A DNA stretch of 37,868 nucleotides from a virus. This document shows, one piece after another, positions 1 to 37,868 of this stretch. Position 1 is the first letter of the stretch, and each line of letters starts with the position of its first letter. The position numbers and the translations under genes were made by a program. The notes under the pieces are model-generated. The model saw nothing but the letters and a program-made list of their open reading frames with translations. It was not told where the DNA came from and searched no databases. Where the stretch lies: positions 1-37,868 of the IMG/VR virus record IMGVR_UViG_3300023237_000036; one strand, given 5' to 3'.

Positions 1-2
1 CA

Positions 3-287
3 ATCTCCAGTGGATATCGTAGTGAGGAATTATGTGAAGCAATAGGTAGCAAAACTACATCACAGCATGCACAAGGTGAGGCTGCAGACTTCGAATGTTT
101 TGGAGTAGACAATAAAGAATTAGCAAAGTACATTAAGAATAACCTAGTGTTTGATCAGCTTATACTAGAATTTTATACTCCAGATGATCCCTCAAGTGGG
201 TGGGTTCATTGTTCCTACAGTAAAGAAGAGAATAGAAAACAAGCATTACTTTATAACGGGAAAGAGTATACTGAATGGCTTATTTAA
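3..287 (+). CDS. Peptidase M15-family endolysin (5' truncated)
   Basis: Only the last 94 codons are present; the reading frame is open from base 3 and the gene begins outside the window. The protein has the M15 (D-Ala-D-Ala carboxypeptidase-like) signature: SGYRS near the start, then SQHAQGEAADFE, whose His and Asp are the first two zinc ligands (pattern SxHxxGxAxD), and WVHCS supplying the third His. Enzymes of this family cleave peptide cross-links in peptidoglycan, so the likely job is host lysis. It is the first gene of a + strand late operon, and its 3' end overlaps the next gene by 13 nt, which suggests translational coupling. No signal peptide can be judged because the N terminus is missing. 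Confidence 0.85.
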   Translation: MSSGYRSEELCEAIGSKTTSQHAQGEAADFECFGVDNKELAKYIKNNLVFDQLILEFYTPDDPSSGWVHCSYSKEENRKQALLYNGKEYTEWLI

Positions 288-940
288 ATGCTAACATACC
301 TATCATAGAATGTTATGTTAGGGGTAATTTTTTAAGAGATCAAAAAGATTCACACGACAAATACTTTGAGGTTGGTGTATTTGGATTTAGTTCTATACCA
401 AACAGAGTACCTATGTTTCATTTCTTAATGGAAGATGGTGGGCTATGGTGGAGAGCACCTATATCAGCTTTCTGTTCTAAGCCTGGAGTAAAAGAATTAC
501 CATTAGATGAGTTAGTAATGTGGGATAGTTTTAGTTATAATGTAAGTGTTACAACTTTTTATGAACTAGCTGGTGCTACTATGCAATACACATCTAGACG
601 TAAAGTAAAACGTAAAGGTAAATACTTATTTACAATAGATTGGTGTGCAGGAGATTTTAATGAATTAAATTTTGGTTATGCAGAGAAACCAGATCAACAT
701 AAATGTGGTCATGTGATTGCATTAGATGATGGGAACTATGCAATACAGCCAAACAATAGACTTAAAATGTTTAATGCATCTATGGGTGTTGACCCAAACA
801 AAAATTTAATTAATAGATTAGTAAGTAGTAAGATATACTCTGTAGAAAATTCATCTAAATGGATTACAGATGAACATGAGGAAGGAAGCTACGATTATAA
901 AATTAGAAATTTAGAGGAGGAAAATGATGACAGTGAATAA
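275..940 (+). CDS. Conserved phage hypothetical protein, 221 aa
   Basis: A soluble, aromatic-rich protein beginning MAYLNANIPIIECYVR. It contains WDSFSYNVSV, TIDWCAGDFNELNFGYAE and PDQHKCGHVIALDDGNYAIQPNNR. I recall this architecture (WDSFSYNV plus DQHKCGH and QPNNR) as a widespread protein of unknown function in marine and other environmental phages, but I cannot name a domain. There is no membrane segment or signal peptide. The C terminus is strongly acidic (EEENDDSE). It starts inside the endolysin gene and its end overlaps the next small gene, so it belongs to the late + strand operon. A virion-associated or lysis-associated role would be inference from position only. Confidence 0.8.
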   Translation: MAYLNANIPIIECYVRGNFLRDQKDSHDKYFEVGVFGFSSIPNRVPMFHFLMEDGGLWWRAPISAFCSKPGVKELPLDELVMWDSFSYNVSVTTFYELAGATMQYTSRRKVKRKGKYLFTIDWCAGDFNELNFGYAEKPDQHKCGHVIALDDGNYAIQPNNRLKMFNASMGVDPNKNLINRLVSSKIYSVENSSKWITDEHEEGSYDYKIRNLEEENDDSE

Positions 941-1097
941 AGCAAACAACTATACTCAACCTGGTAAAAGAAAACAAATATTTAATAGAATAAAAGGTTC
1001 AGCAACTCAAGGTACAGCTGCTGGAAAATGGTCTGCAAGAAAAGCACAAGCATTAGCTAAAGCTTATAAGAAAGCAGGTGGAGGCTATAAATCATAA
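924..1097 (+). CDS. Small basic protein, WSARKAQ family, 57 aa
   Basis: Starts at ATGATG directly after a strong ribosome-binding site (gaggagg) lying inside the end of the preceding gene. The product is short and very basic, with the core GKWSARKAQALAKAYKKAGGGY. The WSARKAQ...YKKAGGGY block is a recurring small domain in phage and bacterial proteins (I believe catalogued as DUF5872, from memory). Its function is unknown. It is the first of three consecutive short, Lys/Arg-rich proteins placed before the large polyvalent protein, all spaced by 0-1 nt. A nucleic-acid-binding or DNA-condensing role carried in the virion is a reasonable guess from composition but is not shown. Confidence 0.8.
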   Translation: MMTVNKANNYTQPGKRKQIFNRIKGSATQGTAAGKWSARKAQALAKAYKKAGGGYKS

Positions 1098-1345
1098 TGG
1101 CATTAGCAAAATCACAAAGAAGTTTACAGGCTTGGGGCAAACAGAAATGGAGAACAAAATCTGGTAAGCCTTCAAGTAAAACAGGTGAAAGATATCTACC
1201 TGCAAAAGCAATTAAATCTTTATCAGCTTCTCAATATGCAGCTACAACTGCAGCTAAAAGAAAAGGTAAAGCAGCAGGTAAACAATTTGTTAAACAGCCT
1301 AAGAGTATAGCAAACAAAGTAAAACCATATAGGAGTTTTGCATAA
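1097..1345 (+). CDS. Small basic protein, 82 aa
   Basis: The start codon overlaps the stop of the previous gene (taATG), so translation is probably coupled. The protein is dominated by Lys, Ala and Arg, with AWGKQKWRTKSGKPSS, TGERYLPAKAIKSLS and AKRKGKAAGKQFVKQPKSIA. This is a recognisable conserved pattern (W-x-KQKWRTKSGKPS...GERYLP...AKRKGK..GKQFVKQP) found in phages and large DNA viruses; function unknown. There are no predicted membrane segments. The high positive charge and the two basic neighbours suggest binding to nucleic acid or another polyanion (inference). Confidence 0.85.
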   Translation: MALAKSQRSLQAWGKQKWRTKSGKPSSKTGERYLPAKAIKSLSASQYAATTAAKRKGKAAGKQFVKQPKSIANKVKPYRSFA

Positions 1346-1593
1346 TGGCTAAAGCAGCATGGACTAGAAGTGAAGGTAAGAATCCTAAGGGTGGGTTAAA
1401 CCAAAAAGGTAGAGATAGTTACAACAAAGAAACTGGTGGTAACTTACAAGCACCTAGTAAAGAGGTTGGTAACCCAAGGCGTGCTAGTTTTTGTGCACGT
1501 ATGCGTGGTATGAAGAAGAAACTTACTTCAAAGAAAACTGCTAATGATCCTCAGAGTAGAATTAATAAAGCTTTAAGAGCATGGAATTGTTAA
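1345..1593 (+). CDS. DUF6321-like small basic protein, 82 aa
   Basis: Begins on the stop codon of the preceding gene (taATGg). The sequence reads AWTRSEGKNPKGGLNQKGR, then RRASFCARMRGMKKKLTS and ends DPQSRINKALRAWNC. This AWTRxEGKNPxGGLN...SFCARMxGMKKKLT...RINKxLRxWNC pattern is a conserved small-protein family (DUF6321 from memory) of unknown function. Two Cys residues, one in SFCARM and one C-terminal, are typical of the family. It is third in the cluster of basic proteins, followed without a gap by the 1044-aa protein, so the four are very probably one translational unit. Confidence 0.85.
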   Translation: MAKAAWTRSEGKNPKGGLNQKGRDSYNKETGGNLQAPSKEVGNPRRASFCARMRGMKKKLTSKKTANDPQSRINKALRAWNC

Positions 1594-4500
1594 ATGGTAG
1601 CACTAGCAGCACAGCCAATACTAACAACTATAGGTAGAGTTGCAGTACCTAAACTAGCAGATACACTAGTAAGAACTGGTGCTAATAAATTTGTTAAACA
1701 GTATGGTCAAAAAGCTTTTGAAGCTGTACTAGGTACAACTGCAGGTCTTAAAGCTTACAAAGAAACTGAAGAATATTTAACTGAATATCTTAATCACATA
1801 GATAGTGGTGGAGATGAAGGATCTTTTGTACCTAAAGGTAGTATGCCAGGTACAGATAGAATGACACAGATGGATGCTGCAATGGCAGTACCTAATGTAA
1901 ATGAAAGTGTACGAGAAACAGGACAAGGTTTAGTTATAGGTGGAGAAGCTAAAGAAATCCTACCACCACCAGAACCTTTTAGTACACCCATAGATAGTCA
2001 GACAGCTACAATATTATCAACACCTATTCCAGAAAAAGTAGATACAACTTTATCTACTCCTATCCCAGAAAAAATAGATACAAAAGAATCTTTTCCAGAT
2101 TTATCTGGAGAATTGAGTAAGCCTATAATATATTATAATGAAAAAGTAGGTAAGAAAATGTTGACTAAAGAATCTACGGATTATAGATTACAACATAAAC
2201 CTAGAGGACCAGATGATGAGTACCCAGTACGTTTAGATGACCTTACTCAAACTACAACAGGAGAATCTGCAGGATACCCAAAGGATTTTTATTCTGAAAA
2301 GGGTAAACGAATATATGCCCCAGGACAATCCTTTGAAGGTGATGAATTTGGAATAGCTAATAATGAAAGTTATAGTATTATAAACAGTGTTAAAGGAAAC
2401 CCAGATGCTGAAGTTACTATTTACAGAGCTGTTCCCAATGAAAAGAATATTACAAAAATAAACTCAGGTGATTTTGTAACACTAAGTAAAAGATACGCAG
2501 ACTTACATGGTGCTGGAGGTTATGGTACGGATGGTACAGATAGTGGTAAGGTATTAGAATTAAAAGTTAAAGTAAAAGATATATACTGGGATCAAAATGA
2601 TGTAAATGAATTTGGTTATTTTCCAGAAAAAAATAAAGATGTATCAGATCAAACAGATAAATTAGTAAGAGGTATAGGGGATAACAATATATCAAAACAA
2701 ACTAAAGATTTAGTACCAGAAAAAGCAGAACTTGGACCTCTATCTGCAGTAGAAAAACAAACAGCATTAGCACTTAAGGGTGACAAACCAGATTTTTATT
2801 CAAGGGCTGTTGAAGCTATTGAAAATGCTAAACAAGATAAATCTACTAAAGGTAAGTGGAAAAGTATTGTACAGAGTAACTCTACTAAAGAAGAAATAAA
2901 GTACTTAGGCTTAGACAAATACTTGCAAGGTAATGAATCTATAACTAAACAAGAGTTGTTAGATTTTGTAGATCAAAAAAATATTGCAGATAAATTAAAT
3001 GTAATTGAAGTACCTTTGGCAGATCAGCTTGATTTTTCACAGTATTCTATTGGTGGTGCAGGTGGTAAGAGGGCTGGTGCTAGTGAAAGTACTAGAGAAG
3101 TATTAGGTGCAGGTAATGCTGAACTTCCTACAATGAAAGGGTATAAATCTACTGTAGAGCAATATGTTTTTCAAGTAGGTGGAGTAGATATAGGTATGGC
3201 TGATACAGCACACTTTCCTGAAAAATATGCAAAGGATACTATAGCACATGCTAGAGCACAAACAGGATACTTTAATGCAGATGCTGTAGAAAAAAAATTA
3301 GATTTAAAAGAAGCTGATGGAGAAAAATTAACTAACAATGATAAAGTTTTAAAAAATGCATCTAGACAATTAGAAGATACTTTTATTATAGACGAAATAC
3401 AATCTGATATGATACAAGATAGGCAAAAAAAAGGAACTAAAGAAGATTTTGTTATAATAAAAGGCAAAGATATAACACCAGAATTTATAAAAAAAAATTA
3501 TCCTAATTATAATATTAAAAATGAACCCTTAGATATACTAGTAGGTAAATCTTTAGATGAACTTAAAGAAAGGAATATTCAAAATAATTATAATGTTTTA
3601 TATTCTGTAGATAGCACTACAGGTGTATCAGCACCAGAAGTTAGATTACAAGATAGCCGTTATTATGTTTTTGATAAGGGTAAATTAGTTTCTAAACTAT
3701 CTTTTGATTTACAAAGCAGTGCACAGAAAGTGGTAGAAGATGAGGGACTAAACCCACTACCTATAACTGAATCTAAAAAGTATGTAGAGCTAGTATTAAA
3801 TGCTATGATAAAAAAAGCAGTAGAAAAAAATTTAGATAGTATTGGTATAACTAATGGTCAGATACAATATGATAGATATACAGGTCAGCCTATTGAAGAT
3901 AAAGAAGGATTAAAAAAATTTTATGATGAGATTGTATATAAACAATTAGAAAAAGTTGCTGATAAATACAACGTAAAATTAGAAACTGTTAAGTTACCTG
4001 GTAAAGGGGAGATAAAAGAATTTGATGATATAGGTTTAAATGAACCTACAGAATCAGGAGACGGTGCAGCAATAACTCGTAGAGCATCTAGAGCAATAAG
4101 AAATGGATTTGTTTTACGTAAAATTTCTGGTAATTTATTAGCTAGTACATTGGATGATTTAATTCAAGGTAGATTTGAAGATCCTGAAAGAGCTAATAAT
4201 CCTGGTGCAGTGTTACCAAATTATACAAGTATACTTACTGATACTGGTGTAGCATCTGGAGATATGGTATTAGAAAATTTAATTGAGGATAGTGCAGATA
4301 CAGATGGTGATAAAAATTATTATATATGGGTAGCACCTAATACTCCAATAGATACTGCAATACAAGAAGGCACAGATCGGTATTCATCTTTGTCTGGTAT
4401 ATGGGATATTGCAGATATAAATTTGCAAATGCCTATTTCACCAGCTATACAAACTGAAGGTGCAGATTTTGTACAAACTATTAGAGAAAATGAAGGAAGA

Positions 4501-4728
4501 GATCTTACAGATTATTTTGATGAGTACGAACACTCAGTTAATAATTCAGTAGATGTAAATAACTATAATAATTATATAAATAATTTTTATAATAAAGAAA
4601 ATGTTAATATTGGATATAGTCATGAGATTATAAAAATGCCTTTACCTAAGAAACTCCAAAAGGATATACTAAGCAAGCCTATTAAACTTAGTAAACTTAA
4701 AACACAAACAAACAAAATGTTAACATAA
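1594..4728 (+). CDS. Large polyvalent virion-type protein with ADP-ribosyltransferase-like and EIQSD domains, 1044 aa
   Basis: Modular protein. Residues 1-125 are Ala-rich. Residues 141-163 carry a tandem repeat of STPIPEK(V/I)DT. About 225-345 looks like an ADP-ribosyltransferase fold: Arg278 in IYRAVP, a Thr/Ser strand at VTLSKRYADLHG (about 295-306) and the acidic segment YWDQNDVNEFGY (331-342) with Glu339 as candidate catalytic Glu. About 398-475 is a widespread phage module (FYSRAVEAI...KWKSIVQSN...EIKYLGLDKYL). About 525-830 carries the family hallmark IIDEIQSDMIQDRQKKG followed by KKYVELVLNAMIKKAV and a GITNGQ turn, as in phage large polyvalent proteins. Such proteins are thought to be packaged and ejected into the host. 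Start follows the previous stop directly. Enzyme activity is inferred from motif order only. Confidence 0.7.
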   Translation: MVALAAQPILTTIGRVAVPKLADTLVRTGANKFVKQYGQKAFEAVLGTTAGLKAYKETEEYLTEYLNHIDSGGDEGSFVPKGSMPGTDRMTQMDAAMAVPNVNESVRETGQGLVIGGEAKEILPPPEPFSTPIDSQTATILSTPIPEKVDTTLSTPIPEKIDTKESFPDLSGELSKPIIYYNEKVGKKMLTKESTDYRLQHKPRGPDDEYPVRLDDLTQTTTGESAGYPKDFYSEKGKRIYAPGQSFEGDEFGIANNESYSIINSVKGNPDAEVTIYRAVPNEKNITKINSGDFVTLSKRYADLHGAGGYGTDGTDSGKVLELKVKVKDIYWDQNDVNEFGYFPEKNKDVSDQTDKLVRGIGDNNISKQTKDLVPEKAELGPLSAVEKQTALALKGDKPDFYSRAVEAIENAKQDKSTKGKWKSIVQSNSTKEEIKYLGLDKYLQGNESITKQELLDFVDQKNIADKLNVIEVPLADQLDFSQYSIGGAGGKRAGASESTREVLGAGNAELPTMKGYKSTVEQYVFQVGGVDIGMADTAHFPEKYAKDTIAHARAQTGYFNADAVEKKLDLKEADGEKLTNNDKVLKNASRQLEDTFIIDEIQSDMIQDRQKKGTKEDFVIIKGKDITPEFIKKNYPNYNIKNEPLDILVGKSLDELKERNIQNNYNVLYSVDSTTGVSAPEVRLQDSRYYVFDKGKLVSKLSFDLQSSAQKVVEDEGLNPLPITESKKYVELVLNAMIKKAVEKNLDSIGITNGQIQYDRYTGQPIEDKEGLKKFYDEIVYKQLEKVADKYNVKLETVKLPGKGEIKEFDDIGLNEPTESGDGAAITRRASRAIRNGFVLRKISGNLLASTLDDLIQGRFEDPERANNPGAVLPNYTSILTDTGVASGDMVLENLIEDSADTDGDKNYYIWVAPNTPIDTAIQEGTDRYSSLSGIWDIADINLQMPISPAIQTEGADFVQTIRENEGRDLTDYFDEYEHSVNNSVDVNNYNNYINNFYNKENVNIGYSHEIIKMPLPKKLQKDILSKPIKLSKLKTQTNKMLT

Positions 4729-4732
4729 TATT

Positions 4733-4900
4733 ATGAGAGATACAAAACTTATAGACGCATACATAGCAAAAGAAAATAAAGACAAGAGAGAAAAAGAATT
4801 GTTTAAAGTTTTAAAAAAAGAAGTAGAGACAGGTGCTAATGGCACACAGAATTATATAATAAAAAAAGGTATTAATAAAAATACAATAGCTAAGAAATAA
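4733..4900 (+). CDS. Small Lys/Glu-rich hypothetical protein, 55 aa
   Basis: A short frame from ATG at 4733 to TAA, 4 nt after the stop of the large protein. It encodes a charged, probably helical peptide starting MRDTKLIDAYIAKENKDK, with an internal KKEVETGANGTQNYIIKKG. No Shine-Dalgarno sequence is visible, so expression would rely on coupling to the gene before. It is the last frame before the late-region terminators. No domain recognised. Confidence 0.55.
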   Translation: MRDTKLIDAYIAKENKDKREKELFKVLKKEVETGANGTQNYIIKKGINKNTIAKK

Positions 4901-4924
4901 AAAAGGGGAAGCGTGAACTTCCCC
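4899..4924 (-). terminator. Intrinsic terminator of the leftward transcripts
   Basis: On the - strand a 7-bp stem GGGGAAG/CTTCCCC with a 6-nt loop is followed by six T. It lies downstream of the last - strand gene (4990). In + orientation no T-run follows, so it acts on leftward transcription only. Confidence 0.75.
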
Positions 4925-4941
4925 CATATAGGCAACAACAG

Positions 4942-4968
4942 GGCTCCTTTAAGGGAGCCTTTTTTTTT
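4942..4968 (+). terminator. Intrinsic terminator of the late + strand region
   Basis: Stem GGCTCC/GGAGCC with a short TTTAAG-type loop, immediately followed by nine T. It ends the + strand late region. It lies beyond the leftward terminator, so the two convergent transcripts overlap by about 60 nt before each one stops. Confidence 0.85.
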
Positions 4969-4989
4969 GGCGACACTTATACCAAAACT

Positions 4990-5223
4990 CTAAATCTTCT
5001 GTATCATCTGCTTAATGTCATCCTCTAGTTTTTTACCTGCAGAGTTAGCATGATTAATAATTGCAGCACATAGATTAGCTTGATACTTATAATCTTTAAG
5101 TGCTTCTCTTATTTTACCTACAGGTTTTCCACCGTAGTCAATCACTATTGCATTATCTTTATTAAGACCAATTTTTAACTCGAACAATAGACCTGTGTGT
5201 TTGTGTAGATTATTTTTTTCCAT
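4990..5223 (-). CDS. Hypothetical protein, 77 aa
   Basis: The start is taken at ATG 5223 (MEKNNLHKH) because a gaggaag ribosome-binding site precedes it; an in-frame upstream extension to 5262 has no support. The product has a hydrophobic beta-like N-terminal half (LLFELKIGLNKDNAIVIDYGGKP) and a helical C-terminal half. It overlaps the end of the next upstream gene by 14 nt. It is the most distal gene of the leftward operon. No family recognised. Confidence 0.7.
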   Translation of the reverse strand: MEKNNLHKHTGLLFELKIGLNKDNAIVIDYGGKPVGKIREALKDYKYQANLCAAIINHANSAGKKLEDDIKQMIQKI

Positions 5224-5422
5224 TGGCTTCCTCTGCTTGTTTCTTAACAAAGTCTGCACCAATGCTAGGATCTAATTGATTTAATCTACCTAACATACTC
5301 ATAAGTTGTACAACTTCTGCATAAGGTCTAGTCATTAAGTATCTCATTATATCCTGTAATTGTATTGAATCTATAAGATATGTTCTAGATCCTGTGCTTT
5401 CTTTTCCTTTCTCTTTAGTCAT
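5210..5422 (-). CDS. Hypothetical protein, 70 aa
   Basis: Start chosen at ATG 5422 (MTKEKGKE) with GGAG 8 nt upstream; a TTG 12 nt earlier is less likely. The peptide contains YLIDSIQLQDIMRYLMTRPYAE and ends with a charged KKQAEEANGKK. It is predicted soluble and mostly helical. It overlaps the genes on both sides by 8-14 nt. No known domain. Confidence 0.7.
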   Translation of the reverse strand: MTKEKGKESTGSRTYLIDSIQLQDIMRYLMTRPYAEVVQLMSMLGRLNQLDPSIGADFVKKQAEEANGKK

Positions 5423-5627
5423 TATGCTCTCCAAATTGTTTATGTATTGTTTTTATATTCTCTTCTGCAGTAGATATTACATTTATAAGTTTATCTAATT
5501 CTTCTATAAACTGTGGGTGCTCACCAATTGCAACAGGGTTATCTAAGTACACAGTAGCTTTAGCTTTAGCATCAGATATCTGTGCTGTATATTTATCATG
5601 TAACGCATCTAAAAACATCTCTCTCAT
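5415..5627 (-). CDS. Hypothetical helical protein, 70 aa
   Basis: Starts MREMFLDALHDKYTAQISDAKAKA and is Ala/Glu/Lys-rich with heptad-like spacing, so it is probably a helical bundle or coiled coil. A GGGGG stretch lies 5-9 nt before the ATG. Start and stop overlap the neighbouring genes (ATGA at 5624-5627). It is one of five tightly packed small genes at the end of the leftward operon. Function unknown. Confidence 0.7.
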   Translation of the reverse strand: MREMFLDALHDKYTAQISDAKAKATVYLDNPVAIGEHPQFIEELDKLINVISTAEENIKTIHKQFGEHND

Positions 5628-5809
5628 AGTTGCCCCCTAAATTGATAATACTTGTCTTCAATAAAATCTGCATCAAGTAAATAAGTATTGTTCATTTTTT
5701 TAAATGCCTCCTTAGCATCTCGTATTGTTTGGTTTAAAGTTCTACCTTCTCCTAAAGACTCTGATACAAAGTCTTCTACTTCTTGTAACGCATGTTTAAC
5801 TGCCCCCAT
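5624..5809 (-). CDS. Hypothetical protein, 61 aa
   Basis: A small protein starting MGAVKHALQEVEDFVSESLG and ending in YYQFRGQL. The ATG lies within the 3' end of the DUF3310 gene (14-nt overlap) and the stop overlaps the next start (ATGA). A ggaggtcaaagATG context gives a good ribosome-binding site. Mixed charge and amphipathic helices are predicted by eye. No domain recognised. Confidence 0.7.
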   Translation of the reverse strand: MGAVKHALQEVEDFVSESLGEGRTLNQTIRDAKEAFKKMNNTYLLDADFIEDKYYQFRGQL

Positions 5810-6095
5810 CTTTGACCTCCTTTACTAGTCTATTTAAATACCACTGTGCTTTTTCTAAATCTTGCAATGGCTCTCCCTTGAACTTATAACGAGAAACATA
5901 TTTTAAAACGTTTCCTTTTAAGTACCCATGATACTCATCACTCTCCATACAATCACGTATAACATCTATAGTTTCTTTCTTACCATGCTTGTAGTGTGAT
6001 GGTGAATTTACATTATCAAATGTAACTTCATTTTCATAGGATATATCATGACTATGATCTATTTTTTTTTCATACACTCTTTTACTTTTTACCAT
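5796..6095 (-). CDS. DUF3310 family protein, 99 aa
   Basis: The conserved block VNSPSHYKHGKKETIDVI at about 29-46, then GNVLKYVSRYKFKGEPLQDLEKAQWYLNRL, is the DUF3310 signature (PxHYk...t..e.idvi...g...GN..KYi.R...K....dl.KA..Yl..l). The family is common in phages and related in outline to T7 gp1.7-type proteins with reported nucleotide-kinase activity. A role in nucleotide metabolism is therefore possible but unproven here. The first 28 residues are variable and charged. The start overlaps the metallophosphatase stop by 14 nt, indicating coupled translation. Confidence 0.85.
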   Translation of the reverse strand: MVKSKRVYEKKIDHSHDISYENEVTFDNVNSPSHYKHGKKETIDVIRDCMESDEYHGYLKGNVLKYVSRYKFKGEPLQDLEKAQWYLNRLVKEVKDGGS

Positions 6096-6825
6096 ACTTT
6101 CTCCTAACTGTATTGTACTCTACCATCTCAAGATCATACTCACCCTTATCTACATTACGTTTAACTACAAGTCCACTCCACCACATTTGCTGTGTGTTCT
6201 TAGCATAGTTTTCTTTGTGATGCAAGTAACATCCTGCAGATAATCCCATAAGTTTTTTACCAGAAGGTAATGCACACATGGCATAGTCAAATGTATGTAT
6301 GTGACCTACAGTAGAGGATACTTTATTTTTTATAAGTAAGGCACGCCCAATATTGTCACCACTAATAGGCTTACCCATAACACCAGTAGGAAAATTATGA
6401 CAGTAGTATACACCATCGACCACAACTGGAATTTGATACTCATGTACTTCCCAACCATACTTTTTAAATTTAAAGTCATCTGTACTAATTGTTCCTTCAA
6501 GTTCTGGTATTTCATCTACTGTTCTATTTATCCTATCTTCGTGATTACCAAGTAACATGATTTTTCTTGGTCGTCTTCCATTAAGACCTTTGTTAAATTG
6601 TTCTAGTGCATCATGAACATGTTCTACATCTTTCTTATATCTTCTACCTTCAAAAGATTTCTTACCTTTATCGTAGCTTGATAGTGAATCCATACTAGCA
6701 AAGTCTCCCATGCATACTATGGTATCTGGTTTCAGATCATGTGCAAATTTACCTGCCCATAAAAATCTGTCATTGCTTGCCTTTGGAGTGCAGTGAGGGT
6801 CTCCTATTACTAAGTGTGTTGCCAT
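6082..6825 (-). CDS. Calcineurin-like metallophosphatase, 247 aa
   Basis: All main metallophosphatase motifs are present in order: GDPH (Asp9, His11), MGDFAS (Asp41), LLGNHEDR (Asn94-His95), a central His in YYCHNFPTG, and GHIH near residue 177. These bind a two-metal centre that hydrolyses phosphomono- or diesters. Length is normal for phage members of the family. The substrate cannot be told; phage homologues have been suggested to act on nucleic-acid ends or nucleotides. It sits between a conserved hypothetical and the DUF3310 gene, which hints at nucleotide or DNA metabolism. Confidence 0.9.
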   Translation of the reverse strand: MATHLVIGDPHCTPKASNDRFLWAGKFAHDLKPDTIVCMGDFASMDSLSSYDKGKKSFEGRRYKKDVEHVHDALEQFNKGLNGRRPRKIMLLGNHEDRINRTVDEIPELEGTISTDDFKFKKYGWEVHEYQIPVVVDGVYYCHNFPTGVMGKPISGDNIGRALLIKNKVSSTVGHIHTFDYAMCALPSGKKLMGLSAGCYLHHKENYAKNTQQMWWSGLVVKRNVDKGEYDLEMVEYNTVRRKYGKK

Positions 6826-6826
6826 A

Positions 6827-7162
6827 TTAGTTTAACTCCTTATCTCGTTTATGTTTTAAGTATTCAATAAAATCAATAACATTATCTTCACTGTCAAATT
6901 CTGCAACAGAGTTGATTGCTAGACTTTTTTTACTACTCTTTTTGTCGTCAGCAAAACCACGAAGCCCATACATAAATGTAGTTTGGGGATCTGCAGTTGC
7001 CATCTTAATCATACCTCTTGCAATAGTAGAACATACTTCATATTCTTCTGTTGACATTTCAGCTTTACTATCCATTACGATACCACAAGTAAAACCTTTT
7101 TCCCAAGGTGTGACTAAAACTTTTATTGAATTTGCTACATCAATCTTTTTTTTCTTTGTCAT
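6827..7162 (-). CDS. Conserved phage hypothetical protein, 111 aa
   Basis: Starts MTKKKKIDVANSIKVLVTPWEKGFTCGIVMDSKAEMS and contains STIARGMIKMATADPQTTFMYGLRGF, a motif pattern I associate with small phage proteins near replication genes, without a known function. The start codon overlaps the previous stop by 1 nt (TAATG) and the stop lies 1 nt before the metallophosphatase start. No membrane segment. Confidence 0.75.
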   Translation of the reverse strand: MTKKKKIDVANSIKVLVTPWEKGFTCGIVMDSKAEMSTEEYEVCSTIARGMIKMATADPQTTFMYGLRGFADDKKSSKKSLAINSVAEFDSEDNVIDFIEYLKHKRDKELN

Positions 7163-7344
7163 TATTTATACCAATACCTTTCAAAGTTTTCTTTATTATA
7201 TTCTACTACTTTAAATTCAAATCCTCTTTTCATACTTTTTTTTGCAAATTCTTCTGCGTCACTCTCTTTACTAAATATAAGATTTGTAAACATTCTAAAT
7301 TCCTCGTCTTTCTTATTTTTAAATAGCACAAAATATAATGTCAT
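7162..7344 (-). CDS. Small hypothetical protein, 60 aa
   Basis: The ATG at 7344 is preferred over a TTG three codons upstream. The product begins MTLYFVLFKNKKDEEFRMF and continues LIFSKESDAEEFAKKSMKRGFEFKVVEY. This beta-alpha-beta pattern (hydrophobic strand, charged helix, strand) is common among small phage proteins of unknown role. Its stop overlaps the next start (TAATG). A GC-rich hairpin lies just upstream. Confidence 0.65.
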   Translation of the reverse strand: MTLYFVLFKNKKDEEFRMFTNLIFSKESDAEEFAKKSMKRGFEFKVVEYNKENFERYWYK

Positions 7345-7353
7345 GCGTAACAA

Positions 7354-7390
7354 GGGTGGAAAATAGACCCCTCAATACTATCCCCCACCC
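7354..7390 (-). other. GC-rich hairpin between the exonuclease and the next gene
   Basis: The 63-nt gap between the exonuclease stop and the 60-aa gene contains a stem GGGTGG/CCACCC enclosing a G-rich loop. There is no T-run after it, so it is not a simple terminator. It may be an RNA-processing or stability element. Confidence 0.35.
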
Positions 7391-7407
7391 AATTGAAATA
7401 ATAATTC

Positions 7408-8292
7408 CTATTCAAAAGTTTCCTCTTTCTTAGGATTAGTTACCTCAGTATACCAAACCCACTTAGGGTTCTTTCCTTGCGACTGTTGTTGTGGTAACAG
7501 TTGCAATTTACTTCCCCAACAAGGAAGTTTGTATGAGCAAAATGTACAAGCCATGCCCAAAATTTTATTACCTGTCTTCTTAGTTCTAAATGTTTCTTCT
7601 ATAGCATCATAGCATCTCTTAAATGGTACTTTGTTTTCAATAGCTGCAATGTTTTCTTCTACACTAGCCAATGCTTTAACTCTGTATTCATTGTCATCTA
7701 TAGGAGTTTCACATACTGTCCACTCACCTGTAGATTTATTGATTACAATCCACCCACCAAAAGGCATCTTCTCACTCTCACTATAGAGATATCCTTGAGG
7801 TACATATCCAAACGCATCGTCCTTTGCAACCTCTTCAAACCCACCTTCAAATTTTTTAGTGAATGAATATGGTGATGCACTTTTAATGTCCCAGACTTTC
7901 TCATTGATCTTAACATCAAGCCTACCCTCAATTTCTGAGTTAGTAAATTTAAGTTTAACCTTTTTCTGTTCATCTTTTACTTCTACTCCCGATGATTTTA
8001 AAACAAATATAGCTAATGCCTCGATAAGATCTCCAAAAGTATTTCTCATCTTAACATTATATGGCTGACCTTCTCCCTTTACATTCTTTGCTTCCATTTG
8101 CAACTGACACAAAGGTCTACCTATACTTGACATTCTTGGTTTAAATCCTTCTCTTCTTTTCTCCGAGAACTGTTTGCGTAAGGCACTTTTACATGCCTCA
8201 CCAAACTCTTCAAGAAGTTTATCAGATACTTCAACAGGATCTTTATTTGCTCTATCCAAATACGATTGAACTTTATGAAGGATATCACTCAT
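7408..8292 (-). CDS. Cas4/RecB-like PD-(D/E)XK exonuclease with predicted Fe-S cluster, 294 aa
   Basis: The nuclease core is visible: RNTFGDLIEAL (Asp88, Glu91), GRLDVKI (Asp126) and KVWDIKSAS (Asp135-x-Lys137), the PD-(D/E)XK triad with a trailing Ser. Cys62 (GRPLCQL) together with Cys249, Cys252 and Cys258 (MACTFCSYKLPCW) gives the one-plus-three Cys layout that holds an iron-sulfur cluster in Cas4 and AddB-type nucleases. Such enzymes resect DNA ends. The gene overlaps by 1 nt the 282-aa protein upstream, which is probably its functional partner. Likely roles are recombination, genome processing or host DNA degradation. Confidence 0.85.
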   Translation of the reverse strand: MSDILHKVQSYLDRANKDPVEVSDKLLEEFGEACKSALRKQFSEKRREGFKPRMSSIGRPLCQLQMEAKNVKGEGQPYNVKMRNTFGDLIEALAIFVLKSSGVEVKDEQKKVKLKFTNSEIEGRLDVKINEKVWDIKSASPYSFTKKFEGGFEEVAKDDAFGYVPQGYLYSESEKMPFGGWIVINKSTGEWTVCETPIDDNEYRVKALASVEENIAAIENKVPFKRCYDAIEETFRTKKTGNKILGMACTFCSYKLPCWGSKLQLLPQQQSQGKNPKWVWYTEVTNPKKEETFE

Positions 8293-9140
8293 TAAGATGC
8301 CAACACGTCAATAGGATCTTCAACTTGATCTACTACTTTTTTCATGTCTGTATCTGTTGGCTCGTAGTTGCTTTTCTTTGCAGCTTTATAAAGGTCTACT
8401 ACTTCTGTATTCTCTTTAGTAATAACTTCTTGAAAGACACCTAACGTTTCCATATCTTCTTTAGACATTTCCAAACCAGCCTCAGCATTAACAGAGATCT
8501 CTGGTGTGTAATAAACATTACCACCTTTCTTCTGTCTCTTGGTATCGACTGATAGTGTTGTTGTAAACATAAGTTTTTTACGTTTAGTTATTTGTTCTAA
8601 TGCAGTACCTACTGGTGAAAATGCTGTACCAGTAACCCTCCATAAACTAGGCAGATTAGAAACAGTGTGTTCTTCGCCATTAGCTTTTACTCCTTTGAAT
8701 GATAACAGACCATAGAGTAATCTATAACATCTTATAGTTCTCTGTTCTGCTAACTGTTCTGGTGTTAAAGATTCCCTATCTTTGAACGGAACTTTACCAC
8801 ATTTTGTACCACCAAGTATATCTACAGCTTCCTCTTTCCAATTCTTAAAGATTATAGATCTGTTTACATACTCACTTTTATCTGGATCATAATGCATGTA
8901 TTGCATTGCACTTATGAATGGTCTAAATGTAATTGGTTTGCCATATACATTCTGACCTACAGTAGAATCAAATGTAAATAAATTACCTACTGGTAATTGA
9001 TTGCCATCGTCATCTTCTGGTGACCTGTTGATGCCAAGTCTAGGAATATTTACTCCTTTACTTGAACCATCGTCTTGTCCAATAGCTTCCATTATCTGCT
9101 CGTTGGACATCTCACTTATATTTGCTATGTTATTTTCCAT
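8292..9140 (-). CDS. Probable ssDNA-binding or recombination partner protein, 282 aa
   Basis: No signature motif is recognised with certainty. The N terminus is acidic and Gly/Asn-rich, followed by LPVGNLFTFDSTVGQNVYG, PITFRPFISAMQYMHYDP and a Lys-rich KKLMFTTTLSVDTKRQKKGGN segment. The last 80 residues are acidic. A conserved core followed by an acidic tail, and coupling (TAATG) to a Cas4/RecB-like exonuclease, fit a phage ssDNA-binding or annealing protein; this is inference from context. It has its own strong promoter (9164-9192) and a consensus ribosome-binding site (aaggagga), so high expression is expected, as for an SSB. Confidence 0.6.
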   Translation of the reverse strand: MENNIANISEMSNEQIMEAIGQDDGSSKGVNIPRLGINRSPEDDDGNQLPVGNLFTFDSTVGQNVYGKPITFRPFISAMQYMHYDPDKSEYVNRSIIFKNWKEEAVDILGGTKCGKVPFKDRESLTPEQLAEQRTIRCYRLLYGLLSFKGVKANGEEHTVSNLPSLWRVTGTAFSPVGTALEQITKRKKLMFTTTLSVDTKRQKKGGNVYYTPEISVNAEAGLEMSKEDMETLGVFQEVITKENTEVVDLYKAAKKSNYEPTDTDMKKVVDQVEDPIDVLAS

Positions 9141-9163
9141 AGTCCTCCTTAGTTGATTGATTC

Positions 9164-9192
9164 CTTATACCATATTTTAATAGATTTGTCAA
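9164..9192 (-). promoter_or_regulatory. Sigma70-type promoter for the 282-aa gene and exonuclease
   Basis: -35 TTGACA (9187-9192), 17-bp spacer, -10 TATAAG (9164-9169), reading leftward. It is placed 24 nt before the ATG of the 282-aa gene. Confidence 0.8.
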
Positions 9193-9195
9193 GTG

Positions 9196-9282
9196 TTATT
9201 TTTTGTAAGGTGGATAAAAAATATCACACACAAATAATAAAATTAATACAACAAATCCTGCACCCAATAACACTTCTAACAT
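9196..9282 (-). CDS. Single-TM micropeptide, 28 aa
   Basis: Starts at ATG 9282 with AAGGAG 10 nt upstream, and overlaps the end of the acidic 73-aa gene by 7 nt. The peptide is MLEVLLGAGFVVLILLF followed by VCDIFYPPYKK: one hydrophobic helix of about 17 residues with a short basic, Pro-containing tail. It ends just before the promoter at 9164-9192. Function unknown; it resembles other TM micropeptides in this genome (17037, 22977, 23187, 23267). Confidence 0.65.
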   Translation of the reverse strand: MLEVLLGAGFVVLILLFVCDIFYPPYKK

Positions 9283-9497
9283 ACTCTGGTATCTCCTTCA
9301 GTAATCTCGCAGGATAAATCTTCCATACGAGCAAACCACATTAAGTAACTTTGTAGTTCTTCATTCTCATTTATATATAACATTGTAGGTTTATCATCAC
9401 ACTGTGCTTTTAAATCCTGCAGCATATCATAAGCTTCTTCTTGCTCATCATCAGCATAATCTTCCCACAACTCTTTATCAAGTAGAGGTATACTCAT
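9276..9497 (-). CDS. Small highly acidic protein, 73 aa
   Basis: About 21 Asp/Glu against 5 Lys/Arg in 73 residues, with ELWEDYADDEQEEAYDMLQ near the N terminus. It is predicted helical and soluble, with Cys residues at 33, near residue 62 and at the C terminus. The charge profile resembles DNA-mimic or nuclease-inhibitor proteins of phages, but no family is recognised and composition alone is weak evidence. It lies between the SSB-tail protein and the TM micropeptide. Confidence 0.7.
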   Translation of the reverse strand: MSIPLLDKELWEDYADDEQEEAYDMLQDLKAQCDDKPTMLYINENEELQSYLMWFARMEDLSCEITEGDTRVC

Positions 9498-9509
9498 AGT
9501 TCTCCTATA

Positions 9510-9731
9510 TTAAAATGGCATATCGTCATCGCTATCTTCTTTACCATTTGGTAAGTCAATAGTTTGTACGAAATACATTGTTGTATTTTCTTTTTTTGCT
9601 TTAGCTATATCATTAAGTTTATCTGCTATATCTAAAGCATCACTTCTTTTTGACATAGTTAACTCAACAGTTATTATTGGATCAGTAAAAGTAAATGTCT
9701 GTACTTTTAGTATTATATTAGTCTCGGTCAT
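9510..9731 (-). CDS. Small protein with an SSB-like acidic C-terminal tail, 73 aa
   Basis: The last residues, DSDDDMPF, are almost identical to the interaction tail of bacterial SSB (DDDIPF). The body has a beta-rich N-terminal half (NIILKVQTFTFTDPIITVEL) and a helix (RSDALDIADKLNDIAKAKK), much smaller than a canonical OB-fold SSB. It overlaps the DNA polymerase stop by 14 nt and has its own promoter inside the polymerase gene (9757-9785). It may recruit host SSB-binding proteins or act as a very small replication accessory factor; both are inference. Confidence 0.75.
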   Translation of the reverse strand: MTETNIILKVQTFTFTDPIITVELTMSKRSDALDIADKLNDIAKAKKENTTMYFVQTIDLPNGKEDSDDDMPF

Positions 9732-11766
9732 AGTTTATCTCCTTCATATTTAACCAATCATATCCCATTTTGATCTCTGTGTCAAGTGGAACATTAAAGT
9801 TTATTCCATAATACTCTTTCAATGCAGGTATTACGGATGCTGTACCCTGGTCAAATATCTTACTCATTACAGCTTCTTCTCCAGGATAAACATCAGCCAC
9901 AATAGAATCGTGAACTGTGTTAATAAGTAAACTCTTAACCCTTTGCTCATTCATTAGCTTATATATTTTTATACATGCTAAAGGTACAATGTCAGCAGTA
10001 GCTAACCCTTGCACAGGATAATTTTTTATTTGCGTACCATAACTAGAGCCACCCCAAGGCATACGTTCTGCATATGGAAAGGAGTATTCTCTACCTGTTG
10101 GTAATTTAATTCTTTTAAAAGTTATAGCTTGGCTTTGTAATTCCTCATGCCATTTAGATATACCTTTATATTTTTCTGCAAATGTTTTATAGTATTTTTT
10201 CTCAGCATCTGTACCTGTTGTACCACCATACAAAGGTTTAAATGTATGTGCCTTTGCATCTTGCCTAGACACACCAATAATATCAGCAGTAAATTTATGT
10301 ACGTCTATATTATTTTTTATATCTTCCATACCTTGCTTATCTTGTGCAAGAAATACTGCAGTTCTAAACTCTAGCTGTGCAAAATCTACCTCAAGTATTT
10401 GCCCACCATCAAACCTAGATTGTATAACCTTACGTATAGGGAATGTATTACCTCTTGGTTGGTTTTGAAAGTTAGGATCCCTACTTGATAGTCTACCTGT
10501 AGCTGTTACAGCTTGCATAAACTTAGGGTGTAATAAACCATTAGCATTTGTAAAATTTTGTAAGCCTTCTACAAAAGTATTTAAGTATGTAGAGATAGCA
10601 TTGTGTCTAAGAATAGAATCAATAAAATCTTTAAACTCTCCCTCTGCTTCTCCTGCAATTTTATTTAAAGTTATCCTATCTGTTTTAAATCCAGAGTCAG
10701 ATACATCATAGACACTTCTAGGTCTTTGATCAAAGCCTGCAAGCTTAGCCATCTTAGCATATACAAATCCTTCTCCATGACATTCATCACACTTACTATA
10801 TTTTTTGTAAGGACTACCATCAACTTTAATTTTTTTAATCACACCCTTACCTACACAATGTAAGCATTGGCTAGCCATAGTTCTATAGATAGGCTCAGAG
10901 TTATTGGCTACTAAAGTTCTAAACTGTGCAAAAGAAAACTTAGGTCTTTTCTTATTCTTCTTAGTAAACTTATCTACACCTGTATTAAATATCTTAGCCC
11001 ATTCATTCTTGTCTTTAGGTTTTTTAGAATAGATTAACCATGACAATTGCTCTGGACTACCTAAGTTAATCTTAGTATCTCCCATTTTTTCGTAGACAAT
11101 CTTATCTATCTTCTGTTTAAGATAAGCAAACTCTGCTCTGTATTCCTTCTCTACTTCTTTAAGATCATCTAAGTTTACATTAATACCATTACGTTCCATA
11201 TCAGTAAGCACAATTAAAAATTCATTCATAACTTTAATTGTTTTTAATAAACCTTTATCTTTATCTGATCTTAAGTCTACCATTTGTGAATCAAACAGTT
11301 GTCTAGTGATAGCTACATCTACTCTACCATATTGTTCTACAATTTCTGCAGGAATATTCTCAAATGATACACCTCTATCCATGTATTCTTTAACTGCACC
11401 ATCTTTAGCATCTAGTTTTCTACGTTGGCAACACATTAATAGTGTTAAACTCTTACGCACACCACGATTCAATACATATTCTGCTATCATAGTATCATAT
11501 ACATTACCTGTGTATGTGAATCCTGCTTCAAGCAACCAACTTAAATCAAACTTAATGTTGTGACCTATAAGTATTTTAGTTTTATCTAATATTTTTTGTA
11601 TCTTTGCATGACACCCCTCATCAATCCTCTCACTATGGTTAGTAAAATAGTATTCATCATTAATACCTACACTAACCAGTATGTTATCTGGATTAAATGG
11701 TGATGGATCAAAGCCACCTGCCTCTGTTTTTTGATACGAGGTCTCTACATCTATTGTTGTTATCAT
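9718..11766 (-). CDS. Family A DNA polymerase with DnaJ-like zinc finger insertion, 682 aa
   Basis: The 3'-5' exonuclease domain shows DVET (Asp6, Glu8), GHNIKFD (Asp74) and YGRVD (Asp150). The polymerase domain shows motif A LEVDFAQLE (Asp461), the O-helix RQDAKAHTFKPLYGG (Arg501, Lys505, Phe509, Tyr513) and motif C VHDS (Asp620). The residue equivalent to E. coli Pol I 762 is Phe509. Between the domains, residues 301-333 carry CLHCVGKG and CDECHGEG, a four-Cys zinc site of DnaJ central-domain type, the architecture described for phage HMO-2011. It replicates the phage genome. Promoter 11813-11841 precedes it. No thioredoxin-binding loop was recognised. Confidence 0.95.
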   Translation of the reverse strand: MITTIDVETSYQKTEAGGFDPSPFNPDNILVSVGINDEYYFTNHSERIDEGCHAKIQKILDKTKILIGHNIKFDLSWLLEAGFTYTGNVYDTMIAEYVLNRGVRKSLTLLMCCQRRKLDAKDGAVKEYMDRGVSFENIPAEIVEQYGRVDVAITRQLFDSQMVDLRSDKDKGLLKTIKVMNEFLIVLTDMERNGINVNLDDLKEVEKEYRAEFAYLKQKIDKIVYEKMGDTKINLGSPEQLSWLIYSKKPKDKNEWAKIFNTGVDKFTKKNKKRPKFSFAQFRTLVANNSEPIYRTMASQCLHCVGKGVIKKIKVDGSPYKKYSKCDECHGEGFVYAKMAKLAGFDQRPRSVYDVSDSGFKTDRITLNKIAGEAEGEFKDFIDSILRHNAISTYLNTFVEGLQNFTNANGLLHPKFMQAVTATGRLSSRDPNFQNQPRGNTFPIRKVIQSRFDGGQILEVDFAQLEFRTAVFLAQDKQGMEDIKNNIDVHKFTADIIGVSRQDAKAHTFKPLYGGTTGTDAEKKYYKTFAEKYKGISKWHEELQSQAITFKRIKLPTGREYSFPYAERMPWGGSSYGTQIKNYPVQGLATADIVPLACIKIYKLMNEQRVKSLLINTVHDSIVADVYPGEEAVMSKIFDQGTASVIPALKEYYGINFNVPLDTEIKMGYDWLNMKEINYDRD
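9757..9785 (-). promoter_or_regulatory. Sigma70-type promoter inside the polymerase 3' end
   Basis: -35 TTGACA (9780-9785), 17-bp spacer, -10 TATGAT (9757-9762). It sits in the last codons of the polymerase and would drive the SSB-tail protein and the genes after it. Confidence 0.65.
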
Positions 11767-11776
11767 ATTGATTCCT

Positions 11777-12235
11777 TTATATTATTTCTTCTGATTTTAA
11801 TTCTGTCTGCACCTTATAGCAGTAATTTTTCAGTAAGTCAAGTCTAACCAAACAAACTTTTTTTGTATTTGAATCTCCGTTGCCAGTTATCTCTCGTGAT
11901 TGTATGTTATTTAATATTATACACTCAAATATTTTAATTGGTTTTATCCATAAATATTCTTTACCTGTATATATAACCCATAGGTGTGCTGATGTTGCTA
12001 GCAATGCAGATGGTTTCCCAAACATAAACAACTCAATAACAATATTATTTGTTTCCTGACTTTTTAAATCATATTTAACTTCTATTTTATAATTATTTTC
12101 TGGTATAAATATATCATACTTACTAAACTTACCATCAATTAATACTGCCGATGGGTATTTTATCTGTATATTTGATAGAATCATATTTTCTATTTTTCTA
12201 CCACGACCTAAGTCTTTTTTAAAATTTGTATACAT
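11777..12235 (-). CDS. PD-(D/E)XK nuclease-like protein (Holliday-junction-resolvase type), 152 aa
   Basis: Core residues: an N-terminal acidic helix (RKIENMILSNIQ), then KYDIFIPENNYKIEVKYDLKS with Asp and Glu-x-Lys in the PD-(D/E)XK arrangement, followed by a strand containing NNIVIEL. Small nucleases of this kind next to phage DNA polymerases are usually endonucleases of the T7 gp3 or resolvase type, cutting branched DNA. Length fits. It shares TAATG with the helicase upstream and contains the polymerase promoter near its 3' end. Confidence 0.7.
   Translation of the reverse strand: MYTNFKKDLGRGRKIENMILSNIQIKYPSAVLIDGKFSKYDIFIPENNYKIEVKYDLKSQETNNIVIELFMFGKPSALLATSAHLWVIYTGKEYLWIKPIKIFECIILNNIQSREITGNGDSNTKKVCLVRLDLLKNYCYKVQTELKSEEII
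11813..11841 (-). promoter_or_regulatory. Sigma70-type promoter for DNA polymerase
   Basis: -35 TTGACT (11836-11841), 17-bp spacer, -10 TATAAG (11813-11818). It lies within the end of the small nuclease gene. Confidence 0.7.
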
Positions 12236-13449
12236 TAATCTGTAAACCTACTTATATATTTATCTAACAAGCAAGATGGATCTCCATGCCAACCTGTTAT
12301 CTTATTCTTACTTACGTTTAATACTCTGCTAGTATTAGTAGGATCATTAGATGCTCTATTACCTATACCAATAATTAAATCTGCTTCAGCTGCCTTACCT
12401 GTCTTAGAGTTTTCCATCATATCAAATGATATATGATCTCTGTTGTGTGCATCTGCTGATGCCTGTGATATGGCAATGACTACACATTGTCTTCTCTTTG
12501 CTATCTCTCTTGCACTTGTATAGATTGCTCTTAACTTCTCATCTGTTCTAGCAAATGTACCACTCATATTTACTTTATCTAATTGATCTATTACAATAAT
12601 ATCTGGCTTATGTTTTTCACAATGACTATCTATATCATCCATAGACCAATCAACTATATCAATCATTTTAATATTATCTTTTATTTTAATCCATTCATCA
12701 CGTGCTGTATCAACATCATCTATAATTTGTTCTTTGTTAAGACCAGTAAAAGCACTGATGGCTCTCATCTGTGTACGTACTGCAGGTTCTTCATTAATAA
12801 AAGCATGTACCTTTGCACCTTGCTCAGCAAATCCATAGGGTGCTGATACAAGGCTAACCCAGAATGCTGTCTTACCTGTCTCTGGTCTAGCAAATGCAAT
12901 CATTAAATTTCCTGGACCGATTCCACCTATATTATTTTTTAGTACAGTTAAATTAAAACTCCATTTACTTACAACATTTAACTCCTCAAGTAGTTCAGTA
13001 ATATCATTTGTTACTGCGTCTAATTTTTGTGCAGGTAATCCTGTCTTATGTTTCTCTATAAGATTTGTAATGAAGTTAAAATCTGCAGGCTTACCATTAA
13101 ATATTTCAGTAGCCTCTATTGCAATCTTCTGTGCAACATCTCTCTCAATTAATATTTTAATTATATCATCTGCTATTTGTTTTGATGGTTCGTTTGTTTC
13201 TTTTATATCCTCAAGTAATTCACTGAACTGTTCCTTAGCTGCTCGTGTTAATGCAGGATTAAATACTGCAGTATGTAGAGAATACAACTCATCAATACTT
13301 ATATCAGAATCATACTTATCATGTGCTTTTTGAATTGTATCATACAAAGAACCAAAGCTACCTTGGAATACATTACGAGATACTTGACCTTTATACTCTG
13401 CATAAAAGTCTTTGTTTAACATTAGTTTTATTATCTGTTTTTCTATCAT
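12235..13449 (-). CDS. DnaB-like replicative helicase, 404 aa
   Basis: The RecA-like core has Walker A ARPETGKT (about 187-194, Lys193; the usual first Gly is Ala), Walker B DIIVIDQLD (Asp288) and, farther on, VVIAISQAS matching the H3/sensor region. The N-terminal half (about 1-135) is helical, as in the DnaB N-terminal domain, and contains NPALTRAAKEQFSELLEDI. It unwinds DNA at the fork as a hexamer. Unlike T7 gp4, primase and helicase are separate polypeptides here; the primase gene lies just upstream with a 60-aa gene between. Overlaps are 1-4 nt on both sides. Confidence 0.9.
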   Translation of the reverse strand: MIEKQIIKLMLNKDFYAEYKGQVSRNVFQGSFGSLYDTIQKAHDKYDSDISIDELYSLHTAVFNPALTRAAKEQFSELLEDIKETNEPSKQIADDIIKILIERDVAQKIAIEATEIFNGKPADFNFITNLIEKHKTGLPAQKLDAVTNDITELLEELNVVSKWSFNLTVLKNNIGGIGPGNLMIAFARPETGKTAFWVSLVSAPYGFAEQGAKVHAFINEEPAVRTQMRAISAFTGLNKEQIIDDVDTARDEWIKIKDNIKMIDIVDWSMDDIDSHCEKHKPDIIVIDQLDKVNMSGTFARTDEKLRAIYTSAREIAKRRQCVVIAISQASADAHNRDHISFDMMENSKTGKAAEADLIIGIGNRASNDPTNTSRVLNVSKNKITGWHGDPSCLLDKYISRFTD

Positions 13450-13628
13450 TTGATGTTTGCTTTCTGAATTATTTCTTTTAGTTCTTTAATCTGTTGTCCT
13501 GCTTTTCTCAACTGTTCTTGCAAATATACCTTTTGTTTTTCTAATCCTTCTATTTTATTCATTTTAATATACTTGTCTGAGTCAAACATTGCAGGGCTTG
13601 GTTCATCTGGGTGTGGTCTATCGTTCAT
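13446..13628 (-). CDS. Small coiled-coil protein between primase and helicase, 60 aa
   Basis: The N-terminal 20 residues are Pro/Asp-rich (MNDRPHPDEPSPAMFDSD). The rest is a continuous charged helix with heptads (MNKIEGLEKQKVYLQEQL, then KELKEIIQKANIK). It overlaps primase and helicase by 4 nt on each side (ATGA). It may be a linker or loader that joins the two split replication proteins, but this is inference from position and shape only. Confidence 0.7.
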   Translation of the reverse strand: MNDRPHPDEPSPAMFDSDKYIKMNKIEGLEKQKVYLQEQLRKAGQQIKELKEIIQKANIK

Positions 13629-14416
13629 TTAAACATCTCCTCTATTTCTTTTGTTCCATAATATTTTAAATCATCTTCTAAAGTTTTAACATGAACATTC
13701 TTAATACCATAAGACTTAAGTTCATTAGCAATACCAAATGATTTAACTGTTGCATCTCTGTCTAACCCTATATACAATTTATCGTACTGTGTCAAGTGTT
13801 TCTTATGAGATTCTTTTAATGATGTACCCATCAAAGCTATGCCTGTCAATACATTAGATACTGCACAAGCAGATGCACAATCTTCTACAAGTATAGCCTC
13901 CTTATGTTCTGTCAAGCCACAAGTAAAAGGTATATCTTTATTACCATACATATACCATTTAGGATAGACCTTAGAATTTAATCCTCTACCCACTGCACCT
14001 ACGATCTCATCTGTCTCTGGATCTTTAGCACAAAAGACTACTCTGTTCTGTGCTATGTCAAATTTTATTGTGGCTCTACCTAAACTCCATGCCTCCCAGC
14101 AATTGTTTTTGTGTAGGTACTTCATTGCTTTGTCATTTGAATATACAGTTGTAAAACTATCTGGCATCTCAAAGTGTACATCATTTGTTTTATTATTAGT
14201 ATTGAATGTTGAGTTTACATAATTCATATCTTTCTCACCTGTGTACTTACCTTTAGCTTTACAGGCAGCATGAAAGCAAAACCAATTTATATTATTGGAA
14301 GCTGTATCTACTGATAGGGTATTCTTACCATGACAAAAAGGACAATCCATTCTAACAGATGTATCTGGTGGAATGAATAGCCCTTCTATAACAGCAAGCT
14401 GTTGCTTATAATTCAA
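13625..14416 (-). CDS. TOPRIM DNA primase with zinc-binding domain, 263 aa
   Basis: Residues 25-52 form a zinc site (CPFC ... CFHAAC), followed by a linker and an RNA-polymerase-like region. The TOPRIM domain shows AILVEDCASA (Glu178) and YIGLDRDAT (Asp219-x-Asp221). This is the T7 gp4A/DnaG-type catalytic arrangement that makes RNA primers. The protein is short because it lacks the fused helicase. It overlaps the 70-aa gene upstream by 11 nt. A promoter-like sequence lies inside the gene. Confidence 0.9.
   Translation of the reverse strand: MNYKQQLAVIEGLFIPPDTSVRMDCPFCHGKNTLSVDTASNNINWFCFHAACKAKGKYTGEKDMNYVNSTFNTNNKTNDVHFEMPDSFTTVYSNDKAMKYLHKNNCWEAWSLGRATIKFDIAQNRVVFCAKDPETDEIVGAVGRGLNSKVYPKWYMYGNKDIPFTCGLTEHKEAILVEDCASACAVSNVLTGIALMGTSLKESHKKHLTQYDKLYIGLDRDATVKSFGIANELKSYGIKNVHVKTLEDDLKYYGTKEIEEMFK
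13767..13795 (-). promoter_or_regulatory. Possible internal promoter in the primase gene
   Basis: -35 TTGACA (13790-13795, in the TTGACACA context typical of this genome), 17-bp spacer, -10 TATAGG (13767-13772). It falls within codons of the TOPRIM domain, so chance is possible. Confidence 0.35.
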
Positions 14417-14618
14417 CTGGCATTTCCTCGTATACTATTGTATACCTTTCTTTATTATAGAAGTTGTCAGCTTCTATCTTCATTAGTCCTTCGTTTAAAT
14501 ATTCAGCAACTGCATTCTCAATCATATCTAGTGTTGGTTCGTATGGAAATGGTATCAATGCTTTTGCATCTATGCCTAGCCCAAATAATCTTACTTTGTA
14601 TTTTTTCATCATCATCAT
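14406..14618 (-). CDS. Hypothetical protein, 70 aa
   Basis: Begins with four Met codons (ATGATGATGATG); any of the four could be used, preceded by gagggaatg. The rest reads KKYKVRLFGLGIDAKALIPFP, then a helix (MIENAVAEYLNEGLMKIEAD) and a final strand (RYTIVYEEMPVEL). The beta-alpha-beta pattern is typical of small phage accessory proteins. It overlaps the primase start by 11 nt. No family recognised. Confidence 0.7.
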   Translation of the reverse strand: MMMMKKYKVRLFGLGIDAKALIPFPYEPTLDMIENAVAEYLNEGLMKIEADNFYNKERYTIVYEEMPVEL

Positions 14619-14638
14619 TCCCTCTATCAGATTTATTC

Positions 14639-14953
14639 TTATTTGTCAAGTCTTTTCTTTCTTTCTACTATTCTTAATGTAAATGGTGTAGGTGTTTGTA
14701 CATCGTCTTCATCACCTATATTATATATAAACTGATCAAATGATTTCATAAAATCTGCAACATATTCTTGTTGATTTTTTTGAATCCTTAACTTCTTGTT
14801 ATCAACACGTAAATCTGCAACGTGAAAATAATCAGCGTCAACATCATCAGTTTTATATTCTTCCATTAAAGCTAATGCTATTGGACATAGCAAATTACAT
14901 TCTGGTGTACCTTTGTTTATATGCTCTTGTGTTACTTTTATTAATCTAATCAT
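14639..14953 (-). CDS. Conserved phage hypothetical protein, 104 aa
   Basis: Starts MIRLIKVTQEHINKGTPECN followed by LLCPIALALMEEYKTDDVD and VADLRVDNKKLRI. The I-x-VTxEHIxxG...CxxCPIALAL pattern is a recurring phage or actinobacterial small-protein motif of unknown function. The Cys pair (19, 23) could bind metal. Translation is coupled to the lipoprotein gene upstream (TAATG). A candidate -35 TTGACA overlaps its stop codon. Confidence 0.75.
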   Translation of the reverse strand: MIRLIKVTQEHINKGTPECNLLCPIALALMEEYKTDDVDADYFHVADLRVDNKKLRIQKNQQEYVADFMKSFDQFIYNIGDEDDVQTPTPFTLRIVERKKRLDK

Positions 14954-15066
14954 TATTTATCCTTGCTAGTTATTATATGTTTAAGTATAGTTGTTGTTGG
15001 ATTAAAGTCTAGACTCTTACAGGAAGTTAGACACAAAAAAATTATAAGTAGTATTTTACTTTTCAT
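14953..15066 (-). CDS. Small predicted lipoprotein, 37 aa
   Basis: ATG at 15066 to TAA at 14953. The N terminus MKSKILLIIFLCLTSC is a complete type II signal peptide: Lys2/Lys4, a hydrophobic core, and lipobox LTSC with Cys16 as the lipidated residue. The mature part is only 22 residues, and the residue after Cys is Lys, which would favour outer-membrane sorting. Phage lipoproteins of this size include Rz1-like spanin subunits and superinfection-exclusion proteins; no partner spanin is recognised nearby. It sits 6 nt after a 147-aa gene and shares TAATG with the gene that follows. Confidence 0.7.
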   Translation of the reverse strand: MKSKILLIIFLCLTSCKSLDFNPTTTILKHIITSKDK

Positions 15067-15072
15067 AATAGA

Positions 15073-15516
15073 TTAGTCCCTGTGACCATAGGGTTCTGGA
15101 TCTTCTCTTTGAAAACTACATCCATTTGGATCGATGTCACAGTTAGGGTAGGAGAAACACCCTATATGAAAGTCCACTCTTTCTGCATCAAATATTTTCT
15201 CATGAAAATTATTAAAAACATTTGTAAGATTCCTTTGTGTTAGTTTATTTTTTGATTGATATTGTAAGGCACTATATAAATTATAAATAAGTTCTAACGC
15301 AACTGACTCTGTTGTTGCCTCACTATATTTAATGTAATTGAAGTGCTCTTCTTTAGAAAATACATCATCTTCATTAATACTCCATGATACTTCATTTAAA
15401 TTCTCTGCTTCAACTTCACAATACTTTAATATCTTATCTATCTTTTTTTTCTTAACACTCTTAAAGGTTGGTAATAAAACTTCTACTTTTTCTCTCATGG
15501 TTATTTCTTTTTTCAT
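15073..15516 (-). CDS. Hypothetical protein with Cys-rich C terminus, 147 aa
   Basis: A strong ggaggt site precedes ATG 15516. The N-terminal two thirds are charged and helical (EKVEVLLPTFKSVKKKKIDKI). The C terminus carries HIGCFSYPNCDIDPNGCSFQ, a compact Cys-rich segment that could bind metal or form disulfides. No family recognised. Confidence 0.65.
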   Translation of the reverse strand: MKKEITMREKVEVLLPTFKSVKKKKIDKILKYCEVEAENLNEVSWSINEDDVFSKEEHFNYIKYSEATTESVALELIYNLYSALQYQSKNKLTQRNLTNVFNNFHEKIFDAERVDFHIGCFSYPNCDIDPNGCSFQREDPEPYGHRD

Positions 15517-15518
15517 GG

Positions 15519-15719
15519 CTATTCCACCTCCTCTCCATCTATCTCGTATACTGTAGTAAAAGTATTACCTTGTAGTCTACCTATATGAACTGGATCACAA
15601 TTTAAAAAATCTTGTATAACTTCTATAGCTAACTCAAGTTCTTTGTTATAGTAATCTTTATTCTTATAGAAATTTAAAGTTAAAAACTTTTTTATTTTTC
15701 TTTTAGATACTCTACTCAT
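15519..15719 (-). CDS. Hypothetical protein, 66 aa
   Basis: A basic N terminus (MSRVSKRKIKKFLTLNFYKNK) followed by an acidic helix and a strand ending VYEIDGEEVE. Its start overlaps the stop of the gene upstream (ATGA, 15716-15719). No domain recognised. It is one of several small genes of the delayed-early type. Confidence 0.65.
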   Translation of the reverse strand: MSRVSKRKIKKFLTLNFYKNKDYYNKELELAIEVIQDFLNCDPVHIGRLQGNTFTTVYEIDGEEVE

Positions 15720-15937
15720 TTGTTTTCCTTTTCTATTTTTTGTCTTACTGAAGATGCAAGTTTATTAATCTCATTATAAATATCCTCACCTTCCCAATGT
15801 TCAAAGGGTTGCCATGCTAGTGCTGATATTTCCTCAAAAAGTTTTTCTTCATCCCAATTATCCCACTCTTTATCTAGGTCAGCATACAAATAAAAACTAC
15901 TAGCCCATTCAAAGTCTTCTCTTTCTTTGTCAGTCAT
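15716..15937 (-). CDS. Small acidic Trp-rich protein, 73 aa
   Basis: MTDKEREDFEWASSFYLYAD is followed by KEWDNWDEEKLFEEISALAW and PFEHWEGEDIY. There are five Trp and about 21 acidic against 9 basic residues in 73. The surface is probably highly negative, as in DNA-mimic proteins, but no known inhibitor is recognised. It lies directly beside basic proteins on both sides. Function unknown. Confidence 0.65.
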   Translation of the reverse strand: MTDKEREDFEWASSFYLYADLDKEWDNWDEEKLFEEISALAWQPFEHWEGEDIYNEINKLASSVRQKIEKENK

Positions 15938-15938
15938 A

Positions 15939-16394
15939 TTATTTCTCCTTTAACTCTTTATTAATTTTCTTATCTTTTAAATAATTTAAGTATTCATCTT
16001 CAAATAAATCTGTAATTTTCTCATACGAAGATTCTAAATTTTTTAAAGATAAATTTAAATTATTAATTTGATTTTCATCCCCTTTTAAAATGGATATATT
16101 ATTTTTTGTATCCCTTAAATATTTATGGAAATCATCTTTCTTTATCTGAAGAGACTTTAATCTTCTTTTAGTTTTCCATAAATAATGAGAAAGTCTATGA
16201 TGTCTAAAATAATTTAGACCATTTATTACCCAATATTTATACCCATTATGCCTACTCCCTACTTTTAAACTTCTCCAATAATAATCTCTTAATTCAAACA
16301 TTAGTTTATTACAGGCTGTTAAATTCTTTTGTATATCTATTCTCTCATTTTCATTTTCTAATTTTTTAGTTTTTAACACATCTAACATACTCAT
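15939..16394 (-). CDS. Basic coiled-coil hypothetical protein, 151 aa
   Basis: Helical throughout, with heptads in the N-terminal 35 residues and from about 80 to the end, and a basic Tyr/Trp/His-rich middle (YYWRSLKVGSRHNGYKYW, then YFRHHRLSHYLWKTKRRLK). The basic centre may bind nucleic acid. An AAGGAG site lies 12 nt upstream. No similarity recognised. Confidence 0.65.
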   Translation of the reverse strand: MSMLDVLKTKKLENENERIDIQKNLTACNKLMFELRDYYWRSLKVGSRHNGYKYWVINGLNYFRHHRLSHYLWKTKRRLKSLQIKKDDFHKYLRDTKNNISILKGDENQINNLNLSLKNLESSYEKITDLFEDEYLNYLKDKKINKELKEK

Positions 16395-16401
16395 ATCAAT
16401 A

Positions 16402-17040
16402 CTAATGCTCCTTATAACTTACTTGTTTAACTTTATGATTCCAACAGGCACGACAGCTACCACACTCACCATCTCGTTTAGGTGCAGGACACTCACGACC
16501 TACTGCTTTCTTATCTTTATGCACACCAGATGTCCACTTCCAAAACTTAGGTGGTGGGCTATCAACTTTAGTTGTTGATACTCGTAAGCATAAATTCTTT
16601 GGTACATCTTTTTCTGTAATTTTATCTATGATTTGATACTCTCTAGTAGCTAACCAATACTTTATGTGTGGTGTAAGTTCACACACCTCAAATATTTTCA
16701 TAAGATGTTCATAAGATTGTATATCACCAGAGTCAAACCAACGGTGAAAACGCCTTGATTTATCTAGGTTTTTGTACTTTTGGGTAATAAGTTCTGCCAT
16801 ATAATCTACCCATTCTGGTAGACCTAGTGCCTCATATCTTTTTTGATACATAGCTTTGACAACAGGGAATACATAGCAACCTTTACCTGCATAACATTTG
16901 TTACAGATAGTGCCATCAACTAATGCTAACTTACTACCTGTCACACAGTATTCAATTGGTATACCCCATGCAAACGAGGGCATCTTACTTGGATTAGATA
17001 GACTACCTATCTTTGCCTCTAACTCTTTGATTGTTTTCAT
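16402..17040 (-). CDS. Gene-product-88-like metal/Fe-S protein, 212 aa
   Basis: Start taken at ATG 17040 (MKTIKELEAK), coupled by ATGA to the TM micropeptide upstream; an in-frame extension to 17127 would overlap that gene completely. Conserved features of the phage gp88 family are seen: SKMPSFAWGIP, TICNKCYAGKGCYVFPVV (Cys cluster), RFHRWFDSGDIQS and a C-terminal CGSCRACWNH cluster. The Cys spacing suggests an iron-sulfur or zinc centre. Members are widespread in marine phages, with no established activity. Promoter 17178-17206 lies upstream. Confidence 0.75.
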   Translation of the reverse strand: MKTIKELEAKIGSLSNPSKMPSFAWGIPIEYCVTGSKLALVDGTICNKCYAGKGCYVFPVVKAMYQKRYEALGLPEWVDYMAELITQKYKNLDKSRRFHRWFDSGDIQSYEHLMKIFEVCELTPHIKYWLATREYQIIDKITEKDVPKNLCLRVSTTKVDSPPPKFWKWTSGVHKDKKAVGRECPAPKRDGECGSCRACWNHKVKQVSYKEH

Positions 17041-17156
17041 ATTATTATTCCTATTATAAATCCTACAATAAATCCTACAATGTATTCTCTGTGATACAAA
17101 GATGTAGAACAAAACCATTCTCTCCAATCTTTAGGAGTCTTACCATATATAATCAT
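17037..17156 (-). CDS. Single-TM micropeptide, 39 aa
   Basis: ATG 17156 follows AAAGGATAACT. The peptide has a soluble N terminus (MIIYGKTPKDWREWFCSTS), then one hydrophobic Gly-zipper helix VGFIVGFIIGIII at the C terminus. The stop overlaps the gp88-like start by 4 nt. The N-out or N-in topology cannot be decided. Function unknown. Confidence 0.7.
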   Translation of the reverse strand: MIIYGKTPKDWREWFCSTSLYHREYIVGFIVGFIIGIII

Positions 17157-17177
17157 AGTTATCCTTTGTTAAGTTAT

Positions 17178-17206
17178 ACTTTAACACATAAAGTCTGGTG
17201 TGTCAA
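17178..17206 (-). promoter_or_regulatory. Sigma70-type promoter for the 39-aa/gp88 genes
   Basis: -35 TTGACA (17201-17206), 17-bp spacer, -10 TAAAGT (17178-17183). The -35 lies in the last codons of the upstream gene. Confidence 0.6.
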
Positions 17207-17663
17207 CTGATGTGTACTTAGCGAATCGTTTCTTTTCACCTACATAGTAATCTTTGTATGATTGTATATAGTTATCACACTTGTACTCATCTGGCATACA
17301 CAAAGGTGGGATTAAAAAATTCTGATACTCAAACTTATTTTTTATTTTGTCATTTAAACAAATTAAATTATTAAGTATGCGACCTGTCTTATGTATTCTG
17401 TTGTGATACCTGTGTCTGTATTGATTAAGTAAGTGACCTAACAAATCTATTGACCACATATAATTACCTAATGAATCTCCTACCCATATAGTCATGGGGT
17501 GGTGTGGGTATGCAGGTTTGTATAGCTCTTCATCAATACCACAATGTCTTTGGTATGCAGTTGATAACATCTGTCCTGTTTCTAATATCATTTTGACTAC
17601 ATGCTTATCACAATGATACAATGCAGATACCTCTGGGCTTTTATCTAAATGAAATATGTTCAT
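17181..17663 (-). CDS. Conserved phage hypothetical protein, 160 aa
   Basis: Starts MNIFHLDKSPEVSALYHCDKHVVKMILETGQMLSTAYQ, with HHPMTIWVGDSLGNYMWSI and YRHRYHNRIHKTGRIL. I recognise the MNIFxLDxxPxxaAxxhCDKHVVKMIlEtaQmL pattern as common to marine and other phages, with no established function. His and Cys are abundant (CDKH, PHHP, HRYH), which suggests a metal site. No membrane segment. The C-terminal codons overlap the -35 of the next promoter. Confidence 0.8.
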   Translation of the reverse strand: MNIFHLDKSPEVSALYHCDKHVVKMILETGQMLSTAYQRHCGIDEELYKPAYPHHPMTIWVGDSLGNYMWSIDLLGHLLNQYRHRYHNRIHKTGRILNNLICLNDKIKNKFEYQNFLIPPLCMPDEYKCDNYIQSYKDYYVGEKKRFAKYTSVDTPDFMC

Positions 17664-17667
17664 ATTA

Positions 17668-17862
17668 TTATTTATTAATTAGAATTAATATTGCATTAGA
17701 CAAATCTACTTTACCTAATAAATAGTGGTCATGTGTATCTTCACATATATCAATACTATTTATTTCTGTATTTTCTAATTCTTCATTACACAATTCTAAT
17801 ATTTTGTTAAGTTTATTTTCTAAAGCTTCTATTTGTTTTATATTTTCTAGTCCTTCATTCAT
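17668..17862 (-). CDS. Hypothetical helical protein, 64 aa
   Basis: Acidic and helical (MNEGLENIKQIEALENKLNK), followed by ELENTEINSIDICEDTHDHY and a hydrophobic C terminus (AILILINK). It overlaps the upstream gene by ATGA. No family recognised. Confidence 0.65.
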   Translation of the reverse strand: MNEGLENIKQIEALENKLNKILELCNEELENTEINSIDICEDTHDHYLLGKVDLSNAILILINK

Positions 17863-18182
17863 AGTTTTGATCCTAAGTTTCTTATTGCAAATCTTACTTC
17901 TTCTAATGTTATTTCTTTTGTGTTGTATCTATATGTTAATATATCATGCAACTTTATTATATGGTCATGCTCTGTACCTGCTAGGTCACAGAAAAACTCA
18001 CAGTCTTTAGACCTAACCCAATCAGTTGCTTTTTCTTTCTCCCATTTCTTTTGTACATCTTTAGCATGCCCACTTGTAGCATTAAACATACCAAAGGAAT
18101 CCTCAAACATAATTTGAATCTTTGCTATACCTAATTGTTCTTCGGGTGTTTTATCTGATACTTCTGTGTTTAATGTTTTCAT
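17859..18182 (-). CDS. Hypothetical protein, 107 aa
   Basis: Soluble protein containing DSFGMFNATSGHAKDVQKKWEK and a central DCEFFCDLAGTEHDHI with two Cys and two His, then a helix-turn-helix-like C terminus (TKEITLEEVRFAIRNLG). A promoter (18268-18296) and the zinc-ribbon frame lie upstream. Its start overlaps that frame by 32 nt. No domain recognised. Confidence 0.7.
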   Translation of the reverse strand: MKTLNTEVSDKTPEEQLGIAKIQIMFEDSFGMFNATSGHAKDVQKKWEKEKATDWVRSKDCEFFCDLAGTEHDHIIKLHDILTYRYNTKEITLEEVRFAIRNLGSKL

Positions 18183-18321
18183 AGTCTATCCTTGTTGTTG
18201 TTTTACGCAGACCACAGTCTGCACAGTAATATTTTTTTTGAATTATAATGATTGCTTTTGAGTCACAACTATAGCATAGTTTAATAGGTGTGTCAATTTG
18301 TCTACTTGGTTTATCTGTCAT
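18151..18321 (-). CDS. Zinc-ribbon micro-protein, 56 aa
   Basis: ATG 18321 to TAA at 18151. Two CxxC knuckles, CYSC (Cys16, Cys19) and CADC (Cys33, Cys36), are separated by 13 residues containing a hydrophobic strand (AIIIIQ), the classic zinc-ribbon layout. The C-terminal tail is basic (LRKTTTRIDY). No Shine-Dalgarno sequence is obvious, and a good promoter lies inside the first 20 codons, so the start or even expression is less certain. Such ribbons often bind RNA polymerase or nucleic acid. Confidence 0.5.
   Translation of the reverse strand: MTDKPSRQIDTPIKLCYSCDSKAIIIIQKKYYCADCGLRKTTTRIDYENIKHRSIR
18268..18296 (-). promoter_or_regulatory. Sigma70-type promoter before the 107-aa gene
   Basis: -35 TTGACA (18291-18296), 17-bp spacer, -10 TATAGT (18268-18273). 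It is located within the 5' part of the zinc-ribbon frame. Confidence 0.7.
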
Positions 18322-18368
18322 AATATGTTATAGTATCGTGTCATTGCAGGGGGGGTTAATACTATATA

Positions 18369-18632
18369 CTAGTTATCTATGTTATCATCTAATATAACTA
18401 CTAGTGATATAGCCCTATCTTTTCCTGATTTTTTATTATCTGTCATATAAACTTTAGAATTAGAAAACTGCACAGCATTATATCTATTTACTAACTTTAC
18501 TGTTACTGGCTCTTGCATGACAGAACAATTACCATTTATATCATTTAGTTTATGTTGTAATGCAGACCATTCTAGTTGGTAAGCATCATTATTATTGTAC
18601 CGTTTGTACACATCTTCCATATCTTTTATCAT
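18369..18632 (-). CDS. Hypothetical protein, 87 aa
   Basis: Starts MIKDMEDVYKRYNNNDAYQLEW; the C-terminal part alternates hydrophobic residues (PVTVKLVNRYNAVQFSNSKVYM and ISLVVILDD), so it is probably a beta-rich fold. It ends at a C-rich spacer (gggggggtt on +). A 30-nt stable hairpin lies just before its ribosome-binding region. No family recognised. Confidence 0.7.
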   Translation of the reverse strand: MIKDMEDVYKRYNNNDAYQLEWSALQHKLNDINGNCSVMQEPVTVKLVNRYNAVQFSNSKVYMTDNKKSGKDRAISLVVILDDNIDN

Positions 18633-18649
18633 AAATTTCCTATTGTTAT

Positions 18650-18679
18650 AGAGGCTAAGTAATTTCTTACCTAACCTCT
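18650..18679 (-). ncRNA. Long hairpin with GAAA tetraloop in the 5' leader
   Basis: On the - strand the RNA folds into a 13-bp stem (AGAGGTTAGGTAA with TTACTTAGCCTCT, two wobble pairs) capped by GAAA. No T-run follows, so it is not an ordinary terminator. It lies 18 nt before ATG 18632 and could control stability, processing or translation. Confidence 0.5.
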
Positions 18680-18690
18680 AGTAGTTATTA

Positions 18691-19620
18691 TTATCTTACT
18701 TGATTGGCTACGCCTTGATGATAGTAAAACATAAAGTCATTAGTCTTTAGAAAGTTTCTAACTTCAAAATCCCTATCCTCATTACTTCTTATAGGGTCTC
18801 TCTTAGCAGATTCAATCTTATAATCTTTACTATCTCTTTTACCTATCTTAACAGCACGTTCATTGTGTGTACTGTAGTTTGTTAGTGCATTATACACATC
18901 ATAGAGTGTTGATTTATTTGCATCAGTTTCTAATACATTATTTAGTAAGTGGTACTTACCATCAGAATTATTAGAGAACTTTCTAAATAACTTCTCAACA
19001 TCTTGTCTACCTAACTCTACACTTTGGTACACCTCTACTTTATTTTTCATATCACTAAAGGTTGTGTTAAGATTCTTTAGTTTAGTAAATGAATCATCAA
19101 GATTAAAGTTAAGTGTATGTCTTTTCATAGATGAATTAATATCTTCAAATGATTTCATACCATTTGCACATACTAATCTTAAGAACATTGACCTTAACTG
19201 ATAGATAATTGATGCGTCATAGCTAGATATAACTTCAATACCAAACTTTAACTTGTCATTTTCATCATGACTCATAGAGTAAGTACCAAAATCTCCAGTA
19301 TCTCCAAACAGAATCCTAAGTTTCATGTAGTTTAAGTCTGGTGACACATTAAATTTAATAGATGTATCACTTATATCTATCTCATACTTATCTAATGCAG
19401 TAGATAGCCCAGATAATATTCTTTCATAGGGTATCAACTGGTAGTTAGCACCATGTAGATGTATTGCTTTGTTGTTTTCAGTATCTAATACAGCATAGCT
19501 AGGTTTATTTAGCGTAAATGTACTCTCTACTGAGTCTAATTGACGCAGTTCAACAGGCGTAATGCTATGTTGGTACTGGTCTGCGTACTGTTCTTTTAGT
19601 TTTGCAACTAATGCACTCAT
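18691..19620 (-). CDS. DUF932-like protein, 309 aa
   Basis: Matches the phage/plasmid DUF932 type: an N-terminal substrate-like region (YAVLDTENNKAIHLHGANYQL), a mid-protein FGIEVISSYDAS and the hallmark LRSMFLRLVCANGM, followed by helices. The biochemical role of DUF932 is unknown; it is frequent in mobile elements near DNA metabolism genes. An aaggag site precedes ATG 19620. Expression comes from promoter 19681-19709, whose start point is embedded in a terminator hairpin. The gene before it (334 aa) has a nearly identical leader. Confidence 0.75.
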   Translation of the reverse strand: MSALVAKLKEQYADQYQHSITPVELRQLDSVESTFTLNKPSYAVLDTENNKAIHLHGANYQLIPYERILSGLSTALDKYEIDISDTSIKFNVSPDLNYMKLRILFGDTGDFGTYSMSHDENDKLKFGIEVISSYDASIIYQLRSMFLRLVCANGMKSFEDINSSMKRHTLNFNLDDSFTKLKNLNTTFSDMKNKVEVYQSVELGRQDVEKLFRKFSNNSDGKYHLLNNVLETDANKSTLYDVYNALTNYSTHNERAVKIGKRDSKDYKIESAKRDPIRSNEDRDFEVRNFLKTNDFMFYYHQGVANQVR

Positions 19621-19641
19621 ATCTTCTCCTTATTGTTGGTT

Positions 19642-19678
19642 AAAAAAAAGGCACTACTAAAATTAATTAGTAATGCCT
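19642..19678 (-). terminator. Intrinsic terminator overlapping the DUF932 promoter start
   Basis: Stem AGGCATTACTA / TAGTAGTGCCT (one wobble) followed by eight T at 19642-19649. The 5' arm begins 2 nt after the -10 hexamer of promoter 19681-19709, so the expected start (about 19674) lies within that arm. Confidence 0.8.
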
Positions 19679-19680
19679 TT

Positions 19681-19709
19681 AATATACTATACTATTGCTA
19701 GTATGTCAA
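19681..19709 (-). promoter_or_regulatory. Promoter fused to a terminator (DUF932 gene)
   Basis: -35 TTGACA (19704-19709), 17-bp spacer, -10 TATATT (19681-19686). After the terminator T-run the leader reads AACCAACAATAAGGAG, almost the same as in front of the 334-aa gene. Confidence 0.8.
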
Positions 19710-19725
19710 CTGATATCTCTTATAG

Positions 19726-20730
19726 TTAGTTAGCCATTCGCATAGCTTCTTTATAAGCGAGTATCTTTTCTTCTCTAGTCTGCTTAGGTTTATCTATGTT
19801 ATCTAGTGCGTCTGCTAGGTCATCAATAGATACTACAACGTCCATGCCAATTTTATCAGCAAGTATCTCATCATCAATTTTCCAATTGACTTTACTGTGA
19901 GAAGCAAACTTCTCTACTTGAGAGAACTTAGTCATAGTCTTTATACCTTGCTCAAATCTATTAACCTTAGCTACAATAGATTCAATCCATTTAGTATGTG
20001 ACTGCACTACATTCTGCTTTGCTTGTATCATCATCTCAAACTTTTGAAACTCTAAGTCTGAGCATGGGATAGCTCTTGAACGACACCCACCTGTACCAAT
20101 AATTTGCAATACATAATTACTATTCCAATCTTGATACAAATTACTACCACCTGTTTTACCATTTAGAAAGTAATCATTCTCATTTCTACATGTTGACAGG
20201 TAGGGATTGTTGTCCTGTCTATGGACATTACCTTCTTTTTTTAGGTCATGTTCAATGTTACAGTCTGGATTAAGTCCTACTGCTTTCATTTCCTCACGAT
20301 ACATAGCATAAGGAAAGTTCTTACCATTGTTAGAACTACCACTACCATAACGTGAGCCATAATCTCCAGTAATACTGCCATCTAACTCAAATGAAAAGTG
20401 TTTAGACTTCTCTACTTCATCACCATATGAGTCAAGTACCTTTGGTGCGTCAGTTACTTTGAAATAAAAACAACTATCATCACCTACTGCATTGATAGTG
20501 TTATGTTTTCTCTGTAACTGTTGCAAAGTATCTACATCTTCTAATGGAAATCTACGTTGCACTACTTTTGTTGCAGTTTCAAACGCAGAAGCAATAGAAC
20601 TTGTAGCTTCCTCTCTTGTTTGATTGTATTTATCTTTCAAATCAGTTGAAAGACTTTCACAATGTCTACGATAATCGTTAGTCAAAGACTTACGTTTACC
20701 TGCATTGAGCCTTATCTCTTTTTGTTCCAT
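19726..20730 (-). CDS. Early-type hypothetical protein, 334 aa
   Basis: No known domain. The N terminus is charged and helical (about 1-70); a central region is rich in Gly/Ser/Asn with Cys (SGSSNNGKNFPYAMY, NNPYLSTCRNENDYF, GTGGCRSRAIPC); the C-terminal 120 residues are helical and end in a charged EEKILAYKEAMR segment. The single-copy gene sits beside the DUF932-like gene and has the same promoter-terminator leader, so the two are probably expressed together early. A takeover or DNA-interaction role is possible, but nothing in the sequence proves it. An aaggag site precedes the ATG. Confidence 0.75.
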   Translation of the reverse strand: MEQKEIRLNAGKRKSLTNDYRRHCESLSTDLKDKYNQTREEATSSIASAFETATKVVQRRFPLEDVDTLQQLQRKHNTINAVGDDSCFYFKVTDAPKVLDSYGDEVEKSKHFSFELDGSITGDYGSRYGSGSSNNGKNFPYAMYREEMKAVGLNPDCNIEHDLKKEGNVHRQDNNPYLSTCRNENDYFLNGKTGGSNLYQDWNSNYVLQIIGTGGCRSRAIPCSDLEFQKFEMMIQAKQNVVQSHTKWIESIVAKVNRFEQGIKTMTKFSQVEKFASHSKVNWKIDDEILADKIGMDVVVSIDDLADALDNIDKPKQTREEKILAYKEAMRMAN

Positions 20731-20751
20731 GAGTACTCCTTTTGTTGGGTT

Positions 20752-20788
20752 AAAAAAAAGACACCACCCAGATGTCTGAGTGATGCCT
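20752..20788 (-). terminator. Intrinsic terminator overlapping the 334-aa gene promoter start
   Basis: Stem AGGCATCACTC / GGGTGGTGTCT (several G-T wobbles), loop AGACATCT, then eight T at 20752-20759. The expected start of promoter 20791-20819 (about 20784) lies inside the 5' arm. Confidence 0.8.
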
Positions 20789-20790
20789 AT

Positions 20791-20819
20791 ATAATATACT
20801 AATGTTATTGTTGTGTCAA
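20791..20819 (-). promoter_or_regulatory. Promoter fused to a terminator (334-aa gene)
   Basis: -35 TTGACA (20814-20819) directly after the upstream stop codon, 17-bp spacer, -10 TATTAT (20791-20796). The sequence from the -10 to the ribosome-binding site is clearly related to that at 19681-19709. Confidence 0.8.
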
Positions 20820-21056
20820 CTAGCTAAGCCAAGAGTCTTCAGCTTTAATAGTCTGTTTATCCAATCTTCCTACTGAATTAATAAGAGTTTCTCTATTAAT
20901 TTTAAGCCATGAATTTAAACAGTTTAAACTACAGGCTATATCATGGTAGTAAGAATTAACTTTGTTAGACTGATAATATTTATTGCCTTTACTACCACGT
21001 ATTTGATTCTGATTTCTTTTATAACAACATTCTTTATTCTGACACCACTCACTCAT
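20820..21056 (-). CDS. Cys-rich zinc-finger-like protein, 78 aa
   Basis: N-terminal MSEWCQNKECCYKRNQNQIRG and mid-protein YHDIACSLNCLNSWLKIN give two Cys pairs about 35 residues apart, the layout of a treble-clef or zinc-ribbon finger. The intervening stretch is basic and Tyr/Asn-rich. A nucleic-acid-binding role is inferred. It overlaps the upstream gene by 8 nt. Confidence 0.7.
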   Translation of the reverse strand: MSEWCQNKECCYKRNQNQIRGSKGNKYYQSNKVNSYYHDIACSLNCLNSWLKINRETLINSVGRLDKQTIKAEDSWLS

Positions 21057-21462
21057 TGATAACTCCTCGCTTGATTAGATTTTTAAGAGCAGTAAATTTT
21101 ACCTTCTCAAACATAACAACTGTTATGCTATCATTTACCTCTAAGTGATTGATTTTATACACTTTTTTACCAACACTAAACCACTTCAAAGTAGCAACAG
21201 AAATATTTCTGGGTGCTTTTTTATCTAGGTCATGTGCTAGTATGTACTCATCAGCATTGGTAGTTCTTTCTTTACCTTTACGTTTATACATAGTGCCATC
21301 AGTTTGTTTCCAAGTAGAACGATTTACTAAATCAAATCTACCTGTCCGATAGTCTCCATTTTTTTTAACAAAACCTGCACGAAACTTTTTCGCTTTGGTT
21401 TGTGTCATTAAAGCATAAAGATAATCTGAAACTTTACCAACTTGTATGTCTGTTTGTTTCAT
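21049..21462 (-). CDS. Basic beta-rich hypothetical protein, 137 aa
   Basis: Starts MKQTDIQVGKVSDYLYALMT and continues with basic strands (AKKFRAGFVKKNGDYRTGRF, MYKRKGKERTTNADEYILAHD, VATLKWFSVGKKVYKINHLE). Proteins with this pattern in phages are sometimes annotated as small beta-barrel (SH3-like) folds; I infer a nucleic-acid-binding barrel at most. Its 5' leader is about 190 nt long and contains the promoter-terminator element and the 91-nt structured RNA. Confidence 0.7.
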   Translation of the reverse strand: MKQTDIQVGKVSDYLYALMTQTKAKKFRAGFVKKNGDYRTGRFDLVNRSTWKQTDGTMYKRKGKERTTNADEYILAHDLDKKAPRNISVATLKWFSVGKKVYKINHLEVNDSITVVMFEKVKFTALKNLIKRGVINE

Positions 21463-21489
21463 ATATTTTCCTATTAGTTAATTGTATTA

Positions 21490-21580
21490 GGGTGTAGCCT
21501 CAACTCTCATGCTATGTTCTGGATTTACAGCTTAGATTTACAACTCCTTACTAACATAGCCATAGTAAATTACTACACCC
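21490..21580 (-). ncRNA. 91-nt structured leader RNA candidate
   Basis: A perfect 8-bp outer stem (GGGTGTAG/CTACACCC at 21573-21580 and 21490-21497) encloses a perfect 8-bp inner stem (GCTATGTT/AACATAGC at 21553-21560 and 21511-21518) and, between their 5' arms, a small AGTAA/TTTACT hairpin. The innermost loop has TGTAAATC twice. It lies 28 nt before ATG 21462, in a 193-nt stretch without a convincing gene. It lacks tRNA features. Possible riboswitch, thermosensor or phage small RNA. Confidence 0.5.
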
Positions 21581-21624
21581 CCCTTTAATATCTAGTGCCA
21601 TGTTACTTAAAGACTAGGCTCAAC

Positions 21625-21658
21625 AAAAAAGGGCAACCAACTCTCGTTGATTACCCTT
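21625..21658 (-). terminator. Intrinsic terminator overlapping the promoter of the 137-aa gene
   Basis: Stem AAGGGTAATCAAC / GTTGGTTGCCCTT with a GAGA tetraloop, then six T. The 5' arm starts 2 nt after the -10 of promoter 21661-21689, the same arrangement as at 19642 and 20752. Confidence 0.8.
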
Positions 21659-21660
21659 AC

Positions 21661-21689
21661 ATAGTATATGATTTATTTGTCTGTGTCAA
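21661..21689 (-). promoter_or_regulatory. Promoter fused to a terminator (137-aa gene)
   Basis: -35 TTGACA (21684-21689), 17-bp spacer, -10 TACTAT (21661-21666). The -35 is made of the last codons of the 65-aa gene and its stop codon lies in the spacer. Confidence 0.75.
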
Positions 21690-21870
21690 CAGGCTTACAG
21701 TAAGTAAGACCTATGACTTGACCTGTGGGTGTGTATATATTTTCTTCTATGGTGTGTTCTTTTATGTAGTCATTACATTCTTGATAAGTATTAAACTTAT
21801 GTTTAACTGTATGGAAATTACCCATACGATTATCAAAGTCAGTAAATAAAAATAATAATAATTCAATCAT
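21673..21870 (-). CDS. Small phage hypothetical protein, 65 aa
   Basis: N terminus MIELLLFLFTDFDNRM is strongly hydrophobic, then KHKFNTYQECNDYIKEH and TPTGQVIGLTYCKPVDTDK. This resembles a family of short phage proteins with a strand-helix-strand core. No good Shine-Dalgarno sequence is seen; a TATAAT lies 10-15 nt before the ATG, so the mRNA could be nearly leaderless. Confidence 0.65.
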   Translation of the reverse strand: MIELLLFLFTDFDNRMGNFHTVKHKFNTYQECNDYIKEHTIEENIYTPTGQVIGLTYCKPVDTDK

Positions 21871-21913
21871 TGTGTTGCTATGATTATAAGACTAGCCAAC
21901 CAAACACTCACAC

Positions 21914-21946
21914 AAAAAAAAGGGATTGCCCAAATGGACAACCCCC
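21914..21946 (-). terminator. Intrinsic terminator after the 95-aa gene
   Basis: Stem GGGGTTGTCC / GGGCAATCCC with loop ATTT, followed by eight T. Between the 95-aa stop (22023) and this hairpin, an extended -10 (TGCTATACT at about 22010-22018) is also visible. Confidence 0.8.
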
Positions 21947-22022
21947 TTTTGTTTTTGAATACAACTCTTGCTACTACCCATGTGCTTATAAGCCACACAA
22001 GTAATGAGAGTATAGCAGTCAA

Positions 22023-22310
22023 TTAATTACCACTACCTTCTACAAATTGATTAGTGTCAAGAAACTCTTGTTGTTCTTGCAACCTATTTTCATCTAATGG
22101 TTGAGATATATATGTGTGTTTATCCCAATCATCTGTTTGCACATGTAAAAGATAATTAGTTAAAGCATCATTAAGTTTTATTTGAAGTCTTTTTAACTCA
22201 ATGATTTTTTCTTTATCAGGACTTGGATTGTTTTCCTGCCAAGCCATGATGTTTATAGTGCATACCCTTACTTGCCTACGCAATTTAGGTATGCGTTTGT
22301 CATTATCCAT
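22023..22310 (-). CDS. Hypothetical charged protein, 95 aa
   Basis: MDNDKRIPKLRRQVRVCTIN is followed by a long helix (DKEKIIELKRLQIKLNDALT) and an acidic, Gln-rich tail (LQEQQEFLDTNQFVEGSGN). Predicted helical and soluble. AAGGAAAACC precedes the ATG. Promoter 22342-22370 lies 31 nt upstream, and a 10-bp palindrome TGATTAATCA lies near its start point, a possible operator. Confidence 0.7.
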   Translation of the reverse strand: MDNDKRIPKLRRQVRVCTINIMAWQENNPSPDKEKIIELKRLQIKLNDALTNYLLHVQTDDWDKHTYISQPLDENRLQEQQEFLDTNQFVEGSGN

Positions 22311-22341
22311 ATGGTTTTCCTTGTTTGATTAATCAGTTCGT

Positions 22342-22370
22342 AGTATATATTAACTGCTACTCTATGTCAA
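22342..22370 (-). promoter_or_regulatory. Sigma70-type promoter for the 95-aa gene
   Basis: -35 TTGACA (22365-22370), 17-bp spacer, -10 TATACT (22342-22347). The -35 lies in the last codons of the 53-aa frame. Confidence 0.75.
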
Positions 22371-22518
22371 GTAGTTTATCTAACTCGTCTGTTAGCTGTC
22401 TGATTTTTGAAAGGTCTGAGTAGACTTTTTTATCTTCGAGATATTTTATAAGTAGGCTATGCAATAGCTTAGATAACCTAAGGTGTCTTGATTTTAATGC
22501 TAATTTTTTATCTATCAT
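22357..22518 (-). CDS. Small helical protein, 53 aa
   Basis: ATG 22518 to TAG. A Lys/Leu-rich helical peptide (MIDKKLALKSRHLRLSKLLH, ending IRQLTDELDKLLDIE). No ribosome-binding site is visible; the start is preceded by a structured leader with two hairpins. The continuous open frame and its Leu periodicity support coding, but the call is tentative. Confidence 0.5.
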   Translation of the reverse strand: MIDKKLALKSRHLRLSKLLHSLLIKYLEDKKVYSDLSKIRQLTDELDKLLDIE

Positions 22519-22527
22519 AATTTTTTA

Positions 22528-22600
22528 ACGGCTGACATGACCACAAAGTACACATCAGCCGTATTAGTTATAGTGCCATAACTTTGAGAGGGAGTGGCAC
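22528..22600 (-). ncRNA. Two-hairpin leader before the 53-aa gene
   Basis: Hairpins GTGCCA/TGGCAC (22573-22600) and ACGGCTGA/TCAGCCGT (22528-22562) follow each other in the 92-nt gap after the 78-aa gene. Neither is followed by T residues on this strand, so they do not look like terminators. An AGTTAT/ATAACT pairing across the first hairpin gives an alternative fold. Confidence 0.4.
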
Positions 22601-22610
22601 TTGGCTAATT

Positions 22611-22847
22611 TTATTTAACAGTAGGTTGTGAGAAAAAATCTTGAATAGTTTTTTTAAGATTTGCCTCTACCTCATCTGCTGATTTGTTAAGACTTGTTAG
22701 TTTTTCTGCCATACCCTTAATAGTATTCTGAGTATCTTGATGCAGTTCTAAGTTGTCTTTTATTTTCTTCTGCCTTTTCTCCCTATCAAATCGTATAGCT
22801 TTGTTTCGGGATTGCACAAAATCATGTGCGTCTGTTTGTTCTGCCAT
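22611..22847 (-). CDS. Charged helical protein, 78 aa
   Basis: Start set at ATG 22847 (MAEQTDAHDFVQSR) with AAGGAG 6 nt before it; an in-frame TTG upstream coincides with the -35 box and is rejected. The protein is a charged helix (RKQ-rich 18-35), then TQNTIKGMAEKLTSLNKSAD, and a Pro tail (SQPTVK). Probably a coiled coil. Function unknown. Confidence 0.7.
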   Translation of the reverse strand: MAEQTDAHDFVQSRNKAIRFDREKRQKKIKDNLELHQDTQNTIKGMAEKLTSLNKSADEVEANLKKTIQDFFSQPTVK

Positions 22848-22875
22848 TAGTTTCTCCTTTGTTTGATATGTATTC

Positions 22876-22904
22876 ATAATACCATAGTGTATTTGTTGTG
22901 TCAA
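22876..22904 (-). promoter_or_regulatory. Sigma70-type promoter for the 78-aa gene
   Basis: -35 TTGACA (22899-22904), 17-bp spacer, -10 TATTAT (22876-22881), in the normal order terminator-promoter-gene. Confidence 0.8.
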
Positions 22905-22915
22905 ATAGTACCGAC

Positions 22916-22953
22916 AAAAAAAAAGCCCTACCGATATTGCTACCGATAGGGCT
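22916..22953 (-). terminator. Intrinsic terminator with GCAA tetraloop
   Basis: 13-bp stem AGCCCTATCGGTA / TATCGGTAGGGCT capped by GCAA and followed by nine T. It terminates the 23-aa micropeptide transcript. Confidence 0.9.
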
Positions 22954-22976
22954 AGTGCTGTTCACTTTTCATATAC

Positions 22977-23048
22977 CTATATTCCCATTAGACTTATTAA
23001 CATACCTAAACACAGCCACATGACAGCTACATATAAAATGCTTTTCAT
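22977..23048 (-). CDS. Single-TM micropeptide, 23 aa
   Basis: ATG 23048 after a strong GGAAGGAGAGAAT. The peptide is one hydrophobic helix (MKSILYVAVMWLCLG, then MLISLMGI). It has its own promoter (23085-23113) and its own terminator (22916-22953), a complete monocistronic unit, which strongly supports expression despite its size. Confidence 0.65.
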   Translation of the reverse strand: MKSILYVAVMWLCLGMLISLMGI

Positions 23049-23084
23049 ATTCTCTCCTTCCATAATTAAATTAAACATAATCTC

Positions 23085-23113
23085 AGCTTACAGGGTAGTA
23101 TTAGCTGTGTCAA
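23085..23113 (-). promoter_or_regulatory. Promoter for the 23-aa micropeptide
   Basis: -35 TTGACA (23108-23113), 17-bp spacer, weaker -10 TAAGCT (23085-23090). Confidence 0.55.
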
Positions 23114-23123
23114 GTGGAAGGAT

Positions 23124-23162
23124 AAAAAAAAACGAGAAGGCAATTTTAATTTTGCCCCCTCG
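23124..23162 (-). terminator. Intrinsic terminator after the TM-peptide operon
   Basis: Stem CGAGGGGGCAA / TTGCCTTCTCG (one or two wobbles) followed by nine T. It ends the transcript of the 81-, 49- and 27-aa genes. Confidence 0.85.
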
Positions 23163-23186
23163 CAATTTTGTAAGTTAGTATTTTTG

Positions 23187-23270
23187 TTATAAACCTACTG
23201 ATTTACTGAATAGATGTAGCAATAAATAACTTATTGCCATGATTGATATAAATATTAATGCTGTTTTCAT
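23187..23270 (-). CDS. Single-TM micropeptide, 27 aa
   Basis: ATG 23270 overlaps the previous stop (ATGA). The peptide is a hydrophobic helix (MKTALIFISIMAISYLLLHLF) with a short SKSVGL tail. Coupled to the 49-aa gene. Function unknown; a holin-like or membrane-stress role is possible. Confidence 0.6.
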   Translation of the reverse strand: MKTALIFISIMAISYLLLHLFSKSVGL

Positions 23271-23416
23271 TTTGTTTTTAACTTTGGTTTAACTTTATTA
23301 ATGGGCTTGATGTACTTTCTATTTTGCTCATCAATAAAAAGTTGATTAGCTTTCATTAAATAAACACCTATTAAAACAATTAATAAGCAACCAATTATAA
23401 AAGATAATTCAATCAT
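23267..23416 (-). CDS. Single-TM micropeptide with basic tail, 49 aa
   Basis: ATG 23416 overlaps the stop of the 81-aa gene (ATGA, 23413-23416). One N-terminal TM helix (MIELSFIIGCLLIVLIGVYL) is followed by a cytoplasm-type tail rich in Lys and Pro (KYIKPINKVKPKLKTK). Function unknown. Confidence 0.65.
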   Translation of the reverse strand: MIELSFIIGCLLIVLIGVYLMKANQLFIDEQNRKYIKPINKVKPKLKTK

Positions 23417-23658
23417 ATTTTTAAGCCCTCATTTATAGACTTAATCGCCTCATGAATTTTAGGTGTCATTACATTTTTTATATTGTCATTTGTTAAACTT
23501 TTTAAACTACTTTCATTAAAGAGAATTACAGTTGCAACGCTTAACAATTGATTTAATAATTTTTTATCTTCTTTTAAATCAATCACTATTTTTTCAATGC
23601 TTGATAATCTTTTTTCAAGTCTATCATTTATTTTATATTGTAAGTTTTCAACGCTCAT
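23413..23658 (-). CDS. Coiled-coil hypothetical protein, 81 aa
   Basis: A charged coiled coil at the N terminus (MSVENLQYKINDRLEKRLSS), then KLLNQLLSVATVILFNES with a hydrophobic stretch, and a helical C terminus. It is the first gene leftward of the divergent control region and heads an operon with two TM micropeptides. A GAGGT site precedes the ATG. It could be a regulator or a partner of the membrane peptides; not recognisable. Confidence 0.7.
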   Translation of the reverse strand: MSVENLQYKINDRLEKRLSSIEKIVIDLKEDKKLLNQLLSVATVILFNESSLKSLTNDNIKNVMTPKIHEAIKSINEGLKI

Positions 23659-23725
23659 TTTTTTAACCTCGCATTTAAAGATATATATTTTATATATAAA
23701 TATTATATCTAATTAATATATATAT

Positions 23726-23754
23726 ATAATACAACTTATGAGATACTGTGTCAA
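23726..23754 (-). promoter_or_regulatory. Leftward promoter of the divergent control region
   Basis: -35 TTGACA (23749-23754), 17-bp spacer, -10 TATTAT (23726-23731), then a 60-nt leader made almost only of A and T. Confidence 0.8.
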
Positions 23755-23767
23755 ATTTATCACACTA

Positions 23768-23873
23768 TGGTATTAATACCACAATACAATCAAGGGTTGA
23801 TGTTCTTGTAATGTTCTATGCTGTGTCACGTGACACCAGATAATATTAATTACATATATATGTAATATTAATT
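23768..23873. promoter_or_regulatory. Operator-like palindromes between divergent promoters
   Basis: Three perfect palindromes lie between the two promoters: TGGTATTAATACCA (23768-23781), GTGTCACGTGACAC (23823-23836) and the 18-bp ATTACATATATATGTAAT (23849-23866). The last is flanked by two direct copies of AATATTAATT (23842-23851 and 23864-23873), the second touching the -35 of the rightward promoter. This density suggests regulator binding. Confidence 0.55.
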
Positions 23874-23901
23874 TGACGTATGTTATTAAAAATGCGATAA
23901 A
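23873..23901 (+). promoter_or_regulatory. Rightward promoter of the divergent control region
   Basis: -35 TTGACG (23873-23878), 17-bp spacer, -10 GATAAA (23896-23901). The predicted start (about 23908) lies after the most upstream ATG (23907), which supports the downstream start at 23964. Confidence 0.65.
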
Positions 23902-23963
23902 GGGATATGGATATTTTAAAAATAAATATAAATTTATTGGGTATTCATAACAAGGATAATAAA

Positions 23964-24833
23964 ATGACAATACAAACAAAAAAACCAGAAACTGTGGACT
24001 TTTATGCTAGTATCAAAGCTTATAAAGTGTGCGAGGGTGACGTTAAAAACTTATGGAAAGTATCGGAAACTATTGAAAAAACTGGTTTCTTAGCTATTCA
24101 ACCTTTAAGTTTAAAGATTGTTAATTTTTACAACGAAGTTAATTCTCATTGTGAAACTAACAAATTAAAAACAACTGATTATTTTAATTTAACTACAATT
24201 AGAGAAAAGTTGTATAATCTGGTTAACTATCCTAATGAAAAGGACGCTGATGGAAAACCAATTAGAAACTATATTTTTGAAAATTTAGTTTCTCGTGCTG
24301 TTAAATTAGCATTAGTTTTAATTAATACTGACAAAACTAAGGCTATTATCAAAGACAAGTTAGTAGTTGCACAATCTAATATCATTTATCCAAACTTAAA
24401 AGTTTCTGGAAACAATGAAATTAAATACACGCCTAATAATGATGAAAGCCTAATACCTTTGAGTACACGTGGGCTTGAATTGTTATGGAATAAAATAAGC
24501 CCAGTTGTTAAAACTGGAGCCCAAACACCTAACAATGATGAGACTGTATTAAGCAATTTAAAAACAATGAAAAACTTTTTAAATGCTGAGATGCAAACTA
24601 GAAACAAAAAAGCCGATTATCTAGTAAATGACTATGGTACTAGTGAAATAGTTGAGTTGAGAAAGATAGCACAATTCAGCTTAAGATTAGTTGAGCAATA
24701 CGAGAGAGACTTAAAAGACTTTGATAAAAATGGTAGTATGAAAAATGCTAACATTGTAAATATTGAGTCTGTTGAGTTTAAAGTTATAGACCACAATAAG
24801 CAGTCTTTGGTTAGAATTTCTAAGATTGCATAG
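23964..24833 (+). CDS. Rightward early-type protein of unknown function, 289 aa
   Basis: Start at ATG 23964 (MTIQTKKPETVDFYAS) with aaggataat upstream; the frame stays open back to an ATG at 23907. No domain recognised. Charged, mostly helical, with KVSETIEKTGFLAIQPLSLK, GKPIRNYIFENLVSRAVKLALVLI, a Pro/Asn-rich central loop (around YTPNNDESLIP) and a helical tail. No membrane segment. It is the only rightward gene between the early block and the late promoter, with its own promoter, operator-like palindromes and terminator, so it is an isolated, separately controlled unit, as expected of a regulator or an early takeover protein (inference). Confidence 0.75.
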   Translation: MTIQTKKPETVDFYASIKAYKVCEGDVKNLWKVSETIEKTGFLAIQPLSLKIVNFYNEVNSHCETNKLKTTDYFNLTTIREKLYNLVNYPNEKDADGKPIRNYIFENLVSRAVKLALVLINTDKTKAIIKDKLVVAQSNIIYPNLKVSGNNEIKYTPNNDESLIPLSTRGLELLWNKISPVVKTGAQTPNNDETVLSNLKTMKNFLNAEMQTRNKKADYLVNDYGTSEIVELRKIAQFSLRLVEQYERDLKDFDKNGSMKNANIVNIESVEFKVIDHNKQSLVRISKIA

Positions 24834-24852
24834 TTAATACTAGCTAACAACT

Positions 24853-24884
24853 AAGCCCTGACTTAAAACATCAGGGCTTTTTTT
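24853..24884 (+). terminator. Intrinsic terminator of the 289-aa gene
   Basis: Stem AAGCCCTGA / TCAGGGCTT (9 bp, perfect) followed by seven T, 20 nt after the stop codon. Confidence 0.9.
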
Positions 24885-25378
24885 GTATCTGTACTATAAA
24901 TCAAATGAAGCTCTATTTTAGGTATGATTATCATACTACTATGATTTAACTAGGTACTAATTAAATTAACACTAGGTTAACATTGGGTTGTGTATCTTAC
25001 AAAATTTTACACTCCCCCCAACTCTCCCCAAACGAAACCACAAGATATCCCCCAGATAATTTCTAAGTTTTACACGAGGGAATATTTTTAAGGGGGCAGG
25101 CAAGGGCACTAGGGGGGTACTACATATATACATATAGGATCGTACTAAAATCCCCAATTCCCCTGTAAACCACCCTGTGGCTACATACTAGGTTACAATA
25201 TTCTGTAAATCTCCTGGCTATATGCTAGGGTGTTCCCTAGGGGGTATGTATATTTAAGTATATATTATATATAAACCCCCCCGTGTAACCTTAATTACAT
25301 TATACACCCACTTCTACCTTTTGTCAATGATTATTTTTAACAATAATGCTTTAATATAAAAATAATTTAAATTAGTAC
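24885..25378. other. Non-coding region with G/C tracts, candidate origin or packaging site
   Basis: About 490 bp without a credible gene. In a very AT-rich genome it holds many C or G runs of 5-7 (for example at 25013-25019, 25092-25096, 25113-25118, 25276-25282), repeated CTAGG words and two tandem imperfect repeats. It lies just upstream of the late promoter and about 1 kb before the terminase genes, where a pac/cos site or origin would be expected. None can be identified from sequence alone. Confidence 0.45.
25163..25229 (+). repeat. Two tandem imperfect 27-30-bp repeats
   Basis: Copy 1 at 25163-25192 and copy 2 at 25203-25229 share CTGTAAAyC and TGGCTAyATrCTAGG (13 of 15 bases identical in the latter), with a 40-bp period. 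Candidate iterons or terminase-binding sites. Confidence 0.6.
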
Positions 25379-25407
25379 TTGACAAAAGTTATATTTGTGT
25401 GTATACT
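25379..25407 (+). promoter_or_regulatory. Main rightward (late) promoter
   Basis: -35 TTGACA (25379-25384), 17-bp spacer, -10 TATACT (25402-25407). It is followed by a leader of about 130 nt with the inverted repeats GCATG-CATGC (25447-25460) and GGGAA-TTCCC (25495-25513). It is the only promoter found for the whole late operon. Confidence 0.8.
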
Positions 25408-25546
25408 AGAATCAGGTACACTTTAAAAGGACACACAAACACTACAGCATGCACTCATGCACAATCGGTCATCACTAAACTGTACCAATTTATAGGGAAC
25501 ACCTAGGATTCCCATAAGTTTAACAATCAAATAAGGATATAAACAA

Positions 25547-26029
25547 ATGGCTGGAATAAAAATTAAAGATGATGGTAGTATCGTTGCAAACGGTGTTACT
25601 TATAAGAATAAGGCTGCTTATAAAGCAAGGACAAAAGTTAAAAAGACTGGTAGTATCTTCGAAGGAAGACTAGCTAAAGAAAAAAGAGCTGCAAAAGCTT
25701 CAGTTGCACAAGGTAAAAGAAATCAAGCTGCTACATCTAAGATGTATGCTGCAGAAAGCATGTTCAAATCTGCAAAAAGCAGAGATGATGCTAAAGTTAT
25801 GCCAGGAAAGAAAAGATCTTTCAAAGAAGCTTTCGATGCTGCTACTAAAGAAGGTAAATCTAAATTCATGTTAGGTGGTAAAGGCTACTTAACTACTAAA
25901 GGTAAGAGAGAAGATAGATTTGATCCTACTAAAACTAAAGGTGCTGAGAAGAAAGAAAGCATCTTCAGTAAATTCAAATCCTCTAAGACTGGATCTGAGT
26001 TCTTTAAAAAATTAAAAAAGAAAAAATAA
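25547..26029 (+). CDS. Basic hypothetical protein, first late gene, 160 aa
   Basis: Very rich in Lys, Ala and Arg: MAGIKIKDDGSIVANGVTYK at the start, ARTKVKKTGSIFEGRLAKEKRAAK after it and a C terminus ending EFFKKLKKKK. A FMLGGKGYLTTKGKR segment is in the middle. aaggatataaac precedes the ATG. Composition suggests binding to DNA or packing in the virion. First-gene position after the late promoter implies high expression. No family recognised. Confidence 0.75.
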   Translation: MAGIKIKDDGSIVANGVTYKNKAAYKARTKVKKTGSIFEGRLAKEKRAAKASVAQGKRNQAATSKMYAAESMFKSAKSRDDAKVMPGKKRSFKEAFDAATKEGKSKFMLGGKGYLTTKGKREDRFDPTKTKGAEKKESIFSKFKSSKTGSEFFKKLKKKK

Positions 26030-26085
26030 CTTGATACCCACTAAAGCTCTAGAACTTCCTTTCAAGGAAATCATGGAGTTGGTAA

Positions 26086-26517
26086 ATGCAAACAATGGAT
26101 TCTATTACAACAAACACTCAAAAGAAAAGCTTGACGGTCTCACAGGAAAAGTTTCTAGACGCATTATTCGGAGAAGCCCAAGGAAATCCAAGACAGGCAG
26201 GAGAGCTAGCAGGTTACTCAGAACATTCATATCCTAAAGTTCTGCGTAATTTAAAAGACGAGATTGTTAAAAGAGCAGAAAATTATTTAGCCATACATTC
26301 TGCGAAGGCTGCAACTAGAATGGTAAACTTGTTAGACGAAGATGGAACAACTCCACACGCTAGTATCCGAATGGAAGCAGCAAAACAAATATTAGACCGT
26401 ATTGGTATTGTAAAGAAAGATCAATTAGATATCAATATGAATTTAAAGCATGGTATGTTTATATTACCAGCTAAGAATGAACCAGAAGAATCAATCGTAA
26501 CCCCAGTGCAGGATTAA
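26086..26517 (+). CDS. terS: Terminase small subunit, putative, 143 aa
   Basis: The N-terminal half has the small-terminase helix-turn-helix pattern: LTVSQEKFLDALFGEAQGNPRQAGELAGYS followed by SYPKVLRNLKDEIVKRAENYLA. The second half has KAATRMVNLLDEDG and a helix (RMEAAKQILDRIGIVKK) like the oligomerisation part, then an acidic tail. It would recognise the packaging site and hand DNA to the large subunit encoded about 350 bp downstream. GGAG lies 8 nt before the ATG. Confidence 0.75.
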   Translation: MQTMDSITTNTQKKSLTVSQEKFLDALFGEAQGNPRQAGELAGYSEHSYPKVLRNLKDEIVKRAENYLAIHSAKAATRMVNLLDEDGTTPHASIRMEAAKQILDRIGIVKKDQLDINMNLKHGMFILPAKNEPEESIVTPVQD

Positions 26518-26518
26518 T

Positions 26519-26689
26519 ATGACCAAAAATTATTCAAATGCATACCCAGATAAAAAAAAAGTACAGGATCTAACTAGATTTGTACCTGGTGGAAAAATAC
26601 TTAAAGTTGCTAGTGCTAAACAGATAAAAGAAAATAATAGAATATCTGATTTAATATTAAAAGATTTAGAAAAGAAAAAAAAGAATTAA
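26519..26689 (+). CDS. Small basic protein, 56 aa
   Basis: ATG 26519 follows AGGATTAAT at the end of the small terminase gene, 1 nt after its stop. The peptide contains KKVQDLTRFVPGGKILKVAS and ends KDLEKKKKN. It lies between the terminase small subunit and an HTH-like gene. Function unknown; a packaging accessory role is inferred from position. Confidence 0.65.
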   Translation: MTKNYSNAYPDKKKVQDLTRFVPGGKILKVASAKQIKENNRISDLILKDLEKKKKN

Positions 26690-26956
26690 GTGATTAAACG
26701 AAAAGCTAGAACTATTCCTTTTGGATATAAATTAGCAGAAGACACAGATTATATTGAGCCAATACAATTTGAATTAGATGCTTTAGAAGAAGCAAAGAAA
26801 TTTTTAAAAACATGTTCATACCGAGAGGTTGCTATTTGGTTATCAGCAAAAACGAAAAGATACATATCATATGTCGGACTTAGAAAAAGAGTTACCAGAG
26901 ATACCGCTGCCAAAGCCAAAGAAGAAAGTAAAGACCAAAGCCAAGCAGTCGGCTAA
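26690..26956 (+). CDS. HTH-like protein overlapping the large terminase, 88 aa
   Basis: Begins with GTG directly after the previous stop. Sequence RTIPFGYKLAEDTDYIEPIQFELDALEEAKKFL, CSYREVAIWLSAKTKRYISY and VGLRKRV form an N-terminal strand plus helix-turn-helix, as in phage proteins that pair with terminase. Its last 86 nt overlap the large-terminase gene in another frame. The conserved-looking GLRKRV lies inside that overlap, so both frames seem to be used. Confidence 0.7.
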   Translation: MIKRKARTIPFGYKLAEDTDYIEPIQFELDALEEAKKFLKTCSYREVAIWLSAKTKRYISYVGLRKRVTRDTAAKAKEESKDQSQAVG

Positions 26957-28505
26957 GCAGGCAATAGCAAGAACACGTAAAAAAGTTGCAAAGGCAGAAC
27001 AAACTTTACGTTCAGCTAAGATCCATGCAAAAAATGTCAAGGATAAATTGTTAACCATTGACAAAGTATTAGATGGAAAAGAACAGCAGCTTATAACCCA
27101 AGACGTAATAGACGAAGTTCCAGCAAACGTACAGGAACATCTAGCAGGTAAAGAGATAATCTTTCAACCTAACAAAGGTCCACAAAGAGATTTCTTAGCT
27201 GCATCAGAACGAGAAGTGTTTTACGGGGGTGCAAGAGGTGGTGGTAAATCATACGCCATGTTAATAGATCCTCTAAGGTACTGTCATAAAGAACATCATC
27301 GTTGTCTACTACTTCGTAGAACTATGCCAGAGTTAAGAGATTTGATTAATCATTCTCAAAGATTATACTCAAGAGCATATCCAGGAGCAAAATGGAGAGA
27401 GCAAGAAAAAGAATGGAGATTCCCATCAGGAGCAAAAATAGAGTTTGGTTATGCAGAGAACATGACAGACGTATTACGTTACCAAGGGCAGTCTTACACA
27501 TGGATAGGAATAGACGAACTTCCACAATATCCTTCGCCAGATATATATAATTTTCTAAGATCGTCACTTAGATCAGTTGATCCGAGTATACCAGTATACA
27601 TGAGGGCTACAGGTAACCCAGGTAATGTTGGATCACAATGGGTTAAAGAGATGTTTGTGGATCCTATAGATCCTAATACAGCTTTTAACATAGAGATTTC
27701 TACACCTTCAGGGACAAAGTATATAACTAGAAAGTTTATACCCGCTAAGTTACAGGACAATCCTTACCTTATGCAGACTGATGATTACTATGCAATGTTA
27801 TCATCATTACCAGAAGTACAAAGAAAGCAATTTTTAAACGGAGATTGGGATGCATTCTCTAATGCAGCATTCTCAGAATTTGATAGGGACTTACATGTTG
27901 TTGAACCTTTTGAAATACCTAAAGGCTGGCAAAGATTTCGTGCTGCTGACTGGGGTTACAGTTCTCCTGCTTGTTGTTTATGGTTTGCTATTGATTATGA
28001 TAATAATCTATGGGTTTATAGAGAGTTGTATACCCAAAAGATTACAGCAGATATTTTCGCAAAGAAAGTCTTAGACCTAGAGAGTGGAGAATACATACGC
28101 TACGGGGTTTTAGACGCTAGTACATGGGCAAGACGTGGTGATATAGGTCCAAGCATTGCAGAAACAATGATTCAAGCTGGGTGTCGTTGGAGACCTTCTG
28201 ATAGAACAGGAAGAAGTAGAATTAGTGGAAAGCTAGAAATCCACAAACGATTAAAGGTTGAAGATAAAGAACCAGGCATTCGTATATTTTCTAATTGTAG
28301 AAATTTGTTAAGAACATTTCCTACACTACCATTAGATGATAGTAATCCTGAAGATATTAATACACACGTAGAAGATCACGCATATGATGCACTAAGATAC
28401 GGATGTATGAGTAGACCGATACATACAAGTTATGCAAACAAAGCATTTGGTAACAGTAATAGAACAGCTAATTTTGTCCCCTCAGATAAAATATTTGGAT
28501 ATTAA
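26871..28505 (+). CDS. terL: Terminase large subunit (TerL), 544 aa
   Basis: The ATPase domain shows Walker A FYGGARGGGKS (Lys126), then LLLRRTMPELRDL, and Walker B WIGIDEL. The nuclease domain shows RAADWGY, VLDAS and a final EDHAYDALRYG, the three acidic positions of the RNase-H-like fold. It cuts concatemers and pumps DNA into the procapsid. The first 95 residues are an unusual Lys/Ala-rich extension (KPKKKVKTKAKQSAKQ) not found in most TerL. ATG 26871 is preferred to a TTG at 26829; the ribosome-binding site is weak in both cases. Confidence 0.95.
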   Translation: MSDLEKELPEIPLPKPKKKVKTKAKQSAKQAIARTRKKVAKAEQTLRSAKIHAKNVKDKLLTIDKVLDGKEQQLITQDVIDEVPANVQEHLAGKEIIFQPNKGPQRDFLAASEREVFYGGARGGGKSYAMLIDPLRYCHKEHHRCLLLRRTMPELRDLINHSQRLYSRAYPGAKWREQEKEWRFPSGAKIEFGYAENMTDVLRYQGQSYTWIGIDELPQYPSPDIYNFLRSSLRSVDPSIPVYMRATGNPGNVGSQWVKEMFVDPIDPNTAFNIEISTPSGTKYITRKFIPAKLQDNPYLMQTDDYYAMLSSLPEVQRKQFLNGDWDAFSNAAFSEFDRDLHVVEPFEIPKGWQRFRAADWGYSSPACCLWFAIDYDNNLWVYRELYTQKITADIFAKKVLDLESGEYIRYGVLDASTWARRGDIGPSIAETMIQAGCRWRPSDRTGRSRISGKLEIHKRLKVEDKEPGIRIFSNCRNLLRTFPTLPLDDSNPEDINTHVEDHAYDALRYGCMSRPIHTSYANKAFGNSNRTANFVPSDKIFGY

Positions 28506-28517
28506 CAGAGAGGATAT

Positions 28518-28808
28518 ATGAAAAAAGTAAAGTTACCTACTATAGATAAAAAGAATTTTCCTTATGATCTAGTACAGATATTATGGGAAGATATCGTTGG
28601 AGATGCAGGCTGGGCTGAACTTCCAGATATTAAAAGTTCTAGCACAGCAATATGTTGTAGTTTAGGATACTTAGTATTTCAAGACGATAAAAGAACTATC
28701 ATTATGTCAGATTTTATATTTGAAGATAATGGTAAAGTAAAGACAGGTGGTGGTTATACTACTCTCCCAACAACAAACGTTTTACAAATAAAAAAAATAA
28801 AAATATAG
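28518..28808 (+). CDS. Conserved phage hypothetical protein, 96 aa
   Basis: MKKVKLPTIDKKNFPYDLVQ then ILWEDIVGDAGWAELPDI, followed by a beta-rich segment (AICCSLGYLVFQDDKRTIIMSDFIF). Proteins with the (V/I)xWxDIxGDaGWA pattern are frequent next to phage terminases, with unknown function. GAGAGG precedes the ATG by 4 nt. Confidence 0.75.
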   Translation: MKKVKLPTIDKKNFPYDLVQILWEDIVGDAGWAELPDIKSSSTAICCSLGYLVFQDDKRTIIMSDFIFEDNGKVKTGGGYTTLPTTNVLQIKKIKI

Positions 28809-28815
28809 GAACAAT

Positions 28816-29043
28816 ATGGAAATGAAATTTGACCCCAAAGCTAAAGTTAAGCAAGGTGATCTAAGCTCTACTCCTGAAGGTAAGCAACCTAATCAAGAAC
28901 CTGGAGATCTTAAGATAAGTATCAAAAGAGAAGATAGGGCTGCTGAAACTCAAGATGGAAATTTTGGCTATCATGAACCTAAAAAATTCAGAAGCCAATT
29001 AGATGCTAACTTTAATAAGTTGGCTGATGAGAAGGATTACTAA
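28816..29043 (+). CDS. Small hydrophilic protein with LADEKDY terminus, 75 aa
   Basis: Polar, Pro/Gly-rich and probably disordered (MKFDPKAKVKQGDLSSTPEG, then DLKISIKREDRAAETQDGNF), ending NKLADEKDY. The DPxxKVxxG start and the A(D/E)E(K/R)DY end are shared with the 64-aa protein at 29281-29475, so the two look like paralogues. Located between terminase and portal; role unknown. Confidence 0.7.
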   Translation: MEMKFDPKAKVKQGDLSSTPEGKQPNQEPGDLKISIKREDRAAETQDGNFGYHEPKKFRSQLDANFNKLADEKDY

Positions 29044-29294
29044 TGGCTGACAAAAGCTATAGTTTTATGGAGCTTGTTGATGATAAACAACTTCAATCAG
29101 AAATAAAAGAAAAAAAGAAAAAAAAGTTTAACGAAAAGAATCCACCAGAAAAGAAAGCAAAGTTTAAAGAAAAACTTAAAGCTCATTTAGTGATGGAAAG
29201 AAGAAAAAAAATGGGAGCTAAAAAACTTACAGATAGTAAATTCTATGGCTACCAAGGCTATACAAAAAAGGAGAATAGCAATGGATATAAATAA
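29043..29294 (+). CDS. Small basic protein, 83 aa
   Basis: Start overlaps the previous stop (taATGg). A helical Lys/Glu-rich chain (KEKKKKKFNEKNPPEKKAKF, then KLKAHLVMERRKKMGAKK) with a Tyr/Gly-rich C terminus (FYGYQGYTKKENSNGYK). Its 3' end overlaps the next gene by 14 nt. Unknown function. Confidence 0.65.
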   Translation: MADKSYSFMELVDDKQLQSEIKEKKKKKFNEKNPPEKKAKFKEKLKAHLVMERRKKMGAKKLTDSKFYGYQGYTKKENSNGYK

Positions 29295-29475
29295 AAGATA
29301 CAAACACGGTGAACTTTCAGCTGATGTGGCTAAAGTTAGAAATGAAAAATTAGCAATAGACCCTAATTCAAAAGTTACTAAGGGTTCAACTGCTGGAGAC
29401 AGCAATGATAAGCCAGGTGCTAAATCAAAAGTTGATCCATCAATATTTAGAATGGCTGAAGAAAGAGACTACTAG
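29281..29475 (+). CDS. Small hydrophilic protein with MAEERDY terminus, 64 aa
   Basis: Start at ATG 29281 (MDINKRYKHGELSADVAK), with AAGGAG 7 nt upstream; an upstream in-frame ATG at 29245 lacks a site. The sequence has DPNSKVTKGSTAGDSNDKPG and ends FRMAEERDY, related to the protein at 28816. Probably disordered and virion-associated. Confidence 0.7.
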   Translation: MDINKRYKHGELSADVAKVRNEKLAIDPNSKVTKGSTAGDSNDKPGAKSKVDPSIFRMAEERDY

Positions 29476-29477
29476 TC

Positions 29478-29756
29478 ATGCTTACAGATAAAAAATATAC
29501 TAACGAACATCCTAAGTATACGATGTTTGATAAGTATAAAGCTGATAAGGAATCTTTAACTAAAAATTATAAAGCTGATATATCTGGAATGGATATTAAT
29601 GCTTCTAAGATGAAAGGATACTCAGCAGTTAATTTAGAAACTGCTAAAGAGTTAAGTATGAATCCTACTTTAACAGAAGCAGAACTAACTAATTTAAAGA
29701 AAGCAGTTAAAGATAAAAAGAAGTTAGAGCCAACAGGACAATTTAAAAAGGACTAG
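29478..29756 (+). CDS. Small helical protein before portal, 92 aa
   Basis: Charged and helical: KYTMFDKYKADKESLTKNYKAD, GMDINASKMKGYSAVNLETAK, TEAELTNLKKAVKDKKK. It ends directly before the portal start, so it may be translated together with portal. No domain recognised. Confidence 0.65.
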   Translation: MLTDKKYTNEHPKYTMFDKYKADKESLTKNYKADISGMDINASKMKGYSAVNLETAKELSMNPTLTEAELTNLKKAVKDKKKLEPTGQFKKD

Positions 29757-31826
29757 ATGGATAATAACGAAAAGGATAACTACGATCCGTTTGTAGGATA
29801 CGTAAGAGAAAAGTTCAGTCAAGCAGAAACAGCAAGACTTCAAGATGAGAAGAGATGGCTATCTGCTTACAGAAACTATAGAGGACTATATGGTCCAGAA
29901 CAAACTTTTCGTGATAGTGAGAAATCTAAAGTATTTGTTAAAGTAACAAAGACTAAGGTACTTGCTGCGTTTGGTCAACTTATTGAAGTGCTGTTTTCAG
30001 CAGGTAAGTTTCCAATTGGTGTAACACCTACAGCAATGCCAGAAGGTGTAGCAGAGTATGCTCATCTTAATCCAAAGAAAGAACAAGATCCACAACAACC
30101 AAAAACAGAAAGCCCATATGGTTTTCCAGGTGATGGTGGTGGAATACCAAAAGGTGCTACAGCAGAATCTTTAATGAAAGATCTAGCACAAGAGTATATG
30201 AATGTAGGTTTTGAAGAGGGAGATGCTCCTGATTTAAAAACACAACCACAGATAGAGCCAGCTGCAATGGCAGCATCTAAAATGCAAAAAGTAATTCACG
30301 ATCAGTTAGAAGAGAGTGATGCTATCTCAGTTATGAGACATGTACTTTTTGAAATGGCTTTACTAGGTACAGGAATTTTAAAAGGTCCATTTACAAATGT
30401 AAAAACACAATACAAGTTTTCTACAGATGAGGAAACTGGGGCATCAGCAATGATGGAGATTGGTAAAGACGTACCAGGTATTGAAGCAGTATCATGTTGG
30501 GATTTCTACCCAGATCCTAATGCAACTAATATGAATGATGCTGAATATGTAATTCAAAGACATTCTTTCAACAGAGAACAATTTGCAGAACTTGCAAAGA
30601 AACCTATGTTTAATGCTGAAAAGATTAGAGAATGTTTAGACATGGGACCAAACTATCAAACAAGAGGATATGAATCTTCTTTGTATGATAGAGAAAACAC
30701 TTCAACACTATATAAAAATAGATTTGAAGTATTAGAATATTGGGGTGTAATAAGCAAACAATTAGCAGAAGAACTAGATTTTGAATATGATGATGAATTA
30801 GATGTTATATCTGTTAACGTTTGGATATGTGGTGGTAAAGTTTTAAGAGTAGTAGAAAATCCTTTCTCACCAAAAAGAATACCTTATATGGTTTGTCCGT
30901 ATGAGTTAAACCCTTATCAATTCTTTGGTGTAGGTATACCAGAGAACATGCAAGATTCACAACAAGTTATGAATGGTCATGCAAGAATGGCAATTGATAA
31001 CTTAGCACTATCAGGTAATTTAGTATTTGATGTTGATGAAACAATGTTAGTACCAGGACAAGATATGAAAGTATTCCCTGGTAAAATTTTTAGAAGACAG
31101 AGTGGACAGCCAGGTCAAGCGATACATGGTATTAAGTTTCCAAATACTGCTAATGAAAATTTAATGATGTTTGATAGATTCAGACAACTAGCAGATGAGT
31201 CAACTGGAATACCATCGTACTCACATGGTACAACTGGAGTACAATCAACTACAAGAACGGCAGCAGGTATGTCTATGTTGATGGGTGCTGCAGCATTAAG
31301 TATTAAAACAGTTATTAAAAACATTGATGACTATTTATTAAAGCCCCTAGGTAATTCATTGTTTCATTGGAACATGCAATTCAATAGTGAAAGACCAGAG
31401 ATACAAGGTGATCTAGATATTAAAGCACAAGGAACATCTTCTTTGATGCAGAAGGAAGTAAGATCACAAAGACTAATGACATTTATGCAAACAGCGTCTA
31501 ACCCATCGTTAGCACCTTTTGTTAAATGGCATACATGTTTAAAAGAAGTTGCTAAGTCACTAGACATTGATCCAGATCAATTGGTTAATGATCCAGAGAA
31601 AGCAGCAATATATGCACAAATAATGGGGATGGTAAATGGAAATCAAACGAATACAGGCAATAGTGGACAACCAAGTCCAATGGGCAATATGGGAGGAGTA
31701 CCTCCAGGAGCTTCGCCAACAGATCCAACAGGAAATGGAGGTGGCAATATCGGAACAGGTAATGTACCGATGCCAGGGGAAGCTGGTTTTGCTTCGCAAG
31801 ATCCTCAGTCTAAAGGAAACAATTAA
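29757..31826 (+). CDS. Portal protein, 689 aa
   Basis: Size, position after terminase and before scaffold and capsid, and sequence features fit a podovirus-type portal: an N-terminal FVGYVREKFSQAETARLQDEKRW helix with YRNYRGLYG, a central WDFYPDPNA-like segment (SCWDFYPDPNATNMNDAEYV), PYMVCPYELNPYQFFGVGIPE and a later TTGVQSTTRTAAGMSMLMGAA stretch. The C-terminal 80 residues are Gly/Pro/Asn-rich. Twelve copies form the DNA channel at one capsid vertex. A Pro-rich insertion (about 95-135) is variable. aagga lies 8 nt before the ATG. Confidence 0.85.
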   Translation: MDNNEKDNYDPFVGYVREKFSQAETARLQDEKRWLSAYRNYRGLYGPEQTFRDSEKSKVFVKVTKTKVLAAFGQLIEVLFSAGKFPIGVTPTAMPEGVAEYAHLNPKKEQDPQQPKTESPYGFPGDGGGIPKGATAESLMKDLAQEYMNVGFEEGDAPDLKTQPQIEPAAMAASKMQKVIHDQLEESDAISVMRHVLFEMALLGTGILKGPFTNVKTQYKFSTDEETGASAMMEIGKDVPGIEAVSCWDFYPDPNATNMNDAEYVIQRHSFNREQFAELAKKPMFNAEKIRECLDMGPNYQTRGYESSLYDRENTSTLYKNRFEVLEYWGVISKQLAEELDFEYDDELDVISVNVWICGGKVLRVVENPFSPKRIPYMVCPYELNPYQFFGVGIPENMQDSQQVMNGHARMAIDNLALSGNLVFDVDETMLVPGQDMKVFPGKIFRRQSGQPGQAIHGIKFPNTANENLMMFDRFRQLADESTGIPSYSHGTTGVQSTTRTAAGMSMLMGAAALSIKTVIKNIDDYLLKPLGNSLFHWNMQFNSERPEIQGDLDIKAQGTSSLMQKEVRSQRLMTFMQTASNPSLAPFVKWHTCLKEVAKSLDIDPDQLVNDPEKAAIYAQIMGMVNGNQTNTGNSGQPSPMGNMGGVPPGASPTDPTGNGGGNIGTGNVPMPGEAGFASQDPQSKGNN

Positions 31827-31846
31827 AAGGAATAAAGAAGAATAGT

Positions 31847-33184
31847 ATGGCAAATACATTTGATACATCAAGAGTTGGAGGTGGTACTTACGAATTAGAA
31901 CAAGATGCTAGTGGTAATTACAATTTAAAATCAGTAGGCTTTAAACAAGTAAATAAATTAAATTTACCTGATTTAAAAACTAGTGATACTACAAGTGTTG
32001 CTGATACAACTAAGAAAGCTACAGAAGATACTATTAAAGCACAAACTACAGAAGTATTTACACCAATGAATACTTATGGTGGTGGGGCAGATCAACAAGA
32101 TACATCTACACCTATGCTTAAAACTGCAGACGTAAATAAACCTACAGTTAGAAATGTTGGTGATCCTATGACTAATATTGCATATGGACAAACTCAGGAT
32201 ATAAAAGCTGGACAAACTAAAGCAGATCAAGCAGCACCACAAGAAAGTATTGGTGCCACAGATTCAATACAGCCACAATATCAAGATGGAATTTTACGGG
32301 GTCAAACTGGTGTTAAGTATAGTAAGCCACCTAGTATAAAATCAAGAGCTACATCAGCAGTACAAGATACTGTATCAGGTGTAATAGACTCTGTTAAAAG
32401 TAATAAAGCACTTCAAATGAGTGGGAGAGTGTTAGGTGCTATAGTTAGTCCATCTTTGGCTGGAGCTAAAATGATAGCAGGTATGTTACCAAAAGAAACA
32501 GCTGTACAAAAAGTAAACAAAGGATACTTTAATACTAACGAAGGTAGCCAAAGAATATCTGGTAATCCTGCAACAGATTTATATGCAGGTATGAATAGAA
32601 CTTCAGACTTTGGTAATTTAGAAAATGCTGGTAATAAAAGAGTAGCTACTAGAGAAGCAACAATTGCAAGACGTGAGAAAACTAATAAACCTATGTCTGA
32701 TAAATTTAAATCAGATACTGCAAACATGAAAACACAAGCTGCATCTTATAAGCAAGCAAAAGAAACTGCAACAGATACAAGTCCAGGAGCAACTGGTGGA
32801 GAAGGTGGAGGCGGAGGTGGTTCAGATAGCGGAAGAGTTATTTGCACAGACCTACACAGAACAGGAGAATTATCTACTAGAGATTGGGTAAGAGATACAA
32901 AATTTACATTTAAAACATTATCTATAACACATGTTAAAGGTTATTTACTTTGGGCAGAACCAACTGTAAAACATATGCAGAAATACCCTAGATATAGAAA
33001 GATGTGGAAACACATTGCACAACACAGAGCAAATGATATTGCATGGAGATTAAACGAAGGTAAGTTTGATTTACTTGGAAGAATATATGCAGGTATAGGT
33101 GAACCCGTATGTTGGGCACTAGGTAACTTTGTAAGTGATAAACAAATTAGTAAATATAATTTAACACATTGGAGAAGAGCATAA
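31847..33184 (+). CDS. Virion-type protein with RVICTDLHRTG C-terminal module, 445 aa
   Basis: Residues 1-315 are Thr/Ala/Gln-rich and low in complexity (repeats of QT and AxxT), with one hydrophobic stretch (GRVLGAIVSPSLAGAKMIAG). A Gly-rich hinge (GGEGGGGGGSDSG, about 318-330) leads to a compact module, RVICTDLHRTGELSTRDWVRD, then HVKGYLLWAEPTVKHMQKYP and EPVCWALGNFV. This R(V/I)ICT(D/E)LH...GYxxWAxP module occurs at the C terminus of many phage structural proteins; its job is unknown. Portal-proximal or ejected protein is likely. Confidence 0.75.
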   Translation: MANTFDTSRVGGGTYELEQDASGNYNLKSVGFKQVNKLNLPDLKTSDTTSVADTTKKATEDTIKAQTTEVFTPMNTYGGGADQQDTSTPMLKTADVNKPTVRNVGDPMTNIAYGQTQDIKAGQTKADQAAPQESIGATDSIQPQYQDGILRGQTGVKYSKPPSIKSRATSAVQDTVSGVIDSVKSNKALQMSGRVLGAIVSPSLAGAKMIAGMLPKETAVQKVNKGYFNTNEGSQRISGNPATDLYAGMNRTSDFGNLENAGNKRVATREATIARREKTNKPMSDKFKSDTANMKTQAASYKQAKETATDTSPGATGGEGGGGGGSDSGRVICTDLHRTGELSTRDWVRDTKFTFKTLSITHVKGYLLWAEPTVKHMQKYPRYRKMWKHIAQHRANDIAWRLNEGKFDLLGRIYAGIGEPVCWALGNFVSDKQISKYNLTHWRRA

Positions 33185-33732
33185 TGGCAATAGGACCAGG
33201 AGGCGAAGTTACTACAACAGGTTTAATGAATAGCCCAGCTAAGATAGCTGAAGCACCTGACATGTCAAACTTAAAACAACCAGCTCAACCACAAGAACAG
33301 AAAGCACCAGCAGCAGTTGCACCAATAGCACAGAAGCCAGAATTAAAAGATCCTGCTGTTATAGAAAAATTAAATAACTTATCAGACGAAGAAAAACAAC
33401 AATTAGATATGGTACTATCACCAAGCCTTTCAAGTATACTAACAAAAATTATACCTGAAGCTAGTGACGTAATATCGCAGTTTACATCTGCTGAAGAAAA
33501 CGTTATACTACCAGTATCAGTCGTAAAGAATTTCGCTAGAAAAAAATACCCTAGCAATACAGAACAAGAATCCATTCAAGGATTCGTTACAGAATTATCT
33601 GAGTCACAATCAGATGATACCAATAATGTGCCACCTGAAAATGTACAAGCATCTAATCCTAATGGTATGATGGCTCAAGAGCCTAATGCTATGCCAGAAG
33701 ATACAGATGCAATAGATCAAGGTCTAGTATAA
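33184..33732 (+). CDS. Acidic Pro/Gln-rich structural-region protein, 182 aa
   Basis: Start at ATG 33184, overlapping the previous stop (taATGg). The N-terminal 60 residues are Pro/Ala/Gln-rich, then DEEKQQLDMVLSPSLSSILT and VSVVKNFARKKYPS, and an acidic Asn-rich tail (MMAQEPNAMPEDTDAIDQGL). A family of similar proteins lies before scaffold genes in marine podoviruses. Perhaps a minor head protein; not recognised. Confidence 0.7.
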   Translation: MAIGPGGEVTTTGLMNSPAKIAEAPDMSNLKQPAQPQEQKAPAAVAPIAQKPELKDPAVIEKLNNLSDEEKQQLDMVLSPSLSSILTKIIPEASDVISQFTSAEENVILPVSVVKNFARKKYPSNTEQESIQGFVTELSESQSDDTNNVPPENVQASNPNGMMAQEPNAMPEDTDAIDQGLV

Positions 33733-33801
33733 TTTCAGCCCACAAATTATGGAAGTGAGCTACCCTTATCCATAAGGCACTCAACCTATGAGGATAAAAT
33801 A

Positions 33802-34749
33802 ATGGAAGAAGAAAAAAACTTAGCTGAAGTTTCAAATGAAACAGAAGCTAAACAAGAGACTAAACTTTTTAAAAAACCTGAAGGCAAAGCAATGTATCAA
33901 AAACACAGAGATGATGTTGATGATGCAGAAACTGAAGCATTCGCAAAAGGTGAATTAAATAAGTTTAATCAAGAACAAGCAGAAGCAGCAACCGTTCAAA
34001 AGGACACAGAAACATCTGAAGAAATTGCAAGCTCGGATATTAATGCTACTCCTTCAACTGAACGCCCTGAAAATGCAGAAGATCGTGTTTTTAAGAAACG
34101 TTATGACGATTTAAAAAAACACTATGATTCTACTTTATTTAAGCACAAAGATGAAGTTAGAACTTTAAGAACGCAATTGGAAACATCTACTAAAGAGTTT
34201 GTTCCACCTAAATCTAAGGATGAATTAGATGCTTGGAAACAGGAGTATCCCGATGTTTATGATATGGTTGAAACCATAGCTATGACAAAGGCTGATGCTA
34301 GAGCAAAAGAGATTGAGGAGAAATACCAAAGTCTTCAAGTTCAACAAGAACAAGTTAGTAAAGAAAAAGCTGAAGTGGAGTTGTTAAAAGCACACCCTGA
34401 CTTTAGTGAGATTCGTCAGAAAGATGAGTTTCATGAATGGGCTAGTAAGCAAGATCCAGTTATTCAAAGTTGGTTGTATGAAAATACATCTAATGCACAA
34501 TTAGCTGGCAGAGCAATTGATCTATATAAAATGGATCAAGGTACTAGTAAATTAAATAAGAAAGAGGGAACAGCTGTTAAGAAAGAAGCAGCTAAAGCTA
34601 TAACAAAAACTAGTAAAGCTACAGAATCAGATATTCCCACAAAGAAAATCTGGTCTAATTCTGAAATTGGTAAGATGGATAGACGAACGTTTGAGAAGTT
34701 TGAAGCAGAGATCGATGACGCATCAAGAGAAGGTAGGATTCAACCTTAA
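33802..34749 (+). CDS. Scaffolding protein, putative, 315 aa
   Basis: Highly charged and mostly coiled coil (KKRYDDLKKHYDSTLFKHKDEVRTLRTQLE; residues about 95-200), with an acidic N terminus (MEEEKNLAEVSNETEAKQE) and a basic-acidic helical C terminus (KMDRRTFEKFEAEIDDA). The place just before the major capsid gene and the composition are typical of phage scaffold or capsid assembly proteins, which direct procapsid assembly and leave before DNA packaging. No catalytic motif. gaggat precedes the ATG. Confidence 0.8.
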   Translation: MEEEKNLAEVSNETEAKQETKLFKKPEGKAMYQKHRDDVDDAETEAFAKGELNKFNQEQAEAATVQKDTETSEEIASSDINATPSTERPENAEDRVFKKRYDDLKKHYDSTLFKHKDEVRTLRTQLETSTKEFVPPKSKDELDAWKQEYPDVYDMVETIAMTKADARAKEIEEKYQSLQVQQEQVSKEKAEVELLKAHPDFSEIRQKDEFHEWASKQDPVIQSWLYENTSNAQLAGRAIDLYKMDQGTSKLNKKEGTAVKKEAAKAITKTSKATESDIPTKKIWSNSEIGKMDRRTFEKFEAEIDDASREGRIQP

Positions 34750-34778
34750 ACTAACAACTATAAACAAAGGCAAACATT

Positions 34779-35720
34779 ATGGCAACAATGGGAAAAGCAA
34801 CTGGATACCAAAATTTACCATCAGGTAATTGGGCTCCAGCAATTTATAGTCAGAAGGTTCAAAAGTTTTTCAGAAGAGCATCAGTTGTAGAAGACATTAC
34901 AAACACTGATTACGCTGGAGAAATTGAAAATTTTGGCGACACAGTAAATATAATAAAAGAGCCGACTATTACGGTGAATGACTACGCTAGAGGTCAAACA
35001 GTAAACACAGAAACACTTGCAGACGATCAAATTCAATTGACTGTCGACCAAGGTTCGTACTTTGCGTTTAAAGTAGATGACATCGAAGAAAGACAATCAC
35101 ATGTAAACTTTGAAGCTCTTGCAACTTCTTCAGGTGCTTATGCACTTAAAAAGAACTACGACTTTAATGTATTAAGTGCAATTTACTCAGGTGCGAGTAC
35201 TTCAGCAGCTAATACAGGAACAGACGGTTCACCTATTGACGGTGATGCAGCAGTTGACACATTAACAGATATTATGTCAGCAGCTAAAACAGTTCTTGAT
35301 GGTAACGATGTACCAGAAGAAAATAGATGGTTCGTTGCACCACCAGCTTTCTATCAACAACTTAGAAAAGCAGGTGCTAAAATCGTTGATCAATCTGTTA
35401 TGGCAGACGGATCAGCTTCAGCTATGAGAAATGGTATGATTACAGATAGACCTTTATTTGGGTTTAGAATGTACACTACTAATGCTATAGCAGTATCAAG
35501 TGGATCAGCAGCAAACAAAACATTTGGATCAGCAGGTTCTAATGAGTACGCTTTCCTTTATGGACATCAAGGTGCAGTAGCAACTGCAAACCATATTGCG
35601 AAAACGGAACTTATCAGAGACCCTGATTCATTTTCAGACATCGTAAGAGGTCTTCACGTTTTTGGAAGAAAAGTTCTAAGAACTGAAGCAGTTTACTCTG
35701 GTGTTATAACAATCGGTTAA
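34779..35720 (+). CDS. Major capsid protein, 313 aa
   Basis: Located after scaffold, with features of HK97-fold capsids of podoviruses: NWAPAIYSQKVQKFFRRASV near the N terminus, EIENFGDTVNIIKEPTITVNDYARGQ (loop plus P-domain beta strands), YFAFKVDDIEERQSHVNFE, then PEENRWFVAPPAFYQQLRKAG and an acidic-aromatic end. Length is within the normal range for this type. Four hundred or so copies form the shell. It is followed by a strong aaggag before the next gene. Confidence 0.85.
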   Translation: MATMGKATGYQNLPSGNWAPAIYSQKVQKFFRRASVVEDITNTDYAGEIENFGDTVNIIKEPTITVNDYARGQTVNTETLADDQIQLTVDQGSYFAFKVDDIEERQSHVNFEALATSSGAYALKKNYDFNVLSAIYSGASTSAANTGTDGSPIDGDAAVDTLTDIMSAAKTVLDGNDVPEENRWFVAPPAFYQQLRKAGAKIVDQSVMADGSASAMRNGMITDRPLFGFRMYTTNAIAVSSGSAANKTFGSAGSNEYAFLYGHQGAVATANHIAKTELIRDPDSFSDIVRGLHVFGRKVLRTEAVYSGVITIG

Positions 35721-35746
35721 TTCTAACTTAGAAGGAGAAATAGAAT

Positions 35747-36184
35747 ATGGCAACTTACGACAAAACAGGAGTAGGTGGTACTACAGGACATCCGTCTAAT
35801 GGTAGAACACCTTACTTAGTAGAAAACACAATCGACATAGCAGCGATTAATGGTGCAACAGGAACAGCAACAGGAGATATAGTTCAAGCTCTTGATATCC
35901 CTGCAGAAACATTGATCATGCAAGCAGGAATCGAAGTACTTACTGCATTATCAAGTTCAGTTACTATGGACTTAGGTATAACAGGTGTAGACGTTGATAA
36001 CTTTGTTGATGGTGATACTAACGCAGCAGGTTATAGTCTGCTTACAGCAACAGCTAATCTTGTTGTTGCTAGTGCAGATACTCTAGATGTACTTGCATTA
36101 AGTGCAGATTCAAGTGCGGGTAAAATCCGTGTTTGGGCAGTACTATGTGATGTATCAGGTATCGATGAAACTGATCATAACTAA
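35747..36184 (+). CDS. Candidate capsid decoration protein, 145 aa
   Basis: Gly/Thr/Ala/Asp-rich, beta-type: GATGTATGDIVQALDIPAETLIMQAG, VTMDLGITGVDVDNFVDGDT, KIRVWAVLCDVSGIDET. The position directly after capsid and the repeated strands fit a decoration or head-fibre-base protein that covers the shell. The strongest ribosome-binding site in this region (aaggag) suggests high copy. No domain recognised by name. Confidence 0.65.
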   Translation: MATYDKTGVGGTTGHPSNGRTPYLVENTIDIAAINGATGTATGDIVQALDIPAETLIMQAGIEVLTALSSSVTMDLGITGVDVDNFVDGDTNAAGYSLLTATANLVVASADTLDVLALSADSSAGKIRVWAVLCDVSGIDETDHN

Positions 36185-36200
36185 TAGATAGATAACTTTA

Positions 36201-36225
36201 AGGGGGGTAGTAATATCCCCCTTAG
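36201..36225 (+). terminator. GC-rich hairpin after the decoration gene
   Basis: Stem AAGGGGG / CCCCCTT in the 71-nt gap before the next gene. No T-run follows, so it may be a weak terminator or mRNA stabiliser that sets expression of capsid genes above the tail genes. Confidence 0.4.
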
Positions 36226-36255
36226 ATAACACCCCTTATAACATTTAGAAAACTT

Positions 36256-36438
36256 ATGGCTACATATAATTTAATAAACAAAACTAGTGCAAGCACAGGT
36301 CAAAAGATTATTGCATTAGGTAATAATAATGATGTAAGGTTAAAGAATTTAGAAAGTAAAGTTGAAGAGCAGTCCGATAAATTAGATCAGATAACTTCAC
36401 TATTAAATGCAATATCAGAAAAGACATCAGCTTCTTGA
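36256..36438 (+). CDS. Small coiled-coil protein, 60 aa
   Basis: MATYNLINKTSASTGQKIIA followed by a coiled coil (VRLKNLESKVEEQSDKLDQI, then LLNAISEK). The ATG context has no clear Shine-Dalgarno sequence. It overlaps the next small gene by 32 nt. Found between capsid and tail adaptor genes; role unknown. Confidence 0.6.
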   Translation: MATYNLINKTSASTGQKIIALGNNNDVRLKNLESKVEEQSDKLDQITSLLNAISEKTSAS

Positions 36439-36589
36439 AATAATTTCTGAATACAAATCTGACAATACTGCATTAAAAAAGCAGATCGATGATTTAAAGA
36501 AACAATTAGATGATGCACAATCTCGTATTAAAAGATTATTAATTAGATGCGAACAGTTTGCAGAAGATAACAATACAACAGAGGAATAA
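36407..36589 (+). CDS. Small coiled-coil protein, 60 aa, overlapping frame
   Basis: ATG 36407 lies inside the previous gene. The product is a long charged coiled coil (LKKQIDDLKKQLDDAQSRIKR) ending RCEQFAEDNNTTEE. It ends 3 nt before the tail adaptor. The start is uncertain because no ribosome-binding site is visible, but the strong heptad pattern supports coding. Confidence 0.6.
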   Translation: MQYQKRHQLLEIISEYKSDNTALKKQIDDLKKQLDDAQSRIKRLLIRCEQFAEDNNTTEE

Positions 36590-36592
36590 ATA

Positions 36593-37699
36593 ATGGCTAC
36601 TACTTACTTAGAATTATCCAACAGAACACTTAGAGAATTAAATGAGGTTGAATTAACTTCATCTACTTTTTCTAGTAGCCGTGGTATTCAAACTACTATT
36701 AAAGATTTTATTAATAAGTCTATTCATGATATTTATAATGAAAGTGTAGAGATACCTTTATTACACACATCAACGACTCAAGCTACTTACACTGGAGACA
36801 GTGAATACACATTTCCATCGGATATGCGTAGAGTAGATTTTGAATCTTTTTTTTTAAAACCAAATGAATTAATTACTAATGGTGAGTTTACATCTAATAT
36901 TACTAGCTGGACTACAATAGCAGGTGCAGGAAGTGCAGCTTATAATAGTAGTGGCAATGGTAGATTAAGATTAAATGATTATGCTGCATACCAATCAATA
37001 TCAACTGTAGTAAATAAAACTTATAATTTACAAGTAAGAGTATTAGATTCAGAAGGTACAGGTGCTGCTTTAAAAGTACAAGTAGGTACAACAGCAGAAG
37101 GAACACAAAATTTAAACACAACATTAACAGTAACTGATTTTAATGCAGGTGAGATACTAGATGTACAGTTTACTGCAACAGACCAAACAACATTTATAAC
37201 TGTTAATAATACAACTACAGCAACCAATCTTGATGTAGATTATGTAAGAGTATCTAGAGCAGATATAATGACTAGAAAACTAAGATATATATCTTATGAT
37301 GATTACATGCAAAGATTTAAAGAACAAGATACACAGAATAATAGTGGTCACTATGGTCTACCCCAATATGTTTATAAAAAACCAGACTACAGTGCATTTG
37401 GATTAACACCTATACCTGATAAAAATGATTATTTAATTAGCTATGAATATTTTACAACTCACACAGACTTATCAGCACATGGAGATACAATGGCATTACC
37501 AGATAGATTTGGTCCATTAATTGTAGATAGATCTAAATACTACACATATATGTTAAGATCAGATCCAGATCATGCTAGTATGTCAAACAGAGACTATCAA
37601 AGAAAATTACTTTTATTAAAAACTGACTACAGTTCTAGATCAGATTATATGAAAGATACTAGAACAGCAGAAGGTAACTCGAGGTTATCAATAGTATAA
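36593..37699 (+). CDS. Tail adaptor (P22 gp4-like) with inserted beta-sandwich domain, 368 aa
   Basis: The N-terminal 90 residues (TYLELSNRTLRELNEVEL, TIKDFINKSIHDIYNES, YTFPSDMRRVDFESFFL) and the C-terminal part from about 225 (YISYDDYMQRFKEQD, FGLTPIPDKNDYLISYEYF, PDRFGPLIVDRSKYYTYML) form the gp4-like head-tail adaptor that binds the portal. Between them, about 91-222, is a separate beta-rich domain (ELITNGEFTSNITSWTT, YNLQVRVLDSEG, LDVDYVRV) resembling a carbohydrate-binding module jelly roll. The insertion may serve glycan binding or capsid decoration. Normal adaptors of this type are shorter and lack it. Confidence 0.8.
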   Translation: MATTYLELSNRTLRELNEVELTSSTFSSSRGIQTTIKDFINKSIHDIYNESVEIPLLHTSTTQATYTGDSEYTFPSDMRRVDFESFFLKPNELITNGEFTSNITSWTTIAGAGSAAYNSSGNGRLRLNDYAAYQSISTVVNKTYNLQVRVLDSEGTGAALKVQVGTTAEGTQNLNTTLTVTDFNAGEILDVQFTATDQTTFITVNNTTTATNLDVDYVRVSRADIMTRKLRYISYDDYMQRFKEQDTQNNSGHYGLPQYVYKKPDYSAFGLTPIPDKNDYLISYEYFTTHTDLSAHGDTMALPDRFGPLIVDRSKYYTYMLRSDPDHASMSNRDYQRKLLLLKTDYSSRSDYMKDTRTAEGNSRLSIV

Positions 37700-37700
37700 T

Positions 37701-37868
37701 ATGGCTGATACTTCTTCCTTAAAAAACTTTAATGCCACATGCGGTGGAGGTCTTGTTTTAAACAAAGATGTTTATGACATGCAACCAGGAGAAGCATTAC
37801 AATTAGTAAATTTTGAACCATCAACAGAAGGTGGTTACAGAAGATTAAATGGTACTACAAAATATAAT
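37701..37868 (+). CDS. P22 gp10-like tail stabilisation protein (3' truncated)
   Basis: Starts 2 nt after the adaptor gene and runs off the window; only 56 residues are seen. LVLNKDVYDMQPGEALQLVNF and STEGGYRRLNGT match the conserved start of phage head-completion/tail-needle-hub proteins of the P22 gp10 type (L...D...l.pGEa..l.N.e...GG.RR..G). It would close the portal-adaptor stack after DNA packaging. Its rest probably lies in the missing part of the structural module. Confidence 0.75.
   Translation, partial: MADTSSLKNFNATCGGGLVLNKDVYDMQPGEALQLVNFEPSTEGGYRRLNGTTKYN

Follow-up and report, generated by a model that had tools for sequence, protein, structure and literature searches.

Why would the predicted start point of a phage promoter lie inside a terminator? 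Ordinarily, tandem genes are separated by an intrinsic terminator and then a sigma70-type promoter. The elements that we describe here have the same parts (a GC-containing stem, a U-run, TTGACA/TATAAT boxes, and a setting of tandem genes), but the hairpin comes after the -10 box and contains the predicted start. They lie in an HMO-2011-type phage record, IMGVR_UViG_3300023237_000036 from IMG/VR; the whole stretch that we analyzed (positions 1 to 37,868, or 37,868 nucleotides) will be called the window. The nearest isolate is Pelagibacter phage HTVC033P, whose portal protein is 73% identical and whose DNA is 77% identical over parts of the region with the elements. The three elements (A, B, and C) are all on the minus strand, in an early region with small tandem genes.

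The original prediction was that three promoters in this region each run into a strong terminator, and we found all three. Promoter A (19681..19709, minus strand) has TTGACA at 19709-19704 as its -35 box, a 17-nt spacer, and TATATT at 19686-19681 as its -10 box; it is identical or near-identical in the related contigs L010-L024 and L033. Its hairpin has 14 bp (19680-19647) and leads into T8 (19649-19642), for a span of 19642..19680 (minus strand), and the predicted start (+1) is the A at 19674, within the 5' arm. The gene behind it (18691..19620, minus strand) encodes a 309-aa DUF932 protein (Pfam PF06067, E=3.7e-11). Promoter B (20791..20819, minus strand: TTGACA, a spacer of 17, TATTAT) is also present in HTVC033P (L001, 21107), and its TTGACA abuts the stop codon of a 78-aa ORF that ends at 20820. 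Hairpin B, with 13 bp (20788-20759) and T8 (20759-20752), spans 20752..20788 (minus strand) and has the A at 20784 as its predicted +1. It precedes a gene for a 334-aa protein (19726..20730, minus strand) with no match in PHROG or Pfam. Promoter C (21661..21689, minus strand: TTGACA, a spacer of 17, TACTAT) overlaps the 3' end of a 65-aa ORF (21870-21673). Its hairpin of 13 bp (21658-21629) and T6 (21630-21625) spans 21625..21658 (minus strand), with the G at 21654 as predicted +1.

T-tails of 6-8 had been noted and are present (T8, T8, and T6). Two copies were also thought to be related, and indeed AGGCATYAC is common to the 19.7 kb and 20.8 kb sites; the site at 21.7 kb belongs to a separate AAGGG family that is conserved in relatives. 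A gap of 2 nt between the -10 and the stem is correct for B and C (stems from 20788 and 21658) but not for A, where the stem adjoins the -10 directly at 19680 and an extra A-T pair brings it to 14 bp.

At all three sites, the boxes have 10-11 of 12 matches to the sigma70-type TTGACA/TATAAT, 17 nt apart, and would probably be recognized by a sigma70-type polymerase of the host. The predicted start, at the 7th nucleotide after the -10, is a purine. In sense RNA, the full hairpins are predicted to fold at -17.9 to -18.7 kcal/mol, with z scores of about -6, and the U-run directly follows the stem, as in intrinsic terminators. Read along the minus strand, each junction consists of the upstream gene's stop codon, TTGACA, a spacer of 17 nt, TAnnnT, 0-2 nt, a stem of 13-14 bp, and T6-T8. 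The ribosome-binding site (RBS) and the next gene come directly after the T-run at A and B; at C, a leader of 160 nt intervenes.

The leader after C (21463..21624, minus strand) contains a long stem, GGGGTGTAGT/GCTACACCC, with a variable interior, and is followed by the RBS of a 137-aa gene (21462-21049). Its flanks, AATCAAGGGGGGTRGT ... ACYACCCCGAA, are conserved in the window, L144, L029, L032, L191, and L001, and the interior varies in length and sequence. Its folding z is -2.0 in the window and reaches -2.7 in one relative. The leader has no match in Rfam, and neither does anything else in 19500-23300 of the window above the gathering score. It is possible that this is a structured leader or a small RNA.

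The remaining TTGACA promoters of the window lack such a downstream hairpin; at two of them, a terminator begins about 78 nt upstream of the point where the -10 ends. The window has other signals as well. A strong terminator lies between tandem genes at 21917-21950 (minus strand), with no linked TTGACA promoter and with the gene start about 50 nt on. Back-to-back terminators on opposite strands lie at 4904-4961, where gene directions converge, and near-perfect divergent promoters, TTGACA-17-TATAAT (minus strand) and TTGACA-17-TATACT (plus strand), lie at 25299-25407.

Related phages carry the same geometry. We gathered related contigs by protein and pattern searches and considered the distinct contexts that match TTGAC-N16-18-TAnnnT. 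The 5' arm of a terminator begins at +1 or +2 from the -10 in 25 of 292 distinct contexts in a first survey and in 46 of 412 (+2 in 42, +1 in 4) in a larger one. Another 3 of the 412 were called at +5, with pairing that extends outward to +2, which gives 49 element contexts with the stem starting at +2 in 42 and at +1 in 4. Upstream of the -10, terminator arms form one cluster at -42 to -47 and another at about -59 to -82; there are almost none between these clusters and +1/+2, or elsewhere downstream. An independent search for stems that ignored the T-run had the same +2 peak (496 contexts, with 61 that have a T-run at +2). As controls, seven scrambled -35 hexamers gave 2 matches altogether in the related contigs. 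Across all of IMG/VR, the +2 pattern occurs in 87 stretches, and 66 of the 74 distinct sites that we re-analyzed have a good stem. The same search with a scrambled -35 returned 1 stretch, which has no stem, and with the arms shifted to +10 it returned 14 stretches, 3 of them with stems. The related phages are HTVC033P-like, HMO-2011-type pelagiphages, in which the boxes of the promoter are conserved and the -10 and stem geometry persists in dozens of distinct sequences. Overall, the promoter-hairpin arrangement is real, conserved, and unusual in its geometry.

The element is neither universal in this group nor confined to it. It is absent from HTVC103P, HMO-2011, and CRP-1, so we reject its presence throughout the HMO-2011 group. 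We also reject the idea that it is a rule of the host, because a loose form of the pattern has no match in 14 reference phages (three other pelagiphages and 11 others). A species-wide scan of bacteria gave scattered matches, few with stems and none titled SAR11. Among unrelated phage contigs, the +2 geometry is found after a stop codon and before an RBS in G002/G004/G005 (before a gene for a ClpP-like protease), G006 (two sites), G007 (two sites), and G001/G008/G010. This suggests a convergent origin, although the numbers are small: about six lineages, as compared to three stems at the single shifted offset that was tested.

Which RNA uses the hairpin? With the usual start, at the 7th nucleotide after the -10, the first four bases of the stem (-4 to -1) lie upstream of +1. 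Across 30 distinct arm pairs, they covary as strongly as the rest of the stem, with paired variants such as AGGC/GCCT, AGAC/GTCT, AAAC/GTTT, AAGG/CCTT, and AGAT/ATCT. At -3, -2, and -1, pairing is 97-100% canonical with 33 double-change cells, and none of 2000 shuffles reach the observed values (these counts are from related sequences and from stems that were chosen for pairing). Orthologous copies of the site in front of the 309-aa gene have GGC/GCC in most contigs and AAC/GTT in L018, L020, and L033. Pairs that would be absent from the promoter's own RNA seem to be under selection, which suggests that the hairpin acts in RNA coming from upstream, and the swap before the 309-aa gene suggests the same. 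The covariation of the lower stem is our best evidence, and it points to a terminator of read-through transcription.

We propose that each site is a fused terminator-promoter, or "self-insulating promoter," between co-directional genes; from the sequences, we give this a probability of roughly 55%. A polymerase from the upstream gene would copy the complete hairpin of 13-14 bp, together with the U-run, and would terminate. One that initiates at the promoter would begin partway along the 5' arm, with about 4 bp of the stem's base left out. Its RNA would retain a weaker 5'-terminal stem-loop of about 9 bp, 2-3 nt short of the U-run, which would mostly fail to terminate, and the downstream gene would be expressed. 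Since the residual stem-loop would have no unpaired 5' end, it may also protect the mRNA. At these junctions, the upstream gene on the same strand ends at or near the -35, and an RBS and ATG come after the T-run.

When both versions of the transcript are folded, the promoter-started RNA is predicted to be less stable, with a change from about -18 to between -6 and -11 kcal/mol. (The values for the full hairpin and from the predicted +1 are -17.9 and -5.8 kcal/mol for A, -18.7 and -11.1 for B, and -18.4 and -10.0 for C.) In the +1 RNA of all three sites, the predicted stem ends 2-3 nt before the U-run and the first base is paired. On a simple, home-made score of hairpin minus hybrid, the median is -11.1 for read-through RNA and -7.0 for +1 RNA (for the hairpin, -18.3 and -10.2). 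In family C, this score does not separate the two RNAs. By these models, escape of the promoter's RNA is plausible, and the case is strongest for the 19.7 kb site. In many copies, the register of the -10 is ambiguous, since a TATATT/TATAAT-like hexamer can also be placed at a spacer of 15; using that hexamer would shift the start 2 nt upstream and would cut only about 2 bp.

Some orthologues complicate the picture. Before the 334-aa gene, L122-124 and L129 have the promoter and the full stem with only T3, and L131-133 have the promoter and the full stem with no T-run. One further copy, in L032, also has the promoter and the full stem without a U-run. Thus, the stem is sometimes retained without the U-run, in three lineages. 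Conversely, L027 and L032 have a terminator but no visible promoter before the 309-aa gene. (The sequence upstream of this gene in L025, L027, and L032 is a terminator, GGTTAGGCGAG-AAAT-CGCCTAGCC-T5, and then the RBS, with no recognizable promoter.) The loss of the U-run and the promoterless terminators weaken a pure insulator model, as termination alone would not suffice to explain the hairpin. The original suggestion of a compact insulator-promoter is therefore partly supported: the covariation of the lower stem and the one-strand junctions (stop, promoter, hairpin, RBS, gene) favor it, and it is the reading that best fits these sequences, but it needs more than termination.

We considered several alternatives. 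It is unlikely, but conceivable, that the hairpin is a promoter-proximal attenuator. The promoter's RNA would end at about 31-35 nt unless a Q- or AlpA-like factor of the phage or host releases the polymerase, and the short RNA might have its own role. Proximal terminators that are released by an antiterminator are known (PMC7969949), and the residual stems would still fold (-6 to -11 kcal/mol). As in the phage elements, the terminators of Q- or AlpA-released systems lie shortly after the promoter and before the gene (PMC6606751, PMC7969949). However, the entire hairpin is downstream of the start in the known cases (in the AlpA cases, terminators begin 54 and 26 nt downstream of the start; PMC7969949), whereas the 5' arm here would begin about 4 nt before a canonical start. 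We found no Q- or AlpA-like protein among the early proteins that we searched, many of which have no family. An attenuator would not depend on the pairs at -4 to -1, which nevertheless covary. The same covariation upstream of +1 is left unexplained if the sites are a source of RNAs of about 30 nt, as had also been suggested, although such RNAs, which would measure 31-35 nt if they extended through the T-run, are possible.

We give a similarly low probability to a 5'-terminal stem-loop that stabilizes the mRNA, with the U-run being secondary. This would fit the predicted +1 RNA, whose very first base is paired and which therefore has no 5' overhang, and it would fit the stems without a U-run in three lineages. 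But most copies have T6-T8 directly after the stem, and the pairs at -4 to -1 would be free to drift unless transcription starts further upstream than usual. Less probable still is an intercistronic terminator whose leakiness tunes the relative expression of two co-transcribed genes, with the promoter as an added internal start and an overlap that only saves space. Intergenic gaps are very short, and the terminators that lack a visible promoter in some orthologues precede the same gene; but a loose arrangement would scatter, and instead the stem is locked at exactly +2 and the promoter and stem are conserved together. A repressor that binds the inverted repeat as DNA is very improbable: there is dyad symmetry across +1, but the T-run is on one side only, and we reject this operator since the sequences of the arms change while pairing persists. 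Chance in AT-rich DNA is hardly credible, even though weak promoter-like matches are about as numerous in the window as in shuffles, and is rejected by the control hexamers, the shifted geometry, and the conservation.

If we return to the fused terminator-promoter, the same phages have a second kind of fusion. In 27 distinct elements, TTGACA is inside a hairpin (in the loop and 3' arm) and the U-run is the spacer between the -35 and the -10, as in CCCTGTGTATGC-TTGACA-TACATGGGGTTTTTTTA-TATACT from L001. In these, the start falls after the terminator. Copies are in L001 (23581 and 22951, minus strand), L145, L121, L122, and others, with none in the window. That one genome overlaps the two signals in opposite ways suggests a common pressure for compact insulation of short transcription units, which fits our proposal.

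A related logic is known from Tn10/IS10, where the transposase is protected from outside promoters by an RNA structure that is complete only in read-through RNA, as the internal promoter starts inside one arm. The difference is that the RNA structure in Tn10/IS10 hides the ribosome site, while the phage hairpin would terminate transcription. Also, the stem-loops in the early region of phiC31 terminate without poly-U. Like the elements described here, they are repeated hairpins of an early region, and they are a precedent for stems without a U-run. We know of no overlap between the phiC31 stem-loops and a start site, and our loose pattern is absent from the phiC31 genome. In the literature that we searched (open-licence papers), we found no precedent with this geometry, and the paper describing the HTVC033P group does not mention promoters or terminators.

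Two papers (PMC11347151; PMC6978380) describe recycling, in which termination is followed by re-initiation at a nearby promoter. By analogy, a polymerase released at the phage U-run would be left about 30-60 bp away from the promoter of the same element, and recycling might possibly be an added benefit. Tentatively, and with much less confidence than in the fusion itself, we can imagine that one segment is a full terminator for the upstream polymerase and an escape-competent, 5'-protected leader for its own starts, that the terminated polymerase is recycled one-dimensionally to the overlapping promoter, and that this evolved more than once in phages.

The fused terminator-promoter is built of ordinary parts, and what is unusual is the geometry. 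In these phages of the ocean, which infect SAR11-type bacteria, a start signal and the stop hairpin of the upstream gene repeatedly share a few bases, and one stretch thereby probably stops a passing polymerase and lets a new one pass. If this is true, whether one sequence stops or permits transcription depends on where the transcript starts. It would be a very compact and factor-free insulator, usable in synthetic circuits, and it would explain how these marine phages, which are abundant but little studied, can transcribe their many small early genes as separate units.
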